Below are positions 1-64,000 of a stretch of DNA of 64,000 nt, piece after piece. A program made the position numbers and the translations under genes. The stretch is from contig CAUJLY010000003.1 of the NCBI GenBank assembly GCA_963281155.1, positions 4,030,001 through 4,094,000 on the forward strand, read 5' to 3'. Under the pieces are notes generated by a model. That model ran no database searches and had not been told where the DNA came from. It saw nothing but the letters and a program-made list of their open reading frames with translations. Positions within the stretch are counted from its first letter, which is position 1, and every line of letters starts with the position of its first letter. Source of the DNA: Rhabditophanes sp. KR3021. Taxonomy: Eukaryota > Nematoda > Chromadorea > Rhabditida > Alloionematidae.

Positions 1-1512
1 GAGAAGTGTAGAAAAGAATTAAAAGTATTCAACATGATCGAGAAGGAAAGGTTAGTTAGTTATAAGAGCAATGTCACTCACTTTAACGCCAAAAAAGCTA
101 TCATAGTAACGCTTAAATTGATTTGCTTTGTATGCTAAAATAGCTCTAAACTTAGTAAATATAATGTTAAAGGAAAGTTTATGTAAAAATGTATCTTAAA
201 GCAATAAATATTATTGCGGACTTTGGATGGTAACATTTTCAATATATTGTTTTATCATTCGTTAAACAAAAATACAAATACATATTCATTTGCACATATT
301 GTATCTATTTAGTTAAAAACACATTATATATGCTAAAGTTAATATAAGGATATTATCACAACAGTGTCTGCGTTATAATGTTCAAGTTTTTATAAAACCA
401 AAAATATAATAGAATGAATGTAGGGAAATAAATCGTTTTTTAATAAAATACGTCTTGTTTCATAGTTTTACTTGTAATTGTAATCATTGTCAGGATAATA
501 TATTTCCATTATGTTAATGGTATGTGTAGACGCACTGAAGACTTGAATAAGTTACACTCTCGGAGAAGCTAAATCAGACACGTAAAGTGTAAACAAAAGG
601 GTTTCTCCTGTTATTAACTTTAATTTCATTACTTAAAAATGTCTGTTTTTAATGGTCTTTTTTACTATTAAAATTGCCAATTGTAGTGGGAGTTTTTTGG
701 TGAAAGATAATCTACTTAATAATTGTAAATATTATGCTCTGCTTAATAATTCACAATTCTTAAATATAGCTATAAAATACTTGAAATATATAACAATATC
801 TGATGTTTATAATATTTAGTGGCGCACGAATATATTTATCTTGGCCATTTTATTAGACCCAATAATCTGTGTGGTTGTGGCATTAAAAGATGTTTGGGCT
901 TCTATTACTTACATATTTAACATCTACACACTAAGGGAAATAAATATTTAGAGTATTGAGTTTGGATAGCAACTCATAATATGTATATTTGTAATTTCTT
1001 AATGTTACCAAATATTCTGTACTTACACAATTGGGCCATACTGTGTAAATGACACGAAATTTAAGCGGTATATGGGATATAATAGGAGAATGATGTTTTG
1101 GAATAGTAATGCAAAGTCATGCTTTGCATCATATTTTATGTAAGATATCAATCTATACTTATGCTAACAAAAGGGCAAAATGAATGTCAATAATAAGGAT
1201 TATCATAGTGCAAATATTTTTAGTTAGAGTATTAAATTGTTTTTTTGATATTCTCTGAAAATAATAATATATTTCCCGAATAACTTGATTAATAATCTAC
1301 AGAAAAAGGAGATGCATACACTGAATGAAGTTAAAGAAAAACATATTTTTTATGAAATAACATCACTTAAAAAAATTAAAAGCCAAGTCAAAAAAGTAAT
1401 GTATATTCGAATTTAAAAACAAATGAAAAAATACACATTTAGTTATACTAGATTTTATTGAAATAATACACAAATACTATGCATATAAGTCCGATAAAGA
1501 AAATATAGTTGT
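1..1512. other. AT-rich stretch without a recognisable gene
   Basis: This is the sequence downstream of the pyruvate kinase stop codon. I see no open frame with family resemblance, no RNA gene and no clear repeat. It presumably holds the pyruvate kinase 3' UTR at its right end. Confidence 0.6.
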
Positions 1513-4471
1513 TTAAGCATTAATAATACGTAATGTATTGGTATGTCCTGATCCACGAGACCAGCCAGTTACTAGGATTACTGGATCCCCAGACTTGATA
1601 AACCCCTGAAAAGTACATTAATATAATAAATAGATAAATGACTAATTATGGTCTCAAAATGTGACCACAATTTAAAAATATTTGAACGTACTCTATCTTT
1701 TCCAATATCGACAGCAAAATCGAGTCTCTTGGTGACGTCATCAAGCCAGTTTTCAGTACGTTCCTCATCGTAGTAAAGAGGGAAGATTCCGCGGTATAAA
1801 TGAAGATGTGCAACTGTCTTTGGGTTGCGAGAGACAGTGATGATTGGCACAGGAGGCTTGTAGCGAGAGCACAAGTGAGCTGTTTTCCCAGAAGTAGTGA
1901 GGATGACAATAGCACTTGCTTTGCACGAAACGGCAGCAGATACAGCGGCAATAGCGATGGTATGTGTGGTCGGGGTTGGCTTGGGGGTCAAAGAGATTAG
2001 TTCATCAAAGAATCTGTTAGTCTGAATCGCTGCCTCGGCTTCCTTGCAGATGTAGTGCATTATCTTAAGAGCCTCAATGGGATAGTCTCCTTTGGCTGTT
2101 TCTCCTGATAACATTACACAATCAGCTCCATCCAAGACGGCATTGGCAACATCTGATCCTTCTGCGCGAGTAGGTCTTGGTTTTTTAACCATTGATTCGA
2201 GCATTTGAGTAGCACAGATTACAGGTTTTCCAGCTTTGTTGCATTTTGCAATAAGCATCTTCTGGGCTAGGAAAACCTTTTCAGCAGGAATTTCGATTCC
2301 AAGATCACCTGAAACAAATACACCATTATTTTCATATCAATAAATTCCTAAACTTTAACAAATGAATGTTACTTTATTATTTCTAAATAAACTTAGTAAG
2401 CTTTAGAAATTAAAGAAAGTTACTTTCTTGATTGATTAATGTACCAAATGTTTTATAATATCTCACAAAGATGGTATCTTAGGCCATTGTTAATATGCCT
2501 ATACATATTAATCAAAATGTTTCTGCCTTTAAGATATATTAATTGCTCGTTTAGTATTTTTAAACTTTATGCGTAAAGATTTTAGAACCAAATTTTCATT
2601 ATTTTATACTTCTTGCGTTCAAAATATGAACACTAGGTGCTAATCACATTACATGCGATGGTTTTTATTTTAATTATTTATTTTAGTTTGCAATAAGATC
2701 GCACTCATATTTGGATTTCTATTAAACTAATATCCGAAGAAAGCAGATAGCACGAATGTTATTGATACGACAATGTTACTGGTACTACAAATGTTACTAG
2801 TACTTGTACGTCAATTGAGTGGAAAACTCAGTCAATCTCATTTGGAGCCAACGCCAAAGAAGCCATTCAAAAATGGTAGTGGTTAGAAACATTCATTATC
2901 ATTACTATTTTCTTTTAGAACCAGGAGAGGCAGTTGATAATGCTGATCTTGTGGATGGAAACCATGTTGAGCTGATGAGTGTCGGTAGGTTAAAGACTCT
3001 CATATGATACGTTATTTGTTTAGGTGAACCTGAAGCAATATTGTCAAGTAGTGATGAAGATGAATCTTAGTGACCTGGGATTCCAGTTGTTCAAATCAGC
3101 TACATCACAGATTCTGCCTTCCGAAAAAGACGTATGCCTCGAAGAAACATGCTGAGAATGTTGAGGCAATTGTAATCGACTACTTCAGAGACGAAGTAGC
3201 AAATAGTGACTCAGGAAAGCCCTCTTATCAAATAGTCTCTTTGATGTTCCCAGAGAAGAACGATGAAGTTGCTAGGCTCCTCTTGCAAGACATTCTTGAC
3301 GCTGGTCAACGTTCTTTTCTAAGCCCAAAGATTAAAGAGGAGTCTATTGAATGTAATGTAATTTTCCCCCTATTTTCATTAATAAATTTTTAAAATCTAT
3401 TTCCTAATTATTTTTAGCTAACTACTTCTGTGAGCATAATTTCTAATTTTAATTAATATATGTTTAGGATACTCACCTCTGGCCACCATAACCCCGTCAC
3501 TGGCTTCGATGATTTCATCTGCGTTGATAACTCCCTCTTCGTTCTCAATCTTAGCAATAATTTTAATTCCTTTCCCAGCTTCGCCTAAGATCTTTCTTAT
3601 TTCATGGATCGCACCAGCATTTCTAATGAAGGACGCGAAGACGATATCTACTTGTTGTTCCACTCCCCATTGTAAATCGGATATATCCTTCTCCGACACA
3701 GCTGGAAGATCGACAGCAGTTCCTGGCAAATTGACTCCTTTTCTTGATCCGAGAGATCCGCCATTTTCGATGACACAAGTCACTCCATCTTCGTCAATAT
3801 GTTCAACAACTAAAGAGATAAGACCGTCGTCAACGAAAACTTTTCCATGAACCTTCAAGACCTTAGTGATATTCTTGTAATCAACGTAGAGAATATCTTC
3901 GTTTCCGATTTCGAGGTACTTCTCATCAGTAGAAAGCTTGATCTTGTTCCCCTTGATAAGCTCAACTTCAGCTGAGCCACCACCAGCCAACAAGCCTGTT
4001 CTAATTTCTGGTCCCTTTGTGTCCAAAGCAATTGCGACAATTCTGTGATCAGTGAAGCTGTCAGCAGCAGCACGGACGTTAGCGAGTGTGTCGGCGTGAT
4101 ATTCATGACTTCCGTGGCTAAAGTTCATGCGTGCAATGTTCATTCCGTTTTTGATCATGCTCTGGAGCATTTCCACAGATTTGCAGGCTGGCCCAATTGT
4201 GCAGATGATTCCGGTCTTACGGACTTGATGAGGTGGCTCGCGGATGTCCAATTGGCAGAGATGTTCCAAGTTAGTGGCAGCAATTGGCTTGGAAACATTT
4301 TGCTCTTGTCTAAAATAGATCCATTAAAATATGTAAATAAAACAAGATGTAATCAAAATATTAAACATTAAATTTAAGCTTATAGTTATGAGAAACCCTT
4401 AATACTTACTTCCCATAAGCAAAATCTTCCAATTGTTGCTTGAATTTTTCTTGTGCGTCAATAGAAACCAT
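1513..4471 (-). CDS. pyk: Pyruvate kinase
   Basis: Catalyses phosphoenolpyruvate plus ADP to pyruvate plus ATP in cytosolic glycolysis. Exons in transcript order are 4410-4471, 3477-4309, 1692-2308 and 1513-1605. They sum to 1605 nt (534 residues), the normal family length. Visible landmarks are the N-terminal GIICTIGPA and [11 protein letters not shown], the B domain around the third quarter of exon 2, the signature [11 protein letters not shown] with its catalytic lysine, then MLESM and [10 protein letters not shown] in exon 3. The protein ends in a C-terminal domain finishing RIINA. The start at 4471 gives a 20-codon first exon beginning [10 protein letters not shown], with a 3' splice site (TTACTTTCAG) only 9 nt upstream, suggesting trans-splicing. 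The intron 2309-3476 is about 1.2 kb, far longer than its neighbours, and carries a decayed gene on the opposite strand. An alternative first exon lies at 6313-6398. Confidence 0.95.
2800..3360 (+). pseudogene. Decayed intron-nested gene, antisense to pyruvate kinase
   Basis: Lies in pyruvate kinase intron 2 on the opposite strand. An open frame from about 2806 reads [16 protein letters not shown]. It continues across two small introns with good consensus ends (about 2874-2920 and 2986-3032) into an acidic stretch [14 protein letters not shown] and then stops. A second frame gives [11 protein letters not shown], then NSDSGKP and [16 protein letters not shown]. This last block aligns without gaps to the copies in the MAK16 intron (30440-30715) and the MEC-8 intron (62190-62624). 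Stops and frame breaks show decay. The presence of introns argues that it moved as DNA, not as a processed mRNA. I do not recognise the family. Confidence 0.6.
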
Positions 4472-4480
4472 AATAATATT

Positions 4481-6312
4481 CTGAAAGTAATGTAAAGCTA
4501 ATCGAACTATCAACTAAACAAATTACATAGTGACAAGTCCTTTCTAAAGTTGTCTTTTTATAGTAAGAGAAATGCGATTACATGGTATACTTAATAGGGT
4601 CAGTCATTATTTTCAGCAACTATAGTACCACTTTTACAGTGAGCACCTGTGTCGATTTTATGGTAATAGAAATCATGCTTTATTGTGTTTATGTCATACA
4701 AATCTAGCTTATATTGGACAAAATACGGCTTTATCGTAAAAAGAGAGAGCTAAAAATATTGTCCGATAAAAATGTTAGTGAACTTATTCTTTAAGCTAAA
4801 TATTTTTCTTTCCTTCACGTTCAATAATTTTGCCTTTCAATAAAATAAAGTTATTCTCGCCCATCTTTACTATATGTTTTTTAGCAAAGCAAACATATAT
4901 GTGTGTTTTTCTGTCTTAGAAACGGGAAGAGACGTGTGTAAGTTCATAATTTAGGTTACAAAAAAAGCAGGATAGACCAAGGATGTGAAATAAAATATAC
5001 TTTGGTAAATTTTAAATGATGACAATCAAATGTCATTACACCAACAAAGTAATACTCAAAAATAACCTGATCATAATGGCAGTAAAATGTAAATATCTGA
5101 CTTTTCTGAATCAGTATTGGACAAAAAATGTTCTAAATAGATGTAGCTCTATTTTAAAGTGGTAAAATGTTGTTTTAGGCACGTACACATTGTAAAATTG
5201 TATTCCAAGAGTCTCGATTAATCAGCTAAATATTATAATTTTAAATTGATTAAAGGCACTATAATACATCTTAATATTTTGTGATTATATAATTATATGA
5301 TCTCTCGCACAATGTTATTGAACCTTACAAGTCATTCTGAAGGAACAAATGTTATTTTAGCCAGCTCTATTAGTTGAGGCCAAAAGTTAGACTAAATTGT
5401 TATTTAATAATTCTAAACCATCTGCTTTAAAGAAAAGCTTGTTAACCAATTGGCAACTAAATTCATTGACACTGATAAACTTTTTCATCTCCTAGCCTAT
5501 TTATATTTATTTTCCACTAGTTAAATTTATCTAAATATATCTTTTTTATCTTCCTCCTTCACGCTGCTAACAATTATTTATGAAAATTTGTATGTATAAA
5601 TATATTTTAAAGGTCATGGCTGTAAAAGGTAGATAGATGTTTTGTTATTTTACCAGAACGTACAGGAACAACGTCTGCTAATCACCATTTGTTCTCGTGT
5701 CATGCAAATAATTCCGTATTTACAAGTAATCATTTCTGTGATAACCCCGCTACTTTTCCCGTGAACAATGCAAGTGACATGTGTGCAAAGTAAATATAAA
5801 TACCTTACTAAATGATTATATGCTTTACCATAAACAAAAATTAGTCAACATATTTTCTAAGATTTCTCGATAAACTCGAAAATATAAAAATATCATCAAA
5901 ACATATATGGCCCACAGGGCTAAAAAATTGATACATGTCAGAATATTTTATGAATTGGAGCCTACAACTTTTTTATCAAAAGATAACATACCGAGTTTTG
6001 TTTTTGTCTACGGTCTGCATAACAACTTTTAATTAGATGATATTATAAATAAGTGTTGTATTTATATGATTAAATACCATTGATATTAAGCGCTTATTTT
6101 ATATGACTTTTAAAAAATCTTAATATCCTATATTTAGCATAAATGTTCTAATTTAAGAGTAAAATGATATATATGATTTTTTAAGATTAGCATAATTACA
6201 CATATCAATCATTTTTATTCTTTATTAAGAAACATCCTGTCATTTGTCATTACTTCTTTTAATTAAAAAGATGAGTGTATTTTTAGATTCATTTTGTCAT
6301 AAAACAACCTAC
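4481..6312. other. Long first intron / upstream region of pyruvate kinase
   Basis: Non-coding between the two alternative first exons of pyruvate kinase. I see no nested coding sequence here, unlike the other long introns of the window. It may hold the promoter for the downstream first exon. Confidence 0.5.
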
Positions 6313-6398
6313 TTGTAATAATGTCCATCACTTGATTCTTGAATTGTTAATTTGCGTACTCGTGGGATACGAACACGAGCATCATGAGAATTGTCCAT
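6313..6398 (-). CDS. pyk: Alternative first exon of pyruvate kinase
   Basis: A start codon at 6398 opens 28 codons, MDNSHDARVRIPRVRKL and on to GHYY. It then ends in phase 2 at a consensus donor (AA|GTAGGT). The proximal first exon (4410-4471) also ends in phase 2 with AA, so both join to exon 2 at 4309 to give lysine followed by QEQNV. The result would be an isoform with a basic, serine-containing N-terminus about eight residues longer. Alternative N-termini are known for pyruvate kinases in other animals. The exon is inferred from frame, phase and splice site only. Confidence 0.7.
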
Positions 6399-7886
6399 TT
6401 TTTAATATCAAAAGAATTAATATAATTTTAAGAGAAGCTTGGTTTGTGCAAAAAAAATATGAAATGCAATGAATATAAAAAAACAGTTGTCATAAACAAT
6501 ATTAAATGCTTTGTTATTTGATTTTGATTCAGTCCCACTATCTGTACATTACATACTCTTCTTTCCATACAATGAGGAGCTTATTTTCTCGTCGACGCTA
6601 CACCGTACAACATATACAACATCCTTATCTGTAATACCCATTTATTTGGAGTTTTGGAGGTTAGATAACAAGTAAATTTCTCTTTTATCAATACACTTCC
6701 TTTTACTATTGTTATGGACGTCGGTAATCAGTAATAATAGTCAGTGATAAATTTGCACACTTTGGTAAAAAAGCAAAAAGCTAGTTGATTGGGAGAGTCT
6801 GGACAAACATATAAAAACATATTATAAATGCATTATTAATATATTGAAAAGATTGCATTTGATCAACATAATTAATTTTAAGAACAACAAACGAGGGTTA
6901 ACTGTTTACAATTAAAATAACCATCACTTTAAATACATAATATTTATTAAAAGTATGTTACCGTTGATTTCAAGTAAGATTGATCTTTTGACGTTAATTG
7001 TATTTATACTTATAAATTGTTTCATTGTTTTTGGGGACAAGCACATATTATGTCTGATCTGTAGTAAGTGATCTTTCTTTTTGTTTGGTTAAGTATTGAT
7101 ATCTTTAAATATACAATTAGTAACTCTTTCTTAAATCTTTTTATCCCATCCCTTGAAATTGTATAAACAATTGCGGTTTTATTTACAAATATAAATAATA
7201 TATTAACTTTCATTTGCTATTTTTTCGTCTCAACTATTTTGATATAAGATTGTACTTCAAAAATCCGGCGCCACACTTGGTCACGCAATTGAGATGACGA
7301 CATTTTCTCATATTCATTGACATAAACAAATAGTTTATTTGAAATGTATTTGAATATATGGCTTATTTATGGTTTGCTTTTGCCACAATTCATTGTCCCT
7401 CTTTTACTTAAGAATGTTTTAACCAATTGCTTAATACATTATATTTCAATGATTAGCTTTCTTTAAGTGAGATCACGTGAAAATGTTTATCTAAAAAGCC
7501 TTTTTGAATTAATTTTACTTAATACAATCTGGCTCAAAGTTTAACTTATTTTAATACTTATAAACTGACTTATTTTGATAGTCATAAACTGACTTATTTT
7601 GATCGTTTACAACTTAACTCCCCCTAATGAAGTTATCCGAATGTTTACACGCAACCCTTTATAATTAAAAAGGTTGTGATCGTTTATAATTAAAAAGGTT
7701 ATGATCGTTTATAATTAAAAAGGTTGTAATCGTTTATACGAACTAACATTTTTACTTTTACTTTGCTTTATCGTTAGTTGATTAATTTAATTTTTTAATA
7801 TAACCAATTACAACTTTATCTCTACTTATTTTACTTTTTCAGCTTGTTAGTTATTTTTCTTTAAGTAATCTAATTGGAAACTTAGA
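6399..7886. other. Divergent intergenic region, pyruvate kinase / debranching enzyme
   Basis: Separates two divergently transcribed carbohydrate-metabolism genes and should contain both promoters. No gene is supported in it. It holds short tandem repeats near 7560-7740 and a probable trans-splice acceptor (TTTACTTTTTCAG ending 7842) upstream of the debranching enzyme start. Confidence 0.55.
7560..7739. repeat. Two adjacent short tandem repeats
   Basis: Two copies of a roughly 24 bp unit containing ATAAACTGACTTATTTTGAT lie at 7560-7606. After a spacer, three full copies and one partial copy of a 25 bp unit (CGTTTATAATTAAAAAGGTT plus five bases) lie at 7656-7739. They differ by only one or two bases. 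Confidence 0.85.
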
Positions 7887-10800
7887 ATGACTAGGGAAGG
7901 AAACAGTCAAGAGACGCGAATTATTGTGTTGGAAGAAGGACGAGATGGAAAACATGATTTATTGCTACTGCAACAAGGTTGGTTTTTATTTATATGATAA
8001 TTTATAAAAGTCGAATTATGTTTAGGATGGCATCTCAAATTTCAGTTGGGACAATCTTTGATTACTAATCACGTTGTATTAGAAATTTTTTTGAATGGAG
8101 AAAAGTTATTTGATGAATATTTAAAACCAGGAAAGTTCGGAAATGACTCTTTTGCCAGCATTGAATGTAAACAAGCCGGAACGTACTATTTTGAGTTTGA
8201 GGGAGATAGTGGGAACAAAGGGAAAGGATACTTCCATGTTGAACCTGAACTAATTGTCAAGCATGACCATCGCCTTCCCCTTGATTCCATTTGCTGCCAG
8301 ACAATGTTGACAAAGTTGTTAGGTGAATTTTCAGAATGGAAGGAAAGATTGAAGGTTGGGCGTGAATGTGGTTATAATATGATCCATCTTACGCCAATTC
8401 AAACTCTTGGGGAGAGTGATAGCTGTTATTCTATTGCTGATCATCATAACTTGGATCCTCGATATAAGGCTACGTTCCACGATGTTGAAAAGTTGATGGA
8501 CAAAATGTGCAAAAATTGGGGAGTCTTAGTGCTTCAAGATGTTGTATGGAACCACGCTGGTGGGTGAATCATTTATTAAAACAAACTAGTTAAACGGGGA
8601 ATCAAAATACTATTAAACTAATTAAACGAGTAATGAAAGTATTATTAAATTATCTACCACTAGTCATTTTGAGTTTAAACATCTCTTCAGCCAAGATATC
8701 AGCGATTGCACAAGCATTCACAGGATTAAGAATGTAGACATCTGGCATGCAGCATTTTCCATGATCACAGTTGGTTATTTGATTCTCAAATCTTTTTATA
8801 AGAATAAATTCAAAATTTTCGCCATTACTTTAGTGGGTATAGGAAGCTTGATAAAAAGAATTTCGGCTAGGCGATTCTTGATCTTGTTCATTATTTTCTG
8901 CCGAACGAATCATCGTTCTTAAGATCACCATTGTGCTCTTGTAAGTGCTCATTAAATCTTTGATTATTTTTAGACTCGCCGACATAATAAATGTCCTCCT
9001 TAAAACTTTGTCCAACCATTTAGAGGCATTTAAATCGGTATTGTGGTTTAGTTAGGCAATACACAATTCTTCGCATTGAGTAACTGGATGTGCTGATCTA
9101 TTTTACGATTTGTACCTAACACCAACTTGCAGTGTGTACAATAGACTTCTTCTGCGCATTTGGTTGCTCCAGTTTTAAATTTGAGTTTGCATTTCTTACA
9201 CTCAAACTTGGGTTTTTGAAATTCGGAAGCAGCAGGCCTTCTCATTTTGTGCTCCACTTTCTCGTCATTAATGGTATATCTCAAGTGTAGACCCCATTTT
9301 CTTAACTTGGCATCGCTTCGAATTATTCACAAATTCCGAACCGATGTGCGCAATGATTGCTTTTGAGACACTTTTTGACATCGTTATTGATATTGTTTTT
9401 CTCCATATTTAACTTCAGTCGAGTGAACGACTAAAGGAATGAGACAACAATTAGTAAACGTAATAACTTAAATAAATACATTACAAACGACAACAAATTT
9501 GAAAGTAACTATTATTTCAAAATTCGAAAAATGTTCGGTATATAATTTACTTAAAATTTACACTTAAACGAACAATATAATATCTTTCTAAATTGCAGCT
9601 AAAAATGCAAAGTGGCTCAAAGAACACCCGGAGTGTGCCTTCAATGTAATCAACAGCAAACATCTTAGACCGGCATATTTACTTGACAGAGCATTACTTT
9701 ATTTTTCGGAGGAAATATCTGAAGGCAAATGGGAACACAAAGGTAAATTTTTTAACAATAACCCTAATTTAAAGCCTTAAATTACAACCTTTGAAGTAGG
9801 AGATTGAATTTGTAAACTATGAGTTAGATCGTTATAAATTGCAATTTTTTGAACCATTTTCTAACTTTTTATTAAAGGAATACCTTCCATTGTTGACAAT
9901 GAACATCACTTAAACAGTATCCGACATGCCCTCCAACATGAAGTAATTCCAGAACTAAGGTTATGGGAGTTCTTCCAAACTGATGTTGAAAATGTCATCC
10001 AATGCTGTTTAAGAGAAGCAGGAATTCAGGAAGTTTATGGTGGAATTTCCATTTCAGACAACAATGACACTGAAATGACCATCATTCAAGACCCTCAATA
10101 CCGTAGATTTGGCTGCACAATCAACTATGATTCAGGAATCAAGGTAGCTCTTCAAGGAGGTCAAAATAAACTGATGGAAAAGTTGCGCCTTCTGAACCAC
10201 AAGGCATTCTTGTTTGTAAATGATATGATGATGTCTGCCATTAATGCAATTATGGGGCATATTACTTACGAACGAATTACTGGACCAAAGTTGGGAAGAG
10301 TAACTGATAAGCATCCATTAGTTACTAATTATTTTGCATATGCTGAGGGAGCAAGCAATTTAGACGAAGATGAAGCTATCATTTTTGACTCAGTCAAAGG
10401 ACAACAAGCCAGAGCTTGCAATGGTTGGGTGATGTCGGACGATCCGTTAAAAAATTTCGCTGACCCTGATTCATTTGTTTATTTAAAAAGAGAATTAATT
10501 AGTTGGGGAGACAGTCTTAAATTGTAAGTTAATTACCGAAAATTAATTATATATTTAAACAGATGTTCTTTATCTCACATAAGTGGTCGCTAAATTGAGA
10601 TAGTATGTTAATAGATAAGAAGGTATTCAAGCAATGCCATTTCGTTTTCAGATTCAAAATTTAAGAGAGTCCTTAAAATGAGGGGTGTTCATTATATAAG
10701 GATCAATCATTTTCAGGACGGAAGAAAGACCTACCCACAGAAGGTCTTTATCAACTAACTATAATAAATAAAGTGGGAATGTAAATAAAACTAACATACT

Positions 10801-13800
10801 TAAGTGATATTTGTGAAAACTAAATGACATATAAGTATATGCAAAAGTAAAGTGCAAAAGAGGTACTAATTACATCTATTTACAGGAACTATGGAAAAGA
10901 CCCTTCTCACTGCCCATACTTGTGGAAGTATATGAAGGAATATACTGAAAAGTGTGCCAAATTGTTTGGTGGATTTAGAATTGATAATGTAAGTTTGCCT
11001 CCGCCAATATAAAACATTAAATACGATACTAACGACGAAGACATTAAAAAATGGTCTAGTTGAAAGACAAAAAAGTAATTAACAGTGAATCCACCTAAAT
11101 GCTGCATAAATATTTTGTTTACATAAACAACACCTACAGATTTTAGGTGCATGGTTTAAGTAATTTCCAGCCAATGCTCTTTCGGCATTAGCTATAGATG
11201 AATAAACACCTAATACTTCCCAGGACAAGTTGCACCGATAGACCTGTTTCCTTGAGCGTAGATTGATTCTCAATCCCTGTCGCCCATCACAATTGTCTCA
11301 CTCTGTTGTCAGATCGGTTTCCAAGTATGTGGTCAACTTGGTTCCATTTTCTGGGTTGAGGATAAAAGCACAGCAACCATTCGACGGACATAGAATATTT
11401 GTTAGTTTTGATTCATCCATTCGAAATTGATTGCGTTCACATTCTTTTGTGCACCTTCTGAGATCAAAACTCTTGTATAAGGATATGCAGTTGTATAATT
11501 TGTTTGGGGCTTATCTCCAAGCAACTTTAAGTCACATAAAATATAAGCACGATATCAAATTTCCACCGATTCAGTCTCTTGAGTAGTATGGGGAGGCCAT
11601 TGCTGGACAGTTTCTGGTTTGAAGGACTTAACATGTACGCTACTTTCGCAGAACCTTACACAACGATAAGCATGAATTTGGAGGCTGACTTTAGTTTTGA
11701 CAATCCTAGGAACACATTCCGTATTCACTTCATACTTCGAGTAACAGGATCTAGTGGAAATTCAACATTAAAATGACTGTCGGCAGAAAATGTTCATAGA
11801 CCAAACTCAATACTGCTTTATGTGTTCTTCTTCGTCGAGAATCCGTAACACACATTACGTCACCATCCAAATTAGTTGATTTTTAAAAGATATTATAAAA
11901 TAATCAGGATTTGGCATTTCTTTATTCTAGTTGTGGCATTGTATGCCTGCCCTTCACGATTGACGAAAAGTCATGGTAAATTAGGAATCTCTTCATAGCT
12001 GAAACAAATTATTCGTTTTTAAAACACTCGATGTGTATCAATGTATTTATCTCTGACTTCCTTCAAATCAGCAAAATCTATAACCACTTCCCAAGCATCG
12101 GAATTAATGTGATGGCAATTCAATGTACCACAAGTTAAGAACAAATTTAGATCATGTCCTTCAAAGTTTAGGCGCTTGTGAGCAAAATGTTCTGAGGTTA
12201 GTACTCTTCTATTGACGAATGTTTCTTCCAAAATGAGTAGCAACGAATCAATTACATCCATCGGATTTTGAGATAGGATGCCTAAAATAATTACACTATT
12301 TACACGCTGTGATTTGTTTTAAACTTACTAAACCCATGTTGACAATCAATAGACTCAACAATCGCTTTCCCAGCCAACGTATTTGTACTAGTTTTAAAAT
12401 TGAACTTATCTAAACATACGAGTATCCGCCGACCATTCTTTCTCCAGGCACATTTAATAATGGAAATTTGTAATTGACGTAGAAGGCAACACCACTTCGT
12501 ATTCCTATTAGGATAGAAATTTGAATCATTGAAAGAAGTGTTCTTTTATAATAACCAAAATGTAAAAAATTACTTATATTTGGTTAATTCATATAAAGTT
12601 ACTAAATGGGCATAATTTAGGCTCATTCAACACCCATCAATGTAGCAGAATACTTGCTAAATGCTGCCCGTAAAGTCAGGCCTAATTTGTATGTTGTAGC
12701 AGAATTGTTTACTGGGAATGAGAAAATTGACAATATCTTTGTAAATCGACTAGGAATTACTTCTTTAATTAGGGAAGCTCAAAATTGCCTAAATAAAGAA
12801 CAAGGTCGTATGGTTTATCGTTATGGTGGGAGCCAAATGGCGAGTTTTTCCTCACAACATTGTAAGATCCACAATTCCGTTGCTCTTGCCTTGTTGTATG
12901 ATCAAACACATGATAATCCTTCTCGTAAGTTCTTTTATTTCCAGAGCAATTGGTAAATGGTACTTTTTAGCACTTGATAAATTTGGAAGCATGTATTGTT
13001 ATCTTCCGACGGCAGCATTGACAGCTTCGAGTGCTTGTGCAACCGGGTCAACAAGGGGATTCGATGAATTTGTTACATACACAATTGATGTCGTCAAAGA
13101 GAAAAGAGAATACAAAAACTGGGAAGAAATTAAGCATGACGACTATGGCTTAGTTAAAGCTCGAAAGATCCTTAACAACTTACATCAAAAGATGGCTCTC
13201 GAGGATTACACCGAGGTTTTTGCAGATCAAGTAACTGATACTGTCGTAGCAGTCACAAGACGTAATCCAAAAAATAACAATGTTATTCTTATAATAACAC
13301 ATAATTGTTTTGGAACCTTCGAATGGAACCCTCATGCTAAAGAGCTCAATCTTTGTGGAAAGATCGAAAAAGTGTTATTTGAAATGAGTACTCAAGAAAC
13401 AGATGACTCAAACAAGAAAGAAGATATACCTGGCAAAATCAACGGTACCTCTAGGTTTGTTGTCAACATTAAGGAAGACTTGGAACCTTCTGAATCAGAA
13501 GCACTTGAAATTATTAATAGTAATACTATTAAATTTAGAAATTTCCCGTCTGGTAGTGTCGTTGCATTGTTTATTAAACCGGAAGATGAAAACATGACAG
13601 CCATTGCAAATATAGAAAAGTTTGCCAATGAAGAAAACCACTCACTCGTTGAGAAGATCAAGAAGAATTTAGCTGATTTAGATTTGTATTATTTCAATAA
13701 ACTTTTGTTTAGAGCCGATGCTGAAGAGCAAGAAGACTCAAATGACCACACTTATGAAATTCCAAATTGGGGATCTCTCCGTTTCTGCGGGCTTCAGGGA

Positions 13801-15907
13801 GTTCATGCTTTGATGAAGCAAGTGGCTGGCAACAACGATCAAGGACATCCGTTGGCAACTAATCTTAGAGCCGGAACCTGGCTACCTCATTACATTTACA
13901 AGAGACTCCAGAGAGGAGGTGATTTGGATAAACTTGGACAATCATTCCAAGAAGTTCTTGAGGTACTTGACAAAGTGCCATCAAATGTCCGTCCTGCGTA
14001 TTTCGAAAGAGTTTTTTCAGTTTTGTACAAACTTACAATTGCTGCCTTTTTCAAAAAGTTAAGAGCCAATGAATTATTACCCAAGTGCAATCTTGTATCA
14101 AATTTGCTCCTTTCCTCCATTTCATTTGTCTCTTATGTTAAAAGTGCCGAATTGTCTCCAGTAAGTAAGAAATTAAATCAAAAACCAGAACAGTTGGTTT
14201 CTCTAGCAGCAGGTATGTTCTGAACATTTATTCTATTTTATCATATTTAAGGTTTTGAACACTTTACTACTGGAATTTTCCGCAACTGGGGGCGTGATAC
14301 TTTTATCGCACTGCCAGGAATTTTGTTGTTAACAGGTAAGCAAAACGTTTATTTAAAATGTCTTCTTGTTAAAAAGATCCATTTACATTAATGCTAACAT
14401 TTTTGATTTAGGAAGATTTGTTGAAGCAAGAAATATAATTTTAAGTTTCAGTGGAACCCTTCGGCATGGTTTGATTCCAAATTTACTCGCAGCTGGACGT
14501 GGATCACGTTACAATTGCAGAGATGCTGTTTGGTTTTGGTTGGCTGCAATCATAAAATACATTGAATTAGCCCCATCTGGTGCTGAAATATTAGAGAGAC
14601 CAGTTCTCCGAGTCTATGCTACTGATGATGCTGAATTTGATGAAAATGGGAAAGAACAACCATTGAAGGAAGTTATTTATGAGGCTATACTAAAGCATTT
14701 CAACGGAATTCAATTTACAGAAAGAAATGCGGGAACCAAAATTGATGAGCATATGAAATTCCCCGAAGGTTTCAATATAAATGTCTTCTGTCATCCTGGA
14801 TCAGGTTTTATTTGTGGTGGAAATAAGGACAATTGTGGTACATGGTGTGATAAACTAGGATCAAGTTCAGTGTAGGTCAATTTTTTAACTACAAAATTAT
14901 ATTTACATTTAAATTGTCATTTAGTCCACACGCATACAACAAGGGAGTCCCTTCCACTCCAAGAGACGGAGCCGCAGTTGAGATTCAGGTAATATAATGC
15001 CTTGTTTAGAAAAATGATGATTTATTAATTGCAGGGCTTAGCAGTGTATGTACTTGAGGCTTTAGATAAACTACACGCCAAAGGACTTTATCCATACAAT
15101 CGCGTTAAGTGCGCTAAGACAGAATCTGATTGGTCTTTTAAAGATTGGGCCACTAAGATCAGATCCAACTTTACTAGATTCTTTTACGTTGGCGAAAGTG
15201 ACACAGATGAAATGGTTCATAGGAGATGTATCATTAAAGACAGCTTTGGTTCGAGTGGAAGATTCACAGATTTCCAACTTAGACCTAACTTTGTAATTGC
15301 TCTAGCCATCTGCCCTGATTTAATTGAAACTGAGAAAGCTTGGAAGGCACTGAAAATGGCTGAGAAAGTTCTTATGGATAAAATGGGAATTAAAACATTG
15401 GATCCGGTAAGTCTGACTGATTCGTCATCATTGTTTACATTTATTTTTGAATGTCTTATGTCTCTTACAATTCTTTTCCAAAAATATTATGTTTCTTTCC
15501 TTTTTCAGAGTGATTGGGCATACAATGGTTTCTATGACAACATGGAAACAGACAACAAAATAAATTCATGCGGAGCCAATTATCACAACGGGCCTGCTTG
15601 GATCTGGGTAGCTTGTAAGTATTTGCATGCTAAAATTGAAATTGCCCACAGAAGAAAATTAGAGGGATTTGAAAAAGATTGGCAAGATACAGTTAAAGAA
15701 GTCGCCAAACAATTGTCTGTTTATGATGAATATATTGAAAATAGTCTTTGGACCTCTCTGCCAGAATTGACTAATGAAAATGGAGCTCATTGTAATCCAT
15801 CTTGTGAGGCCCAAGCTTGGTCGGTCGGCTGTTTGATAGAATTTTTGCATAGATTCAACCAATTATTGAAACTTGATGACCAGACTCCACAAAATATAAA
15901 CAAATAG
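7887..15907 (+). CDS. agl: Glycogen debranching enzyme (amylo-alpha-1,6-glucosidase / 4-alpha-glucanotransferase)
   Basis: Bifunctional cytosolic enzyme that moves maltooligosyl units and cleaves the alpha-1,6 branch of glycogen. Exons are 7887-7977, 8026-8559, 9599-9742, 9878-10523, 10886-10988, 12621-12924, 12971-14212, 14252-14335, 14412-14871, 14925-14988, 15035-15406 and 15509-15907. They sum to 4443 nt, 1480 residues, as expected. The N-terminal GH13-type half shows [17 protein letters not shown] with the nucleophile aspartate, and [14 protein letters not shown] with the acid/base glutamate. The C-terminal glucosidase half shows [26 protein letters not shown] and YHNGPAWIW. The residue after RIDN is alanine (AHSTP), where I recall cysteine being usual. 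Introns 2 (8560-9598) and 5 (10989-12620) are over 1 kb and contain decayed antisense genes; most of the other introns are roughly 40-140 nt. Poly(A) signals follow at about 15935-15962. Confidence 0.95.
8650..9290 (-). pseudogene. Decayed antisense gene with GIY-YIG-like motif and CxxC finger, in debranching enzyme intron 2
   Basis: Read on the minus strand, a cysteine-rich segment comes first ([13 protein letters not shown], then [10 protein letters not shown]). It is followed by [17 protein letters not shown], which resembles the N-terminal part of a GIY-YIG nuclease domain (two-tyrosine strand, glycine, then R and EHL). Next come [27 protein letters not shown] and a C-terminal [20 protein letters not shown]. 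At least two frame breaks and one stop interrupt it, so it is a relic. The finger-then-ILYCGASVN order in the dual oxidase intron copy (46620-47300) is similar and suggests the same family. The nuclease assignment is tentative. Confidence 0.5.
11080..12560 (-). pseudogene. Decayed antisense gene in debranching enzyme intron 5
   Basis: On the minus strand, broken frames cover most of the 1.6 kb intron. The upstream part reads [17 protein letters not shown] and, across a small intron, [19 protein letters not shown]; this open part runs to a stop at 12019. Further downstream, between many stops, are [20 protein letters not shown] and a cysteine-rich tail CRCCLCKQN. The NP-containing segments recall [17 protein letters not shown] in the intron 2 copy. 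I do not recognise a known family. It is clearly foreign to the host gene in strand and frame. Confidence 0.4.
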
Positions 15908-16378
15908 ATATGACGGTCTTTGAATTTCATTTTAAATAAATAAAATATAAAGTTGAAATAAATCATATGCATGTTGAGATAAATAAATAAATTTTAATTT
16001 GTTATATTCCTTTTAAAATTAAATGGCCATGTGATTGTAATGTGTCTTCATAAACTATTGTTTGGCAAGTAGCAATTGTACATACTTCGTTTAAATGAAA
16101 GTGTAATTTTTGATAATACTTATCCATTTGTTATAAAAAGATGACAGACCATAACTTTGTATAAAGTGGTGACAAATGAATCAAAGTTATTATTATATGT
16201 TTATGAAAGCTAAAAAGAGCATTAACAAAAGTAACGACACAATATATATCGAGATTAAAAATAGAACTAGTCAAAAAATGAAAACGCCTATGCATTTTTT
16301 AAACCATATTTCTTTAAAGAATATAAATACTCGGAAGTATCTTTCATTTAATCAGTTGAAAATTATAGTTGAGCAACA
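15908..16378. other. Intergenic, debranching enzyme to metallopeptidase
   Basis: Contains the debranching enzyme 3' UTR with several AATAAA motifs near 15935-15962. The rest is AT-rich, with no supported gene. Confidence 0.6.
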
Positions 16379-19300
16379 ATGATGCCTAGTACATGGAATT
16401 TTGTCCTTCACGTTGTCCTTTTGATAAACTATATCGAAATGGAATTGTTTCCTATTACCAAACAATTCGATCTAAACATACGTAATTTTACTGTCAGAAT
16501 TCCACAAATGCAGACTAAAAATGGTTATTTTAAGTTTGACAAGATATTTATTGAAGCTGATTTAGTTGAGAGCATTGATTCCTCCCCACCAACCGATTCA
16601 GAAAATGTCATTGTGTATGAGGCACTATCCACTTCGATCAACTCCTCGATTTCTCCTTGTGATGATTTTTATCATTTCGTATGCGATGGCTGGGCTCAAA
16701 ATCATAAAATTCCTGCATACGACAATATGTATGACCGTTTTGCCAACATTCAAACAAACATAAATAAAAAGTTAAAGGAAATATTAGAATCAGGAATAAC
16801 GTCAGAAGACTCAAAGCTTAGGAAAATGGGAATTTTCTTTGAAAAATGTCTAAATATTGATGAAAAGGAACGGATAAAAACTGGCTTTTTGTTCTCACAA
16901 TTAAACAAATTCAAACCGCTGACTTTAGAAAATTTTACTGAATTCTTAATAAGTTATTATCCAAACGGAGCATTCTTTGTTAGCCAGCCCCTCCCGGACA
17001 TCAAAAACAGTTCGGGCATGTTTATTCTGAACCATTAATATAAATATATTTATTTTAGTCAATAGGTTGTATATTCAAACCCCAAATACTGGAATAAACT
17101 ATAATTATTTATTATTGCCAGAGTTTAATAAAACCAAGCAAGCATTTCGAAGATATTTGACTCAAGTCCTGGAATTATGTGTTGAAGATGACATCAATCA
17201 CATTATTTATGTCAATGGAACAAATGAAATTAACCGTCGAGTTAACAATTACATGTATTATCAGGAGCAATTGGCTAAAATTTCGAATGCTTCATATTAC
17301 GACAGTAAGCCAGATGATCAAGGACAAAGCTATGAGTTAATTCATATTTCAAAGTTACAAGCATTAGTTCCTTCTTTAAACTGGACTAAATATTATAAAT
17401 CTGTTTTCGGGGAAGACATTCAGGATCAAATTAATTTTGATGAGCTTCTTGTCTACATAGTCGATAAAAAGTCTGTTGTTGACTTGGATCGGATGCTGCA
17501 ATCATTTACTCCTCAGCAATATAGTGATGTCGTGGAATGGCTCATACTCTTTGACTCTTATGCAACTCTTGACAGTCGTTTCAAATTAATTGATACTGAG
17601 TTTAATGTAATTTATTCAGGAGTTAAAAAACAAAGACCGAATGAAATCATTTGCGTTGAACAAACTTCGGAAATATTTTCTGATTTAGTCGAGGTCCAAT
17701 ATATTACTTTATATTTTGATCAAACTAAACGTGAGAAGGTTTCCGATGTTGTGAAAACTATCATAGTCGCCTATGAAAAAATGCTTCAAGAAAATGATTG
17801 GATGGACCCAAACACTAAAATTGGGGCATTGGAAAAGGTATGTGTGGTTGATTATTTATTTTGTGTTATTTTAAATCTAATAATTTTGTCTAATTCAAGT
17901 TAAAGAATATGATTATTCATGTGGGTATGTTTGGTAAATGAATTCCAAACAATAGAGTGTATTTTTATAGGATATAGTGATAACATTTTCAATAAAACAA
18001 AACTGGATATGGATTATCTTCCTCTGAGCCTGTCAGAATCCGATTCATGGCCTGTTATATTACAAAAGACAGGTTTATGGAAAACAGACAGATTATTGAG
18101 AAAAATGGTTGCCCCAAGAAATTATGTCAACAAGAATATGCCAAGTTTCATAAGGTATGTCTTTTGATTTTTACTCCACAAAACAAAATATAAAAAACTT
18201 AAATTAAGTTGATACTTTCATATTTACAAACAAGTAGTAGATCCAGACGTCGTAGGTTTTTTACTATTACTTATAAGTGTATCTTTATTGTTACATGTAT
18301 TGGTGAATTTTTAGGTTTTTACATGAACATATTAGCATTCGCACTCGTTTATTTTTGTTAAAAAATGGTGCGAATCCTGCTAAACTTTAACAAATCAACC
18401 ACACATACAGCCTTGCGACATCATTTTGTTTGGAGAAAAACTTTTATTGTGTTTAGTTGATGTGTAGTGAGCTATATGTATACTAATTTAATATATCTCT
18501 GTTGCATGGAGTAAAATTGGAGTACAGCTATAATTTAGAAGAGAGATATACATGAACAATAATACAACTATCACACAAATATAATAAATGTTAAAAAGTA
18601 CCACAGACATGTTTTGGCTTCCATTGTTCCATATTAAAAAATGTAAATGCGTTTAAAAGTGTTAATTTAAATATGCTTGGAAGTGTTAATTTAAATATGT
18701 TTCAAGGAGTTAATTTAAATATGCTTAGAAGAATTAAATAATGTGCTATATTTTAGTAATGCCTACTATATGGCTTCTGAAAACACAATTGGAATTTTGG
18801 CTGGAAGTATGAATGATGGTTTTTATGAATCTGATCATTCGGCTGCTTTAAATTATGGTGGATTGGGTTCTATAATAGGTATTGAATTGAATTTGTACAA
18901 ACTCTAATATGTTTCAATTATAGGGCATGAAATTACCCATAGTTTTGATGATAGTGGTAGGTGTACTCAAAACAACCAACTATATCGACCGACTTTTTAT
19001 GAGATGAGCCGTGCATTTACTTTTAGTTAAAAAACCATATTCTAAATAATGCGTTAAGACATTATTTTTTTGGATATGTGTTATAAACAATATACTCAAA
19101 ATCATCTCTCAAAACATTGTATTTAGCCGTTATAAAGATTATTATTTTTTCAGGAAGCCAGTATGATTACAAAGGAAACATTAACAACTGGTGGGACCAT
19201 TCAACGAAGGCATTATTTCTTCAGAAAAAAGCTTGTTTTGTTGAATTATATGGGAAGACTATGATTGAAGAGCTCGGCGAATATGTAAGTAAACAGATAA

Positions 19301-19678
19301 TATTATCAATCAACGACATTTTTATCTTATTTTTAGTTAGACGGGTATAGAACAATAAGTGAAAATATAGCTGATGCAAGTGGATTGAAAGTATCATTTC
19401 TTGCAATGCACGAAGCTAGTAAACTCGAGACTAAGAGTAGGAAAGTTAAAGGATTAGAGCAATACAACTCGGAGCAACTATTTTTTATCAACTTTGCTTT
19501 TAATTTTTGTTCAGTAGAAACTATAGACTCACTTAAGTATCAATTAAGAGAAGAATCTCATACAATTCCAAGGTACAGGATCAATGTATTGCTGGCCAAT
19601 TCTTTAGAGTTTCGCAATGCTTTTCAATGCAAAAATGGTGATCGTATGGTTAATGAAAAAATGTGCCGTATCTTTTAA
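16379..19678 (+). CDS. Neprilysin-like M13 zinc metallopeptidase
   Basis: Extracellular zinc endopeptidase of the neprilysin/ECE family that cleaves small peptides. Exons are 16379-17019, 17066-17837, 17900-17924, 17971-18154, 18757-18878, 18924-18956, 19154-19284 and 19337-19678, summing to 2250 nt (749 residues, family length). Zinc site HEITH falls near residues 583-587 and the third ligand glutamate of SENIADASGL near 645, spacing typical of the family. NAYYMASENTIG supplies the substrate-binding NAYY motif, and the protein ends CRIF where the family usually ends CRVW. The N-terminus (WNFVLHVVLLINYI) looks like a signal peptide or short signal anchor. Exons 3 (25 nt) and 6 (33 nt) are micro-exons, and exon 6 carries the active site. 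For exon 2 I chose the acceptor ending CAATAG at 17065, because the TTTTAG seven bases earlier breaks the frame. Nematodes have many M13 paralogues, so no symbol is given. Confidence 0.9.
18661..18733. repeat. Tandem repeat, about 24 bp, in metallopeptidase intron 4
   Basis: Three imperfect copies of a unit beginning GTTAATTTAAATATG lie close to the 3' end of the 602 nt intron. Confidence 0.75.
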
Positions 19679-20343
19679 TTTAGTAGCAATTTTCAATGAA
19701 GCAACAGTTGTCCTAAATATTTAACTAAAAACATATTTTTAAAAACACATTTAAAAAAACAATATTAACATAAATAAAGTATCATATTTTAACTATTCTT
19801 AGTAAACAGATTTAATTTGATTAGTTTATTCAAATGTTTTATAAAAGTTTATTGGTTCAAAGTATAATTTAAGAAAGTTATAAAATTTATTAGATAGCTT
19901 TCATATATTATGTTGTATAAATTTGTCTTTTACTGTATGGATAATCAAAACAATTATAAGCTTTTTCAGAATGAGTTTTCCCGTAAGACAACAAAAAATT
20001 AAGATGATGATTTAGCAAAGGTTCAATTTAGCATGGAAGGACATGTGAATCATAAAGGGTAGTACGTTTAGTATTAGTTAAAGTAAGATACTTATTTGTA
20101 CTAAAATAAGATGCTTTATTTACGCTAAGATTGGTTTTAAAAATATGTTTTTGGGTAATACATATTAACAAACGGGTAAGTAAAGGTCAAAAATTTCGTA
20201 GATATATTCAAATTTATTCAAATGTTTATAAAACGATGTTGCTTTTTAAAAGTTACAAAAATTTTTATATATTAAAAAAAATTTTTTGAGTGGAGACTTT
20301 TGATTGTCGGCTGTCGGCTGTCGGCCGCGTCCTGAGGTGCTTT
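19679..20343. other. Convergent intergenic region
   Basis: Lies between the 3' ends of the metallopeptidase and troponin C. It contains AATAAA for the plus-strand gene near 19771. A short GC-rich run of GTCGGCT repeats at about 20307-20325 probably belongs to the troponin C 3' UTR. No gene is supported. Confidence 0.55.
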
Positions 20344-21088
20344 TTACTCTCCGGCCATCAATTCCCAGAATTCCTCGAACTCGATCTTACCTGAAATGAT
20401 TATAATGATTAAATACGTAAACAAAAGTTATTTAGCGCAAACATGATTTTTTGCACTAAATAACCCTTTAGGGCATAAAAATGAGGTAAACGTGCCACTT
20501 CCATCCTCGTCAATTTCCGTTACTGCTTCCTCGAGCTGTTGATCACTCAAATCCGTTGCTATCTCCTTCAAAAGAGCCTTCAAAGTTGGTCTAGAGATAT
20601 AACCATTTCCTTCCTTGTCAAAGAGTCGGAATGCTTCTCTCAATTCTTTCTCCAAGGTATCCTTATCAACAGTGTTAGCAACGGTATAGACTAAGGCACA
20701 AAACTCGTCAAATTCTAATTTACCTGAAAATGAGCCTCAGGTTAATGAAATGTTTGGGAAATTAACCGGTTAAAATTGCTTTAACATGTCTAAACGTACC
20801 AGAACCATCGGCATCAAACTGTCTTACCAACTTTCTGAGTTGCTTTTCGTCGAAATCTTGTTCCATTGCCATCATAATTTGACCTAAAAAATATTTATAC
20901 TACATTTGACTTAACTTACCCATTTGTGTTGCCATGATGTAACCTTGCTTACCACGATCGAAGGCATCGAAGAACTTTTGGAATTCCTCAATTTGGGCTC
21001 CATCAATTTCAGAAAGAATCTCTTCAATATCTTCAGCCTAATTTAAATAAAAGTTAAGACAAAATATTATCAACCAACAACCTACCAT
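20344..21088 (-). CDS. pat-10: Troponin C, body-wall-muscle type
   Basis: Calcium-binding subunit of the muscle thin-filament switch. Exons in transcript order are 21086-21088 (the ATG alone), 20920-21037, 20800-20883, 20496-20723 and 20344-20390, summing to 480 nt (159 residues). Four EF-hands are visible: loop I (FDRGKQGYIM) lacks calcium ligands, while loop II (DADGSGKLEFDE), loop III (DKEGNGYISRPT) and loop IV (DEDGSGKIEFEE) look functional. The C-terminus is FWELMAGE. The last intron begins with GC, not GT: G|GCACGTTTA. The preceding intron begins G|GTACGTTTA, identical apart from that base, and both interrupt the equivalent glycine codon of an EF-hand loop. Reading through the GC donor instead adds an unrelated 20-residue tail. 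The symbol rests on resemblance to remembered C. elegans PAT-10. Confidence 0.95.
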
Positions 21089-22141
21089 TGCTCAGGAAAA
21101 CTTTGATGATTGAATTGTGGAAAGAGCTGTTAATATGCCAATGCTTTGCGGATACACTTGATCTAAGACACACAATTTAGCTACACCGCCTCCTGCATAA
21201 AGTCTAGCTATGTCAAATTCGAGTGTGATATGTTGTTATTTTTGCCCAATTCACCACACAAATTATTATCTTTCTCTGCCGATCCCGTATATTCCTTCTC
21301 TTTTCGACGCCTACATCAACATATTTTGATGATAAAGCGTATCGCTTAAGCTAAATCCTAGGCACATTACTTGCTATTAATAAAAGCAATAAAAGAGGGG
21401 GTAGTGTATATACAAATTACGATTTACGATCAAATCCACATTGTAATACTTCTGCCATTCTTAAATCTAATCAAAGACTTACTTTAAACAATACACATAG
21501 TGAGGTGTATTATCAGCAATTACTTTTTGACAAATAAAAACCACCATTCTTGGTAAATTGGTAAAACATTGATAAACATTTTTGATAAATAGTATTATCA
21601 GCAACTTTTTAATATATCCAATAAATAAAATGTTACTGCTGAATATCAATACTAGCTTTTAAAAAAGTTTAAGGTATAATTCTAATGCATATTTAAAGTA
21701 GCTCTTCAGCCAAGAGTCTTTTTCAAAAGATATATAATTTTTGAAATTTAATAAAACATAACTTTCAGTAAAGATTTATTTTCAAAAGACATAAATGGCA
21801 ATACATAACAAATATATAATAAGAGTAAAGATGAAAGATACAACCTATCGCATTAATATGAAATTGTTTTTGATATTATGAATAAAAATATATTAGAAAA
21901 CAAGTTTGCATAAGTCTGTAAAAATTTGAATAAATTCCGTAATTTCTGTATTTCCGTAAATGTTTGTGTAAAGGTCTACGTATTAATAATAAGTTTAAAT
22001 ACAATTGAAAGGCCTTTTGCCCGTTCCTAACATGTAGTAATAATCACGTGGTGATATCTTTCCAGTATTAGTGATGCGGTTAATGAAGGTTTAAAGAAAT
22101 ATAAATTAAATTATAGTAGTTCAAAGAATTTTGATTGTCTT
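21089..22141. other. Intergenic, upstream of troponin C
   Basis: Should contain the troponin C promoter at its left end and the zinc-finger gene 3' UTR at its right end. No further gene or RNA is recognised. Confidence 0.55.
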
Positions 22142-25100
22142 TTAACTCGACGTCATATAGCCCATTCTTAAGCTGGAGCAAAATTGCTTGATTCCATTTG
22201 ACTCAAGATCGTGGGTTGCTTCGGCATGTTTAACCAGCAAGCGTGGCTCATTGCTCATAAAGTCACAGCTAATACATTTATATGGTCCCTGAATCTTTGG
22301 TACAATTCCATTACGGCAATTGTCTATATGTTTTTTGTATTTTTGTTGGCGAGTGTTAAGATTGTCGAAATCAATGGTTACTTTGTCACTTTCTTCATGA
22401 TCAAATTTGTAGTGATTATCAAGGGTTTTTAAGCTATCAGAAGAATATGTGCACGCAACACACTGATACATCAAATACTGATCTCTGTGAGCTTCTAAAT
22501 GATCTGGGAACTCTTCACTCAAGTTAGTTGAAAATCGGCAATCACTGCAAGTGGCTAAATTTTTAAGAAGTTTTGGGAGTTTGTTAACTTTTTCACCAAC
22601 CGCTAATTCACTTTGCTTTCTCTTAAGAGCTGTTGACAATCGGATTTGATGCTTTCGAGCATGATCACTAATATGAGATTCGAAATATTCAGAATTGGTT
22701 GATTTGAAAGTACAAGGAGAGTATGGGCAAGCAAGAAGAATTGGCGCGGGACTAGTTGACGATTCCTTTTTGGGGTTTGGGTTCCTTTTGGCAGCTGCTG
22801 TTCTGTCAATTTCTGCATCCGTCATGGTATCATGGCACTTTAAATGATCCATAAAATTGCTACAATTGGTAACAGCATAAGAACACAAGGGGCAAGTATA
22901 TTGGCCAGAATTTGTGTGGTGAGACTCATGAATATGAATGACTGCCTCATATTTGGTTCCAAAGGGACATTTTTTGCACTCAAAATACTCTCCGCGTTTG
23001 TTGTTAATTCTATCTGTGTACATGTGAGTTAGATCCCGCTTTGGTCTTTCCTTGGCAACTGGCTTGGCCTTTGGATTTCCAGTTAGACGAATATATCCAA
23101 ATATCAGGAGATGGTCATCCAACCATTCATTTAGACCATTCGTTTCCTCGGCAGATATTTCACGACATTCACTACTCTTATTTGATTGAGACGATTCACC
23201 ATCTTCAGCTACCTTTCTTTTCTTGCCTCTTGTTGCTGGTTCCTTTTCCTTAGACTTTTCCTTTTCTTTTTCCTTTTCTTTTTCCTTCTCTTTGTCTTCT
23301 CTAGAATAAAACTTTGGCGGCCAAGGGCAATTTGGGCCGTGTAAATCCGCGTGTTTTCTCATGAACCCAGCAGACCCGCAGAAATATGAACAGAGAGGGC
23401 ATTTAAATCCAAAATCTTTTTTGTGCCCAGTAGAGTGAGTTTCTATTCTTGAGTAAGAGTTATTGGTGAAAGGGCAGTGACTACATTTGTAAGTCTTTTC
23501 TTCAGTACCTCTAGTTGTTATGCGAGTATCAATCACTGTAAAGTAAGATTCGTTTGAGTCAAATCCAGTGGCACAACTGTCTTCATGTGGAATTTGTTCT
23601 TTACAATCTAAAGAATTGCTATCATCACGGAGACATTCCTTTTTAGAGTTTTGCGGAGGCTCATATGATACAGAACGTTTTTTTGACATTGCTGGTTTCC
23701 TAGTACCATTTCCAGTTCTGTGCTCTTTACCATGAGCAGTTAAGTCAGCCTGTTTGATACCCACAAAATCACAATCTTTGCACTCAAATGTCTTCTTTCC
23801 ACGAGTCTTTTTTTGCTTCTTGGAAGCTGAGCTAGCCTCAGCCATATTACTTACGCGAGCACTTTTTCTTTTACCGATGAGTGTAGGTGGGGAATCACTA
23901 GTGGAAGTACCTTGTTTTGAGTTTTCCTCACCATCGATAAAGTCCAGTTCTTCATGACATGTTAAGTCTATTGAAACGAATGTTTTGGCACCATTCACAA
24001 CATTATCTATTTCTGCTTTACTGTCTGGTATTTCTTCTTCACATAGAAGCTCTAAAGCAGACTGTTGCAGTTCAACTTTTCCCAATAGTTGCATTTCAAC
24101 TTTAGGCAATATTTGGTTCTCGGTTGGTTTGCTAATAATGGTTTCAGCTGTCTCGCTAATAATGGTTTCAGCTGTCTCGCTAATAATGGTTTCAGCTGTC
24201 TCGCTAACAATGGTTTCAGTTGTCTCGGTAATGATATTTTCAGAAGGGCAAAATTCTTTGTCACGCTGGAGAATTGGAAATGAAGCGAAAGATAGGGATT
24301 CCTCGACAATTTGAGACGAAGAAAAGCATTCTTCAATCTTTTTATCATTAATAATATCGAAATGCTCTATTGTTGGCAAATCACTAGACTCTTCAATAAG
24401 AAAGTCCAATTCATCGGGACTTTGTGTGGTTTCATTTGTCAAACTAGTATCATCATTTGTTTCCATTATCACATCTGTAGACGGCTTCATTTCGGATGAT
24501 GGCTTGTTAGTTGAAAAATCGGACTTGTGCGTATCGATTATTCGCTTAACATCCGTATCCCCAAATGTCAATGAGTTTACTTTGGGAGCTTGGCCATCAT
24601 GAGAACGTGTAATAGAAAGTCTGATTGGTGGTGAAATGACATCTGTATTTCTACTAACACTATTACAATCACCGGTATTAACTTGCAATATGTCGGCAGA
24701 TTTGCCACTACTCAGCTTTCTTAAATTTACAAGAGTATCCAATTTTTGCAACTCGGCCATATTTGCTGGAGAATTGCACCTACTGCTTTGAATCTTTTTA
24801 GTTAGTTCTCTGCAGTTTTTGATATTTGTGGAGTCATCATCTACTGGACTAGATGATTTGGAAAATGTTTTACCACGTGTTTGGTCCTTTGTCAATTTCT
24901 TTTGCTCCTTTTCCGATACAAAGTCTCTGTGCGATGAAGGCGGCTTACGAATTCTTTTGGTCGGTTCTGGACAATCAGAATTTATTTGAGCAATCCTTTC
25001 ACTAGTACCTTCCATAAGATCCAACGAACATTCGGATTCGGATCTCTTGTAAGCAGCCGTTGGGCAAAATACACCAGTACTTTCTTCACTTTCTCTGGAA

Positions 25101-25357
25101 CCACTGAAATCGACCACTTCAATTTTTAATGGAATATTGTTTTTGACTTTCCTACTGACTGAGACAGATCTACTTCGATCAATTGGATCTTGTGGTACTA
25201 GTCTTACTGGACTCTTTTTAGTCCCATTTACCATGTCTTTGTAATTGCATCTGGTCACATTGTTTCTCCTGGACCTTCTTAGAGCCATGCTTTCTTCGGA
25301 ATGCTGTTCACATTCTATAATTGTTTGAGGGTTGTTGTCCATTTGGCATGAAGACAT
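22142..25357 (-). CDS. C2H2 zinc-finger protein, 1071 residues, single coding exon
   Basis: Probable nuclear DNA-binding regulator. The N-terminal half is long, polar and low in complexity, with serine/threonine/glutamate-rich sequence. It holds four tandem copies of an eight-residue unit (ETIISETA) encoded by a 24 bp DNA repeat. About nine C2H2 fingers follow, near residues 524, 622, 649, 791, 820, 874, 932, 962 and 1027. Examples are FKCPLCSYFCGSAGF, FECKKCPFGTKYEAV and YTCPLCSYAVTNCSN. The spacing and the C(P)xCxY/F style recall REST-type proteins, but I cannot assign an orthologue. A lysine/glutamate run (KEKEKEKEKEK, around residue 690) separates fingers 3 and 4. A consensus 3' splice site (TTTGTTTCAG) lies 26 nt upstream of the ATG, consistent with trans-splicing or a 5' UTR intron. 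Confidence 0.85.
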   Translation of the reverse strand: MSSCQMDNNPQTIIECEQHSEESMALRRSRRNNVTRCNYKDMVNGTKKSPVRLVPQDPIDRSRSVSVSRKVKNNIPLKIEVVDFSGSRESEESTGVFCPTAAYKRSESECSLDLMEGTSERIAQINSDCPEPTKRIRKPPSSHRDFVSEKEQKKLTKDQTRGKTFSKSSSPVDDDSTNIKNCRELTKKIQSSRCNSPANMAELQKLDTLVNLRKLSSGKSADILQVNTGDCNSVSRNTDVISPPIRLSITRSHDGQAPKVNSLTFGDTDVKRIIDTHKSDFSTNKPSSEMKPSTDVIMETNDDTSLTNETTQSPDELDFLIEESSDLPTIEHFDIINDKKIEECFSSSQIVEESLSFASFPILQRDKEFCPSENIITETTETIVSETAETIISETAETIISETAETIISKPTENQILPKVEMQLLGKVELQQSALELLCEEEIPDSKAEIDNVVNGAKTFVSIDLTCHEELDFIDGEENSKQGTSTSDSPPTLIGKRKSARVSNMAEASSASKKQKKTRGKKTFECKDCDFVGIKQADLTAHGKEHRTGNGTRKPAMSKKRSVSYEPPQNSKKECLRDDSNSLDCKEQIPHEDSCATGFDSNESYFTVIDTRITTRGTEEKTYKCSHCPFTNNSYSRIETHSTGHKKDFGFKCPLCSYFCGSAGFMRKHADLHGPNCPWPPKFYSREDKEKEKEKEKEKEKSKEKEPATRGKKRKVAEDGESSQSNKSSECREISAEETNGLNEWLDDHLLIFGYIRLTGNPKAKPVAKERPKRDLTHMYTDRINNKRGEYFECKKCPFGTKYEAVIHIHESHHTNSGQYTCPLCSYAVTNCSNFMDHLKCHDTMTDAEIDRTAAAKRNPNPKKESSTSPAPILLACPYSPCTFKSTNSEYFESHISDHARKHQIRLSTALKRKQSELAVGEKVNKLPKLLKNLATCSDCRFSTNLSEEFPDHLEAHRDQYLMYQCVACTYSSDSLKTLDNHYKFDHEESDKVTIDFDNLNTRQQKYKKHIDNCRNGIVPKIQGPYKCISCDFMSNEPRLLVKHAEATHDLESNGIKQFCSSLRMGYMTSS
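24131..24226. repeat. In-frame 24 bp minisatellite in the zinc-finger gene
   Basis: Four tandem copies of a 24 bp unit (GCTAATAATGGTTTCAGCTG plus TCTC); the first three are identical and the fourth differs slightly. The unit length keeps the reading frame and yields repeats of ETAETIIS. Confidence 0.9.
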
Positions 25358-25383
25358 TTTCGTATTATTAAAAAATGGTCAAT

Positions 25384-28157
25384 CTGAAACAAAAATATAT
25401 AGTTGTTTGGTGTGGTAAAGTTTAAACTGTTTAAATGACTATTTTGTGGATAAAAAAACGAACTTAAAAAGCAATATTAGTTACATGTCCATTTCTACTG
25501 ATTGAAAGTTGATTCAAGATTCAGAAGGGGTTTGTTTTACTATTAAAATGAAACTTTTAACATCGCCAGACGCGACTTAATGTCTTTGTGGAAAATTCTG
25601 AAGACAGGGTAGCTATGTAAAATGACTTCAAAGTCGTCAGACAACCGGACAAACTATACAAAGTTTTGCGTACTTAGAGCAGAGAGCGCTGTACACTAAG
25701 AGTAGCACGCAAAGAGGAGGGGATATTACTAAGTTTGACTACGTTATAAATTGAAAACTAATAATGTTGTTCATCTCCCCTAGATTTAAGGGGTATCATC
25801 ATGGAATTTAAAACAAAAAAGTATCTTCGACTAATTAAGTGGATCACACTTATCCATATCAACAACAATCTGATCAATTCATTGTAAAGAATGTCTCTTG
25901 CCAAATAACTAAATTGGTCAAAAACATTCATTTATCAACTAAACTAATCAAATAGATTCACAATTTGGCTTTTATTTTATCCAAGAAGAAGATAGCTTTT
26001 TATCACTTATTAAAGAATCCAAAGACATAACTCATCCCAACTAATTATTACTTATCAGTACTTACTATCACAGGTGACTTGTCTAATTTATAGCAAACTT
26101 ACTTGTTCAGGAAGTCTGCAATTGCGTAACAAACCGTATTAATCAACTGTAACTATAGGGTATATAAGTTCCTAAAAGTAAAAGAAGCATTAGTTTAAGA
26201 TTCAGGTGGATTTGATATTCGCGTAATTAAAATAAAGAATGATACCAAGAATAATATAAGCAACTGTGATAAAATTAAATTTCACTATTAGACATTATTC
26301 AATCAATTTTGATTCACTTGTCAGTAATCGGAAATGCTGTTATAGCATGGCATCATCACCAAAAGCCAGTGTAGTTTCCAGGATGACCTAATATAAAAAG
26401 CATTTTAAACCTCATAGCAGTGATTGGCTATTGATTATGGTAAATTTGCCTTTCAAGGTATTGTGACAAGTAAAAAGCATCCTTATATTTTGATAACATA
26501 CCCTTTGACAAACTATATAAACAAGATAATCCTAACGCATTACCAAAATGGCACATTCACTTGTGCTGTAAAACTACCAAAAATCAGATGTTTATACGGA
26601 GGAAAACATTTTGGAAGACGAAATGTAACTTCTATACAATTGAGTTAAAATAGTTGAATATTTGATTAAATAAGGAAAATTGAATGAAATATCAAGCATT
26701 TACTCAAAAATACAATTAAGATTTGTGCATGGACGGTAGCAATTTACCTAAAAGTAGTTTAAAGCTTATCAAAGATGTATGAATACAAACATATCTGTAT
26801 AATGAGAGAGAGACCTTTTGCATTGGGAAAAAGTACCTCTCTGTTAGCACATGGGTCGAGAATACAAAAAAGAGCCTAAATTGAGTGATACGGAGTTGTT
26901 TTAGAAGCCAAAAGAAATTTTCAATCATGTAATTATCATAACTATAATTCCCCTCTTTTTGTTTCACCTTAAATCATCAAAAAAAGGTCTTTCAACCGGG
27001 CAAAGTGTAATTTGAAACGTGCTCACGATTTATACTTTTTTAATAAACATCCCTCATTAATGGACTTATCCAGGTCTTTTAAAGAACAAAATGAAACTTT
27101 TATTCTTCCCAACTAAAAACAACTCTTATGGCGTTTTAATATCAAAAATTTAAGCAATCGGACAGTCGATAATTTGAACGTATAAAAGGAACTGATAGAA
27201 TGCATTTAACTAATTATATTATATCTTTAAAAAGATACAACAAAACACGTACTTTCTTAATAAATTCATAATTTGGTCCTTAACAATACGTAATAAAGTT
27301 GCAACTATAACATAACTAATTTTAACCTACTAAAATTGGTGCACACCAATAATAATATACACACCATTTGAAACGGTTACTTATTTGAATATATGTGTAT
27401 CTAGTAGTAATAATGCATATGTACTACACCTATAATCAACGTTTATAAAAGATTGTTACTTGACAAAAGTTGGGATGTATCGAAATTTAAGCATGCAAAT
27501 TAACAAAAACATTGTGATCTCTCAAAAGTTTGGCGAAACTGTTGGAAAATAATACAAAAATAAAACTTCCTAAAAACTTTTTGTACTTAATCAAAAATGA
27601 TTGAGACTAAATGATACAGTTCTTTATATACCAAATGAAAGGCCCTAAATTTAAGATTATGTCCTAATCTATTTTTATAAATAGATTAAATGGGCCGAAA
27701 AAAGGCTGGGATAATACAAAACACGTTCAATGTTGTTTGATAAACATGTATATTCTTAGAACGAATATGGCTTAGATTATGTATAGATTACATATAAATT
27801 TACATGAATTAGATTAAAAAGTGATCTAATGAAAACGGATAAAGCAAACACAAATAAATCAAAAGTTGAAAGGGGAGCAGATATGAGAAATTTGATAGAT
27901 ATGATTCATGGGGATAATTTCACTTTTATTGTTACCAACATTTACCTAAGTTAACCTTATTTTAGGATATGAAACAAATAGATATTCTTTTTATGTCTAT
28001 TTGTAAAGGAAAGCCAGTTTTAGATATTATTTAATTTTTGTTACAAACAGTAGTCAGTCAAGTTTTTTGTCGATTAATTTAGACATAATTAGAGAAGATA
28101 TCATTTAAGTTACATTTTGTGATATAACAAATATCATTCTTCTATCTACACAACAAC
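25384..28157. other. Intergenic region, 2.8 kb, divergent promoters
   Basis: AT-rich sequence between the zinc-finger gene (-) and the ShKT protein gene (+). Short open frames occur but show no family resemblance, codon bias or splice structure. No tRNA-like B-box or other RNA gene was seen. Confidence 0.5.
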
Positions 28158-29456
28158 ATGAAAAACTATATTTTTATTTTATTTGGATGCACAATTGCTT
28201 ACCAATTTTTGATATTAGGTATTAGCGGGGCTAGGAGGTTAAATGCCTGTCGTGACAAGGACATAAACTGCTTTTTGAATGTGGCGGAAGATCCCGGCAG
28301 ATGTTCAAAAGACGACTTTATTACTGAAAATTGTCTTAAGGCCTGTCACTTGTGTAATAATAATACAATAATACCACCTGAGTATGATTTATTGAATGTT
28401 CCTCCAAATTTAAGAAAGGTGGCTTTTCTAATTGGAAAATGGAGAAGCGAGTTTGGTGGTAAGTTTTTTTCCATTTTAAACTTCAAAAGTATACATATTT
28501 AAAACGTTCAGTCTATATATCTCAATTAAGACATATAGAATACAATGTTACTTTATTAAGAAGTTGCTAGACTTAAATTAAATAAAAGATGTGGTTACAA
28601 AGAGTATTTACGGTAGTTTTATATTCTTTGCCGTAGAACGTTTAGACTCTATCTCCTTGATTTAGATTTGGTTAACACTAGTAACTTCATCAATATGCAT
28701 GGCGATATTATTAAACTCAGTGTATTCAATTATAACAAGAGAATAGCCTTCTTTAAGACAATGTTCACTTTCCATTTCTCTCAAAATCTCTATACACTGA
28801 CACAAAACTTCTTCTTCCCTCTATTCTAAACAATCTTACTAAACATTTTTCAGGCAAAGTAGATTTTCCAACTATACCTATCTTTACATATGGCGAAGAG
28901 CTCGACTTTAGGTAAAAAGTGCTTATGAAAATGTGTATTAACACTTGTATTGGTTTTAGGATTTGCAATTTAAAAACAAGGCCTTCTCTCAACTACACCG
29001 CATTTGCATGGGATGCTTATGATAAGGACGAGCTACATACCGAAAATGGGTATGTAACTGCCAACAATAATGGCACTAATGTAGCTCTTACCACCGTGAT
29101 GAGCAATGGGTTTGCGACAGTCGAGGAAGGAACATACAAGGATAACTCGATTGAATTCAGATTACAAAGAATTGGACGCGTCAATTTTTCGAGAGATTTA
29201 CCTGTTCGAATGGTAAGACATGTTTTACACAAATAGCTTCATATGCTCTATTCTATCTTAATCTAAATATTTTTGAACAACTACCTTTTCATTTATCATA
29301 TTTAGACTTATTTATTAATATTATGCGATCTTTTAGACGGTAAGGAGTTGGATTTTAGTGAATGAGACCCATTTGGAATCAAGTGTAGTTATGTCAACGC
29401 AAACACATCCAATGATTTTACACACAACAATTACATATGTCAAAATTTACCCCTAA
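28158..29456 (+). CDS. Secreted ShKT-domain plus nitrobindin-like (heme-binding beta-barrel) protein
   Basis: Exons 28158-28458, 28854-28911, 28960-29212 and 29337-29456 sum to 732 nt (243 residues). Residues 1 to about 24 form a signal peptide (YIFILFGCTIAYQFLILG). Six cysteines at 31, 38, 49, 59, 63 and 66 make an ShKT module ending CHLC. From about residue 80 the sequence LRKVAFLIGKWRSEFGG opens a domain resembling the THAP4/nitrobindin beta-barrel family, with FTYGEELDF and later VEEGTYKDN and VRSWILVN. This domain pairing is familiar to me from nematode proteins. Heme binding and function are inferred; I could not confirm the heme-ligand histidine. The gene ends 113 bp from the MAK16 stop, tail to tail. 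Confidence 0.8.
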
Positions 29457-29568
29457 AAATGCAACATATTATTACTAGTATAATTTAATTATGTTCTTTA
29501 TAAAGTTTAATAAAAAAACACAAAAGATAACAAAAACGGTGCAAAACAACAATTTAACAATTTTAAAA

Positions 29569-31073
29569 CTAAGCAATTTGCTTCTCACGCTCTGGTTCTT
29601 CTTCTTCATACTCAATTTCGACTTGAGGTCTAAGTTTCTTCTTAAGAATGGCAGATTTGGCTTTAGAAGCTGGTCTTTTCTTGGCTCCCTTGGCTGATGG
29701 TCCAGGTTGATCGGTCTCCATAGATTCTGGCTCACTCTCATCTTCGCTTTCAGAGTAATCGTCGTTGCTTTCCCCATTTCCACCATCCTCGATATCTTCA
29801 TCATTGCTGTCATTGAAGTCTGCAACAAACTGTCTTTCGGGATCGTTGAGGTCTTCTTCCTCCAATTCATCTTCCTCCTTCAATGCCAAACTGTCAACAA
29901 CATTTGCAAAAGCTTGTGCATTAGTATTGTAGATATCTCCGTAAGTTCCATCCTTCAAACGATTCAAAATTTCAGCTTCAATGGCAGTATCTAGTTTGGC
30001 AGCGATTAATGCCTTTTCTTCTCTTCTGACTTCACGTCTTTCAATCTTTCTTTGAATAGGAATCAGCTTTTTGTGCATGTCACGGAGAGCAAGTTTTCTC
30101 ATTCTAATCAAATATTGGTGTATACGAACTAAACGGGCTTTGCATTTTTGCCTAACAAATTCATCCCAGTAAACTAATTCATCGCTAATCAGATTGACAG
30201 CCTATAACGAATGTAATTAGGTTTTAGATCATCATTTTTTATTAATTTGTATCAACTGAATGCTGGTTATTTATATGTCATAATATTTAGTATCAAATTT
30301 AAAGAGATTGCGTCCCAACAGTTCTTTGACACTTCGTACTTTGAAATTTGAATGTCGGCTCAGGCTATTTAAGTGTATATTGTCATCAAATTCAACGTAA
30401 TTAATCATTCTTATTAAATTTATTGTTTAAGATCGCGTCAATTTGGAGTTTATTTATTCTAAAATAGAAGACGAGTGGAATTCTACTAAAATCAAAAGAA
30501 CCTCTTCTAAAGTTTCAGAAGAGAGGTTCGCAGATTGTCTAAATTTTGGTGGTCAACTCACCAACAGCGACTCATGGAACCCATCTCTAGATTTTGTACT
30601 GTTCATGAACCCCCAAATAAACTCAGAAGTTGCCCAACTCATCTTAAATGATTTCTCAGAATGTGGGTATGACGAGCACGTTATGAATATTAATATGCCT
30701 TTTCATATATTTTAATTGATTTGTTAATAATAAATTTTTTAATTTTGTTAAGTAAAACTACCTTGGACATATTTCTTGGCAACTTCACTTTTTCCCAAAG
30801 TTTATTAGGATAGTGGGACCTTTCAACAACTTTCATGTACAAATAACAAACACCATCCTCCTCGCGTACCGTTGCATATTGTGAATTTGCCAAAGGACAA
30901 GCAGCACGACTGCAAAGACCGGTCAAATTATATTCATTACGACAAAACAACTGCTGCTTGTTTAATCTAAACAATGTAAATAATCTGGTTTTAAATGGTT
31001 GTTAAACTTACTGTGCCTTAAAGGAACAATGCCCTTTGCTAATTACATTCCATGTGATGTCGTCAGCTTGCAT
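29569..31073 (-). CDS. mak16: MAK16 homologue, 60S ribosome biogenesis factor
   Basis: Nucleolar protein required for 60S subunit (25S/28S rRNA) maturation. Exons in transcript order are 31012-31073, 30762-30966 and 29569-30201, summing to 900 nt (299 residues). The start [11 protein letters not shown] matches the family N-terminus. It is followed by the conserved [20 protein letters not shown] with its cysteine cluster, [18 protein letters not shown], then [26 protein letters not shown] and TYGDIYN. The C-terminal third is acidic ([12 protein letters not shown], then DE/S-rich) before a basic [11 protein letters not shown] patch. Intron 2 (30202-30761) contains an antisense nested gene fragment. 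The gene is divergent from SPT16 with about 550 bp between start codons. Confidence 0.93.
30440..30715 (+). pseudogene. Intron-nested gene fragment, antisense to MAK16
   Basis: An open frame of about 90 codons lies inside MAK16 intron 2 on the opposite strand. It contains [17 protein letters not shown] followed by [16 protein letters not shown]. This block aligns residue by residue with the pyruvate kinase intron copy ([23 protein letters not shown]). It also aligns with the MEC-8 intron copy ([16 protein letters not shown]). No start codon with a recognisable N-terminal half was found, so it is probably a fragment. Confidence 0.55.
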
Positions 31074-31623
31074 TTTTAGGAATCAAAATAAATTATACCA
31101 ACTTTGAAAGGATACCTATTTTTACGTTGTATCACCCTACCAATCCTTTTGAAAAACTTCGTTTCGAGATAAATTCAGCATGCCATTTTTGAATCGTTGC
31201 ATAATCAAATTAGATTGTATAATTTATTTTTATTTCTTACAACACATAGATTGTGTTGTTCCTATTGATTTTACTCAAAAACTGTTTCGAAATAAGCCTT
31301 TTCTAATCGCCCTGTCTCCGTATTTGTTTGTTTACCACTGCCGTTTTTATAAAGACTCGTTAGTCCATATATCTACTATATTCTTTGCGCGAAAAGTTAA
31401 CCATTGAATTTTAGCATCGATGTAATCTCATATTAGACTTTTTTACTGCCAATTTATAATTTCCTTTTTGTCACGAGGTGTTTATTCTTAGTATAATAAA
31501 GTATTATTAATACTATTTTTATTAATATTCGTTTTTTGAAAAGTTGTTTCGTATTTTAGATCTTGTTTGCATTTGATTTGAAAATAATTTGTTAATCGAT
31601 TTGACTCTTTTATAGTCTACACA
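31074..31623. other. Divergent promoter region, MAK16 / SPT16
   Basis: About 550 bp between divergent start codons of two essential genes. It holds a 3' splice site (CTCTTTTATAG) ending at 31615, 8 nt before the SPT16 ATG, a likely trans-splice acceptor. Confidence 0.6.
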
Positions 31624-34600
31624 ATGGGCAATGAAAAAAAGACACCACAAATTAACAAGGATAACTTTGTAACTCGTTGCACAAAGCTTTATGATTATTG
31701 GGTAAGTTGTTCGACCTAAATATTGTTGTCATCCCTTGTTTGTAGGAAAAGGATGAAAATTTATCAAAATTAAACGCTTTTGCATTCATCATGGGTACAG
31801 ACGATGATAGCGGAGCATACTCAAAGACATTGACTCTTCATGTAAGTATAAACACATTATTGCCAAAAATAACTTTCTTCTTAGACGTGGTTGTTTAGTT
31901 GCACGATTGCTGATACAATGATTGTGTTCACCAAGGAGAAGATGTACTTTTTGGGTAGTGCTAAGAAAATCCACTACTTCGACCCGGTTGTTTCTTCTGA
32001 ATACAACGGGAAAGTACCACCCATGATCACTATCCTCAGGGACAAGAATGACAAAGACAAGGCTAACATGGGGACTCTGTGTGCCGCTCTTAAGAAAGCA
32101 GGGGACAAGTATGGCTACTTCGACAAGGATCGTAAGAAGTTTGATACTGATTTTGCAAAAGCTTGGATTGCTTCTACGATGAGTAGCGATGTTAATGAAA
32201 AATTCAGCGATGTATCAACCGAGTTCGCCAAGCTGTTTTCGGTGAAGGATGAAAAGGAACAAGGATTCTTGAAGAACTCTGCCTTAGCTACTGTCAACTC
32301 TTGGGCCCACTTTCGCAAGAAGGTTAGTTTTTAATTACTTTAATGGTAATATATCCCGCTTTAGGTTATCGAGATCATCGATCATGAAAAGAAAGTAAAG
32401 CACAGCAAACTGGCTAACGAAATGGATGATGATTTTTTGACCGTACAAGTGCAAGGAAGTCTTGTGGACAAAGGTATTTTAGACATGTGCTATTCACCGA
32501 TTATTCAGTCTGGCGGCAAATACGAACTGAAGTATTCAGCTGTGTCGGATGACCGTATACTTCATTTTGGAACAATTGTCTCTTCCATTGGTTTACGGTT
32601 TAATTCATACTGTTCTAATTTGACTCGTACTTTGCTTGTTGATCCATCGAAAGAATTGGAAGCAACTTATGAACATACTCTCAAAGGGCAAGCTGCAATT
32701 ATTGAAGCTTTAAAGCCTGGAAAAAGGATCTGCGACGCTTACAAAGCTGGAATCGCGTACTTTACTGAAAATTGCCCAAAATTGGTTGAAAATCTTGTCA
32801 AAACCAATTTTGGATTCTTGATCGGAGTTGAGTTTAGGGAGCCATGCTTCTTGATCAACGAGAAATGTGTTGAAATTGTGCGAGCCGACATGGTTTTTAC
32901 AGTTTACGTTGCCTTGCAAAACATCAAAAATCGGTCAGCTAGCGAAGAAGCCGGAAAGAATGTAGCTATTATGGTTGGTGACACTGTTTTAGTCACTGAA
33001 GAAGGTTCTAATGAAATTTTGACTGAAAAGGCTAGATCTCGCGCCAAGTCTACAATTATCAGAATCAACGCCGAGGCCAACGAAGCTGCTTCAAGGGAAA
33101 ATGTCAGACCAAGCAATGGTGGAGAAAGCCTTGGGCGTGGTAAAAGATCTGTCGTTCTTCAAGATCAAACTAGAAACAAGACTACCAATGAGGAAAAGAG
33201 AAAGGAAAAACAACGTGAATTGATGGTCAAATTGAATGAAGCTGCTAAGGAGCGTATTCTTAACAAGGCTACCAAGCAAGATACTATCCGTGAAAAGAAA
33301 TCAACTGTTTCCTACAAGAAACCCTCTAGATTTCCAAGTAATGATGAAATCAACTCCCAGCAAATCTTCATCGACAAAGACAATTACACTGTCATTTTGC
33401 CACTCTATGGAATTCCAGTCCCATTCCATGTTTCTGTCATTAAGAATTGTTCCCAGTCAATTCAAGGAGATCACACGTACTTGCGTATCAATTTTTCTTT
33501 CCCTGGATCTCAAGTCGGAGTCAAAGAAGCTTCAAACAATGTTAATCCATTGCTGACTTATCTCAAGGAAATCACCTACAGAAGTTCCAATCTCAAGGAA
33601 CCCGGTGAGATTAACGCCCCCAGCTCTAATCTTGAGAATTCTTTCCGCTTCATTAAGGAAATGCAAAAGAAATTCAAGAACAAGGAGGCTGAGGAACTTG
33701 AAGCTGAAGGAACAATCAAACAAGACAAGCTTATCATCTCGAACTCTAAAAATAACCCAAAATTGAAGGATTTGTTTGTTCGTCCAGTCATTGCTGCAAA
33801 AAAGGTTACTGGCTACTTGGAAGCTCATGTCAATGGCTTCCGTTACACATCTGTAAAAGGTGAAAAAATTGACGTTTTGTACAATAACATTAAACACTCA
33901 TTCTTCCAACCCTGTGACGGAGAGATGATTATTTTATTACACTTTAACTTAAAAAATCCAGTTCTTTGGGGAAAGAAAAAGTATAGCGACATTCAATTCT
34001 ATACTGAAGTCGGAGAACTGACCACCGATCTTGGCAAGTATCACCACATGCAGGAGAGAGACGACAGAAGGTCCGAAGATATGGAAAGGGAAATGCGTAA
34101 AAGACTTAATCAAGCCTTCCAGACTTTTGTCGATCGAGTTATTAAGGCAAGTAATGACGAAATCGACTTTGACTCTCCCTTCTCCCAATTGGGATTCCAC
34201 GGAGTACCTTACAGAAGTTCTGTCGTTATTAAGCCAACATCATCGTGCATTGTCAGTCTGACGGAATGGCCCACTTTAGTTGTTACTTTGTCTGAGATCG
34301 AGTTGGTTCATTTCGAAAGAGTTTCCTTCCAACTCAAAAATTTCGATTTGGTCATTATCTTCAAAGATTACACCAAGCCAGTCCAAACTATAACTCAAAT
34401 TCCAATGAATCAATTAGACGGTGTCAAGGAATGGCTTAACTCCTGTGATATCCGTTATACCGAGGGAATTCAAAGTTTGCGTTTTTCAAAAATTTTAGCT
34501 ACTGTCCTCTCCGACCCAATTGGCTTCTTTAATGATGGTGGATGGGGATTCCTTGCTGATGACGATGAAAATACAGTTCAAGAAGATAATAGTGACTCCG

Positions 34601-34881
34601 ATGAGAGTGAATTTGCTGGCTCAGAAGCCGAATCTGATGCCGAAGATGGAAGTGAAGACGATTTTGAAGAATCAGGAGACGAATCTGATGATGGCTCTGA
34701 CGATGAAGGCTCTCTAAGTTCTGGACAATCTAGCGGCAAAGATTGGAGTGACCTTGAAGAAGAGGCCCAAGACTTCGATCGCCAAAAGACCAGACAAACT
34801 GATGAAGAAGACAACACCAGAAAACGGAAATTAGGAAACGGAAGTAGCTCTGGAAATAATGCTAAACGCAGAAGACATTAA
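31624..34881 (+). CDS. spt-16: FACT complex subunit SPT16
   Basis: Large subunit of the histone chaperone FACT, which helps polymerases pass nucleosomes. Exons 31624-31701, 31746-31841, 31885-32322 and 32365-34881 sum to 3129 nt (1042 residues), the family length. The N-terminal aminopeptidase-like domain covers roughly residues 1-430, with FTKEKMYFLGSAKK and the region around FGTIVSSIGLRFNSYCSN. A dimerisation/middle region follows, with INFSFPGSQVG and FIKEMQKKFKNKEAEE. The pleckstrin-like middle domain includes FHGVPYRSSVVIKPTSSC. The tail from about residue 960 is strongly acidic (runs of D, E and S) and ends in a basic NAKRRRH. The short 5' leader suggests trans-splicing. Confidence 0.96.
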
Positions 34882-35325
34882 ATTATGACATTTACAAATT
34901 TCATTTCATTATTTTATCATTATTCAAATAATTTGACTTTCATTATTTTATTTTTTCAAATAAATTCCTTTTTTTCTTATCGTAGATAGTACTTTTATAA
35001 GTGTCAAAATAGGTTTACATTGATCAACGCTCTTATGTAGAAAGTTATGATCTCATTTGGTTAAGCCGCCTGCAAGACAATGTGTCTCGGTATTGTTGAT
35101 GTTTTATTTGTATTAACTATGATTCTAATTCTTTGTCGTGTTGCATTATCTTAAAACTGTGTTATGAACATAATAAACTTTGGTATCTATCAAACATTTA
35201 AGCAAATGTATTTCAGAAGTCTATTGTCATAATTGAACAATTAAAAAATAAAATCCGAAGTAAATAAATATTTTTATTTATTATAAATGAAAAATAGCTG
35301 ATCAAAAGACAGTTAAAAAAAATAA
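34882..35325. other. Convergent intergenic region, SPT16 / RPB2
   Basis: Contains AATAAA-like motifs for SPT16 near 34960 and the reverse-strand 3' UTR of RPB2. No gene is supported. Confidence 0.6.
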
Positions 35326-38300
35326 TTAAATTGTCATCAAACGAGGAGCAATAGACATTGACATAAGTTCTTGGAACAACAGCTTGCATGCATAAGGTAT
35401 TCTGATTACAGAAATTTGAGTCTTGTTCTTACATGCTCTACAATCGAAGGTGTTTGTTCTAAGATTAGCAACCACAAATAGTCCACACATATTGCAGACG
35501 TAAATATGATAAGGATCTGACACTTCAAATAGCCTTTCACGGAGAAATTGAGCAGCACCATGCGAGATTTGACAATCTCTTTCCATCTCACCAAATCGAA
35601 GTCCTCCATCGCGAGCTCTTCCTTCCATAGGCTGTCTGTTCATTCCTTGGACAGGTCCACGAGCACGGGAGTGAATTTTATCGTCTACCATGTGCTTTAA
35701 TCTTTGATAGTAAGTAGGACCAAGGAAGATTTGAGTTTGGAGTTTTCTTCCAGTATGCCCATTGTACATAACTTCGTTCCCCCTCAGTTGATATCCATAT
35801 CCATGGAGCAAATCAGAAATCTTTTGAACATTGACGGTATCATTGAATGGGGTGGCATCTCCAATTTCACCTCTGCAGGCAGAAAGCTTTCCTTGCAAGC
35901 ACTCAATCAAATGGCCGATTGTCATACGAGATGGAACAGCGTGAGGATTAATAATAATATCTGGAGAGATTCCTTCCTTAGTAAATGGCATGTCATCTTG
36001 TCTGAACATCATTCCCATTGTACCTTTCTGCCCATGCCTTGAAGCTACCTTGTCTCCAATTTGAGGCAATCTTACACTTCTCATTCGCACCTTCACGAAT
36101 TTGTTCCCCTCGGAGTTCAAAGTAACCATCACTTGATCAACGATTCCAGTTTCTGAGCTTCTCAAGAATGTTGAAGCATCCCTCTTGGAAAACTTTTGAT
36201 TTGCCTGAGCTGTTTCGTCTTCTACTTCGGCTACAGAAATTGTTTTCCCAATAATAACGTCATCACCGGAGACACGAATTCCTGGTGGAATAATACCGTC
36301 GTCGTCAAGCTTTTCATAGATAGAATGCCTCATGCCAGAACACTTGTCACGTGTAGGCAATTCAATTAACTCACATTCCTTAGCTCCAACGTTGGCTTCT
36401 TGGTCACGATAAGAACGGTAGAAGACTGATCTGAAAAGACCTCGATCAATTCCCGATGAATTCATGATAACGGAGTCTTCTTGATTGTATCCAGAGTAAG
36501 ATAAGATGGCAACAATCGCATTAATTCCAGCTGGAAGTTCGTTGAAACGAAGGAAAGACATAGACCTAGTGGTAACCAATGGTTTTTGAGGATAGTAAAG
36601 CACATTCGCCAATGTATCCATTCGAACGTGGAAGTTGGTGGCATAAACTCCCATAGCTTGCTTACCCATAGCACTTTGATAGGTGTTTCTGGGGGACTGA
36701 TTGTGATCTGGGAAAGGAATGATAGAAGCACATACACCGAGGATCATTGCTGGATGAATTTCACAATGAGTATAGTTTTTGCAGTAATCGTTGTTAAGAT
36801 CTTCTGGACTCATGGCAATCATGATTGTTTCCTCCTCTAGCGCATCAATTAACTCTACTACACCATCCCCGATCAAATGACTCCAGTCATACATTTTCGC
36901 TCCCTTTTCATCAGTTTCCTTGAGCTTGTCAATATGCGTGGTTCTCAAAGCCAACGCGCCATTTTCAACAACCAGAAGTGGTCTGCAAATGCGGCCAGCT
37001 TCAGACAAAATACGAATTTCACGGTCACGAACATCTCTCACCATTGAGACCTCAGAAACAATAATATCCATTTGTCTTCTGAGCTTTCTTAAAGTTTTCA
37101 TAAGAGAAACAGGGTCTCTGTGAATGCCAACCCACGACCCATTCACAAAAATCTTAGTTGCTCCCTTGATTGTGGATGGAGGAGTCTCTTCTAAGTTTTC
37201 CATTGACCATTCTTCTAAAAATTCAAGCAATTGATCGGCATTGGATCCAACGGAAACATATGACATCAGAGCTAAATTTTTGACAAGGCCTACAGCTTGA
37301 CCTTCGGGAGTTTCAGCTGGACAAACCATGCCCCATTGAGTGTTATGAAGCTGTCTAGGTTTAGCTAGTTTTCCATCACGGCCAATTGGAGAGTTGGCTC
37401 TTCTTAAATGAGATAAAGTAGCAGTGTATGTCAATCTGTTTAATACTTGCGCTACGCCTGCTCTACTTTGATGAGCTTTTCTCTGATCGCCCCAATTACC
37501 AGTAGCCAAAGAATAAGCTAACCCTCTGGTGATAAAGGTAGTGTTGATGCAATTGCTCATACTGAAATCACCACTTTTATCGATATGCTTTTGTGCAGTC
37601 AATCTAAACTCCTTGATCATATTTTTCAACATCCCACGGAACAAGAAAGAAAGCAATGGCCCGGCCATGTCTAAACGCTTGTTTCCCAAGTGATCACGAT
37701 CATCCAGTTCACGACGTCCTAACGCAGCAGACAACAGTCTATGTACCATGTAACCCAAGAAATATGCCTTCTTTGTCTCGCAATGCAGACCAACTCCAAC
37801 ATGCGGGAGAGATTCTTTAGACAAAATTTCCTTAGCGTACTTGATTCTAGCTTCCTTGGTGATTCCAGGCTTCGCACCTCTAGCTCCAATAAAGTTGAGG
37901 GCGACATCTTGATCTTGAATGACAAATGCTTCATCCAGAGAAGGCTTAACCATTTCCATCATTTCAGGGTCGTTAAAGTCATAAATTATATGTTCCAAGA
38001 TGTCACGGTCATTAACGAATCCCAATGCTCTGAACACAATCATGATTGGAATCTCTTGCTTGATGTATGGCAAAATAGCAATCATTCTTTGGCCAACTTG
38101 GGCTTTCTTCTGAGCATTATTGCTTCCTGTCTTGGCCATCATATTAACCCAGCATGTACTAACAGGTCTTGTAGAGTTTTCAACCATTGAGCGACATTCA
38201 GTTCTATATTGGAACTTCCCGTCTTTCATTGCGAAAACGTAAACAGTATTTGTGGCCATTTTCTCTTGAGCAATGAGTACTTTCTCGGATCCGTTGATCA

Positions 38301-38963
38301 CGAAATAACCACCAGGATCCAAAGGGCATTCGTTCAACTCTGCTAAATCTCTGTCAGACAATTCAGAAAGCATGCAATAAGCAGATCTTAACATGATTGG
38401 AATTTTCCCAAGAGAAACCTTTGTATCTCTCGTTTCTTTGAAGTCTCCGTCGTGTCTAGTGACCCTTTTTACGATATCTACGTAAAGCGGTGCTGAATAA
38501 GTCAGATTTCTTAGACGAGCATGATTTGGCATCATGGGAAGTGGAGTACCGTCAGTTTCCCAATGAGTGGGTTTAGAAAGGTAAATCTGGTCGAACTTCA
38601 TATTAAATTTCGTTGACGATTCCATTTCCATGGAGTGGTGTTGCAATTCAGTCTGTAATTCAACTGCTGGCGTTTCCTCAATAATCTTTTGCACACTCAT
38701 TTGAATGAACTCATCAAATGAATCCAACTGCTGCCTTACAAGACCTCTTTCGTCAAAATAAGACGCAATTACTTCCCAGCAGGCTTCCTAAAAGTTGAAA
38801 CAATTAAAAAATACTTAATGATGATACCTACCTGCCACATATTAGACTGAATTAGTCCTTCGACTTCTTCATTTTCGTCGTGCTCGGAACCAGAGCCAAA
38901 GTCCTCCATGTCCATATTGATGTCATTATCTTCGATAATCTCACAATCTGAGTCTATATCCAT
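35326..38963 (-). CDS. rpb-2: DNA-directed RNA polymerase II subunit RPB2
   Basis: Second-largest catalytic subunit of RNA polymerase II. There are two exons only: 38832-38963 (44 codons, acidic [14 protein letters not shown]) and 35326-38787, a single 3462 nt exon. Together they give 1197 residues, matching the family. Landmarks are [13 protein letters not shown] in the protrusion, [52 protein letters not shown] (hybrid-binding/active-site region), and the C-terminal zinc site CNMCG with CRAC. The EGMDFGEMERD-equivalent segment here is [11 protein letters not shown]. The nearly intronless body contrasts with its neighbours. Confidence 0.97.
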
Positions 38964-39501
38964 AATTGCAATATCAGTAGATGTTTAAATTAATGACACC
39001 GCAGTCGTAAAAAGCTTGAATCAAAAATTTGGTGAACAGTTTTTTACGACCTTCCAATATCCTTTTGAGATTTATTGGGAAAAAGTGTCCTATAAAAGGG
39101 CAGCAACAAAGCTCATACAATACATTAAATATCGTTTAATACATCCAATACATATTTTAAATAATACATGCCTTAAATAATAAGTATTTTAAATACACTG
39201 TCAAACTAAAAATTGTCTAAGGTTTTAATTAAGTCATTTACAAGAACTTGATTTTTGAATGAAAGTTGAACATTTGAATTATTTTACCAGAACACAAGTT
39301 AATCACAAATTTGACGCATTACATCGTAAGTATTATCAGATTAGCTTCCAGACATCCAAACATGTAAAAGTAAATGTCAGATTTAGGTCAAAGATGGTTA
39401 TCAGGACCGTAAAGAGATCAACGACATCAATACGACGTTAAAATTTTACTCAATCGAACTTATTTAAATTATTCTATTTCGCATTATTTAATTTTGTTAA
39501 T
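38964..39501. other. Divergent promoter region, RPB2 / GT92 gene
   Basis: About 540 bp of AT-rich sequence between two divergent start codons. Only short, non-conserved frames are present. Confidence 0.55.
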
Positions 39502-41531
39502 ATGCAGTTTGTCAATAGACTAATAAAATTGCCTACTCATCTACTTACTATTGTTAAGCAAAATGACGAGACTAGAAAACTTCGTTTTTATTTTGAAATA
39601 TTTTACAAGATTGCTTTAATTGCCTTTGGGATTATTTTGGGATTTACCTTTTATTACCGAACTACCAATATATGGATGTTAAAGAATTTGGGTGATTCCT
39701 GGTTATCTAGACAGCAGGGATTAAGACCTATTGTTATTGGAGCCTTTCATAGAGCTGATAATGAAAAAAACAGTGAGGGAGATTATGCAGTTATCCAATA
39801 CATTGCAAACTCTTATGACACGCAAAAATTGTATTGTATTAGTAAAGACTTGATTAATGGTGAGCCATTAATAAGTACTGCCTTGATACAAAGAATCCAT
39901 GGTGGAAAACGAAACTTAAACGACGTTTGCAGTTGGAGTGGCCACTTAGCTGAATGCCAAATTGCCTCAGCAAATGTTGATTATATCACCCTATCGACAA
40001 GTCCTGATATAAAATTAGCCCAAAACGGAATGCAAGTTAACATTGAACGCCCAATCACTAAAAGCCCTAAAGAAAAGTTGGTTGTTTGTATTGCACCAAT
40101 GTATATTTATTCTGAAACAAGCATCTTGTTAACAGGAATAGAGTCATGGTTAGCTTTAGGTGCATCAAAGATTATTATTCCCATTCAGTCTGCCTCCAAT
40201 ACGGTAATGAATATATTGCGCAAATACGAAAAAGACGGTAATACAAATAAGTAGATTATCTATTAAATTTATTAAGCTACAAATGGGTGGAAGATATAAG
40301 TAAATGGGTATATTACAAAGTAACACCAATAAGAGTACGATGTTGTGCAACTGAAATAAATGAGTAATTAAATCAAGCTTAAACATGATGACACGTAAAG
40401 CCTCTCAGCTAATATTCATACTTTGAATGAGCATAGTACTAAAGAGCAAATGGCATACAGTCACTTCATACTTAAAATTATTAAACATTTAAATCCCTTT
40501 GATGCTTGTCAAAAATAGTGGGGTTTGAGTATATTATTCTAATACTAATATTTAAAATTCCAGGAAAAGTTATTTTGAGGCATTGGCCTAAATGGCCTGT
40601 CATGAATGATGTCAATCCAAATGGATTAGTTTTGTCCCGTGGAATTGAAGAATCTCACGTCAATTGTCTGCACTTTGCCAAACCATTCGCTGATTTGATT
40701 GCATTTTCCGATATTGACGACATTTTACTCCCAAAAAATCCACAAGATTCCAAACTAAGTTACAATTTAGACTTGCTATACAAATTATTTGGTGAACATC
40801 CTAATGCCGGAACTTTGTTATTTGAGCATAGAGATGTTCAGTTGGTTCTTCCAAAAGAATCCGATGCTAGTACATCTTTATCAAATTTCAACTTCAACTT
40901 CTTGCATGATACAAAGAGAAAGCAAAGTTGTCATGTATGGAGAATGAAAACAAGAGTCATTGTAAATGCTTCACGCGTTGATACCGTGCTAATGCATGAA
41001 AGTGGAATAAACAAATTTGGGTATGCTCAAGTTCGATTACCCTGTAGACAAGCACACTTCTATCATTTGAGACATTCATTTAGGAGCATATCTTCTGATT
41101 CAGACGAAATAGAAATGACAGAAATGGTTAAAATTTTAAATGGGTAAAGTGCTTTTTTATTATCAATAATTAATGTTTTTGTTGTATTTAGTCAATTTGC
41201 AAATCGTCTTTCGACATCATTATCTGGTATTGCCAACTTACCAATTTACCAATCATCTTTCTCATCCTTTCGCGATTTCGACGAATGTGTGATGGCAGTA
41301 ACGGATGAAAACTTTAGTCTAAAAGTATCAAGATGTATGACACCCTCGGCATGTTTCGTTCGTCATATGCCAACTAATATGAATTGCACAGCTACCCACA
41401 CTGATTTTTCGTTTGCAAGAATTGGAAATGATTTTATCTCAGCATCAGGAATTCAATCATTTATACCTTCTAGTGACTGTGATGCACCTGTACCTAAATT
41501 TAACTCTGGTAATTCATATTACTTGCCCTAA
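39502..41531 (+). CDS. GT92-family (DUF23) type II membrane glycosyltransferase
   Basis: Probable Golgi glycosyltransferase of the family that includes C. elegans GALT-1. Exons 39502-40237, 40564-41143 and 41192-41531 sum to 1656 nt (551 residues). A single transmembrane anchor lies at about residues 34-52 (ALIAFGIILGFTFYY), giving type II topology. The catalytic region shows GIESWLALGASKIIIPIQS. After the splice it reads LRHWPKWPV, a conserved SHVNCLHFAKPFADLIAFSD and the metal-binding DID of SDIDDILLP near residues 295-297. Later SCHVWRMKTRVIVN and HESGINKFG fit the family. Intron 1 is 326 nt and its 3' three quarters are a dispersed repeat shared with a dual oxidase intron. Substrate cannot be inferred. 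Confidence 0.88.
40318..40563 (-). repeat. Dispersed repeat copy 1, ending at the GT92 exon 2 splice site
   Basis: This 246 bp segment matches 51724-51968 with about five substitutions and one indel by my count. It begins AAGTAACACCAATAAGAGTA and ends TTTAAAATTCCAG. Homology stops exactly at the AG used to enter exon 2. In the second copy the segment lies directly upstream of the start codon of an antisense decayed gene, so it may be the 5' end of that element. Strand is given in that sense. There are no terminal inverted repeats. Confidence 0.9.
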
Positions 41532-44334
41532 ATTAAATAAATCATTTTTGTCTTTTAAAATAAGCTCTCTTAGCTTATTTTTTATCATTCTTTGTATTGT
41601 AATTTGTATGAATCATTTTTATGAGATAAACTATTTAGTATAATAAATCAATCAACTATCATACTAAATAATTAAGGAATAGACTTCCTTACATATTTAG
41701 TACAATTAAATTAACTATTTTATAGAGTGTTCAATTAAACTTGTTTAGCTTTAATATTTTACTATATACTAACCATACATCCTTTTGGATAGTAAGTTTG
41801 TTGGTGTATATCATCTTTCACTCATTTAAAGGTCACCAAAAGTTAGGTAAGGTTATGCAAACGTCTTGCTAATTTCATCAAAATTGACTAAATGAAAAGC
41901 AATTATGTAACGGTTCAAAATCATTTAATGCAATATGTTTTTTGACATCTATTTGACAAATTAACATTTTTGATTTCCTTTTAAACTAAGCATTCCTTTA
42001 TTAAATTATTCTCTTATTATATTTATTGTTATCGTAAATATAATACTTTTCTTTGTCATTAATCGAAATCAGGAAAGACTCTGTGTGATGGCCATTCTTT
42101 TAATTTCACCTATTACGTCAAGTTTTTGGTAAAAAAGGATAAACAATTTTAAAGAATCAAATCAAAAACGCAAAAGCTTAACAGAACATTATTTTTTGTC
42201 AACTTTTGAAATTATACTAAAAGCTTTTTTGCTACAAACAATTTAGCTATTAAGTATTTTCGAAAAAGATCAAAACAACCTATAGAAGCATTGATATATT
42301 CATTGGATATTTATTTAACATTAGCTTCAATAGATCTATTATAACAAGCTTCCTTTTAAGAATATAAATGTGACGAAGAACGATTAAATGTATTAATTCT
42401 TTTATACCTTCATCTATCAATTAAATATTACCTTATATAAAATAGCGGTAATACAAAAGGTATATTCTAAATTGATGGACATATGTAAGGTCATTTTGTT
42501 ACTAATTTATTGGAAATAGCTTGCATATCTACCCTGATAAATGAAGAATGTAAACTCGACAATTTGTACATAATAAGAACAATAAAAGTCTGGCAAACAT
42601 TTACACGATAGATTAGTTTTATAAAGAGTTTTATTTACTTCTGCACCTATGTATTTATTCATAAGAAATGGTATTAAGAATTGTGTTGATTGAAAGCACC
42701 TAAGCATCTGGGATCGTAAATGTCAGAAGGAACAATTGGCTTAGGATGAAGGTTTCACCAACACCCACTTATTTTATATAGTATGATTTGTATTCATGAC
42801 AAAATTATTTACATTAACTAAGAAAAAAGATTATAATTTACAGTATTTTTATCAACTGCGCAAATCTAAGTATACAAAGATTACGTGATATTTTATAAAA
42901 GGCATTTTTTAGCTTAAATATACTGCATATTTATAATATTTATAAAATTAGAAGCTCATATAATTGTAATGTCTTTAATATTGCGGAAAGTTTGTATAAT
43001 CCACTAAAATTGATATATGTTGTATAAATTTCTTCTTGACCCCATTTATTCCTCAACTGCTTTAATACTAATAAATGTAGACACCTCTCTTGTGGTTAAA
43101 ATACCATCTGTTGTAATGATGTCTGGAATTTGTGTAGATGGAAGTAAGTATATGTAAGATACTTGCACAATAATATATAGATTGGATTTATAATAACTTT
43201 TTCATTAACTTACCATTTTTTGAAATGACTAACTTATTCTTTTGATGCACTTCTTGATGTCATCTGTTGTATCACCTAATTACATCATAATATCATAATG
43301 CACAAAGGATCATTTGTTACAAACTAAAAGACATGAAGTAATGTTTTGATATATTAACTATGCGATTGTGTAATAATTATAAATTTAGTTGTAGCAGTTA
43401 TAATTGTCATTTCAAGTAACTTAATAAGGGGTAGTTTCCTAGTAATTTACAATATGGGTAGTTCCAACTAAGTTATAATATGATGTAGTTTCAACTAACT
43501 TTATATGATGTTGTTTCAATTAACTTAATGCGGTGTAATTTCAACTAACTTCAGATGTTGTAGTTCCAAAAAGACACGTCATTGAACATCTTGAATTATT
43601 ACAAAAATGTGTGATAAATTGTAAAATAGGAAGCTAATAAGTGTGTAGCTGGATCAACGTTAATGACTACGACATTTGTCTATAAATAAACTTTTTTAAG
43701 ATTCAATTTTATAAATAAATACTTGACTGTAATGGTGATACACATTTTATACCAAATTTTTCTATTCGTACAGATCTCTATCCATTTCTTATTCATCTAT
43801 TGCCGTCGGATTATGTTAATGTGTTTACGAGTTTAAAAATATATTCATCTAAAGGGAATGAAATTAGTTATAGAAAGTAACGCGAAATTGTTTTGATTGT
43901 GAAAGTTCAACTAAAAATACATTTCCGTGATTTTAACATATTTTGTACAACAAACAATAATAATTGCGATAATAAGAATAACAATATGCATACTTTAATA
44001 TTTTAAGCAATTATTAGCTTTAAAAATGCGCTAAGTAAGTAAAATGCGGTTTTAAAGTAAGATAAAAGTAGGGAAGATGTCGTTGAAGTTACCAAATTAT
44101 TAATAGTATGTTCAGGTTACATTTAACATTCATGCATTTCGTGTCTCTTATTCTCGCACAAACGCCTTCGTTTTATTATTCTTTTGATTTGTACATTATT
44201 CATTAGTCTTTTTGCAATGATTAATAATTATTATAACAATATATCCTATGATTTGGAATAAATATAAATTAATCAAATTTATCGCTATTTCGCGTGATTT
44301 TTCATTAATTTGGACTGTTTCAGAATACCGTGTT
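41532..44334. other. Intergenic region, 2.8 kb
   Basis: Lies between the GT92 gene and the dual oxidase. It is AT-rich, with imperfect tandem repeats at 43411-43568. A consensus 3' splice site (GGACTGTTTCAG, ending 44323) lies 11 nt before the dual oxidase ATG. No gene is supported. Confidence 0.5.
43411..43568. repeat. Imperfect tandem repeat, about 27-30 bp unit
   Basis: Five or so degenerate copies of a unit like GATGTAGTTTCAACTAACTT lie upstream of the dual oxidase gene. Confidence 0.7.
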
Positions 44335-47300
44335 ATGGCTTCTTTTGGAAGCTTGACCCGTCAAAGGCAGTCATTTTTACTAAACATATTCTCAGATATT
44401 AAATGCAAAATTGCGATTTTATTTCTATTGTGTCACATAATACCAGTAACTCAATGTAAGTCAATTTGTTTCAAAATATGCATGAGTAAAATTCCTTTCA
44501 ATTAAACGTCGTCATCTTAAATAGAGATTACTTTTTACACTTAAATAACTTACAATTACTACATTGTTTATATTTTGCACGTCACATCATTTGTTAACAA
44601 TTTGTATAGTGATTAAGATCCGTATGTAGCGAATTGAAGATTTTGTATTTTTATGAAAATTAAGCAAAATTGATGTCCTTTCTTATTTATGTTTACAGTC
44701 GTTTTTTAGACATAATACGACTGGAAATTGTTGTGTGTTCTTTATATAGTTGTAAATTTAGTTTGTTGATAAAGTAATGAATTTAGTTTGTTGTTAACAT
44801 GGTAAATTTAGTTTGCTGATAAGTAATAAAGATTTTTTATGATATTAACAGAAGGAGAGATATGTCGTTGAACTTAAATACCTTTGAATATTATCGAACA
44901 AATAATGGTGACATTTAAAGTTCGTATTTAAAAATAAATAGGAAAGGTTTTATTTGTGTATAAAAACGGATAATATTGTGTATAAAAAGATGTCATATTG
45001 TTTATAAGGAAAATTTTATAGAAAAAGAACAATTTAATTTGTGTGTTTATTTATTTAATATTTTTATTTCAGCTTTGAACAGGACGCACGAATTCCAAAG
45101 ATACGATGGATGGTATAATAATCTTGCAAATCCTGAATGGGGTAGTGTCAAATCAAGGCTACATCGGGTAATTTGAAAAATTAAATGGGATAAATTAAAA
45201 AGACAAGTGGTTATTTGTTAATTTTTCACCACATTGTGCTTTCAATTCAGCTAAAGTCAAACGGCGTGTTGCATTAGGTCGTTCTGCTCTTTCTTTTTGT
45301 CCGACACTAGATTTGTGATCAGCATCCCAGTCTTTTGATGGTATCGAAGCAGCTTCCTTGACTTTTACCGTTAACTCCCTTTTACGTTCGTTTCTGGTTT
45401 CTTTATTTTTCCGTTAGACTTCTCTTTCGATGCCATTGCTTTACCCATCTTTTCGATAGCCTCTTCTTCTACTTCAGACAGATCTTCGGCATCCTTCAAT
45501 CTTGCTGGATTCGCTACAGCTTTAATGTCTTTATTCTTATCCGAAACTGTTTTTTGTTCTTTTTATTCCAACCAACAGAATTAGCTCTTCTTTTATATAG
45601 TATTTTTGAAGCCATTTCTTCCTCTTCAGCCAACTCGACGTCTGTATCTAATCCATCAACTTCTATCCCGCGTGCCTTTCTTCTTGACATGTTAGCTTTT
45701 TCTTCACCATCGGTCCAATCAACTCAAATAAATGTCATTATCACCGTCATTCTCCTCTTTCAATGAATAAGCAAATCCGCTAACATCGGGACTATCTTGT
45801 ACGCCGGAAACAGATCACTTAACAGCGTTTTGCCATCTTTTCAGAATTACCATTTATAATGCCGAACTCTTTGATCTTGTTATTTTCTGAAAAAGATTGC
45901 TTAAAACATTATTTGCAACGTGTTAGTTAATAAAAAAATCGGCAAAATGCTGATATGCGCCAGCTCATGGTCAAAATATCATAACATATTATGTAACTTT
46001 CTTGAAGTATTTCAATCGACACAAACTTACTTCATTAATTTGTATACTGAAAAAAGATCTTATAAGGGTTGTTTCACAGGTATTTACAAACAATACGCTT
46101 ATTTAATGATATAAGAAACCTAATAATACAATAAGATACATACTATTAGATAATTACTTCTTAACTCTCTAATAGTTTACAGAGGTTTCTTGATGAGCTC
46201 GTAGTTAATAAATAGGTTAGCTGTTCGCCAACGGTGCAACACCTGAAGAGATTCATCAAATGCTGAGCTATTGATAGATAAATGTCATCTATCCCATTTA
46301 AAAGGGGTCAAATTAAATTATAATTCTTTATGCTAATATTAATCATTTATAGGACTCACTTGCAAACTACGAAGATGGTGTTTATAAAATAAATACTTCA
46401 CTTCCTTCGGCAAGAAAAATATCCGATATTGTTTTTAAAGGACCTTCTGGGATTCGAAGTAAAAGAAATTCAACGACAATGTTGGCCTTTTTTTCACAAG
46501 TAGTTGCATACGAAATAATGCAATCATCACAAACGGGTTGTCCTTTGGTACTTTATTCCTTGAAGAATATAACTAATTTTACTTTATTTTAGGGTAAATT
46601 ATAGAACAATCTAAAAATTCTATAAGAAATAAGAGTTCAAGAATATCGAAGTGTTATTTAAAAGAAGACAAAAATGAGATACAATATTATTAGGATGAAA
46701 TATACTTCGACGATAAGTGTATTTTGTGTCGAATAATCTCTGAGATTCCTTTACAATTTCTGGATGTTTCGGAAACATTACCTCATTAGATTGTCCTGAT
46801 GCGTAAATATTTGACAACACATTTTGTGGATTCATTATGACTGCGTACTTTATTTGCAGTAAATTTATCAGAGTGAAAAGCTACAATTTGCTTATTATTT
46901 TTACAGCTCTTCATAATTTGCGTCTTTTTTACGTTAACAGATGCTCCACAATATAAGATTCCTTTCATAAATTCTTCAAAAGATACTGACTTAACATCCA
47001 CATCAGTAAACAAGGAAACCAAGACGTAGGTAGATTGTTGTTCCTTGGCGTTAGCCTCCTTCAAAAATCCATCAAGTTTTCCTGCAACTTTACAGCAGGA
47101 AGTTTGCTTTCTTTTACAAAAGTATCCATAACCTCACTTTTTAAAATGGTATCTATGAGAGAGGTTTCATTGAATGTTGTACCGCAACTTTGACACTTGT
47201 GTTTGCCTTCTGCATTGATTTCTTGCCCTCCCGTGGCAATTCTTCCTAATGAAGCACTTGTATTGGAGACACTGATCATCCTTGGAGGTTTATTATCCAA

Positions 47301-50300
47301 TTATCAACTTAAGTGAGATATACATTACCTTTAAAAGATGAAGCTATTTTAAACATTTAGGAAAAATGCTTTATAAGTTTTTGTCTTCTTAAAACAAAAT
47401 TTTATCCAAATTTATTTTTAATATAGTTAAAAATGATTTTGCTATATAACGCCTACATTCTAGAAATGGAGCCAATCGAAGTGAATAAATGTGATCCCGT
47501 TTTTGATCCACAATGTGAAGGAAAAACACAAATTCCTTTTATGAGAACGGCAAGTTTTTACAAGACAGAAATAATCATTTTCCCCATTTAAGATCTATGA
47601 TACGAGTACTGGACACGGTTTAAACTCACCTAGAGAGCAAATAAATGAAAAAACGGTATTTTTTGGCTTTATTTGAACTTTTAACTTAAATTGTATTCGT
47701 ATAGTCATGGATAGATGCTAGTTTTTTATACTCGACAAGTGAACCATGGGTTGCTGCATTAAGATCATGGCATGATGGAATGTTAACTGAAAATGACCTG
47801 GTCCCAGGATATCCGCCCTTTAATAAAAAGATTATTCCATTTTTCAACCCAGCTCCGCCACAGATTCACAGACTAATGGGTAGGTATGATTGAATGTAAA
47901 TAAGTATTTATTTTAGATCCGGAACGGTTATTTACATTGGGTGATCCTCGTATCAATGAAAACCCGGGTTTGCTAACGTTTGGCTTGATTTTATTTAGAT
48001 GGCATAATGTTCAAGCAATCAAAATAGCTCACCAAAATACTGATTGGACGGATGAAGAAGTGTTTCAAGCAGCAAGGAGAAAAGTCATTGCCAGTTTGCA
48101 ATCTATCGTAATTTACGAATTTTTGCCCGAATTATTAGGAATTCCCAAAGATGAAATTCCAAAATACACCAAATACAACCCACACATACCACCGGGTGTT
48201 TCCCATTCATTTGCAACAGCTGCTTTTAGATTTCCTCATACAATTGTTCCTCCAGGAATGTTGTTCAGACAAAAAGGAACTGAAACTTCGAAATGTACTT
48301 TCAGAACGGAAATAGGCGGATATCCGGCTTTGAGATTATGTCAAAACTGGTGGAATGCGCAAGATATCGTTCAAGAATACACTATTGATGAAATTATTCT
48401 AGGAATGGCTTCGCAAGTTACAGAAGCTGAGGATACAGTTATAGTTGAAGATTTGAGAGATTTCATTTTTGGACCGATGCATTTTACTAGACTTGATGTA
48501 GTTTCATTGTCTATCATGAGAGGACGAGATAATGGAATCCCGTATTATAACAACATTAGAAAAAGTTTCGGTTTACCTACAAAAAGATGGGAAACTATAA
48601 ACCCTGAATTATTTGCCGCTGTAAGTTCGATAAAAAATATATATTACATAAAAAAATAAAGATGTTTGTTACAAGGATGAGTTAGTGGTAACACACAGAT
48701 AAGCTTGTACACGCTAGTGTAAAGACTCCAACAGATTATTAGACACTTTGTTATTACATAAAAGAAATTTTATTATAAAAAGAGGATTAATACATCTAAA
48801 TAGCAAATATAGTGGGTATCTTTAAGGTTATTTTAGTAGAAGACAATAAGTCTTAACAAACCTACTAATAAGTATTAACAATTATTAAAATGTAAAAACA
48901 AACACATAACATTCATGGTAAAATAAATAATGTTAATAATAATATTTAGAATCCAGAAATGTTCCAGAAATTGGAAGAATTATTTGTTGACATCGATTCA
49001 CTGGATGGATATGTAGGAGGAATGTTAGAGACAACTGAAGCTGGTGTTGGGGAACTATTCAAGATTATTATTCTTGATCAATTTATGAGATTAAGAGATG
49101 GTGATCGTTTTTGGTTTGAAAACGAACAAAACGGTATTTTCAATGCCACTGAAATAGAAGAAATAAGAAAGATAAAATTAAGTGATATTTTGAGAGCTGT
49201 TTCGGACATTGATCCAAGTGAAATACAAGATAATGTATTCCAATTTCAAGAAAACGATCCTTGCCCTCAGCCATTCCAAGTAAATACAACTGGTTTAGAA
49301 TCATGTGTTCCAATGATGAGATTTGATCATTTTACTGGTAACGAAGTCACCTATATTTTTTCAATAATAGTTTTGGCAATTGTTCCATTATTATGCATTG
49401 GAATTGCTAGGTACTTGATTATTAGAAGAAAAAAGAACGGAATCTCATTCATCGAAATGCCAAAGATTATTAAAAAAGAATCGGGACCGCAAATGTTTGA
49501 CAACATATCGGATTCAAACAGTTTGACGGATTCTTCCCTCTCAAGATTATATACTCAAGCTGATATTATAGAAGGCAAATTCAAGATGCCCGCAATAGAA
49601 TGGCTTTCAGATAATTTCTGCAGGAGTAAGTCACAAATTAATAATCACTACTTATCTATTGTTGTTTTGAATTTTAGGCGTAAACTTCCAACTTGATTTG
49701 TCAACCGGTGAAATTTCATTAAAAAAACCAAGAAGTAAAACAGTTCTGAGGAAGCTAGATCTCGGAAAGGCTTCCCAAGTATCATTCACAACAACTGATC
49801 CTAATAGTAAAAGTACATATGGTCCGTTTATTTTGATAGCAGTACCAAAAAATTATGATTTAGTCATTCGTCTTCACGATGACAAAGATTGCAGGAAATT
49901 TATGAAGTCAATTCATGATTGTCTCACTAAGCTGGACATTCCACTGACAGTTCGTTATGCTGAAAATGACATTATTCTAGAGACTGCTGAAACAAAAGAA
50001 AAAAGACAGAGAAAATTAGATCAGTTTTTCAGGGAAGCATACTCACGCACCTTTCAAGATGTTAAACTTTCGGACAAAAATGTTGATTATGATGAAAGTT
50101 TGTCACATTCAACATTAGGCATTAAGATATCTAAAGCTGAATTTGCGGATGCATTGGGCATGAAGGTGGATAATCATTTTGTGGAAAGATTATTTGCCTG
50201 TCTGACTAGCCAAAGTGAAGATGCCGTCAATTTCGATGAGTTCCTACAATTTCTTAAGAAATTTACCCATGGGACTCAAAAAGATAAGATGGCTATATTG

Positions 50301-53300
50301 TTTAAGATGTGTGACTACAACGGGGATGGAAAGGTCGACAGAAACGAATTTGTGACTTTTATCAGACAAATCATGGAACCTGCAGGAGTCAAAATGGATT
50401 TGCACGTCCAACAAGACATGCTCGAAGGTGTTTTATCAGATCTTGGAATTTCACAAAATTACTTAACTGAAGAAGACTTAGAAAAGATGTTCTCTCAATG
50501 CGATGGATCTATCAGGCCTGTTGGTGTCCACTTCAGAGGCGCCAAATTAGAAGTTAGTTGCGAAGATACAGCGTCCATAAGTTCATTCGCAGTTCCAGCA
50601 GATGAAAATCGTTCAAAATTATCCAAATCCAAAATTACGATGTTACTTTCCTTCTTAGAAACTTACAGACAACATATTGCTTGGCTTTTCATATTTTTCT
50701 GTGCAAATGGTCTATTTTTTCTGGAACGATTTTGGTACGGATTCCCCTTTTAACCTTTTCTAATCTCTTTTTCTTTTAGGTAAGTATGGATCACAATTAA
50801 TTAAACGAACAAAAATAAGTAAAAATTTATTAAACCAAAAGGGTGATATAGAAATTAGGTATATTTCAAGTAATATCCCATTTGCTTGATGTCACGGAAG
50901 GTAAAGACATTTAGCACTCTGTCCGAAACTGATCCAGCTGATAAGTTGGTTAATCCTTTGTGAGCTGCAATCAACGACCTTTCAATAATAGAGGCATATC
51001 GTCCTGACAATCCTTCCCAGCACAACACCTCGACGAATCCCTTTTTCATGAAATCTTCCCACATTTTGACAACACACCATCTTTACAAAGCATCACTCCT
51101 TTCCTCCAGTAACATTGTCTTCTCTTTCTATTTTCATCAAGCACAGGCGAAAAGCATTATATGTTATGATTCCCTTCAACAGGGTTTCGTGTAATTGAGT
51201 CAAGACACGCCCATTGTCATTTAGTCCCTCTCTTAACGATTCAGAATTCGCTTTACATTCTATCTTTCCTCCAAAATTAGTCGAGTCCTGACCAATCGAA
51301 ACAAGTTAGTCTTAGCATCATGTTTTGGCATCCCGAATGTCCGAACCAGACATGTAAGAGATGTTGTCGGTAACAGCAGGCATTTCTTCTTCATAGTCAC
51401 TGATGAAAACTACTTCTGGTTCTTGTTTAGGTTCTAAAGCAAATAATATATAACTTAACAATTATTTTAACTTACTAATTGGCTCCAAGACATCTTTCTT
51501 CTCCGCAACTTTTCCACACCCAATATTATTCTCTAAAAGGAAATGATTCATAAGTTAATAGACTATTTAACATACCTGTAGCAACAAAGGGCTTACTTCT
51601 CCCGAAAGTGACACTCCTGACAATTCTAGGTATCTTTATATTAGGCTTATCTAGCTAAATCATCGCTCAATCCACGATCTGTTTCCTTATCTCTTTTTCT
51701 TGAATTCTCAGCCATCTTAGATTAAGTAACACCAATAAGAGTACGATGTTGTGCAACTGAAATAAATGAGTAATTAAATCAAGCTTAAACATGATGACAC
51801 GTAAAGCCTCTCAGCTAACATTCATACTTTGAATGAGCATAGTACTAAAGAGCAAATGGCATGCAGTCACTTCATACTTAAAATTATTAAACATTTAAAT
51901 CCCTTTGATGCTTGTCAAAAATAGTCGAGTTTGGGTATATTATTCTAATACTAATATTTAAAATTCAGGTATTACAAATATGAGGTTGAACATCGTGATT
52001 TGCGTCGCGTACTTGGGACTGGAATTGCTATCACTCGTGGTGCTGCAGCTGCAATTTCATTCAATCTATCCTTAATTTTGTTGACAGTCTGTAGGAACAT
52101 CATAACATATGTACGCGAGACCCCGATCGGCGAGTACATTCCATTTGATGCTGCTATTGCATTCCACAGGATTGTAGGATTGACGGCTGGATTCTTTGCC
52201 GCAGTTCACACAATTGGGCATTTAATCAACTTTTATAATATTGCAACTCAATCTAAGGAAGGTTTGCAATGCCTATTTCAAGAAGCTGTATTCGGATCTA
52301 ATTTCGCTCCATCCATCAGTTATTGGTTCTTTGGCACCATCACCGGCTTAACTGGGATTTTGATTGTCATATTTATGTGCATCATCTATATATTTGCAAT
52401 CCCCTCATTCATGCGTCAAAATTACAATGCCTTCCGATTCACTCATTGGTTGAATATTATATTCTATGCCTTAACTTTATTGCACGGATTGCCTAAATTA
52501 CTAGATAAACCAAGTTTCTGGTATAAAGGTAAATTTACTAAACACAAAATTAAACACTTTAAAAAAATTCAACGTAATCGTCATACTTAATATCATCTAG
52601 AGTAGGATCGCAAGCTTCATTATTAATTTTTTAAAACTTGGTAGATTTCGTCAAGGTACAGCTTTCCGGAGTCACTGTTATTAGCTAATATTTAAAGAGA
52701 CTTTGTATCTTTGGCTTCTTGCCAGCCTTGGACGAAGTTGTTTTGGTTTTTTGAGTGGGAATGATTTTCCAGAGTTGCTAATTCTTCTTCAAAAATAAAA
52801 AACAGTTCATTTTCATTATTTGGTTGCAAGTAAATAGGTTCAATGCAAGATCACCATCTTTACCTTTGTCTAGGTTAGTAGCCTCGTCAGAATGTGCCAT
52901 CAGGCATCTCTCCCTTAAACTTAAAAAATAAATAATACATTTAAACTCAAATATTAATAAAAATGTTTCTTTAAGTTTTGGGACCACTTATTCTGTTCAT
53001 TATTGACAAAATTATTGGAATGAGGCAACAATACAAACAACTAAGAATTATCGAAGCTGCTCTTTTGCCTTCTGATATTATTTACATTCAATTCAAAAGA
53101 CCACACTCATTTAAGTTTAGATCTGGGCAATGGGTTAGAATCAGTTGCCCCCAAATAAGTTGCACATTTAATGAACATCACGCATTTTCTATGGCATCAG
53201 CTCCTCAGTCACCTTCATTAGAACTTTATATCAAGGCGGTCGGGCCATTTACATGGCAACTTCGTTCATTGATTCAGGATTGCCAAGCCAATGGCCTAAC

Positions 53301-53978
53301 TTTACCAAATGTAAACTTAAGTGGTCCGTTCGGAGATGGAAATCAAGAATGGACGTCCTATGACGTATCAGTTATGGTTGGAGGAGGAATTGGAGTGACT
53401 CCATATGCTTCAACTTTGATGGATTTGGTTCTTGATAAAAGCTCTGGTCGCCACACGAGTATTAGATGCAAAAAAGTATACTTTCTCTGGATATGCCCAA
53501 CTCATAAAAACTACGAATGGTTTGTTGATGTACTGAAGGATGTTGAAACCTTAGATCACAATAATATACTAGAAACACACATTTTTGTTACTCAATTCTT
53601 CCATAAATTTGACTTAAGAACAACTATGCTGGTAAATTTAAAACATTTATTTATTTAACTACTTTATTTTCAGTACATTTGCGAAAAGCATTTTAGAGGA
53701 GGTATGTTTATTTAATTGTTACATTTAATTTTAATCGCAATTCTTCAGATAACAATGGCAGATCAATGTTTACAGGTTTAAAAGCGATTAATCATTTTGG
53801 TCGACCAAACTTTGAATCCTTCTTCAAGTTTCTACAGAGAAAACACAATGACGTAGAACAAATAGGAGTCTTTTCATGTGGACCAGCAGTCGTAAATAAA
53901 AAAATAAGATCGGCTTGTACTGGAGCAAATAGAATAAGAAATGCACCATCATTTGTTCATCGCTTCGAAACTTTCTAA
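44335..53978 (+). CDS. duox: Dual oxidase (peroxidase-NADPH oxidase)
   Basis: Membrane NADPH oxidase making hydrogen peroxide; the C. elegans counterpart BLI-3 supports cuticle tyrosine cross-linking. Exons: 44335-44455, 45073-45167, 46353-46547, a single G at 46593 plus 47464-47549, 47593-47655, 47705-47879, 47917-48620, 48950-49625, 49678-50734, 51969-52528, 52976-53631, 53674-53701 and 53749-53978, giving about 1548 residues. A signal peptide (IAILFLLCHIIPVTQ) precedes a peroxidase-like domain starting FQRYDGWYNNLANPEWG and containing LILFRWHNVQA. Then come a membrane segment, an EF-hand (DYNGDGKVDRNE), ferric-reductase helices with AFHRIVGLTAGFFAAVHTIG, the FAD site HHAFSMASAP, the NADPH sites GGGIGVTPYA and VFSCGPA, and the terminal FETF. 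Intron 47550-47592 uses a GC donor (GCAAGT). Introns 2, 3, 9 and 10 carry antisense relics. If the acceptor at 47426 is used instead of the 1-nt exon, 12 residues are added in frame. Confidence 0.94.
44752..44828. repeat. Short tandem repeat in dual oxidase intron 1
   Basis: Three copies of a roughly 27-30 bp unit containing AATTTAGTTTGTTGAT, with small length differences. Confidence 0.75.
45210..45880 (-). pseudogene. Decayed antisense gene in dual oxidase intron 2
   Basis: On the minus strand a start codon at 45689 opens MSRRKARGIEVDGLDTDVE and runs about 60 codons through AEEEEMASKILYKRRANS before a frame break. Other frames continue with DAEDLSEVEEEAIEKMGKAM and DWDADHKSSVGQKERAERP, ending RRLTLAELKAQCGEKL. 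Upstream of the ATG another open segment reads SGFAYSLKEENDGDNDIY. It is highly charged and has several frameshifts and stops. I see no clear sequence match to the other nested relics, only the same position and orientation pattern. Confidence 0.45.
46594..47463. mobile_element. Introner-like element in dual oxidase intron 3
   Basis: The host exon ends at 46547 and is followed by a complete 45 nt intron (46548-46592, GTACTTT to TTTATTTTAG). One exon base, G, follows at 46593. Then foreign sequence begins GTAAATT and ends ACATTCTAG at 47463, after which the host reads AAATGGAGCC. Removing 46594-47463 rebuilds TTTTAG|GAAATGG, which reads Leu-Glu-Met-Glu in frame and fits the dual oxidase family. 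The block carries the decayed antisense gene at 46620-47300. Confidence 0.65.
46620..47300 (-). pseudogene. Decayed antisense gene, CxxC finger plus GIY-YIG-like segment, in dual oxidase intron 3
   Basis: Minus-strand frames read GKHKCQSCGTTFNETSLI, then SVSFEEFMKGILYCGASVN. After a frame break they give AVIMNPQNVLSNIYASG and SNEVMFPKHPEIVKES. The last two blocks align at both protein and DNA level with the nucleostemin intron copy (SVIMDP, NVMANNDSSG, SNAVMFTKHPTIVKSL). ILYCGASVN after a cysteine pair resembles IYYVGESKN of the debranching enzyme intron copy. It is broken by at least two frame changes. Confidence 0.6.
50855..51715 (-). pseudogene. Decayed antisense gene in dual oxidase intron 9
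   Basis: A minus-strand ATG at 51715 opens MAENSRKRDKETDRGLSDD. After one frame slip it continues KIPRIVRSVTFGRSKPFVAT. Two small introns with good consensus sites follow, separating ENNIGCGKVAEKKDVLEPI and EPKQEPEVVFISDYEEEM. Then stops appear. A later open frame reads WEDFMKKGFVEVLCWEGLSG and continues to a stop at 50855. That segment resembles LWQKFMKSVFTEVFLEMWKG of the nucleostemin intron copy. The acidic, charged N-terminal layout recalls the pyruvate kinase intron copy. Confidence 0.55.
51724..51968 (-). repeat. Dispersed repeat copy 2, ending at the dual oxidase exon 10 splice site
   Basis: This 245 bp segment is nearly identical to 40318-40563 and also stops at the host 3' splice site. 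On the minus strand it lies immediately 5' of the nested start codon at 51715, so it could carry the promoter and leader of the nested gene. ATTGGTGTTA, its last part before the ATG, recurs just before a candidate ATG in the MEC-8 intron relic. Confidence 0.9.
52610..52900 (-). pseudogene. Small antisense relic in dual oxidase intron 10
   Basis: Minus-strand frames read EPIYLQPNNENELFFIFEEE, then a break, then ANNSDSGKLYLDEIYQVLKN before a stop. NNSDSGK recalls NSDSGKP of the pyruvate kinase intron copy and NNDSSGK of the nucleostemin intron copy, but the match is short. It follows the pattern of long-intron, antisense relics. Confidence 0.35.
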
Positions 53979-54413
53979 TTATCAGGATCTTGTATATAAC
54001 TTTAATGTCGTATTTAATGTACAAAATCTCAGCTTTTCAAATCTGGTCTTCACATAACATGTGACATAATATGTAGTATCAACAACTCAAACTAAAATAA
54101 TTCAAGTTTAAATTGGGGTGTATTTTAATGCCATAATTATTTTTAATATCAAGAGCAATAAAAAGTTTTATAATTAGTGTGTCTTAAATTCATCAAACTT
54201 AGGCATTTTTAAATATCTCAATATTTTATCTTTGCAATAATTTCAAATTTTTATTATGACAACAGAAACTATAAATTCTTATCAAACTTGGTTCGTGTTA
54301 GTGCAATTCAAATTTGTATTATAGTAGTCTTGAGACGATTGGAATTTCGACATCTCTTTTAAAATAAAATAATATTATATTCGTTTCAGATCTGATTATA
54401 ATTTATAACAAAA
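53979..54413. other. Intergenic, dual oxidase to nucleostemin
   Basis: Contains the dual oxidase 3' UTR (AATAAA near 54157) and the nucleostemin 5' region. A TTCGTTTCAG acceptor ends at 54389, 24 nt before the ATG. Confidence 0.6.
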
Positions 54414-56924
54414 ATGGCCAAATATTGTTTGAGTAAGTTTATTTTGCTCTGATTTAAATTCTAATAATTATTCTCTATTTAGATAAGCAGACAAAAAGAG
54501 TCGTGTGCCGTCAAAAGTACAAGATTGAGAAGAAAGTCAAGGATCATAATAGAAAGTTGAAGAAGGAAGCTAAACGCACCAAGAACACAAATATCAGAAA
54601 GGCAGCCAAGCCAGTCTCAGTTCCAAATGACTGCCCCTTCAAAGATGAGATGCTCATGGAAGCTGAGCAAAGACGTGAAGAAATCAAGTCAGAAATGATC
54701 AAGAAAAAAGCCCAAAAGAAGTTGGATAAGTCTAGAAAAGCCAAGAAAGTTGTTGAGGTTGGAGTTAAACGTAAGATGGGAGTGAAAGGAGACATCAATA
54801 CTGTTGCTCAACGTGCCGTCGTTACCGGAGAAGCCTATGATATTGGAGTTTTGAACGAACCAGAAGCAATGGAAGCTGAAGGCCCAGTTAAGGATCAATC
54901 TTACAAAAAGTACGCTTCAGAAGTCAAGAAAACTATCGAGACTGCTGATGTTATTTTGGAAATTCTCGATGCCCGTAATCCATTAGGATCAAGAAACATG
55001 AACTTGGAAAGAAGTATTTTGGCGTCTGGAAAGCGGTTGGTTCTCGTTTTGAACAAAATCGACTTAATTCCTAAGGAAAATGCGGCAGCTTGGTTAATTT
55101 ATTTACGTAAAATTGCCCCAACCATCGCTTTCAAGGCGTCCACTCAAGAACAAGTAAGAAACGTTGGAAGAACTCGTTCCTCAAATTTGTCTATCAGCAC
55201 ATCTAAGTGTATTGGAGCCGACTTGATCATGAAATTATTGGGTAACTATTGTAGAAACAATGGAGTAAAGCAAAGTATTCGCGTTGGAGTTATTGGATAT
55301 CCAAATGTTGGAAAGAGTAGTGTGATTAATAGTTTGAAGAGAAAGAAGTCTTGCCAAGTCGGGAACACTCCAGGTACTTGTTTCCTCTTAATGACCTTAA
55401 CTAATTTTATTTCGTTTTAGGTAATTTAAAAACAGGAAAATATTAAAAGCAGACAAATATTATTCGATGCTATTATTTAAATTTGCATCCATGAGTACAA
55501 TATTTCAAAGACTCTTTACGATGGTAGGGTGTTTCGTGAACATAACTGCATTAGATTTACCCGATGAATCATTGTTTGCCATTACATTCGGGGATCCATA
55601 ATAACTGAGTATTCGAGGCGAGTCCTTTAACTTAAGATAAGCCACCAATATCGACTGCCATCATTTTTCGTTTGTATCTCAAGCTATCCAAATCACGTTG
55701 TCCTTAGTATTCAAAAGAATATTGACGTTTGACATCTTGTTGATGCTTATCAAGTCCCCTTTCCACATTTCCAGAAACACCTCAGTGAAGACTGACTTCA
55801 TAAACTGATAAAACATAGCAACTTAAGATTCATATGTAGAGGCAGATCAAGCAAGACATAAACACTTACTTTTTGCCACAACTCAACATGAGACAACTTC
55901 TTTTCTTCCTCAAAAGTCTTGCCAACTCACTTCTTAATTTTGAGCAAACTTTCTTCTTTAAATAGCATGCCAACTTGGAATATGATTGAATGTGGTGGTG
56001 CTTGAAAACTTTGACACTAGGTGATTGAGTATTTGGATTTGGTGTCATTGTGTAGACAGTAAAATAGACTAAATGTATTTAAAATGAACACATATAATGA
56101 AGTATTTTGCAGGTATGACTAGACACATCCAAGAAGTCGAGCTTGACAAAAACATCAAGTTAATTGATTCCCCTGGGGTTGTCATGGATTTGGGAAAAGA
56201 TTTAGATACCGTGGAGCTGATCCTCAAGAATGCTGTTTCTGTTGAAAATGTCGAAGACCCAGAACTAGTCATTACAGCCATTCTCCGTAGATGTTCTACT
56301 CGTACCTTAATGATCCATTACAAGATCCCCGAATTCACTACACAAATCCAATTCTTAGATATGATTGCTAGAAAGATTGGGCGTATGGGAAAGAGCGGAA
56401 TCACTGACAAGAAAGCTGCCGCCAAGTTCGTTCTCCACGAATGGCATGATGGTAAATTACCTTATCACACTCTTCCTCCAGAGACCAACTTGGCCATCAC
56501 CAAGGAAAACGAGATTTGCTCTTCTGAACTTTTGACGACCATGTCTAAAGAATTTAGCTTGGATGAAATCTGTGAAGAGCAAATCAAGGCTGTTGAAGCT
56601 ATGGATGAGACCACGGGATTGTCGTGTGTGTATGATCCTTCTAAGAAACCAATTCAAGAGGAGAGCATGGAAACTGATGATGTCGCAGATGGAAAGAAAT
56701 TCTCCGTTACTGCTGGAGTAAACACCAAACAAATAAAACACAAGTCCACTGTCAATTTGCCCAAGAAATCAGCTATTAAGAACCCAACTACTTTCAAGCA
56801 TGATGGTAATGTTCAGTTGAACAAAACAATCAACAAGGCTGCAAAGAAGGTTAAAAAGCAAACAGTCAAACAATCCAAAAGAGTAGAAAAGATTGCTGAT
56901 TCCATTAACAATTTCTCTATGTAA
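54414..56924 (+). CDS. nst-1: Nucleostemin-family nucleolar GTPase (GNL3-like)
   Basis: Circularly permuted GTPase acting in nucleolar ribosome assembly and cell growth. Exons 54414-54432, 54483-55373 and 56113-56924 sum to 1722 nt (573 residues). A basic N-terminus (VVCRQKYKIEKKVKDHNRK) and a coiled, lysine-rich stretch precede the G domain. G4 (VLNKIDLIP, near residue 195) comes before G1 (GYPNVGKSS, near 275) and G3 (DSPG, near 322), the permuted order of this family. NTPGMTRHIQEVELDKNIKL spans the exon 2/3 junction, confirming the splice. The C-terminus is basic. Intron 2 (55374-56112) is a tandem of an original 47 nt intron and an inserted block. GNL3 versus GNL3L cannot be settled by eye. 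Confidence 0.93.
55421..56112. mobile_element. Introner-like element in nucleostemin intron 2
   Basis: Exon 2 ends at 55373 and is followed by an intact 47 nt intron, 55374-55420, ending TTTCGTTTTAG. The next base begins GTAATTT. The foreign block ends AAGTATTTTGCAG at 56112, and the host resumes GTATGACTAGAC in frame. Deleting the block rebuilds TTTTAG|GTATGAC. As in dual oxidase intron 9, AGGT is present at both junctions. It carries the antisense relic at 55480-56048. Confidence 0.7.
55480..56048 (-). pseudogene. Decayed antisense gene in nucleostemin intron 2
   Basis: A minus-strand ATG at 56048 opens MTPNPNTQSPSVKVFKHHHI, followed by a basic segment. A small intron with consensus ends (GTAAGTG to TTTTATCAG, about 55808-55872) joins HVELWQK to FMKSVFTEVFLEMWKGD. 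After stops and slips the C-terminal part reads SVIMDP, NVMANNDSSG and SNAVMFTKHPTIVKSL. This last part is homologous to the dual oxidase intron 3 copy. Confidence 0.6.
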
Positions 56925-57082
56925 GTAGGCATCTTGTTACTTGTTTAATCATATTATTTTTTGTTATACCTTGTTATTTTAATCGTTTTATTATGTTAAA
57001 AGCTTTTAAAGTTTATTAAATAAATAAATTTTTGTTGTTACAATAAATATGCTCTGTTAAATTAGGCCTTATTTGTCCTTGA

Positions 57083-57556
57083 TCACTTGCGCATGTAAGC
57101 CTTAACTTCATTGCTGTAAAATGAATTGGTAAATTCTTGTTTCAAAACAGGGTGTTGAGTACTTGATCCGGCTTCTTTGGTAAAATTGACTCTCCCAAAG
57201 AAGGAATCAGCGAATTCGTTTTTATAATTTGGAGCAGTTGTCGCAATACTCATGTCGTATGTTTGCTCTGGTTTAGTTTCGGCAATCTTCTTATTTGTAG
57301 CTTCATTATTTCTTCTTAAGTTGTCACCAAAAGTTTTAATGGCTTCAGATAAATCGGATGATTCTCGGAAGGCCTCCAAAGTCTTGTAGATAGTCAATTG
57401 CAACGGACTAAGAGTGATATTTTGAATCTTAGATTCTTCCTTATTTTCGGTGTTTCCTTGCAAGTTGAATTTTCGATTATTAAAGAAGTATTCGGGAATA
57501 GCCTGGTTAGGTATAACTTGGATCAGCAAAAATAAAGTACAAATGTAGGCAATCAT
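57083..57556 (-). CDS. Small secreted protein of unknown function, 157 residues
   Basis: Single open exon starting MIAYICTLFLLIQVIPNQA, a clear signal peptide. The mature part is hydrophilic, with potential N-glycosylation sites (NIT and NFT) and no cysteines. Sequence such as LSPLQLTIYKTLEAFRESSD suggests a helix. I recognise no family. It lies tail to tail with the nucleostemin gene, 158 bp away. Confidence 0.65.
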   Translation of the reverse strand: MIAYICTLFLLIQVIPNQAIPEYFFNNRKFNLQGNTENKEESKIQNITLSPLQLTIYKTLEAFRESSDLSEAIKTFGDNLRRNNEATNKKIAETKPEQTYDMSIATTAPNYKNEFADSFFGRVNFTKEAGSSTQHPVLKQEFTNSFYSNEVKAYMRK

Positions 57557-58033
57557 TTTAAAACAGTTAAATGGTAATAATATAAAGATTTAGATACCAT
57601 TTATACTGCCAATTGACGAAAGGTGTTCAAACAAAAGTAATGATCACAATTTCAACCCCTTTAATGTAGTACCACAGAATGAGATAATAACAATGAAATG
57701 TTTATTTATAAATGACAGATATAAAGCTTTTGTATTCGTCATGTCTGTAATGTACTCAGCAGTTCCCTCCTGGTAAGTTATGTAAATACACACTACCATT
57801 AGATTATTAACCTTATCTGGACTGGTCAAAATTAAGCAAACAACCCCTTGTACTGGATAAGCATGAGATGACTTTCGTAATTGATTCTGATATTAAAATA
57901 TATATCCAACATAAATCTAAATATATCGAATTGTTTATCCAAATGATGACAAATGTTTCTTTTGAAATAAAATGCAATACATAATTTGATGCAAAACAAT
58001 TGAATAAATAGTTTATTTATATAAATATATAGC
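57557..58033. other. Intergenic
   Basis: AT-rich sequence between two minus-strand small-protein genes. No gene is supported. It should contain the promoter of the 57083-57556 gene. Confidence 0.5.
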
Positions 58034-58734
58034 TTACACTCGATTTTTAAGTAAAATGAATGTTAAAATTGATACAAAAAAGGCAATCACAAGTTTTGGA
58101 CCATCTATTCTTTGTCCGCCATTTTTAAGAGGTATTGCTGGAACAGGCACAGGTTTATTTGGAATTAATGGTGATGGTAATGGTATTGCCGCAGGTGGAT
58201 TACAGGGAGACATAATTGTAGGATGTGAATTAGTAATTAAGTTGGTCTCTGTAATACATGGTCCTATTTTATTCTGATTGTTTTCAGCAAATTGCGGACA
58301 ATAAATAAATAAGTCTAATGTTAATCCATTGTGGAAAGTATGTTTAATAGGATATCGTTGATTTGAGTTCTAAAAGGATTAAATTAAAGTATAAACAAAG
58401 AAATTAAACTTACTTGACAAATACGAATAGTTTCGCTTATATAATTTTCAGGAATTTTCAAAATTCTTCCTAGATCAAACAGATTCCAAGGACATCCATT
58501 AATAAGTCCGTTCCAAATACACTGTCCGTAACTGAATACCATTCCACTTAATTCCATGCAACTTTTTTCCCCACATCTGGTTGAGGCTGATGGGGATGTA
58601 ACGATAATTTTTTCATCAGGATTAAGAGTCCTTTCGTAATTTTGATAAAAGGGGCATAAAATATCTCCATTTATAGCAAGAAATAAAAACACTGTAAAGA
58701 TTGTCAATATTGTTTTCGATAAGAATATTCTCAT
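58034..58734 (-). CDS. Secreted, cysteine-containing protein with C-terminal membrane anchor, 218 residues
   Basis: Exons 58414-58734 and 58034-58369, joined in phase 0 at CAA|GTAAGT, sum to 657 nt. Residues 1-24 (RIFLSKTILTIFTVFLFLAI) are a signal peptide. The ectodomain holds several cysteines (ILCPFYQNYE, CGEKSCMEL, QCIWNGLINGCPWN, ICQ, YCPQF), then a proline-rich stretch (PSPLIPNKPVPVPAIP). The C-terminus LVIAFFVSILTFILLKNRV is a transmembrane or GPI-signal-like segment. The plus-strand frame at 58056-58277 is its shadow. I do not recognise the family. Confidence 0.7.
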
Positions 58735-58874
58735 GTCAATAATAAATATCCAAAAGTTAAAATATTCTCTACAATTGAAGATAAAAGATAAGAAGTTATT
58801 TGCAATTAGTCATTGTTTGTAGTTAAGATTTACCAAAAAATATAACTCATTTTATTATTACCAAAAAATTAAAA

Positions 58875-60540
58875 TTACGCATAATAGTTTTGGGGTGCAT
58901 TAAAGGTATTATCAAGAATCAAAAAGCTTTTCAAATCTGAGTAGTTTTGGAAATAAATAAATGTTGTAAGTGTATTTGCTCTATTAATTATCTTGTGAGG
59001 CATCAATTGTCCATCACCACTTCTAAATATCTCTCCACATTTACAACTACTAGAATTGTAAAAGGCATGATTCGGGCAATCAACAGCAAGTACACCTAAC
59101 GATTTAGGATATTCAAGAAGTCCATATTGGCAAGAATGACGTAAAATTACTAAATTAGAAAATTGAAGGAAATATTGGGTTGGAAAATAAAAATTCAATT
59201 CACTTATAATGTTGAAATTGAATACCATGGATAGTATATGAGGCAGTAAGGTTGGAAGCCTATCAATTTGGTCCGCGAAAGAGGTTATGGCATTTTCAAG
59301 TTTTAGATGAGAGATATGCCTAGGCAAATGATCAAATACACTGGCAATTGTTGGAGGACTAATTTCAACACAGCTTTGATTGAATTTGAGATACAGTTTG
59401 TTGAGACTCTCGGTATTTTGAAATTGTTCCATAATCTTCGCCATTTCTTGTGCTTCAAATTGGCACGGAAAATTGATATTTAAGGTTCTCAACTTATCCA
59501 AACTTTTCCACTCAAATTTAGGAGCATTTACAATTGGTCTCCCATTTTCTTGTAGATTTTCAGCTTCTAGAGCCAATTGAAGAGACAACTTTGTGATATC
59601 TGGGATGGTTGCAAATGAATAATCTCCTATTTCAGTCATTGTGTGCTCATCAGCATCAAAGTTCAAAACAATCTTCTTGTCGAAGCACAATTCAAATAAT
59701 TTCTGCATTGTTCCCATTTCTTTGCTTCTATCACCGAATTCTCCATGCAAAAACAACAACTCTAATCTTGGATTTGGACGTTCAGACAAGATACTTAGAA
59801 ACTGAGCCAATAAATCACTGTTCACATTTGAAAAGATTTTGAGCGAGTGCACAACTACTTTAAAATGATTGAGACTTCTGAATCTCTCAAACAAATGAGC
59901 AAACAAGTATTTGTTTTCTATCTGTTCAAGTAAAGCTTCAATTGCTAATCCGTCTATTTTCTCTACATAGTCAGATTCCATTTGTTTAATTGACTCAAGC
60001 GAATTGATGTACGTCTCTTCATTATCGCATCCTTGCAAGGAGAAATTATTTAAGACCAAATCGTCACTTTGACTCGTTCTGCGCGTAAAAACAAACTTTA
60101 ATGTCTTTATGCATCTATTAATCTTAACAATTGTGGTCACTACATCCTTTACTTGCGCAATGGAGGTTTTTATTAACTGTCCATCAAAAACAACTCTCAG
60201 CGAATCAGATAATCTGATTTGATTGCCATAATTTTCCAAATATAAAGCCAAGTTTCGGGCATTGCTTAAATCTACTCCATCAAATGTAATAAACAAATCT
60301 GTTGCATTAATCTAAATTTTGTGTTCAAAGTATGGCCATTAATAAACTTACTGAATCAATATAAATGTCAGGGCTCGTAACATGTTCCGCGAACACTTTG
60401 CTTTGCTTATTGGTAATGGATCTAACATACTTGTTGAGCTTAACCATAGTACAATGATCCAAAGGGCTTTCAAGAAACTTTAATACATCTCCTACCGGCT
60501 CCAGATTAAATAAACCTAAAGATAAGACTGATTCTCCCAT
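58875..60540 (-). CDS. Uncharacterised protein with F-box-like N-terminus, 541 residues
   Basis: Exons 60352-60540 and 58875-60311 are joined in phase 0. The N-terminal LGLFNLEPVGDVLKFLESPL followed by VKLNKYVRSI has the leucine/proline and hydrophobic spacing of an F-box, as in many expanded nematode F-box families. The rest alternates leucine-rich strands and helices (for example LRTLNINFPCQF, ISHLKLENAITSF, LNKLYLKFNQS), suggesting a leucine-rich-repeat-like substrate-binding region. A cysteine pair SSSCKCGEIF lies near the C-terminus. If it is an F-box protein it would act as an SCF ubiquitin-ligase adaptor; this is inference. Confidence 0.6.
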
Positions 60541-61764
60541 CTTAAAATAGTATTACTTTAATGTTTATTTAAAAGTTTCAGGTGGTGTGTCTAACTTTTG
60601 GAAATACGTTTTATTTTTAAATTAAAAGCGGTAAGACATGTTATTTTTACTTTATATTATGACCTGCATTGACTTCCCTCGACATGCTTCCCGTTATTTA
60701 TGTACAAGTCTCATAATATTATGATGCTTTCAAAAATAACAAAAATAAATATATACGTTGGAGGAAAAAGATGGCTATTATGTGTCATATATATGTATTT
60801 ATCATATACTTGCATATTATAAATATCATCAAGAGATTCGTCGTTTGTGAATAAGTTAATTCATGTCTGGTATCAATGTCACTTTGCAACAATGAAAAAG
60901 TAATAAATATATTACGGCAATTACTCATGTGCCTATTCAAATTGTCGATTGGAACAATTTCCGCAATACGAAACCACTTTGTTTATTTTTACATCATTAG
61001 TGCTTTTAATGCAACATTTAGTGTCAATTCTTTTCGTTTCACTGCTAAAAATAATGAATAATGTATGAGGAGATAGGTCATTGGATGATAACATCATTCT
61101 ACAATCACAAATGACCTTTTGTGGCAAACCGGTTTATTTAGAAAAAGATTGGATATCAAAGTATGATTTCACAATAAATTAAATGGTACATGATGATATT
61201 CCATTTTGTGTCTATTTCAATTAAGAACTAAGGTCAAGATATGTTAAATAGCTTGTTTCAAACGCTAAATAACCGTGCAACTTGTCTCAATCACTATATA
61301 AAGTTATAGTAATGTGCTTAATTTGCCTAATTAAAAGAATGTCGGCTATACAAATTTAAAAGTATATACACTATTGGACTTTTTATATAAAAATAAAAAT
61401 ATATTGTAAGGATTTATTTGATAATAGTTAAAGTATAAATATGAAATAGTTATATTAATAATAATGGGACGGAATATGTTAAGTAAAATTCAATTATATC
61501 TTTAAAACGTCTTATTCATTTATCAAATTCGTTTGTGGCAATTTTATAATGCATCGGAGAGATCATTGGAGGTGCAAGAAAACAATTTTGATAATTTTAC
61601 CATTGCTTTGTCAAAAAGTGTGCGGCATCAACATAAAATTACGTGATTTAAGTGCAATGATTGGTGAACTTAAAAATTAATTGCTCAACTTGAAAGACTC
61701 AAACAATATAGATGAACATTCAAGTTAGTTTAATAACATAGTTGAACATCCAAACTAATCTAAA
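60541..61764. other. Intergenic region, 1.2 kb
   Basis: AT-rich sequence between the F-box-like gene start and the MEC-8-like gene stop. Only short frames without resemblance are present, and no RNA gene was seen. Confidence 0.5.
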
Positions 61765-64000
61765 CTAATTTGACACTTGCTGATTTGAATCCCCCATCCG
61801 TGATTTTGCAAATTCGATTCTAATTCCTCCTCTTTCTGAATTTGGCAAACTGAATCCATTTAAGGAACTTAAAACAGTCGCTGCTTGACGAACATCTTGA
61901 TATTCCACAAAAGCTACTGAGTTATTTGCTTTAGAATTAAGGCGCAATCTAGAAAACCCATTATTATATATGATATTTTTAAATTTTAATGTTTGTTGGT
62001 TGAATGTGCTCTATACCGACATTACGACGAGGCCTCATAAATGTGAATATTAGCTGAAAGTATTTATATTTTGGCGGTATTATGATGATAGCTTTATCAA
62101 TATCATTTGTGTACTTTAGCCCAGCAAGATCGCTTCATATTGGTGTTATTAACTACTATGTTTTAGATGTCATCAAGAGCAAGGATATGGAAAAGGAGAC
62201 TTTATATCTACTTATTACTTGATCCAACAAGAAACGGCGGATCTTGGTCAGTAGTGTGAAGAATGCGATCAGATTCATCGGCAAGACTGTACAATTTAAA
62301 GGAAGAATGACTGAACCTAGTAAAAACTTTGAAACAAAAGTTGATCTAAAGAAGGTGTTCGATATGGAAGATCATTTTATTAATGATGTCATCTTGGATC
62401 AGTCTTATGGAAAAAGTAAAATCACAGTCTTGCCGATGAAGTACTAACAGGAGGAATTCATTAGAGGCATCGAAGCCATTCTGATCAGAGTATTCAGACC
62501 TCAGAGCAAACACTCGGATCCCGGCAACCCTACCTTTGAAGATGCTGTTAAAATGGACTCGGAGCTAAACAGAAAGGCAGCTAATCTCATTATCAACGAT
62601 TTTGTGGATACTTCTAATTTTTAGCATTTGCAATTCTAATAAATAATTTGGTGATAGTATGTCTAATTCTAATAAAACACATTCTATCATGCTTGTACAT
62701 TTGTTGGTTAGTATGTTTGTTACTTGCCTTGAAAATCCCGGAAATCCTCTAAATAATGTCTTTATTTCCTCTTCGCCAACATTTGGTGGTAAATTTGCTA
62801 CGAATAATGTCGAGCATGGATGTACAGCATGCCCGTAATGATTTCCTCCAGCTGCTTGAGCAACAGCACTAGTCTGGGCAGCAATAGCAGCTGCTAATGA
62901 AGTGGTTGGAGAAGATCTCTGGGTTTTAGCAACGGTTGGAGTTGTTTGGTAAAATGCAAATTGAGGAAGTTGAGACAATGTTTGCAATGCCAAGTACGCA
63001 TTTGGATCTGTTAGCATTGCAACGTCAAACCCGAAATCAGGATAAAAGCCACTGGCTGCTGCTTGGCCTATAAATGGGGCTGTCAAATGATGATAAGGAG
63101 AATTAGCAGCTGCAGCCGCGGCAGAAATGGCCGCCGATGGATTTAAACCAGATGCAAGGGCAGCAGCACTTCCCGCACCACCATAAATTGACGTTGCTTG
63201 TGGAGGTGGTAGCATAATTGGTGGTGAATTTTGATTCTTAAGACGTGTGGTTTTGGTGTTTGCTTTAGCTAATTCTAGTCTAAGTGTTGCCCCATTTTCA
63301 GGACTAAAATAGATGTTTAATTATTATAAATAACATGAATAAAATGATGAGCTTTTTAAACAATAAACTTTTAGCGCCTTTACTTATCCTGGACTGGTTG
63401 GAGATTTGGAAATAAAGAGGTCTAGAAGGAGTTTTATGGCAAAGGTACACAATATCAATAATTGTATCACCTATTTTGTACTATTTTAATAAAAAGTTTT
63501 GATACCTTCTATTACTTACTCAAATTTAATTCCGTGAAGTTGTCTTTTTGCCTCCTCTGCTTCACATTTACTTGAGAATGTGACAAAGCCAACAGGTGTT
63601 GTTGTTTTGCCATGTTTGGAGGTGACTTTTAACTGTGATGTCTCATATCCTGAACGAAATAAAATTAATGATTAATTACATTTGGATATCAAACATTGAA
63701 ATTTTAATTTATTTCTTATATAAATGTAACGTATCATCACAAACATCAAAAATGCCTTCCACTGGGGAGTTTGCAAAATAACAGACAAACTTATTTAGGT
63801 GCTTGAAGCATCCATCAATGGTAATGAAAATCAGTAAATTTGCCAGAATTGTCTAATCAAATGGACTCAAATGTATGCCTTGTAAACTTTTCTAATTTTG
63901 TATTTTTTCGGAAAAAGTTTTATTAAATTACCTGGATAAGCCCTGAACAACAAATATAATTCACGTTGTTTAACGTCAAAAGGTAAGCCGGACACAAATA
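61765..64000 (-). CDS. mec-8: MEC-8 / RBPMS / Couch-potato-type RNA-binding protein, 3' part
   Basis: Partial: the gene continues past the right edge and its start is outside. Exons in transcript order are 63932-64000 (incomplete), 63521-63649, 62728-63303 and 61765-61948. The first RRM begins [20 protein letters not shown] and runs to [19 protein letters not shown] proline/alanine-rich linker follows ([22 protein letters not shown]). The second RRM starts [19 protein letters not shown] and ends in the last exon with [18 protein letters not shown]. The protein ends DSNQQVSN. The last intron (61949-62727) begins with GC (AG|GCAAGT); only this donor keeps [11 protein letters not shown] in frame. 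That intron also contains an antisense relic. Family members regulate splicing; the symbol reflects overall likeness to MEC-8. Confidence 0.88.
62190..62624 (+). pseudogene. Decayed antisense gene in the last intron of the MEC-8-like gene
   Basis: Frames on the plus strand begin near a candidate ATG at 62168, preceded by TATGTTTTAG and, further up, ATTGGTGTTA. They continue [17 protein letters not shown] and [17 protein letters not shown] to a stop. Then [32 protein letters not shown] and [16 protein letters not shown] follow, ending with a stop at 62624. The last part aligns over about 50 residues, without gaps, to the pyruvate kinase intron copy and shares its C-terminal half with the MAK16 intron copy. 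Confidence 0.6.

What the first reader, a model, noticed from the sequence alone, without database searches (positions are those of the whole stretch)
50735..51968. Back-to-back 3' and 5' splice sites: a 1.2 kb self-bounded block inserted exactly at a 3' splice junction of the dual oxidase
Seen directly: after exon 9 a complete 45 nt intron ends CTTTTAG and is followed at once by GTAAGTATGG. The next 1189 bp end AAAATTCAG, and the host frame resumes with GTATTAC. Excising 50780-51968 leaves a perfect ancestral short intron. So the block carries its own GT and AG, lies in a zero-length exon position, and contains an antisense gene relic. The AG|GTAAGT junction is also the consensus for recursive splicing. 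Inference: this is a gene-bearing introner-like element that entered at AG|GT, with AGGT present at both ends.
Basis: partly seen in the sequence, partly recalled or inferred. Interest (0 to 1): 0.93.

Follow-up and report, generated by a model that had tools for sequence, protein, structure and literature searches.

The report
Intron-making jumping gene encoding a nuclease
A 1.2 kb intron in an animal's dual oxidase gene looks like a decayed copy of a mobile element that becomes an intron where it lands and carries, on the opposite strand, a gene for a DNA-cutting enzyme, with many relatives in other genes of the same genome.

Summary
The sequence observation is right: 50735-50779 is a complete 45-nt GT..AG unit, followed at once by GTAAGTATGG, and the host frame resumes after 51968. 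The element reading is also right and goes further than proposed. The antisense relic belongs to a family whose longer copies encode GIY-YIG nuclease domains. Relatives lie in many unrelated genes, mostly antisense to the host, and their ends are the intron ends (GT on the left; branch-site-like TACTAAC and AG on the right). Two copies show 15- and 12-nt target-site duplications.

The 'ancestral 45-nt intron' is not supported. A DUOX paralog 57 kb away reads through this point without an intron, and the same cap with its AG|GTAAGTATGG junction precedes related elements in two other genes. The whole 1,234 nt is therefore probably the gained intron, and the back-to-back splice sites belong to the element.

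Best reading: a gene-bearing, probably self-mobilising introner family in an animal, some members carrying a built-in recursive-splicing site. Splicing and nuclease action are inferred; no RNA data or sister species were available. My paper searches found no equivalent; the nearest are introners without such a gene and mirusvirus 'shintrons'.

The parts
50735..51968 (+). Whole element-derived intron of the dual oxidase gene (1,234 nt), antisense to the element's gene
   Evidence: Joined host frame open; DUOX paralog without intron
50735..50779 (+). Cap: complete 45-nt mini-intron GTACGG...CTTTTAG, with a branch-site-like TTCTAAT and a pyrimidine tract
   Evidence: Homologous caps at L057 and L059: scores 33 and 23.5, best of 83 pseudo-introns 14; alignment
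50778..50789 (+). Back-to-back junction AG|GTAAGTATGG, a recursive-splice-site form
   Evidence: Same letters in three copies in three host genes
50780..51968 (+). Body of the element, from its strong donor to its acceptor
50858..51064 (-). Later half of the first GIY-YIG domain of the antisense gene (MWEDFMKKGF...IIERSLIAAHKGLTNLS...)
   Evidence: 54 matches in the own genome, itself included; homologous longer frames score for PF01541
51647..51715 (-). Start of the broken antisense gene: ATG and 22 codons, then TAA
   Evidence: Read; similar ATG regions in L014 and L016
51949..51968 (+). Right end: branch-site-like TACTAAT followed by AAAATTCAG
40238..40563 (+). Second copy, uncapped and internally deleted, as a 326-nt intron of a glycosyltransferase family 92 gene
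   Evidence: 97.9% identity over 243 nt to 51724-51966; GT92 Pfam domain spans the junction
52529..52975 (+). Second long DUOX intron, holding another weak antisense GIY-YIG-like piece (52796-52927)
   Evidence: tblastn E 3e-5, 39% identity over 44 residues; boundaries read by eye
2309..3476 (-). Family copy as a 1,168-nt intron of a pyruvate kinase gene; the element's gene runs on + (3124-3339)
   Evidence: pyruvate kinase domain spans the junction
55374..56112 (+). Capped, probably related 739-nt intron of a GNL3-like GTPase gene (cap 55374-55420)
   Evidence: MMR_HSR1 domain spans the junction

Best explanation
The block is a decayed, capped copy of a gene-bearing introner family. The element inserts into coding exons, often at AG|GT-like sites, through a staggered cut that leaves a duplication of about 12-15 nt. 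Its left end supplies a 5' splice signal and its right end a branch site, and the target duplication can supply the AG. The host spliceosome removes the insertion as a new intron, so the host protein stays intact. On the opposite strand the family encodes a protein with two GIY-YIG-like nuclease domains around a C2H2-like finger; I infer that this protein makes the cut. Some subfamilies carry a cap, a 41-48 nt mini-intron ending exactly at the body's donor, which would be removed in two steps (recursive splicing) or together with the body. Shown: the family, its positions in genes, its ends, the nuclease homology, a paralog without the intron, cap homology, purifying selection. Inferred: actual splicing, recursion, nuclease-driven mobility.
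For: Own-genome matches: 54 for the antisense peptide, 40 for the right end, 24 for the rest (the block itself and multiple pieces of one copy included). PF01541 over its cut-off in relatives and at 14 loci. Longest open frame on the host-sense strand in 29 of 30 right flanks and 27 of 31 left flanks. Host frame open through the junction at 18 of 19 placed loci and 5 of 5 more. A Pfam domain spans the junction in 5 of 10 (one below cut-off) and 4 of 5 joined proteins (one, MIR, by three residues). TSDs of 15 and 12 nt; permutation p=0.001 over 21 loci. DUOX paralog without the intron; 8 of 8 GT92 hits outside the window read across; one distant OATP-like hit reads across. Cap homology. pN below pS in 77 of 78 and 84 of 84 pairs.
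Against: No RNA evidence. No clear TSD at the DUOX and GT92 copies; only 2 of 21 loci stand out alone. The finger, the second GIY-YIG and the LEM-3 matches are below Pfam cut-offs. The MFS junction found no paralog. Mosaic copies show that conversion or template switching also shapes the family. The 54, 40 and 24 matches were not all examined. pN/pS pairs are not independent and stop-bearing alignments were left out.
Confidence: 0.8

Rival explanations
1. One reading: the element entered exactly at the 3' splice junction (AG|GT) of an ancestral 45-nt DUOX intron.
For: The letters fit: 45-nt GT..AG, then GTAAGT. Insertion beside existing short introns is seen on the right side of five copies (L011, L028, L030, L035; L075).
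Against: The DUOX paralog has no intron there. The cap and junction recur in two other genes.
Confidence: 0.07
2. RNA route: spliced intron RNA is put back by reverse splicing and then copied into DNA, as proposed for fungal introners.
For: Homology runs from GT to AG; the 51k and 40k copies share their right end up to the AG and show no TSD.
Against: TSDs of 15 and 12 nt at two copies are not expected. No reverse transcriptase domain in the one 509-codon frame scanned.
Confidence: 0.12
3. Ordinary transposon that happens to lie in introns, or a nested cellular gene family spread by duplication; the splice-site coincidence is secondary.
For: Open frames of up to 509 codons and purifying selection.
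Against: Unrelated hosts, homology ending at splice sites, orientation bias, TSDs, paralogs without introns.
Confidence: 0.05
4. Copy-to-copy conversion: the nuclease mainly makes resident introners copy from one another (homing between introners), rather than making new insertions.
For: The 51k/40k pair is 97.9% identical over 243 nt but has different left ends; C6_4360400/C6_5006100 are 97.7% and 93.2% identical over adjoining stretches, while C6_5006100's left end matches C4_5524900 at 93.5% over 139 nt.
Against: It does not by itself explain how copies reached unrelated genes, nor the TSDs. Template switching would look alike.
Confidence: 0.3

Closest known systems
Introners / introner-like elements (PMC9860276; abstract and passages seen)
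   Same: Repeated similar introns at non-homologous gene positions, splice sites taken from element or TSD, a paralog without the intron, some GC donors.
   Different: Introners are described there as coming from nonautonomous transposons, with 3-9 bp TSDs in earlier families and median family lengths of 30-654 nt. Here many copies are about 0.6-2 kb and carry a nuclease gene; TSDs are 12-15 nt at the two clear copies.
Mirusvirus shintrons, spliceosomal homing introns (PMC12768974; passages seen)
   Same: Spliceosomal introns that carry GIY-YIG endonuclease genes.
   Different: Those are in giant-virus genomes and tied to particular genes. Here the copies are dispersed in an animal genome, antisense to the host, with TSDs at two copies.
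Recursive splice sites / ratchet points (PMC8605326 and PMC5126111; search listing only)
   Same: Juxtaposed acceptor and donor.
   Different: Here the site is carried by a mobile element and lies about 45 nt from the 5' end of a roughly 0.5-1.3 kb intron, not deep in a very long one.
Stwintrons (PMC12403724; abstract and outline seen)
   Same: Sequence-similar double introns that spread to new positions.
   Different: In [D1,2] stwintrons the inner intron splits the outer donor between its first two bases; here the cap ends just before a complete donor.
Penelope-like retroelements with GIY-YIG (PMC3846280; search listing only)
   Same: Eukaryotic mobile element with a GIY-YIG nuclease.
   Different: Those are retroelements with a reverse transcriptase; none was found in the one 509-codon frame scanned.

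Membership tests
Introner | Sequence-similar introns at non-homologous positions in many genes | tested here: met
Introner | Insertion created the intron (site without intron known) | tested here: met
   DUOX paralog, 8 of 8 GT92 hits, one OATP-like hit; none for the MFS gene; no sister species
Introner | Element is spliced out of mRNA | not testable with these tools
   Only open host frames across junctions
Introner | TSD or other sign of transposition | tested here: met
   15 and 12 nt at two of 21 loci; p=0.001 overall; none clear at DUOX or GT92. No inverted repeat joins the ends of the DUOX block
GIY-YIG nuclease | Pfam GIY-YIG over cut-off | tested here: met
   L006 25.4 and L002 26.1 bits, cut-off 22.6; 14 loci. 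The second domain (PF19239, 19.2, cut-off 21.4) and LEM-3_GIY-YIG (22.8, cut-off 27) are below
GIY-YIG nuclease | Cuts DNA | not testable with these tools
   Conserved residues judged by eye from recall only
Shintron | Homing endonuclease gene in a spliceosomal intron | tested here: met
   As a gene content only
Shintron | Occurs at one target gene, moving by homing to intron-free alleles | tested here: not met
   Copies lie in many unrelated genes; homing to alleles was not testable
Recursive splice site | Acceptor immediately followed by donor | tested here: met
Recursive splice site | Stepwise removal seen in RNA | not testable with these tools
   No reads available
[D1,2] stwintron | Inner intron between donor bases 1 and 2 | tested here: not met
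   Cap is followed by a complete GTAAGT
Penelope-like element | Reverse transcriptase linked to GIY-YIG | tested here: not met
   No such Pfam hit in the 509-codon frame L006; only 5 family or flank frames were scanned

The most novel reading that the evidence does not exclude
This is a self-sufficient introner in an animal: a new kind of mobile element whose only recognisable enzyme is a tandem GIY-YIG nuclease, with neither a known transposase nor a reverse transcriptase. It cuts coding DNA with a stagger of about 12-15 nt, builds introns, converts resident copies, and in some subfamilies carries a recursive-splicing cap that hides it from the host mRNA.
Probability: 0.5. Interest if true: 0.96.

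Novelty: new variant of a known kind. Interest (0 to 1): 0.88.

Why it matters
Where introns come from is a long-standing question, and what mobilises introners is largely unknown. A family that carries its own nuclease gene, with copies at many stages of decay in one 45 Mb genome, would make the birth of introns directly testable. It would also show a mobile element carrying a ready-made two-step splicing unit, and nuclease-bearing spliceosomal introns outside the viruses where they were first described.

Tried and rejected
Considered and rejected or weakened: an ancestral 45-nt intron; a chance AG|GTAAGT; a nested cellular gene. An apparent TSD outside the cap at C6_5006100 (CATCG.AG) was dropped, because AATTCAT also belongs to the end of C6_4360400. 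An 11-nt repeat AAAATTCAGGT around the capped L059 copy is ambiguous, because AAAATTCAG also ends the DUOX copy. C4_5524900's cap begins GG, so its first donor is unclear. A scan of viral contigs with the 509-aa frame matched 5 pattern stretches, none a relative. A solved-structure search gave only hits with E of 0.13 or more, two of the three to GIY-YIG nucleases. The species could not be named; 'animal, probably nematode' rests on my recall of gene families and intron style. No structure was predicted.

Paper searches behind 'no equivalent in print' (open-licence PMC library only).

Two-ended sites were read by eye. Of 21 typed, two were not placed (one wrongly typed right end, one without a left end); 18 of the other 19 stayed open, and C4_5972400 did not, because a short intron follows it. 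One search used those 18 plus the GNL3-like, pyruvate kinase and C1_5080900 loci. One search added L057, L059 and the ryanodine-receptor-like locus and repeated the GNL3-like and pyruvate kinase ones.

Full report
Check of the observation. The stated letters are present. The exon ends at 50734; 50735-50779 is GTACGG...CTTTTAG (45 nt); 50780 begins GTAAGTATGG; AAAATTCAG ends at 51968 and the exon resumes GTATTAC. Joining the flanks gives ...FLERF^WYYKYEVEHRD..., open on both sides. A pyrimidine-rich AG|GTAAGT occurs once in the window, and 0 of 100 dinucleotide shuffles contain it.

A family. The window holds a second copy of the block's right end: 51724-51966 is 97.9% identical to 40318-40560, where it forms most of a 326-nt intron (40238-40563) in a glycosyltransferase-92 gene. 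The antisense peptide 51064-50858 has 54 matches in the window's own genome (44.8 Mb, 6 contigs), itself included. The right end has 40 DNA matches and the rest of the body 24, the block itself included in each and some copies matched in more than one piece. The tool calls such counts lower bounds. I examined 50 merged segments, the window among them, plus L075 and L076.

The gene. A relative on C1 (L006) has a 509-codon frame without a stop, inside a 2,022-nt intron between exons with MIR and RYDR_ITPR domains. It scores 25.4 bits against GIY-YIG PF01541 (cut-off 22.6); L002 scores 26.1. A second GIY-YIG-like domain (PF19239, 19.2 bits, cut-off 21.4), C2H2-finger matches and the LEM-3_GIY-YIG match of L002 (22.8, cut-off 27) are all below their cut-offs. 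By my reading both domains keep the residues expected of GIY-YIG nucleases from recall. PF01541 finds 14 loci over its cut-off in this genome; the best one may be an ordinary cellular gene. Between copies pN is below pS in 77 of 78 pairs (13 copies, first domain) and 84 of 84 pairs (14 copies, second domain); pairs are not independent, alignments with stops were left out, and pairs sharing under 40 codons were not counted. The window copy itself is dead: an early stop, and no match to the later part of the protein.

The ends are splice sites. In host-sense orientation 30 right ends were listed; most run ...TTATTAAA...TACTAAC-like...AG and then an open exon, L024 being a clear exception. Thirty-one left ends were listed; most run coding exon | GT...TTTATTAAA. 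Some are unclear by eye (C3_3382770, C5_378300, C1_4736069), and three use a GC donor (C3_3792366, C4_4271053, C4_4429809). The longest open frame is on the host-sense strand in 29 of 30 right flanks and 27 of 31 left flanks, so the element's gene is mostly antisense to its host. Of 19 placed two-ended insertions, 18 leave a host frame open through the junction, and so do 5 of 5 checked later (the GNL3-like and pyruvate kinase loci among them were also). Of 10 joined host proteins scanned, one Pfam domain spans the junction in 5 (MutS_V, Glyco_transf_92, OATP, MFS_1_like, and GH2_N below its cut-off); 2 have hits on one side only and 3, the DUOX piece among them, have none. Of 5 scanned, it does so in 4 (pyridoxal decarboxylase, GTPase, pyruvate kinase, and MIR by three residues), and L059 has no hit.

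Target duplications. C2_5297764 has TCTTTTCATCACCAG on both sides and C1_6488179 has CGTTCAAAGGTT. Across 21 loci the left-right similarity, ignoring AG|GT, exceeds shuffled pairings (p=0.001), but only these two stand out alone. The DUOX and GT92 copies show none. No inverted repeat joins the ends of the DUOX block.

No ancestral 45-nt intron. The DUOX paralog at C3:4139136-4139432 matches all 99 residues across the junction at 85% identity in one 573-codon open frame; its DNA reads GATTTTGGTTCTTTAAATATG with no intron. For GT92, all 8 hits outside the window (26-34% identity) read across the insertion point without a stop. One distant OATP-like hit (36%, residues 3-44) reads across its junction at residue 32; the MFS search found only the gene's own exons. 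Loss of introns from paralogs is not excluded.

The cap belongs to the element. L057, in a pyridoxal-dependent decarboxylase gene, and L059, in a gene that looks ankyrin-like to me but has no Pfam hit, carry the same unit: exon | GTA...TTTTCTAATCTCTTTT...TTTTAG | GTAAGTATGGATCACAAT. The DUOX cap scores 33 and 23.5 against these two; the best of 83 pseudo-introns scores 14. The caps of C6_5006100 and C4_5524900 score 33 with each other. A third, looser group holds C4_3496321, the GNL3-like intron at 55374 and 46548; there one pseudo-intron scores as high as one of the three pairs. A genome search with the DUOX left end found these three loci only. C1_4282454 looks like two elements back to back. 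Five copies have a short intron on the right instead (L011, L028, L030, L035; L075), so insertion beside existing introns also happens, on that side.

Mosaics. The 51k and 40k copies are 97.9% identical over 243 nt on the right, yet one is capped and the other is not. C6_4360400 and C6_5006100 are 93.2% identical over a right-hand 280-nt match and 97.7% over an adjoining 215 nt but do not match at the left end, where C6_5006100 matches C4_5524900 at 93.5% over 139 nt. Copies therefore exchange parts, by conversion or template switching.

How it probably works. The antisense gene makes a tandem nuclease; staggered nicks open an exon; a copy is laid in and the overhangs are filled, which leaves the duplication; the left end and the branch site turn the insert into an intron. 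In capped copies the first donor (GTACGG in DUOX) can be joined to 50780, restoring the strong GTAAGTATGG, or skipped over. The insertion chemistry, the splicing and the recursion are inferred, not shown.

Known things. Introners are described as deriving from nonautonomous transposons, with 3-9 bp duplications in previously characterised families, and among animals and land plants in two animal groups only (PMC9860276, abstract and passages). Mirusvirus shintrons put GIY-YIG genes into spliceosomal introns, said there not to have been observed before (PMC12768974, passages). Stwintrons are mobile double introns of another geometry (PMC12403724, abstract and outline). A survey of nematode intron gain did not name such elements in the 12 of 42 passages I saw (PMC9169325). 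My searches showed no gene-bearing introner in an animal in their listings; most subscription papers and preprints are not in that library.

Noticed in passing
window 46548-46592: Another cap-like 45-nt GT..TTTTAG unit directly followed by GGTAAATT, near an antisense frame (46620-47133); a 99-nt stretch there is 71% identical to one in the GNL3-like intron at 55514-55611. The host frame was not checked.
   Followed up: partly
window 48621-48949: A 329-nt DUOX intron whose right part (TTAACAATTATTAAAA...AATATTTAG) resembles the family's right end; read by eye only.
   Followed up: no
L075 (C1:5080900-5082100): A short copy inserted at the 5' splice site of an existing intron, with CCGGTAA-like sequence at both ends; here the old intron's AG would serve as acceptor.
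   Followed up: partly
C4_3496321, C4_4271053, C4_4429809, C3_3792366: Three family introns appear to use GC instead of GT donors, and at C4_3496321 two elements flank an exon of about 50 nt.
   Followed up: no
G000 contigs C1-C6: Matches are few on the largest contig C6 (11.2 Mb): 2 of 54 for the peptide and 1 of 40 for the right end. It may be a sex chromosome or may differ in activity; not tested.
   Followed up: no
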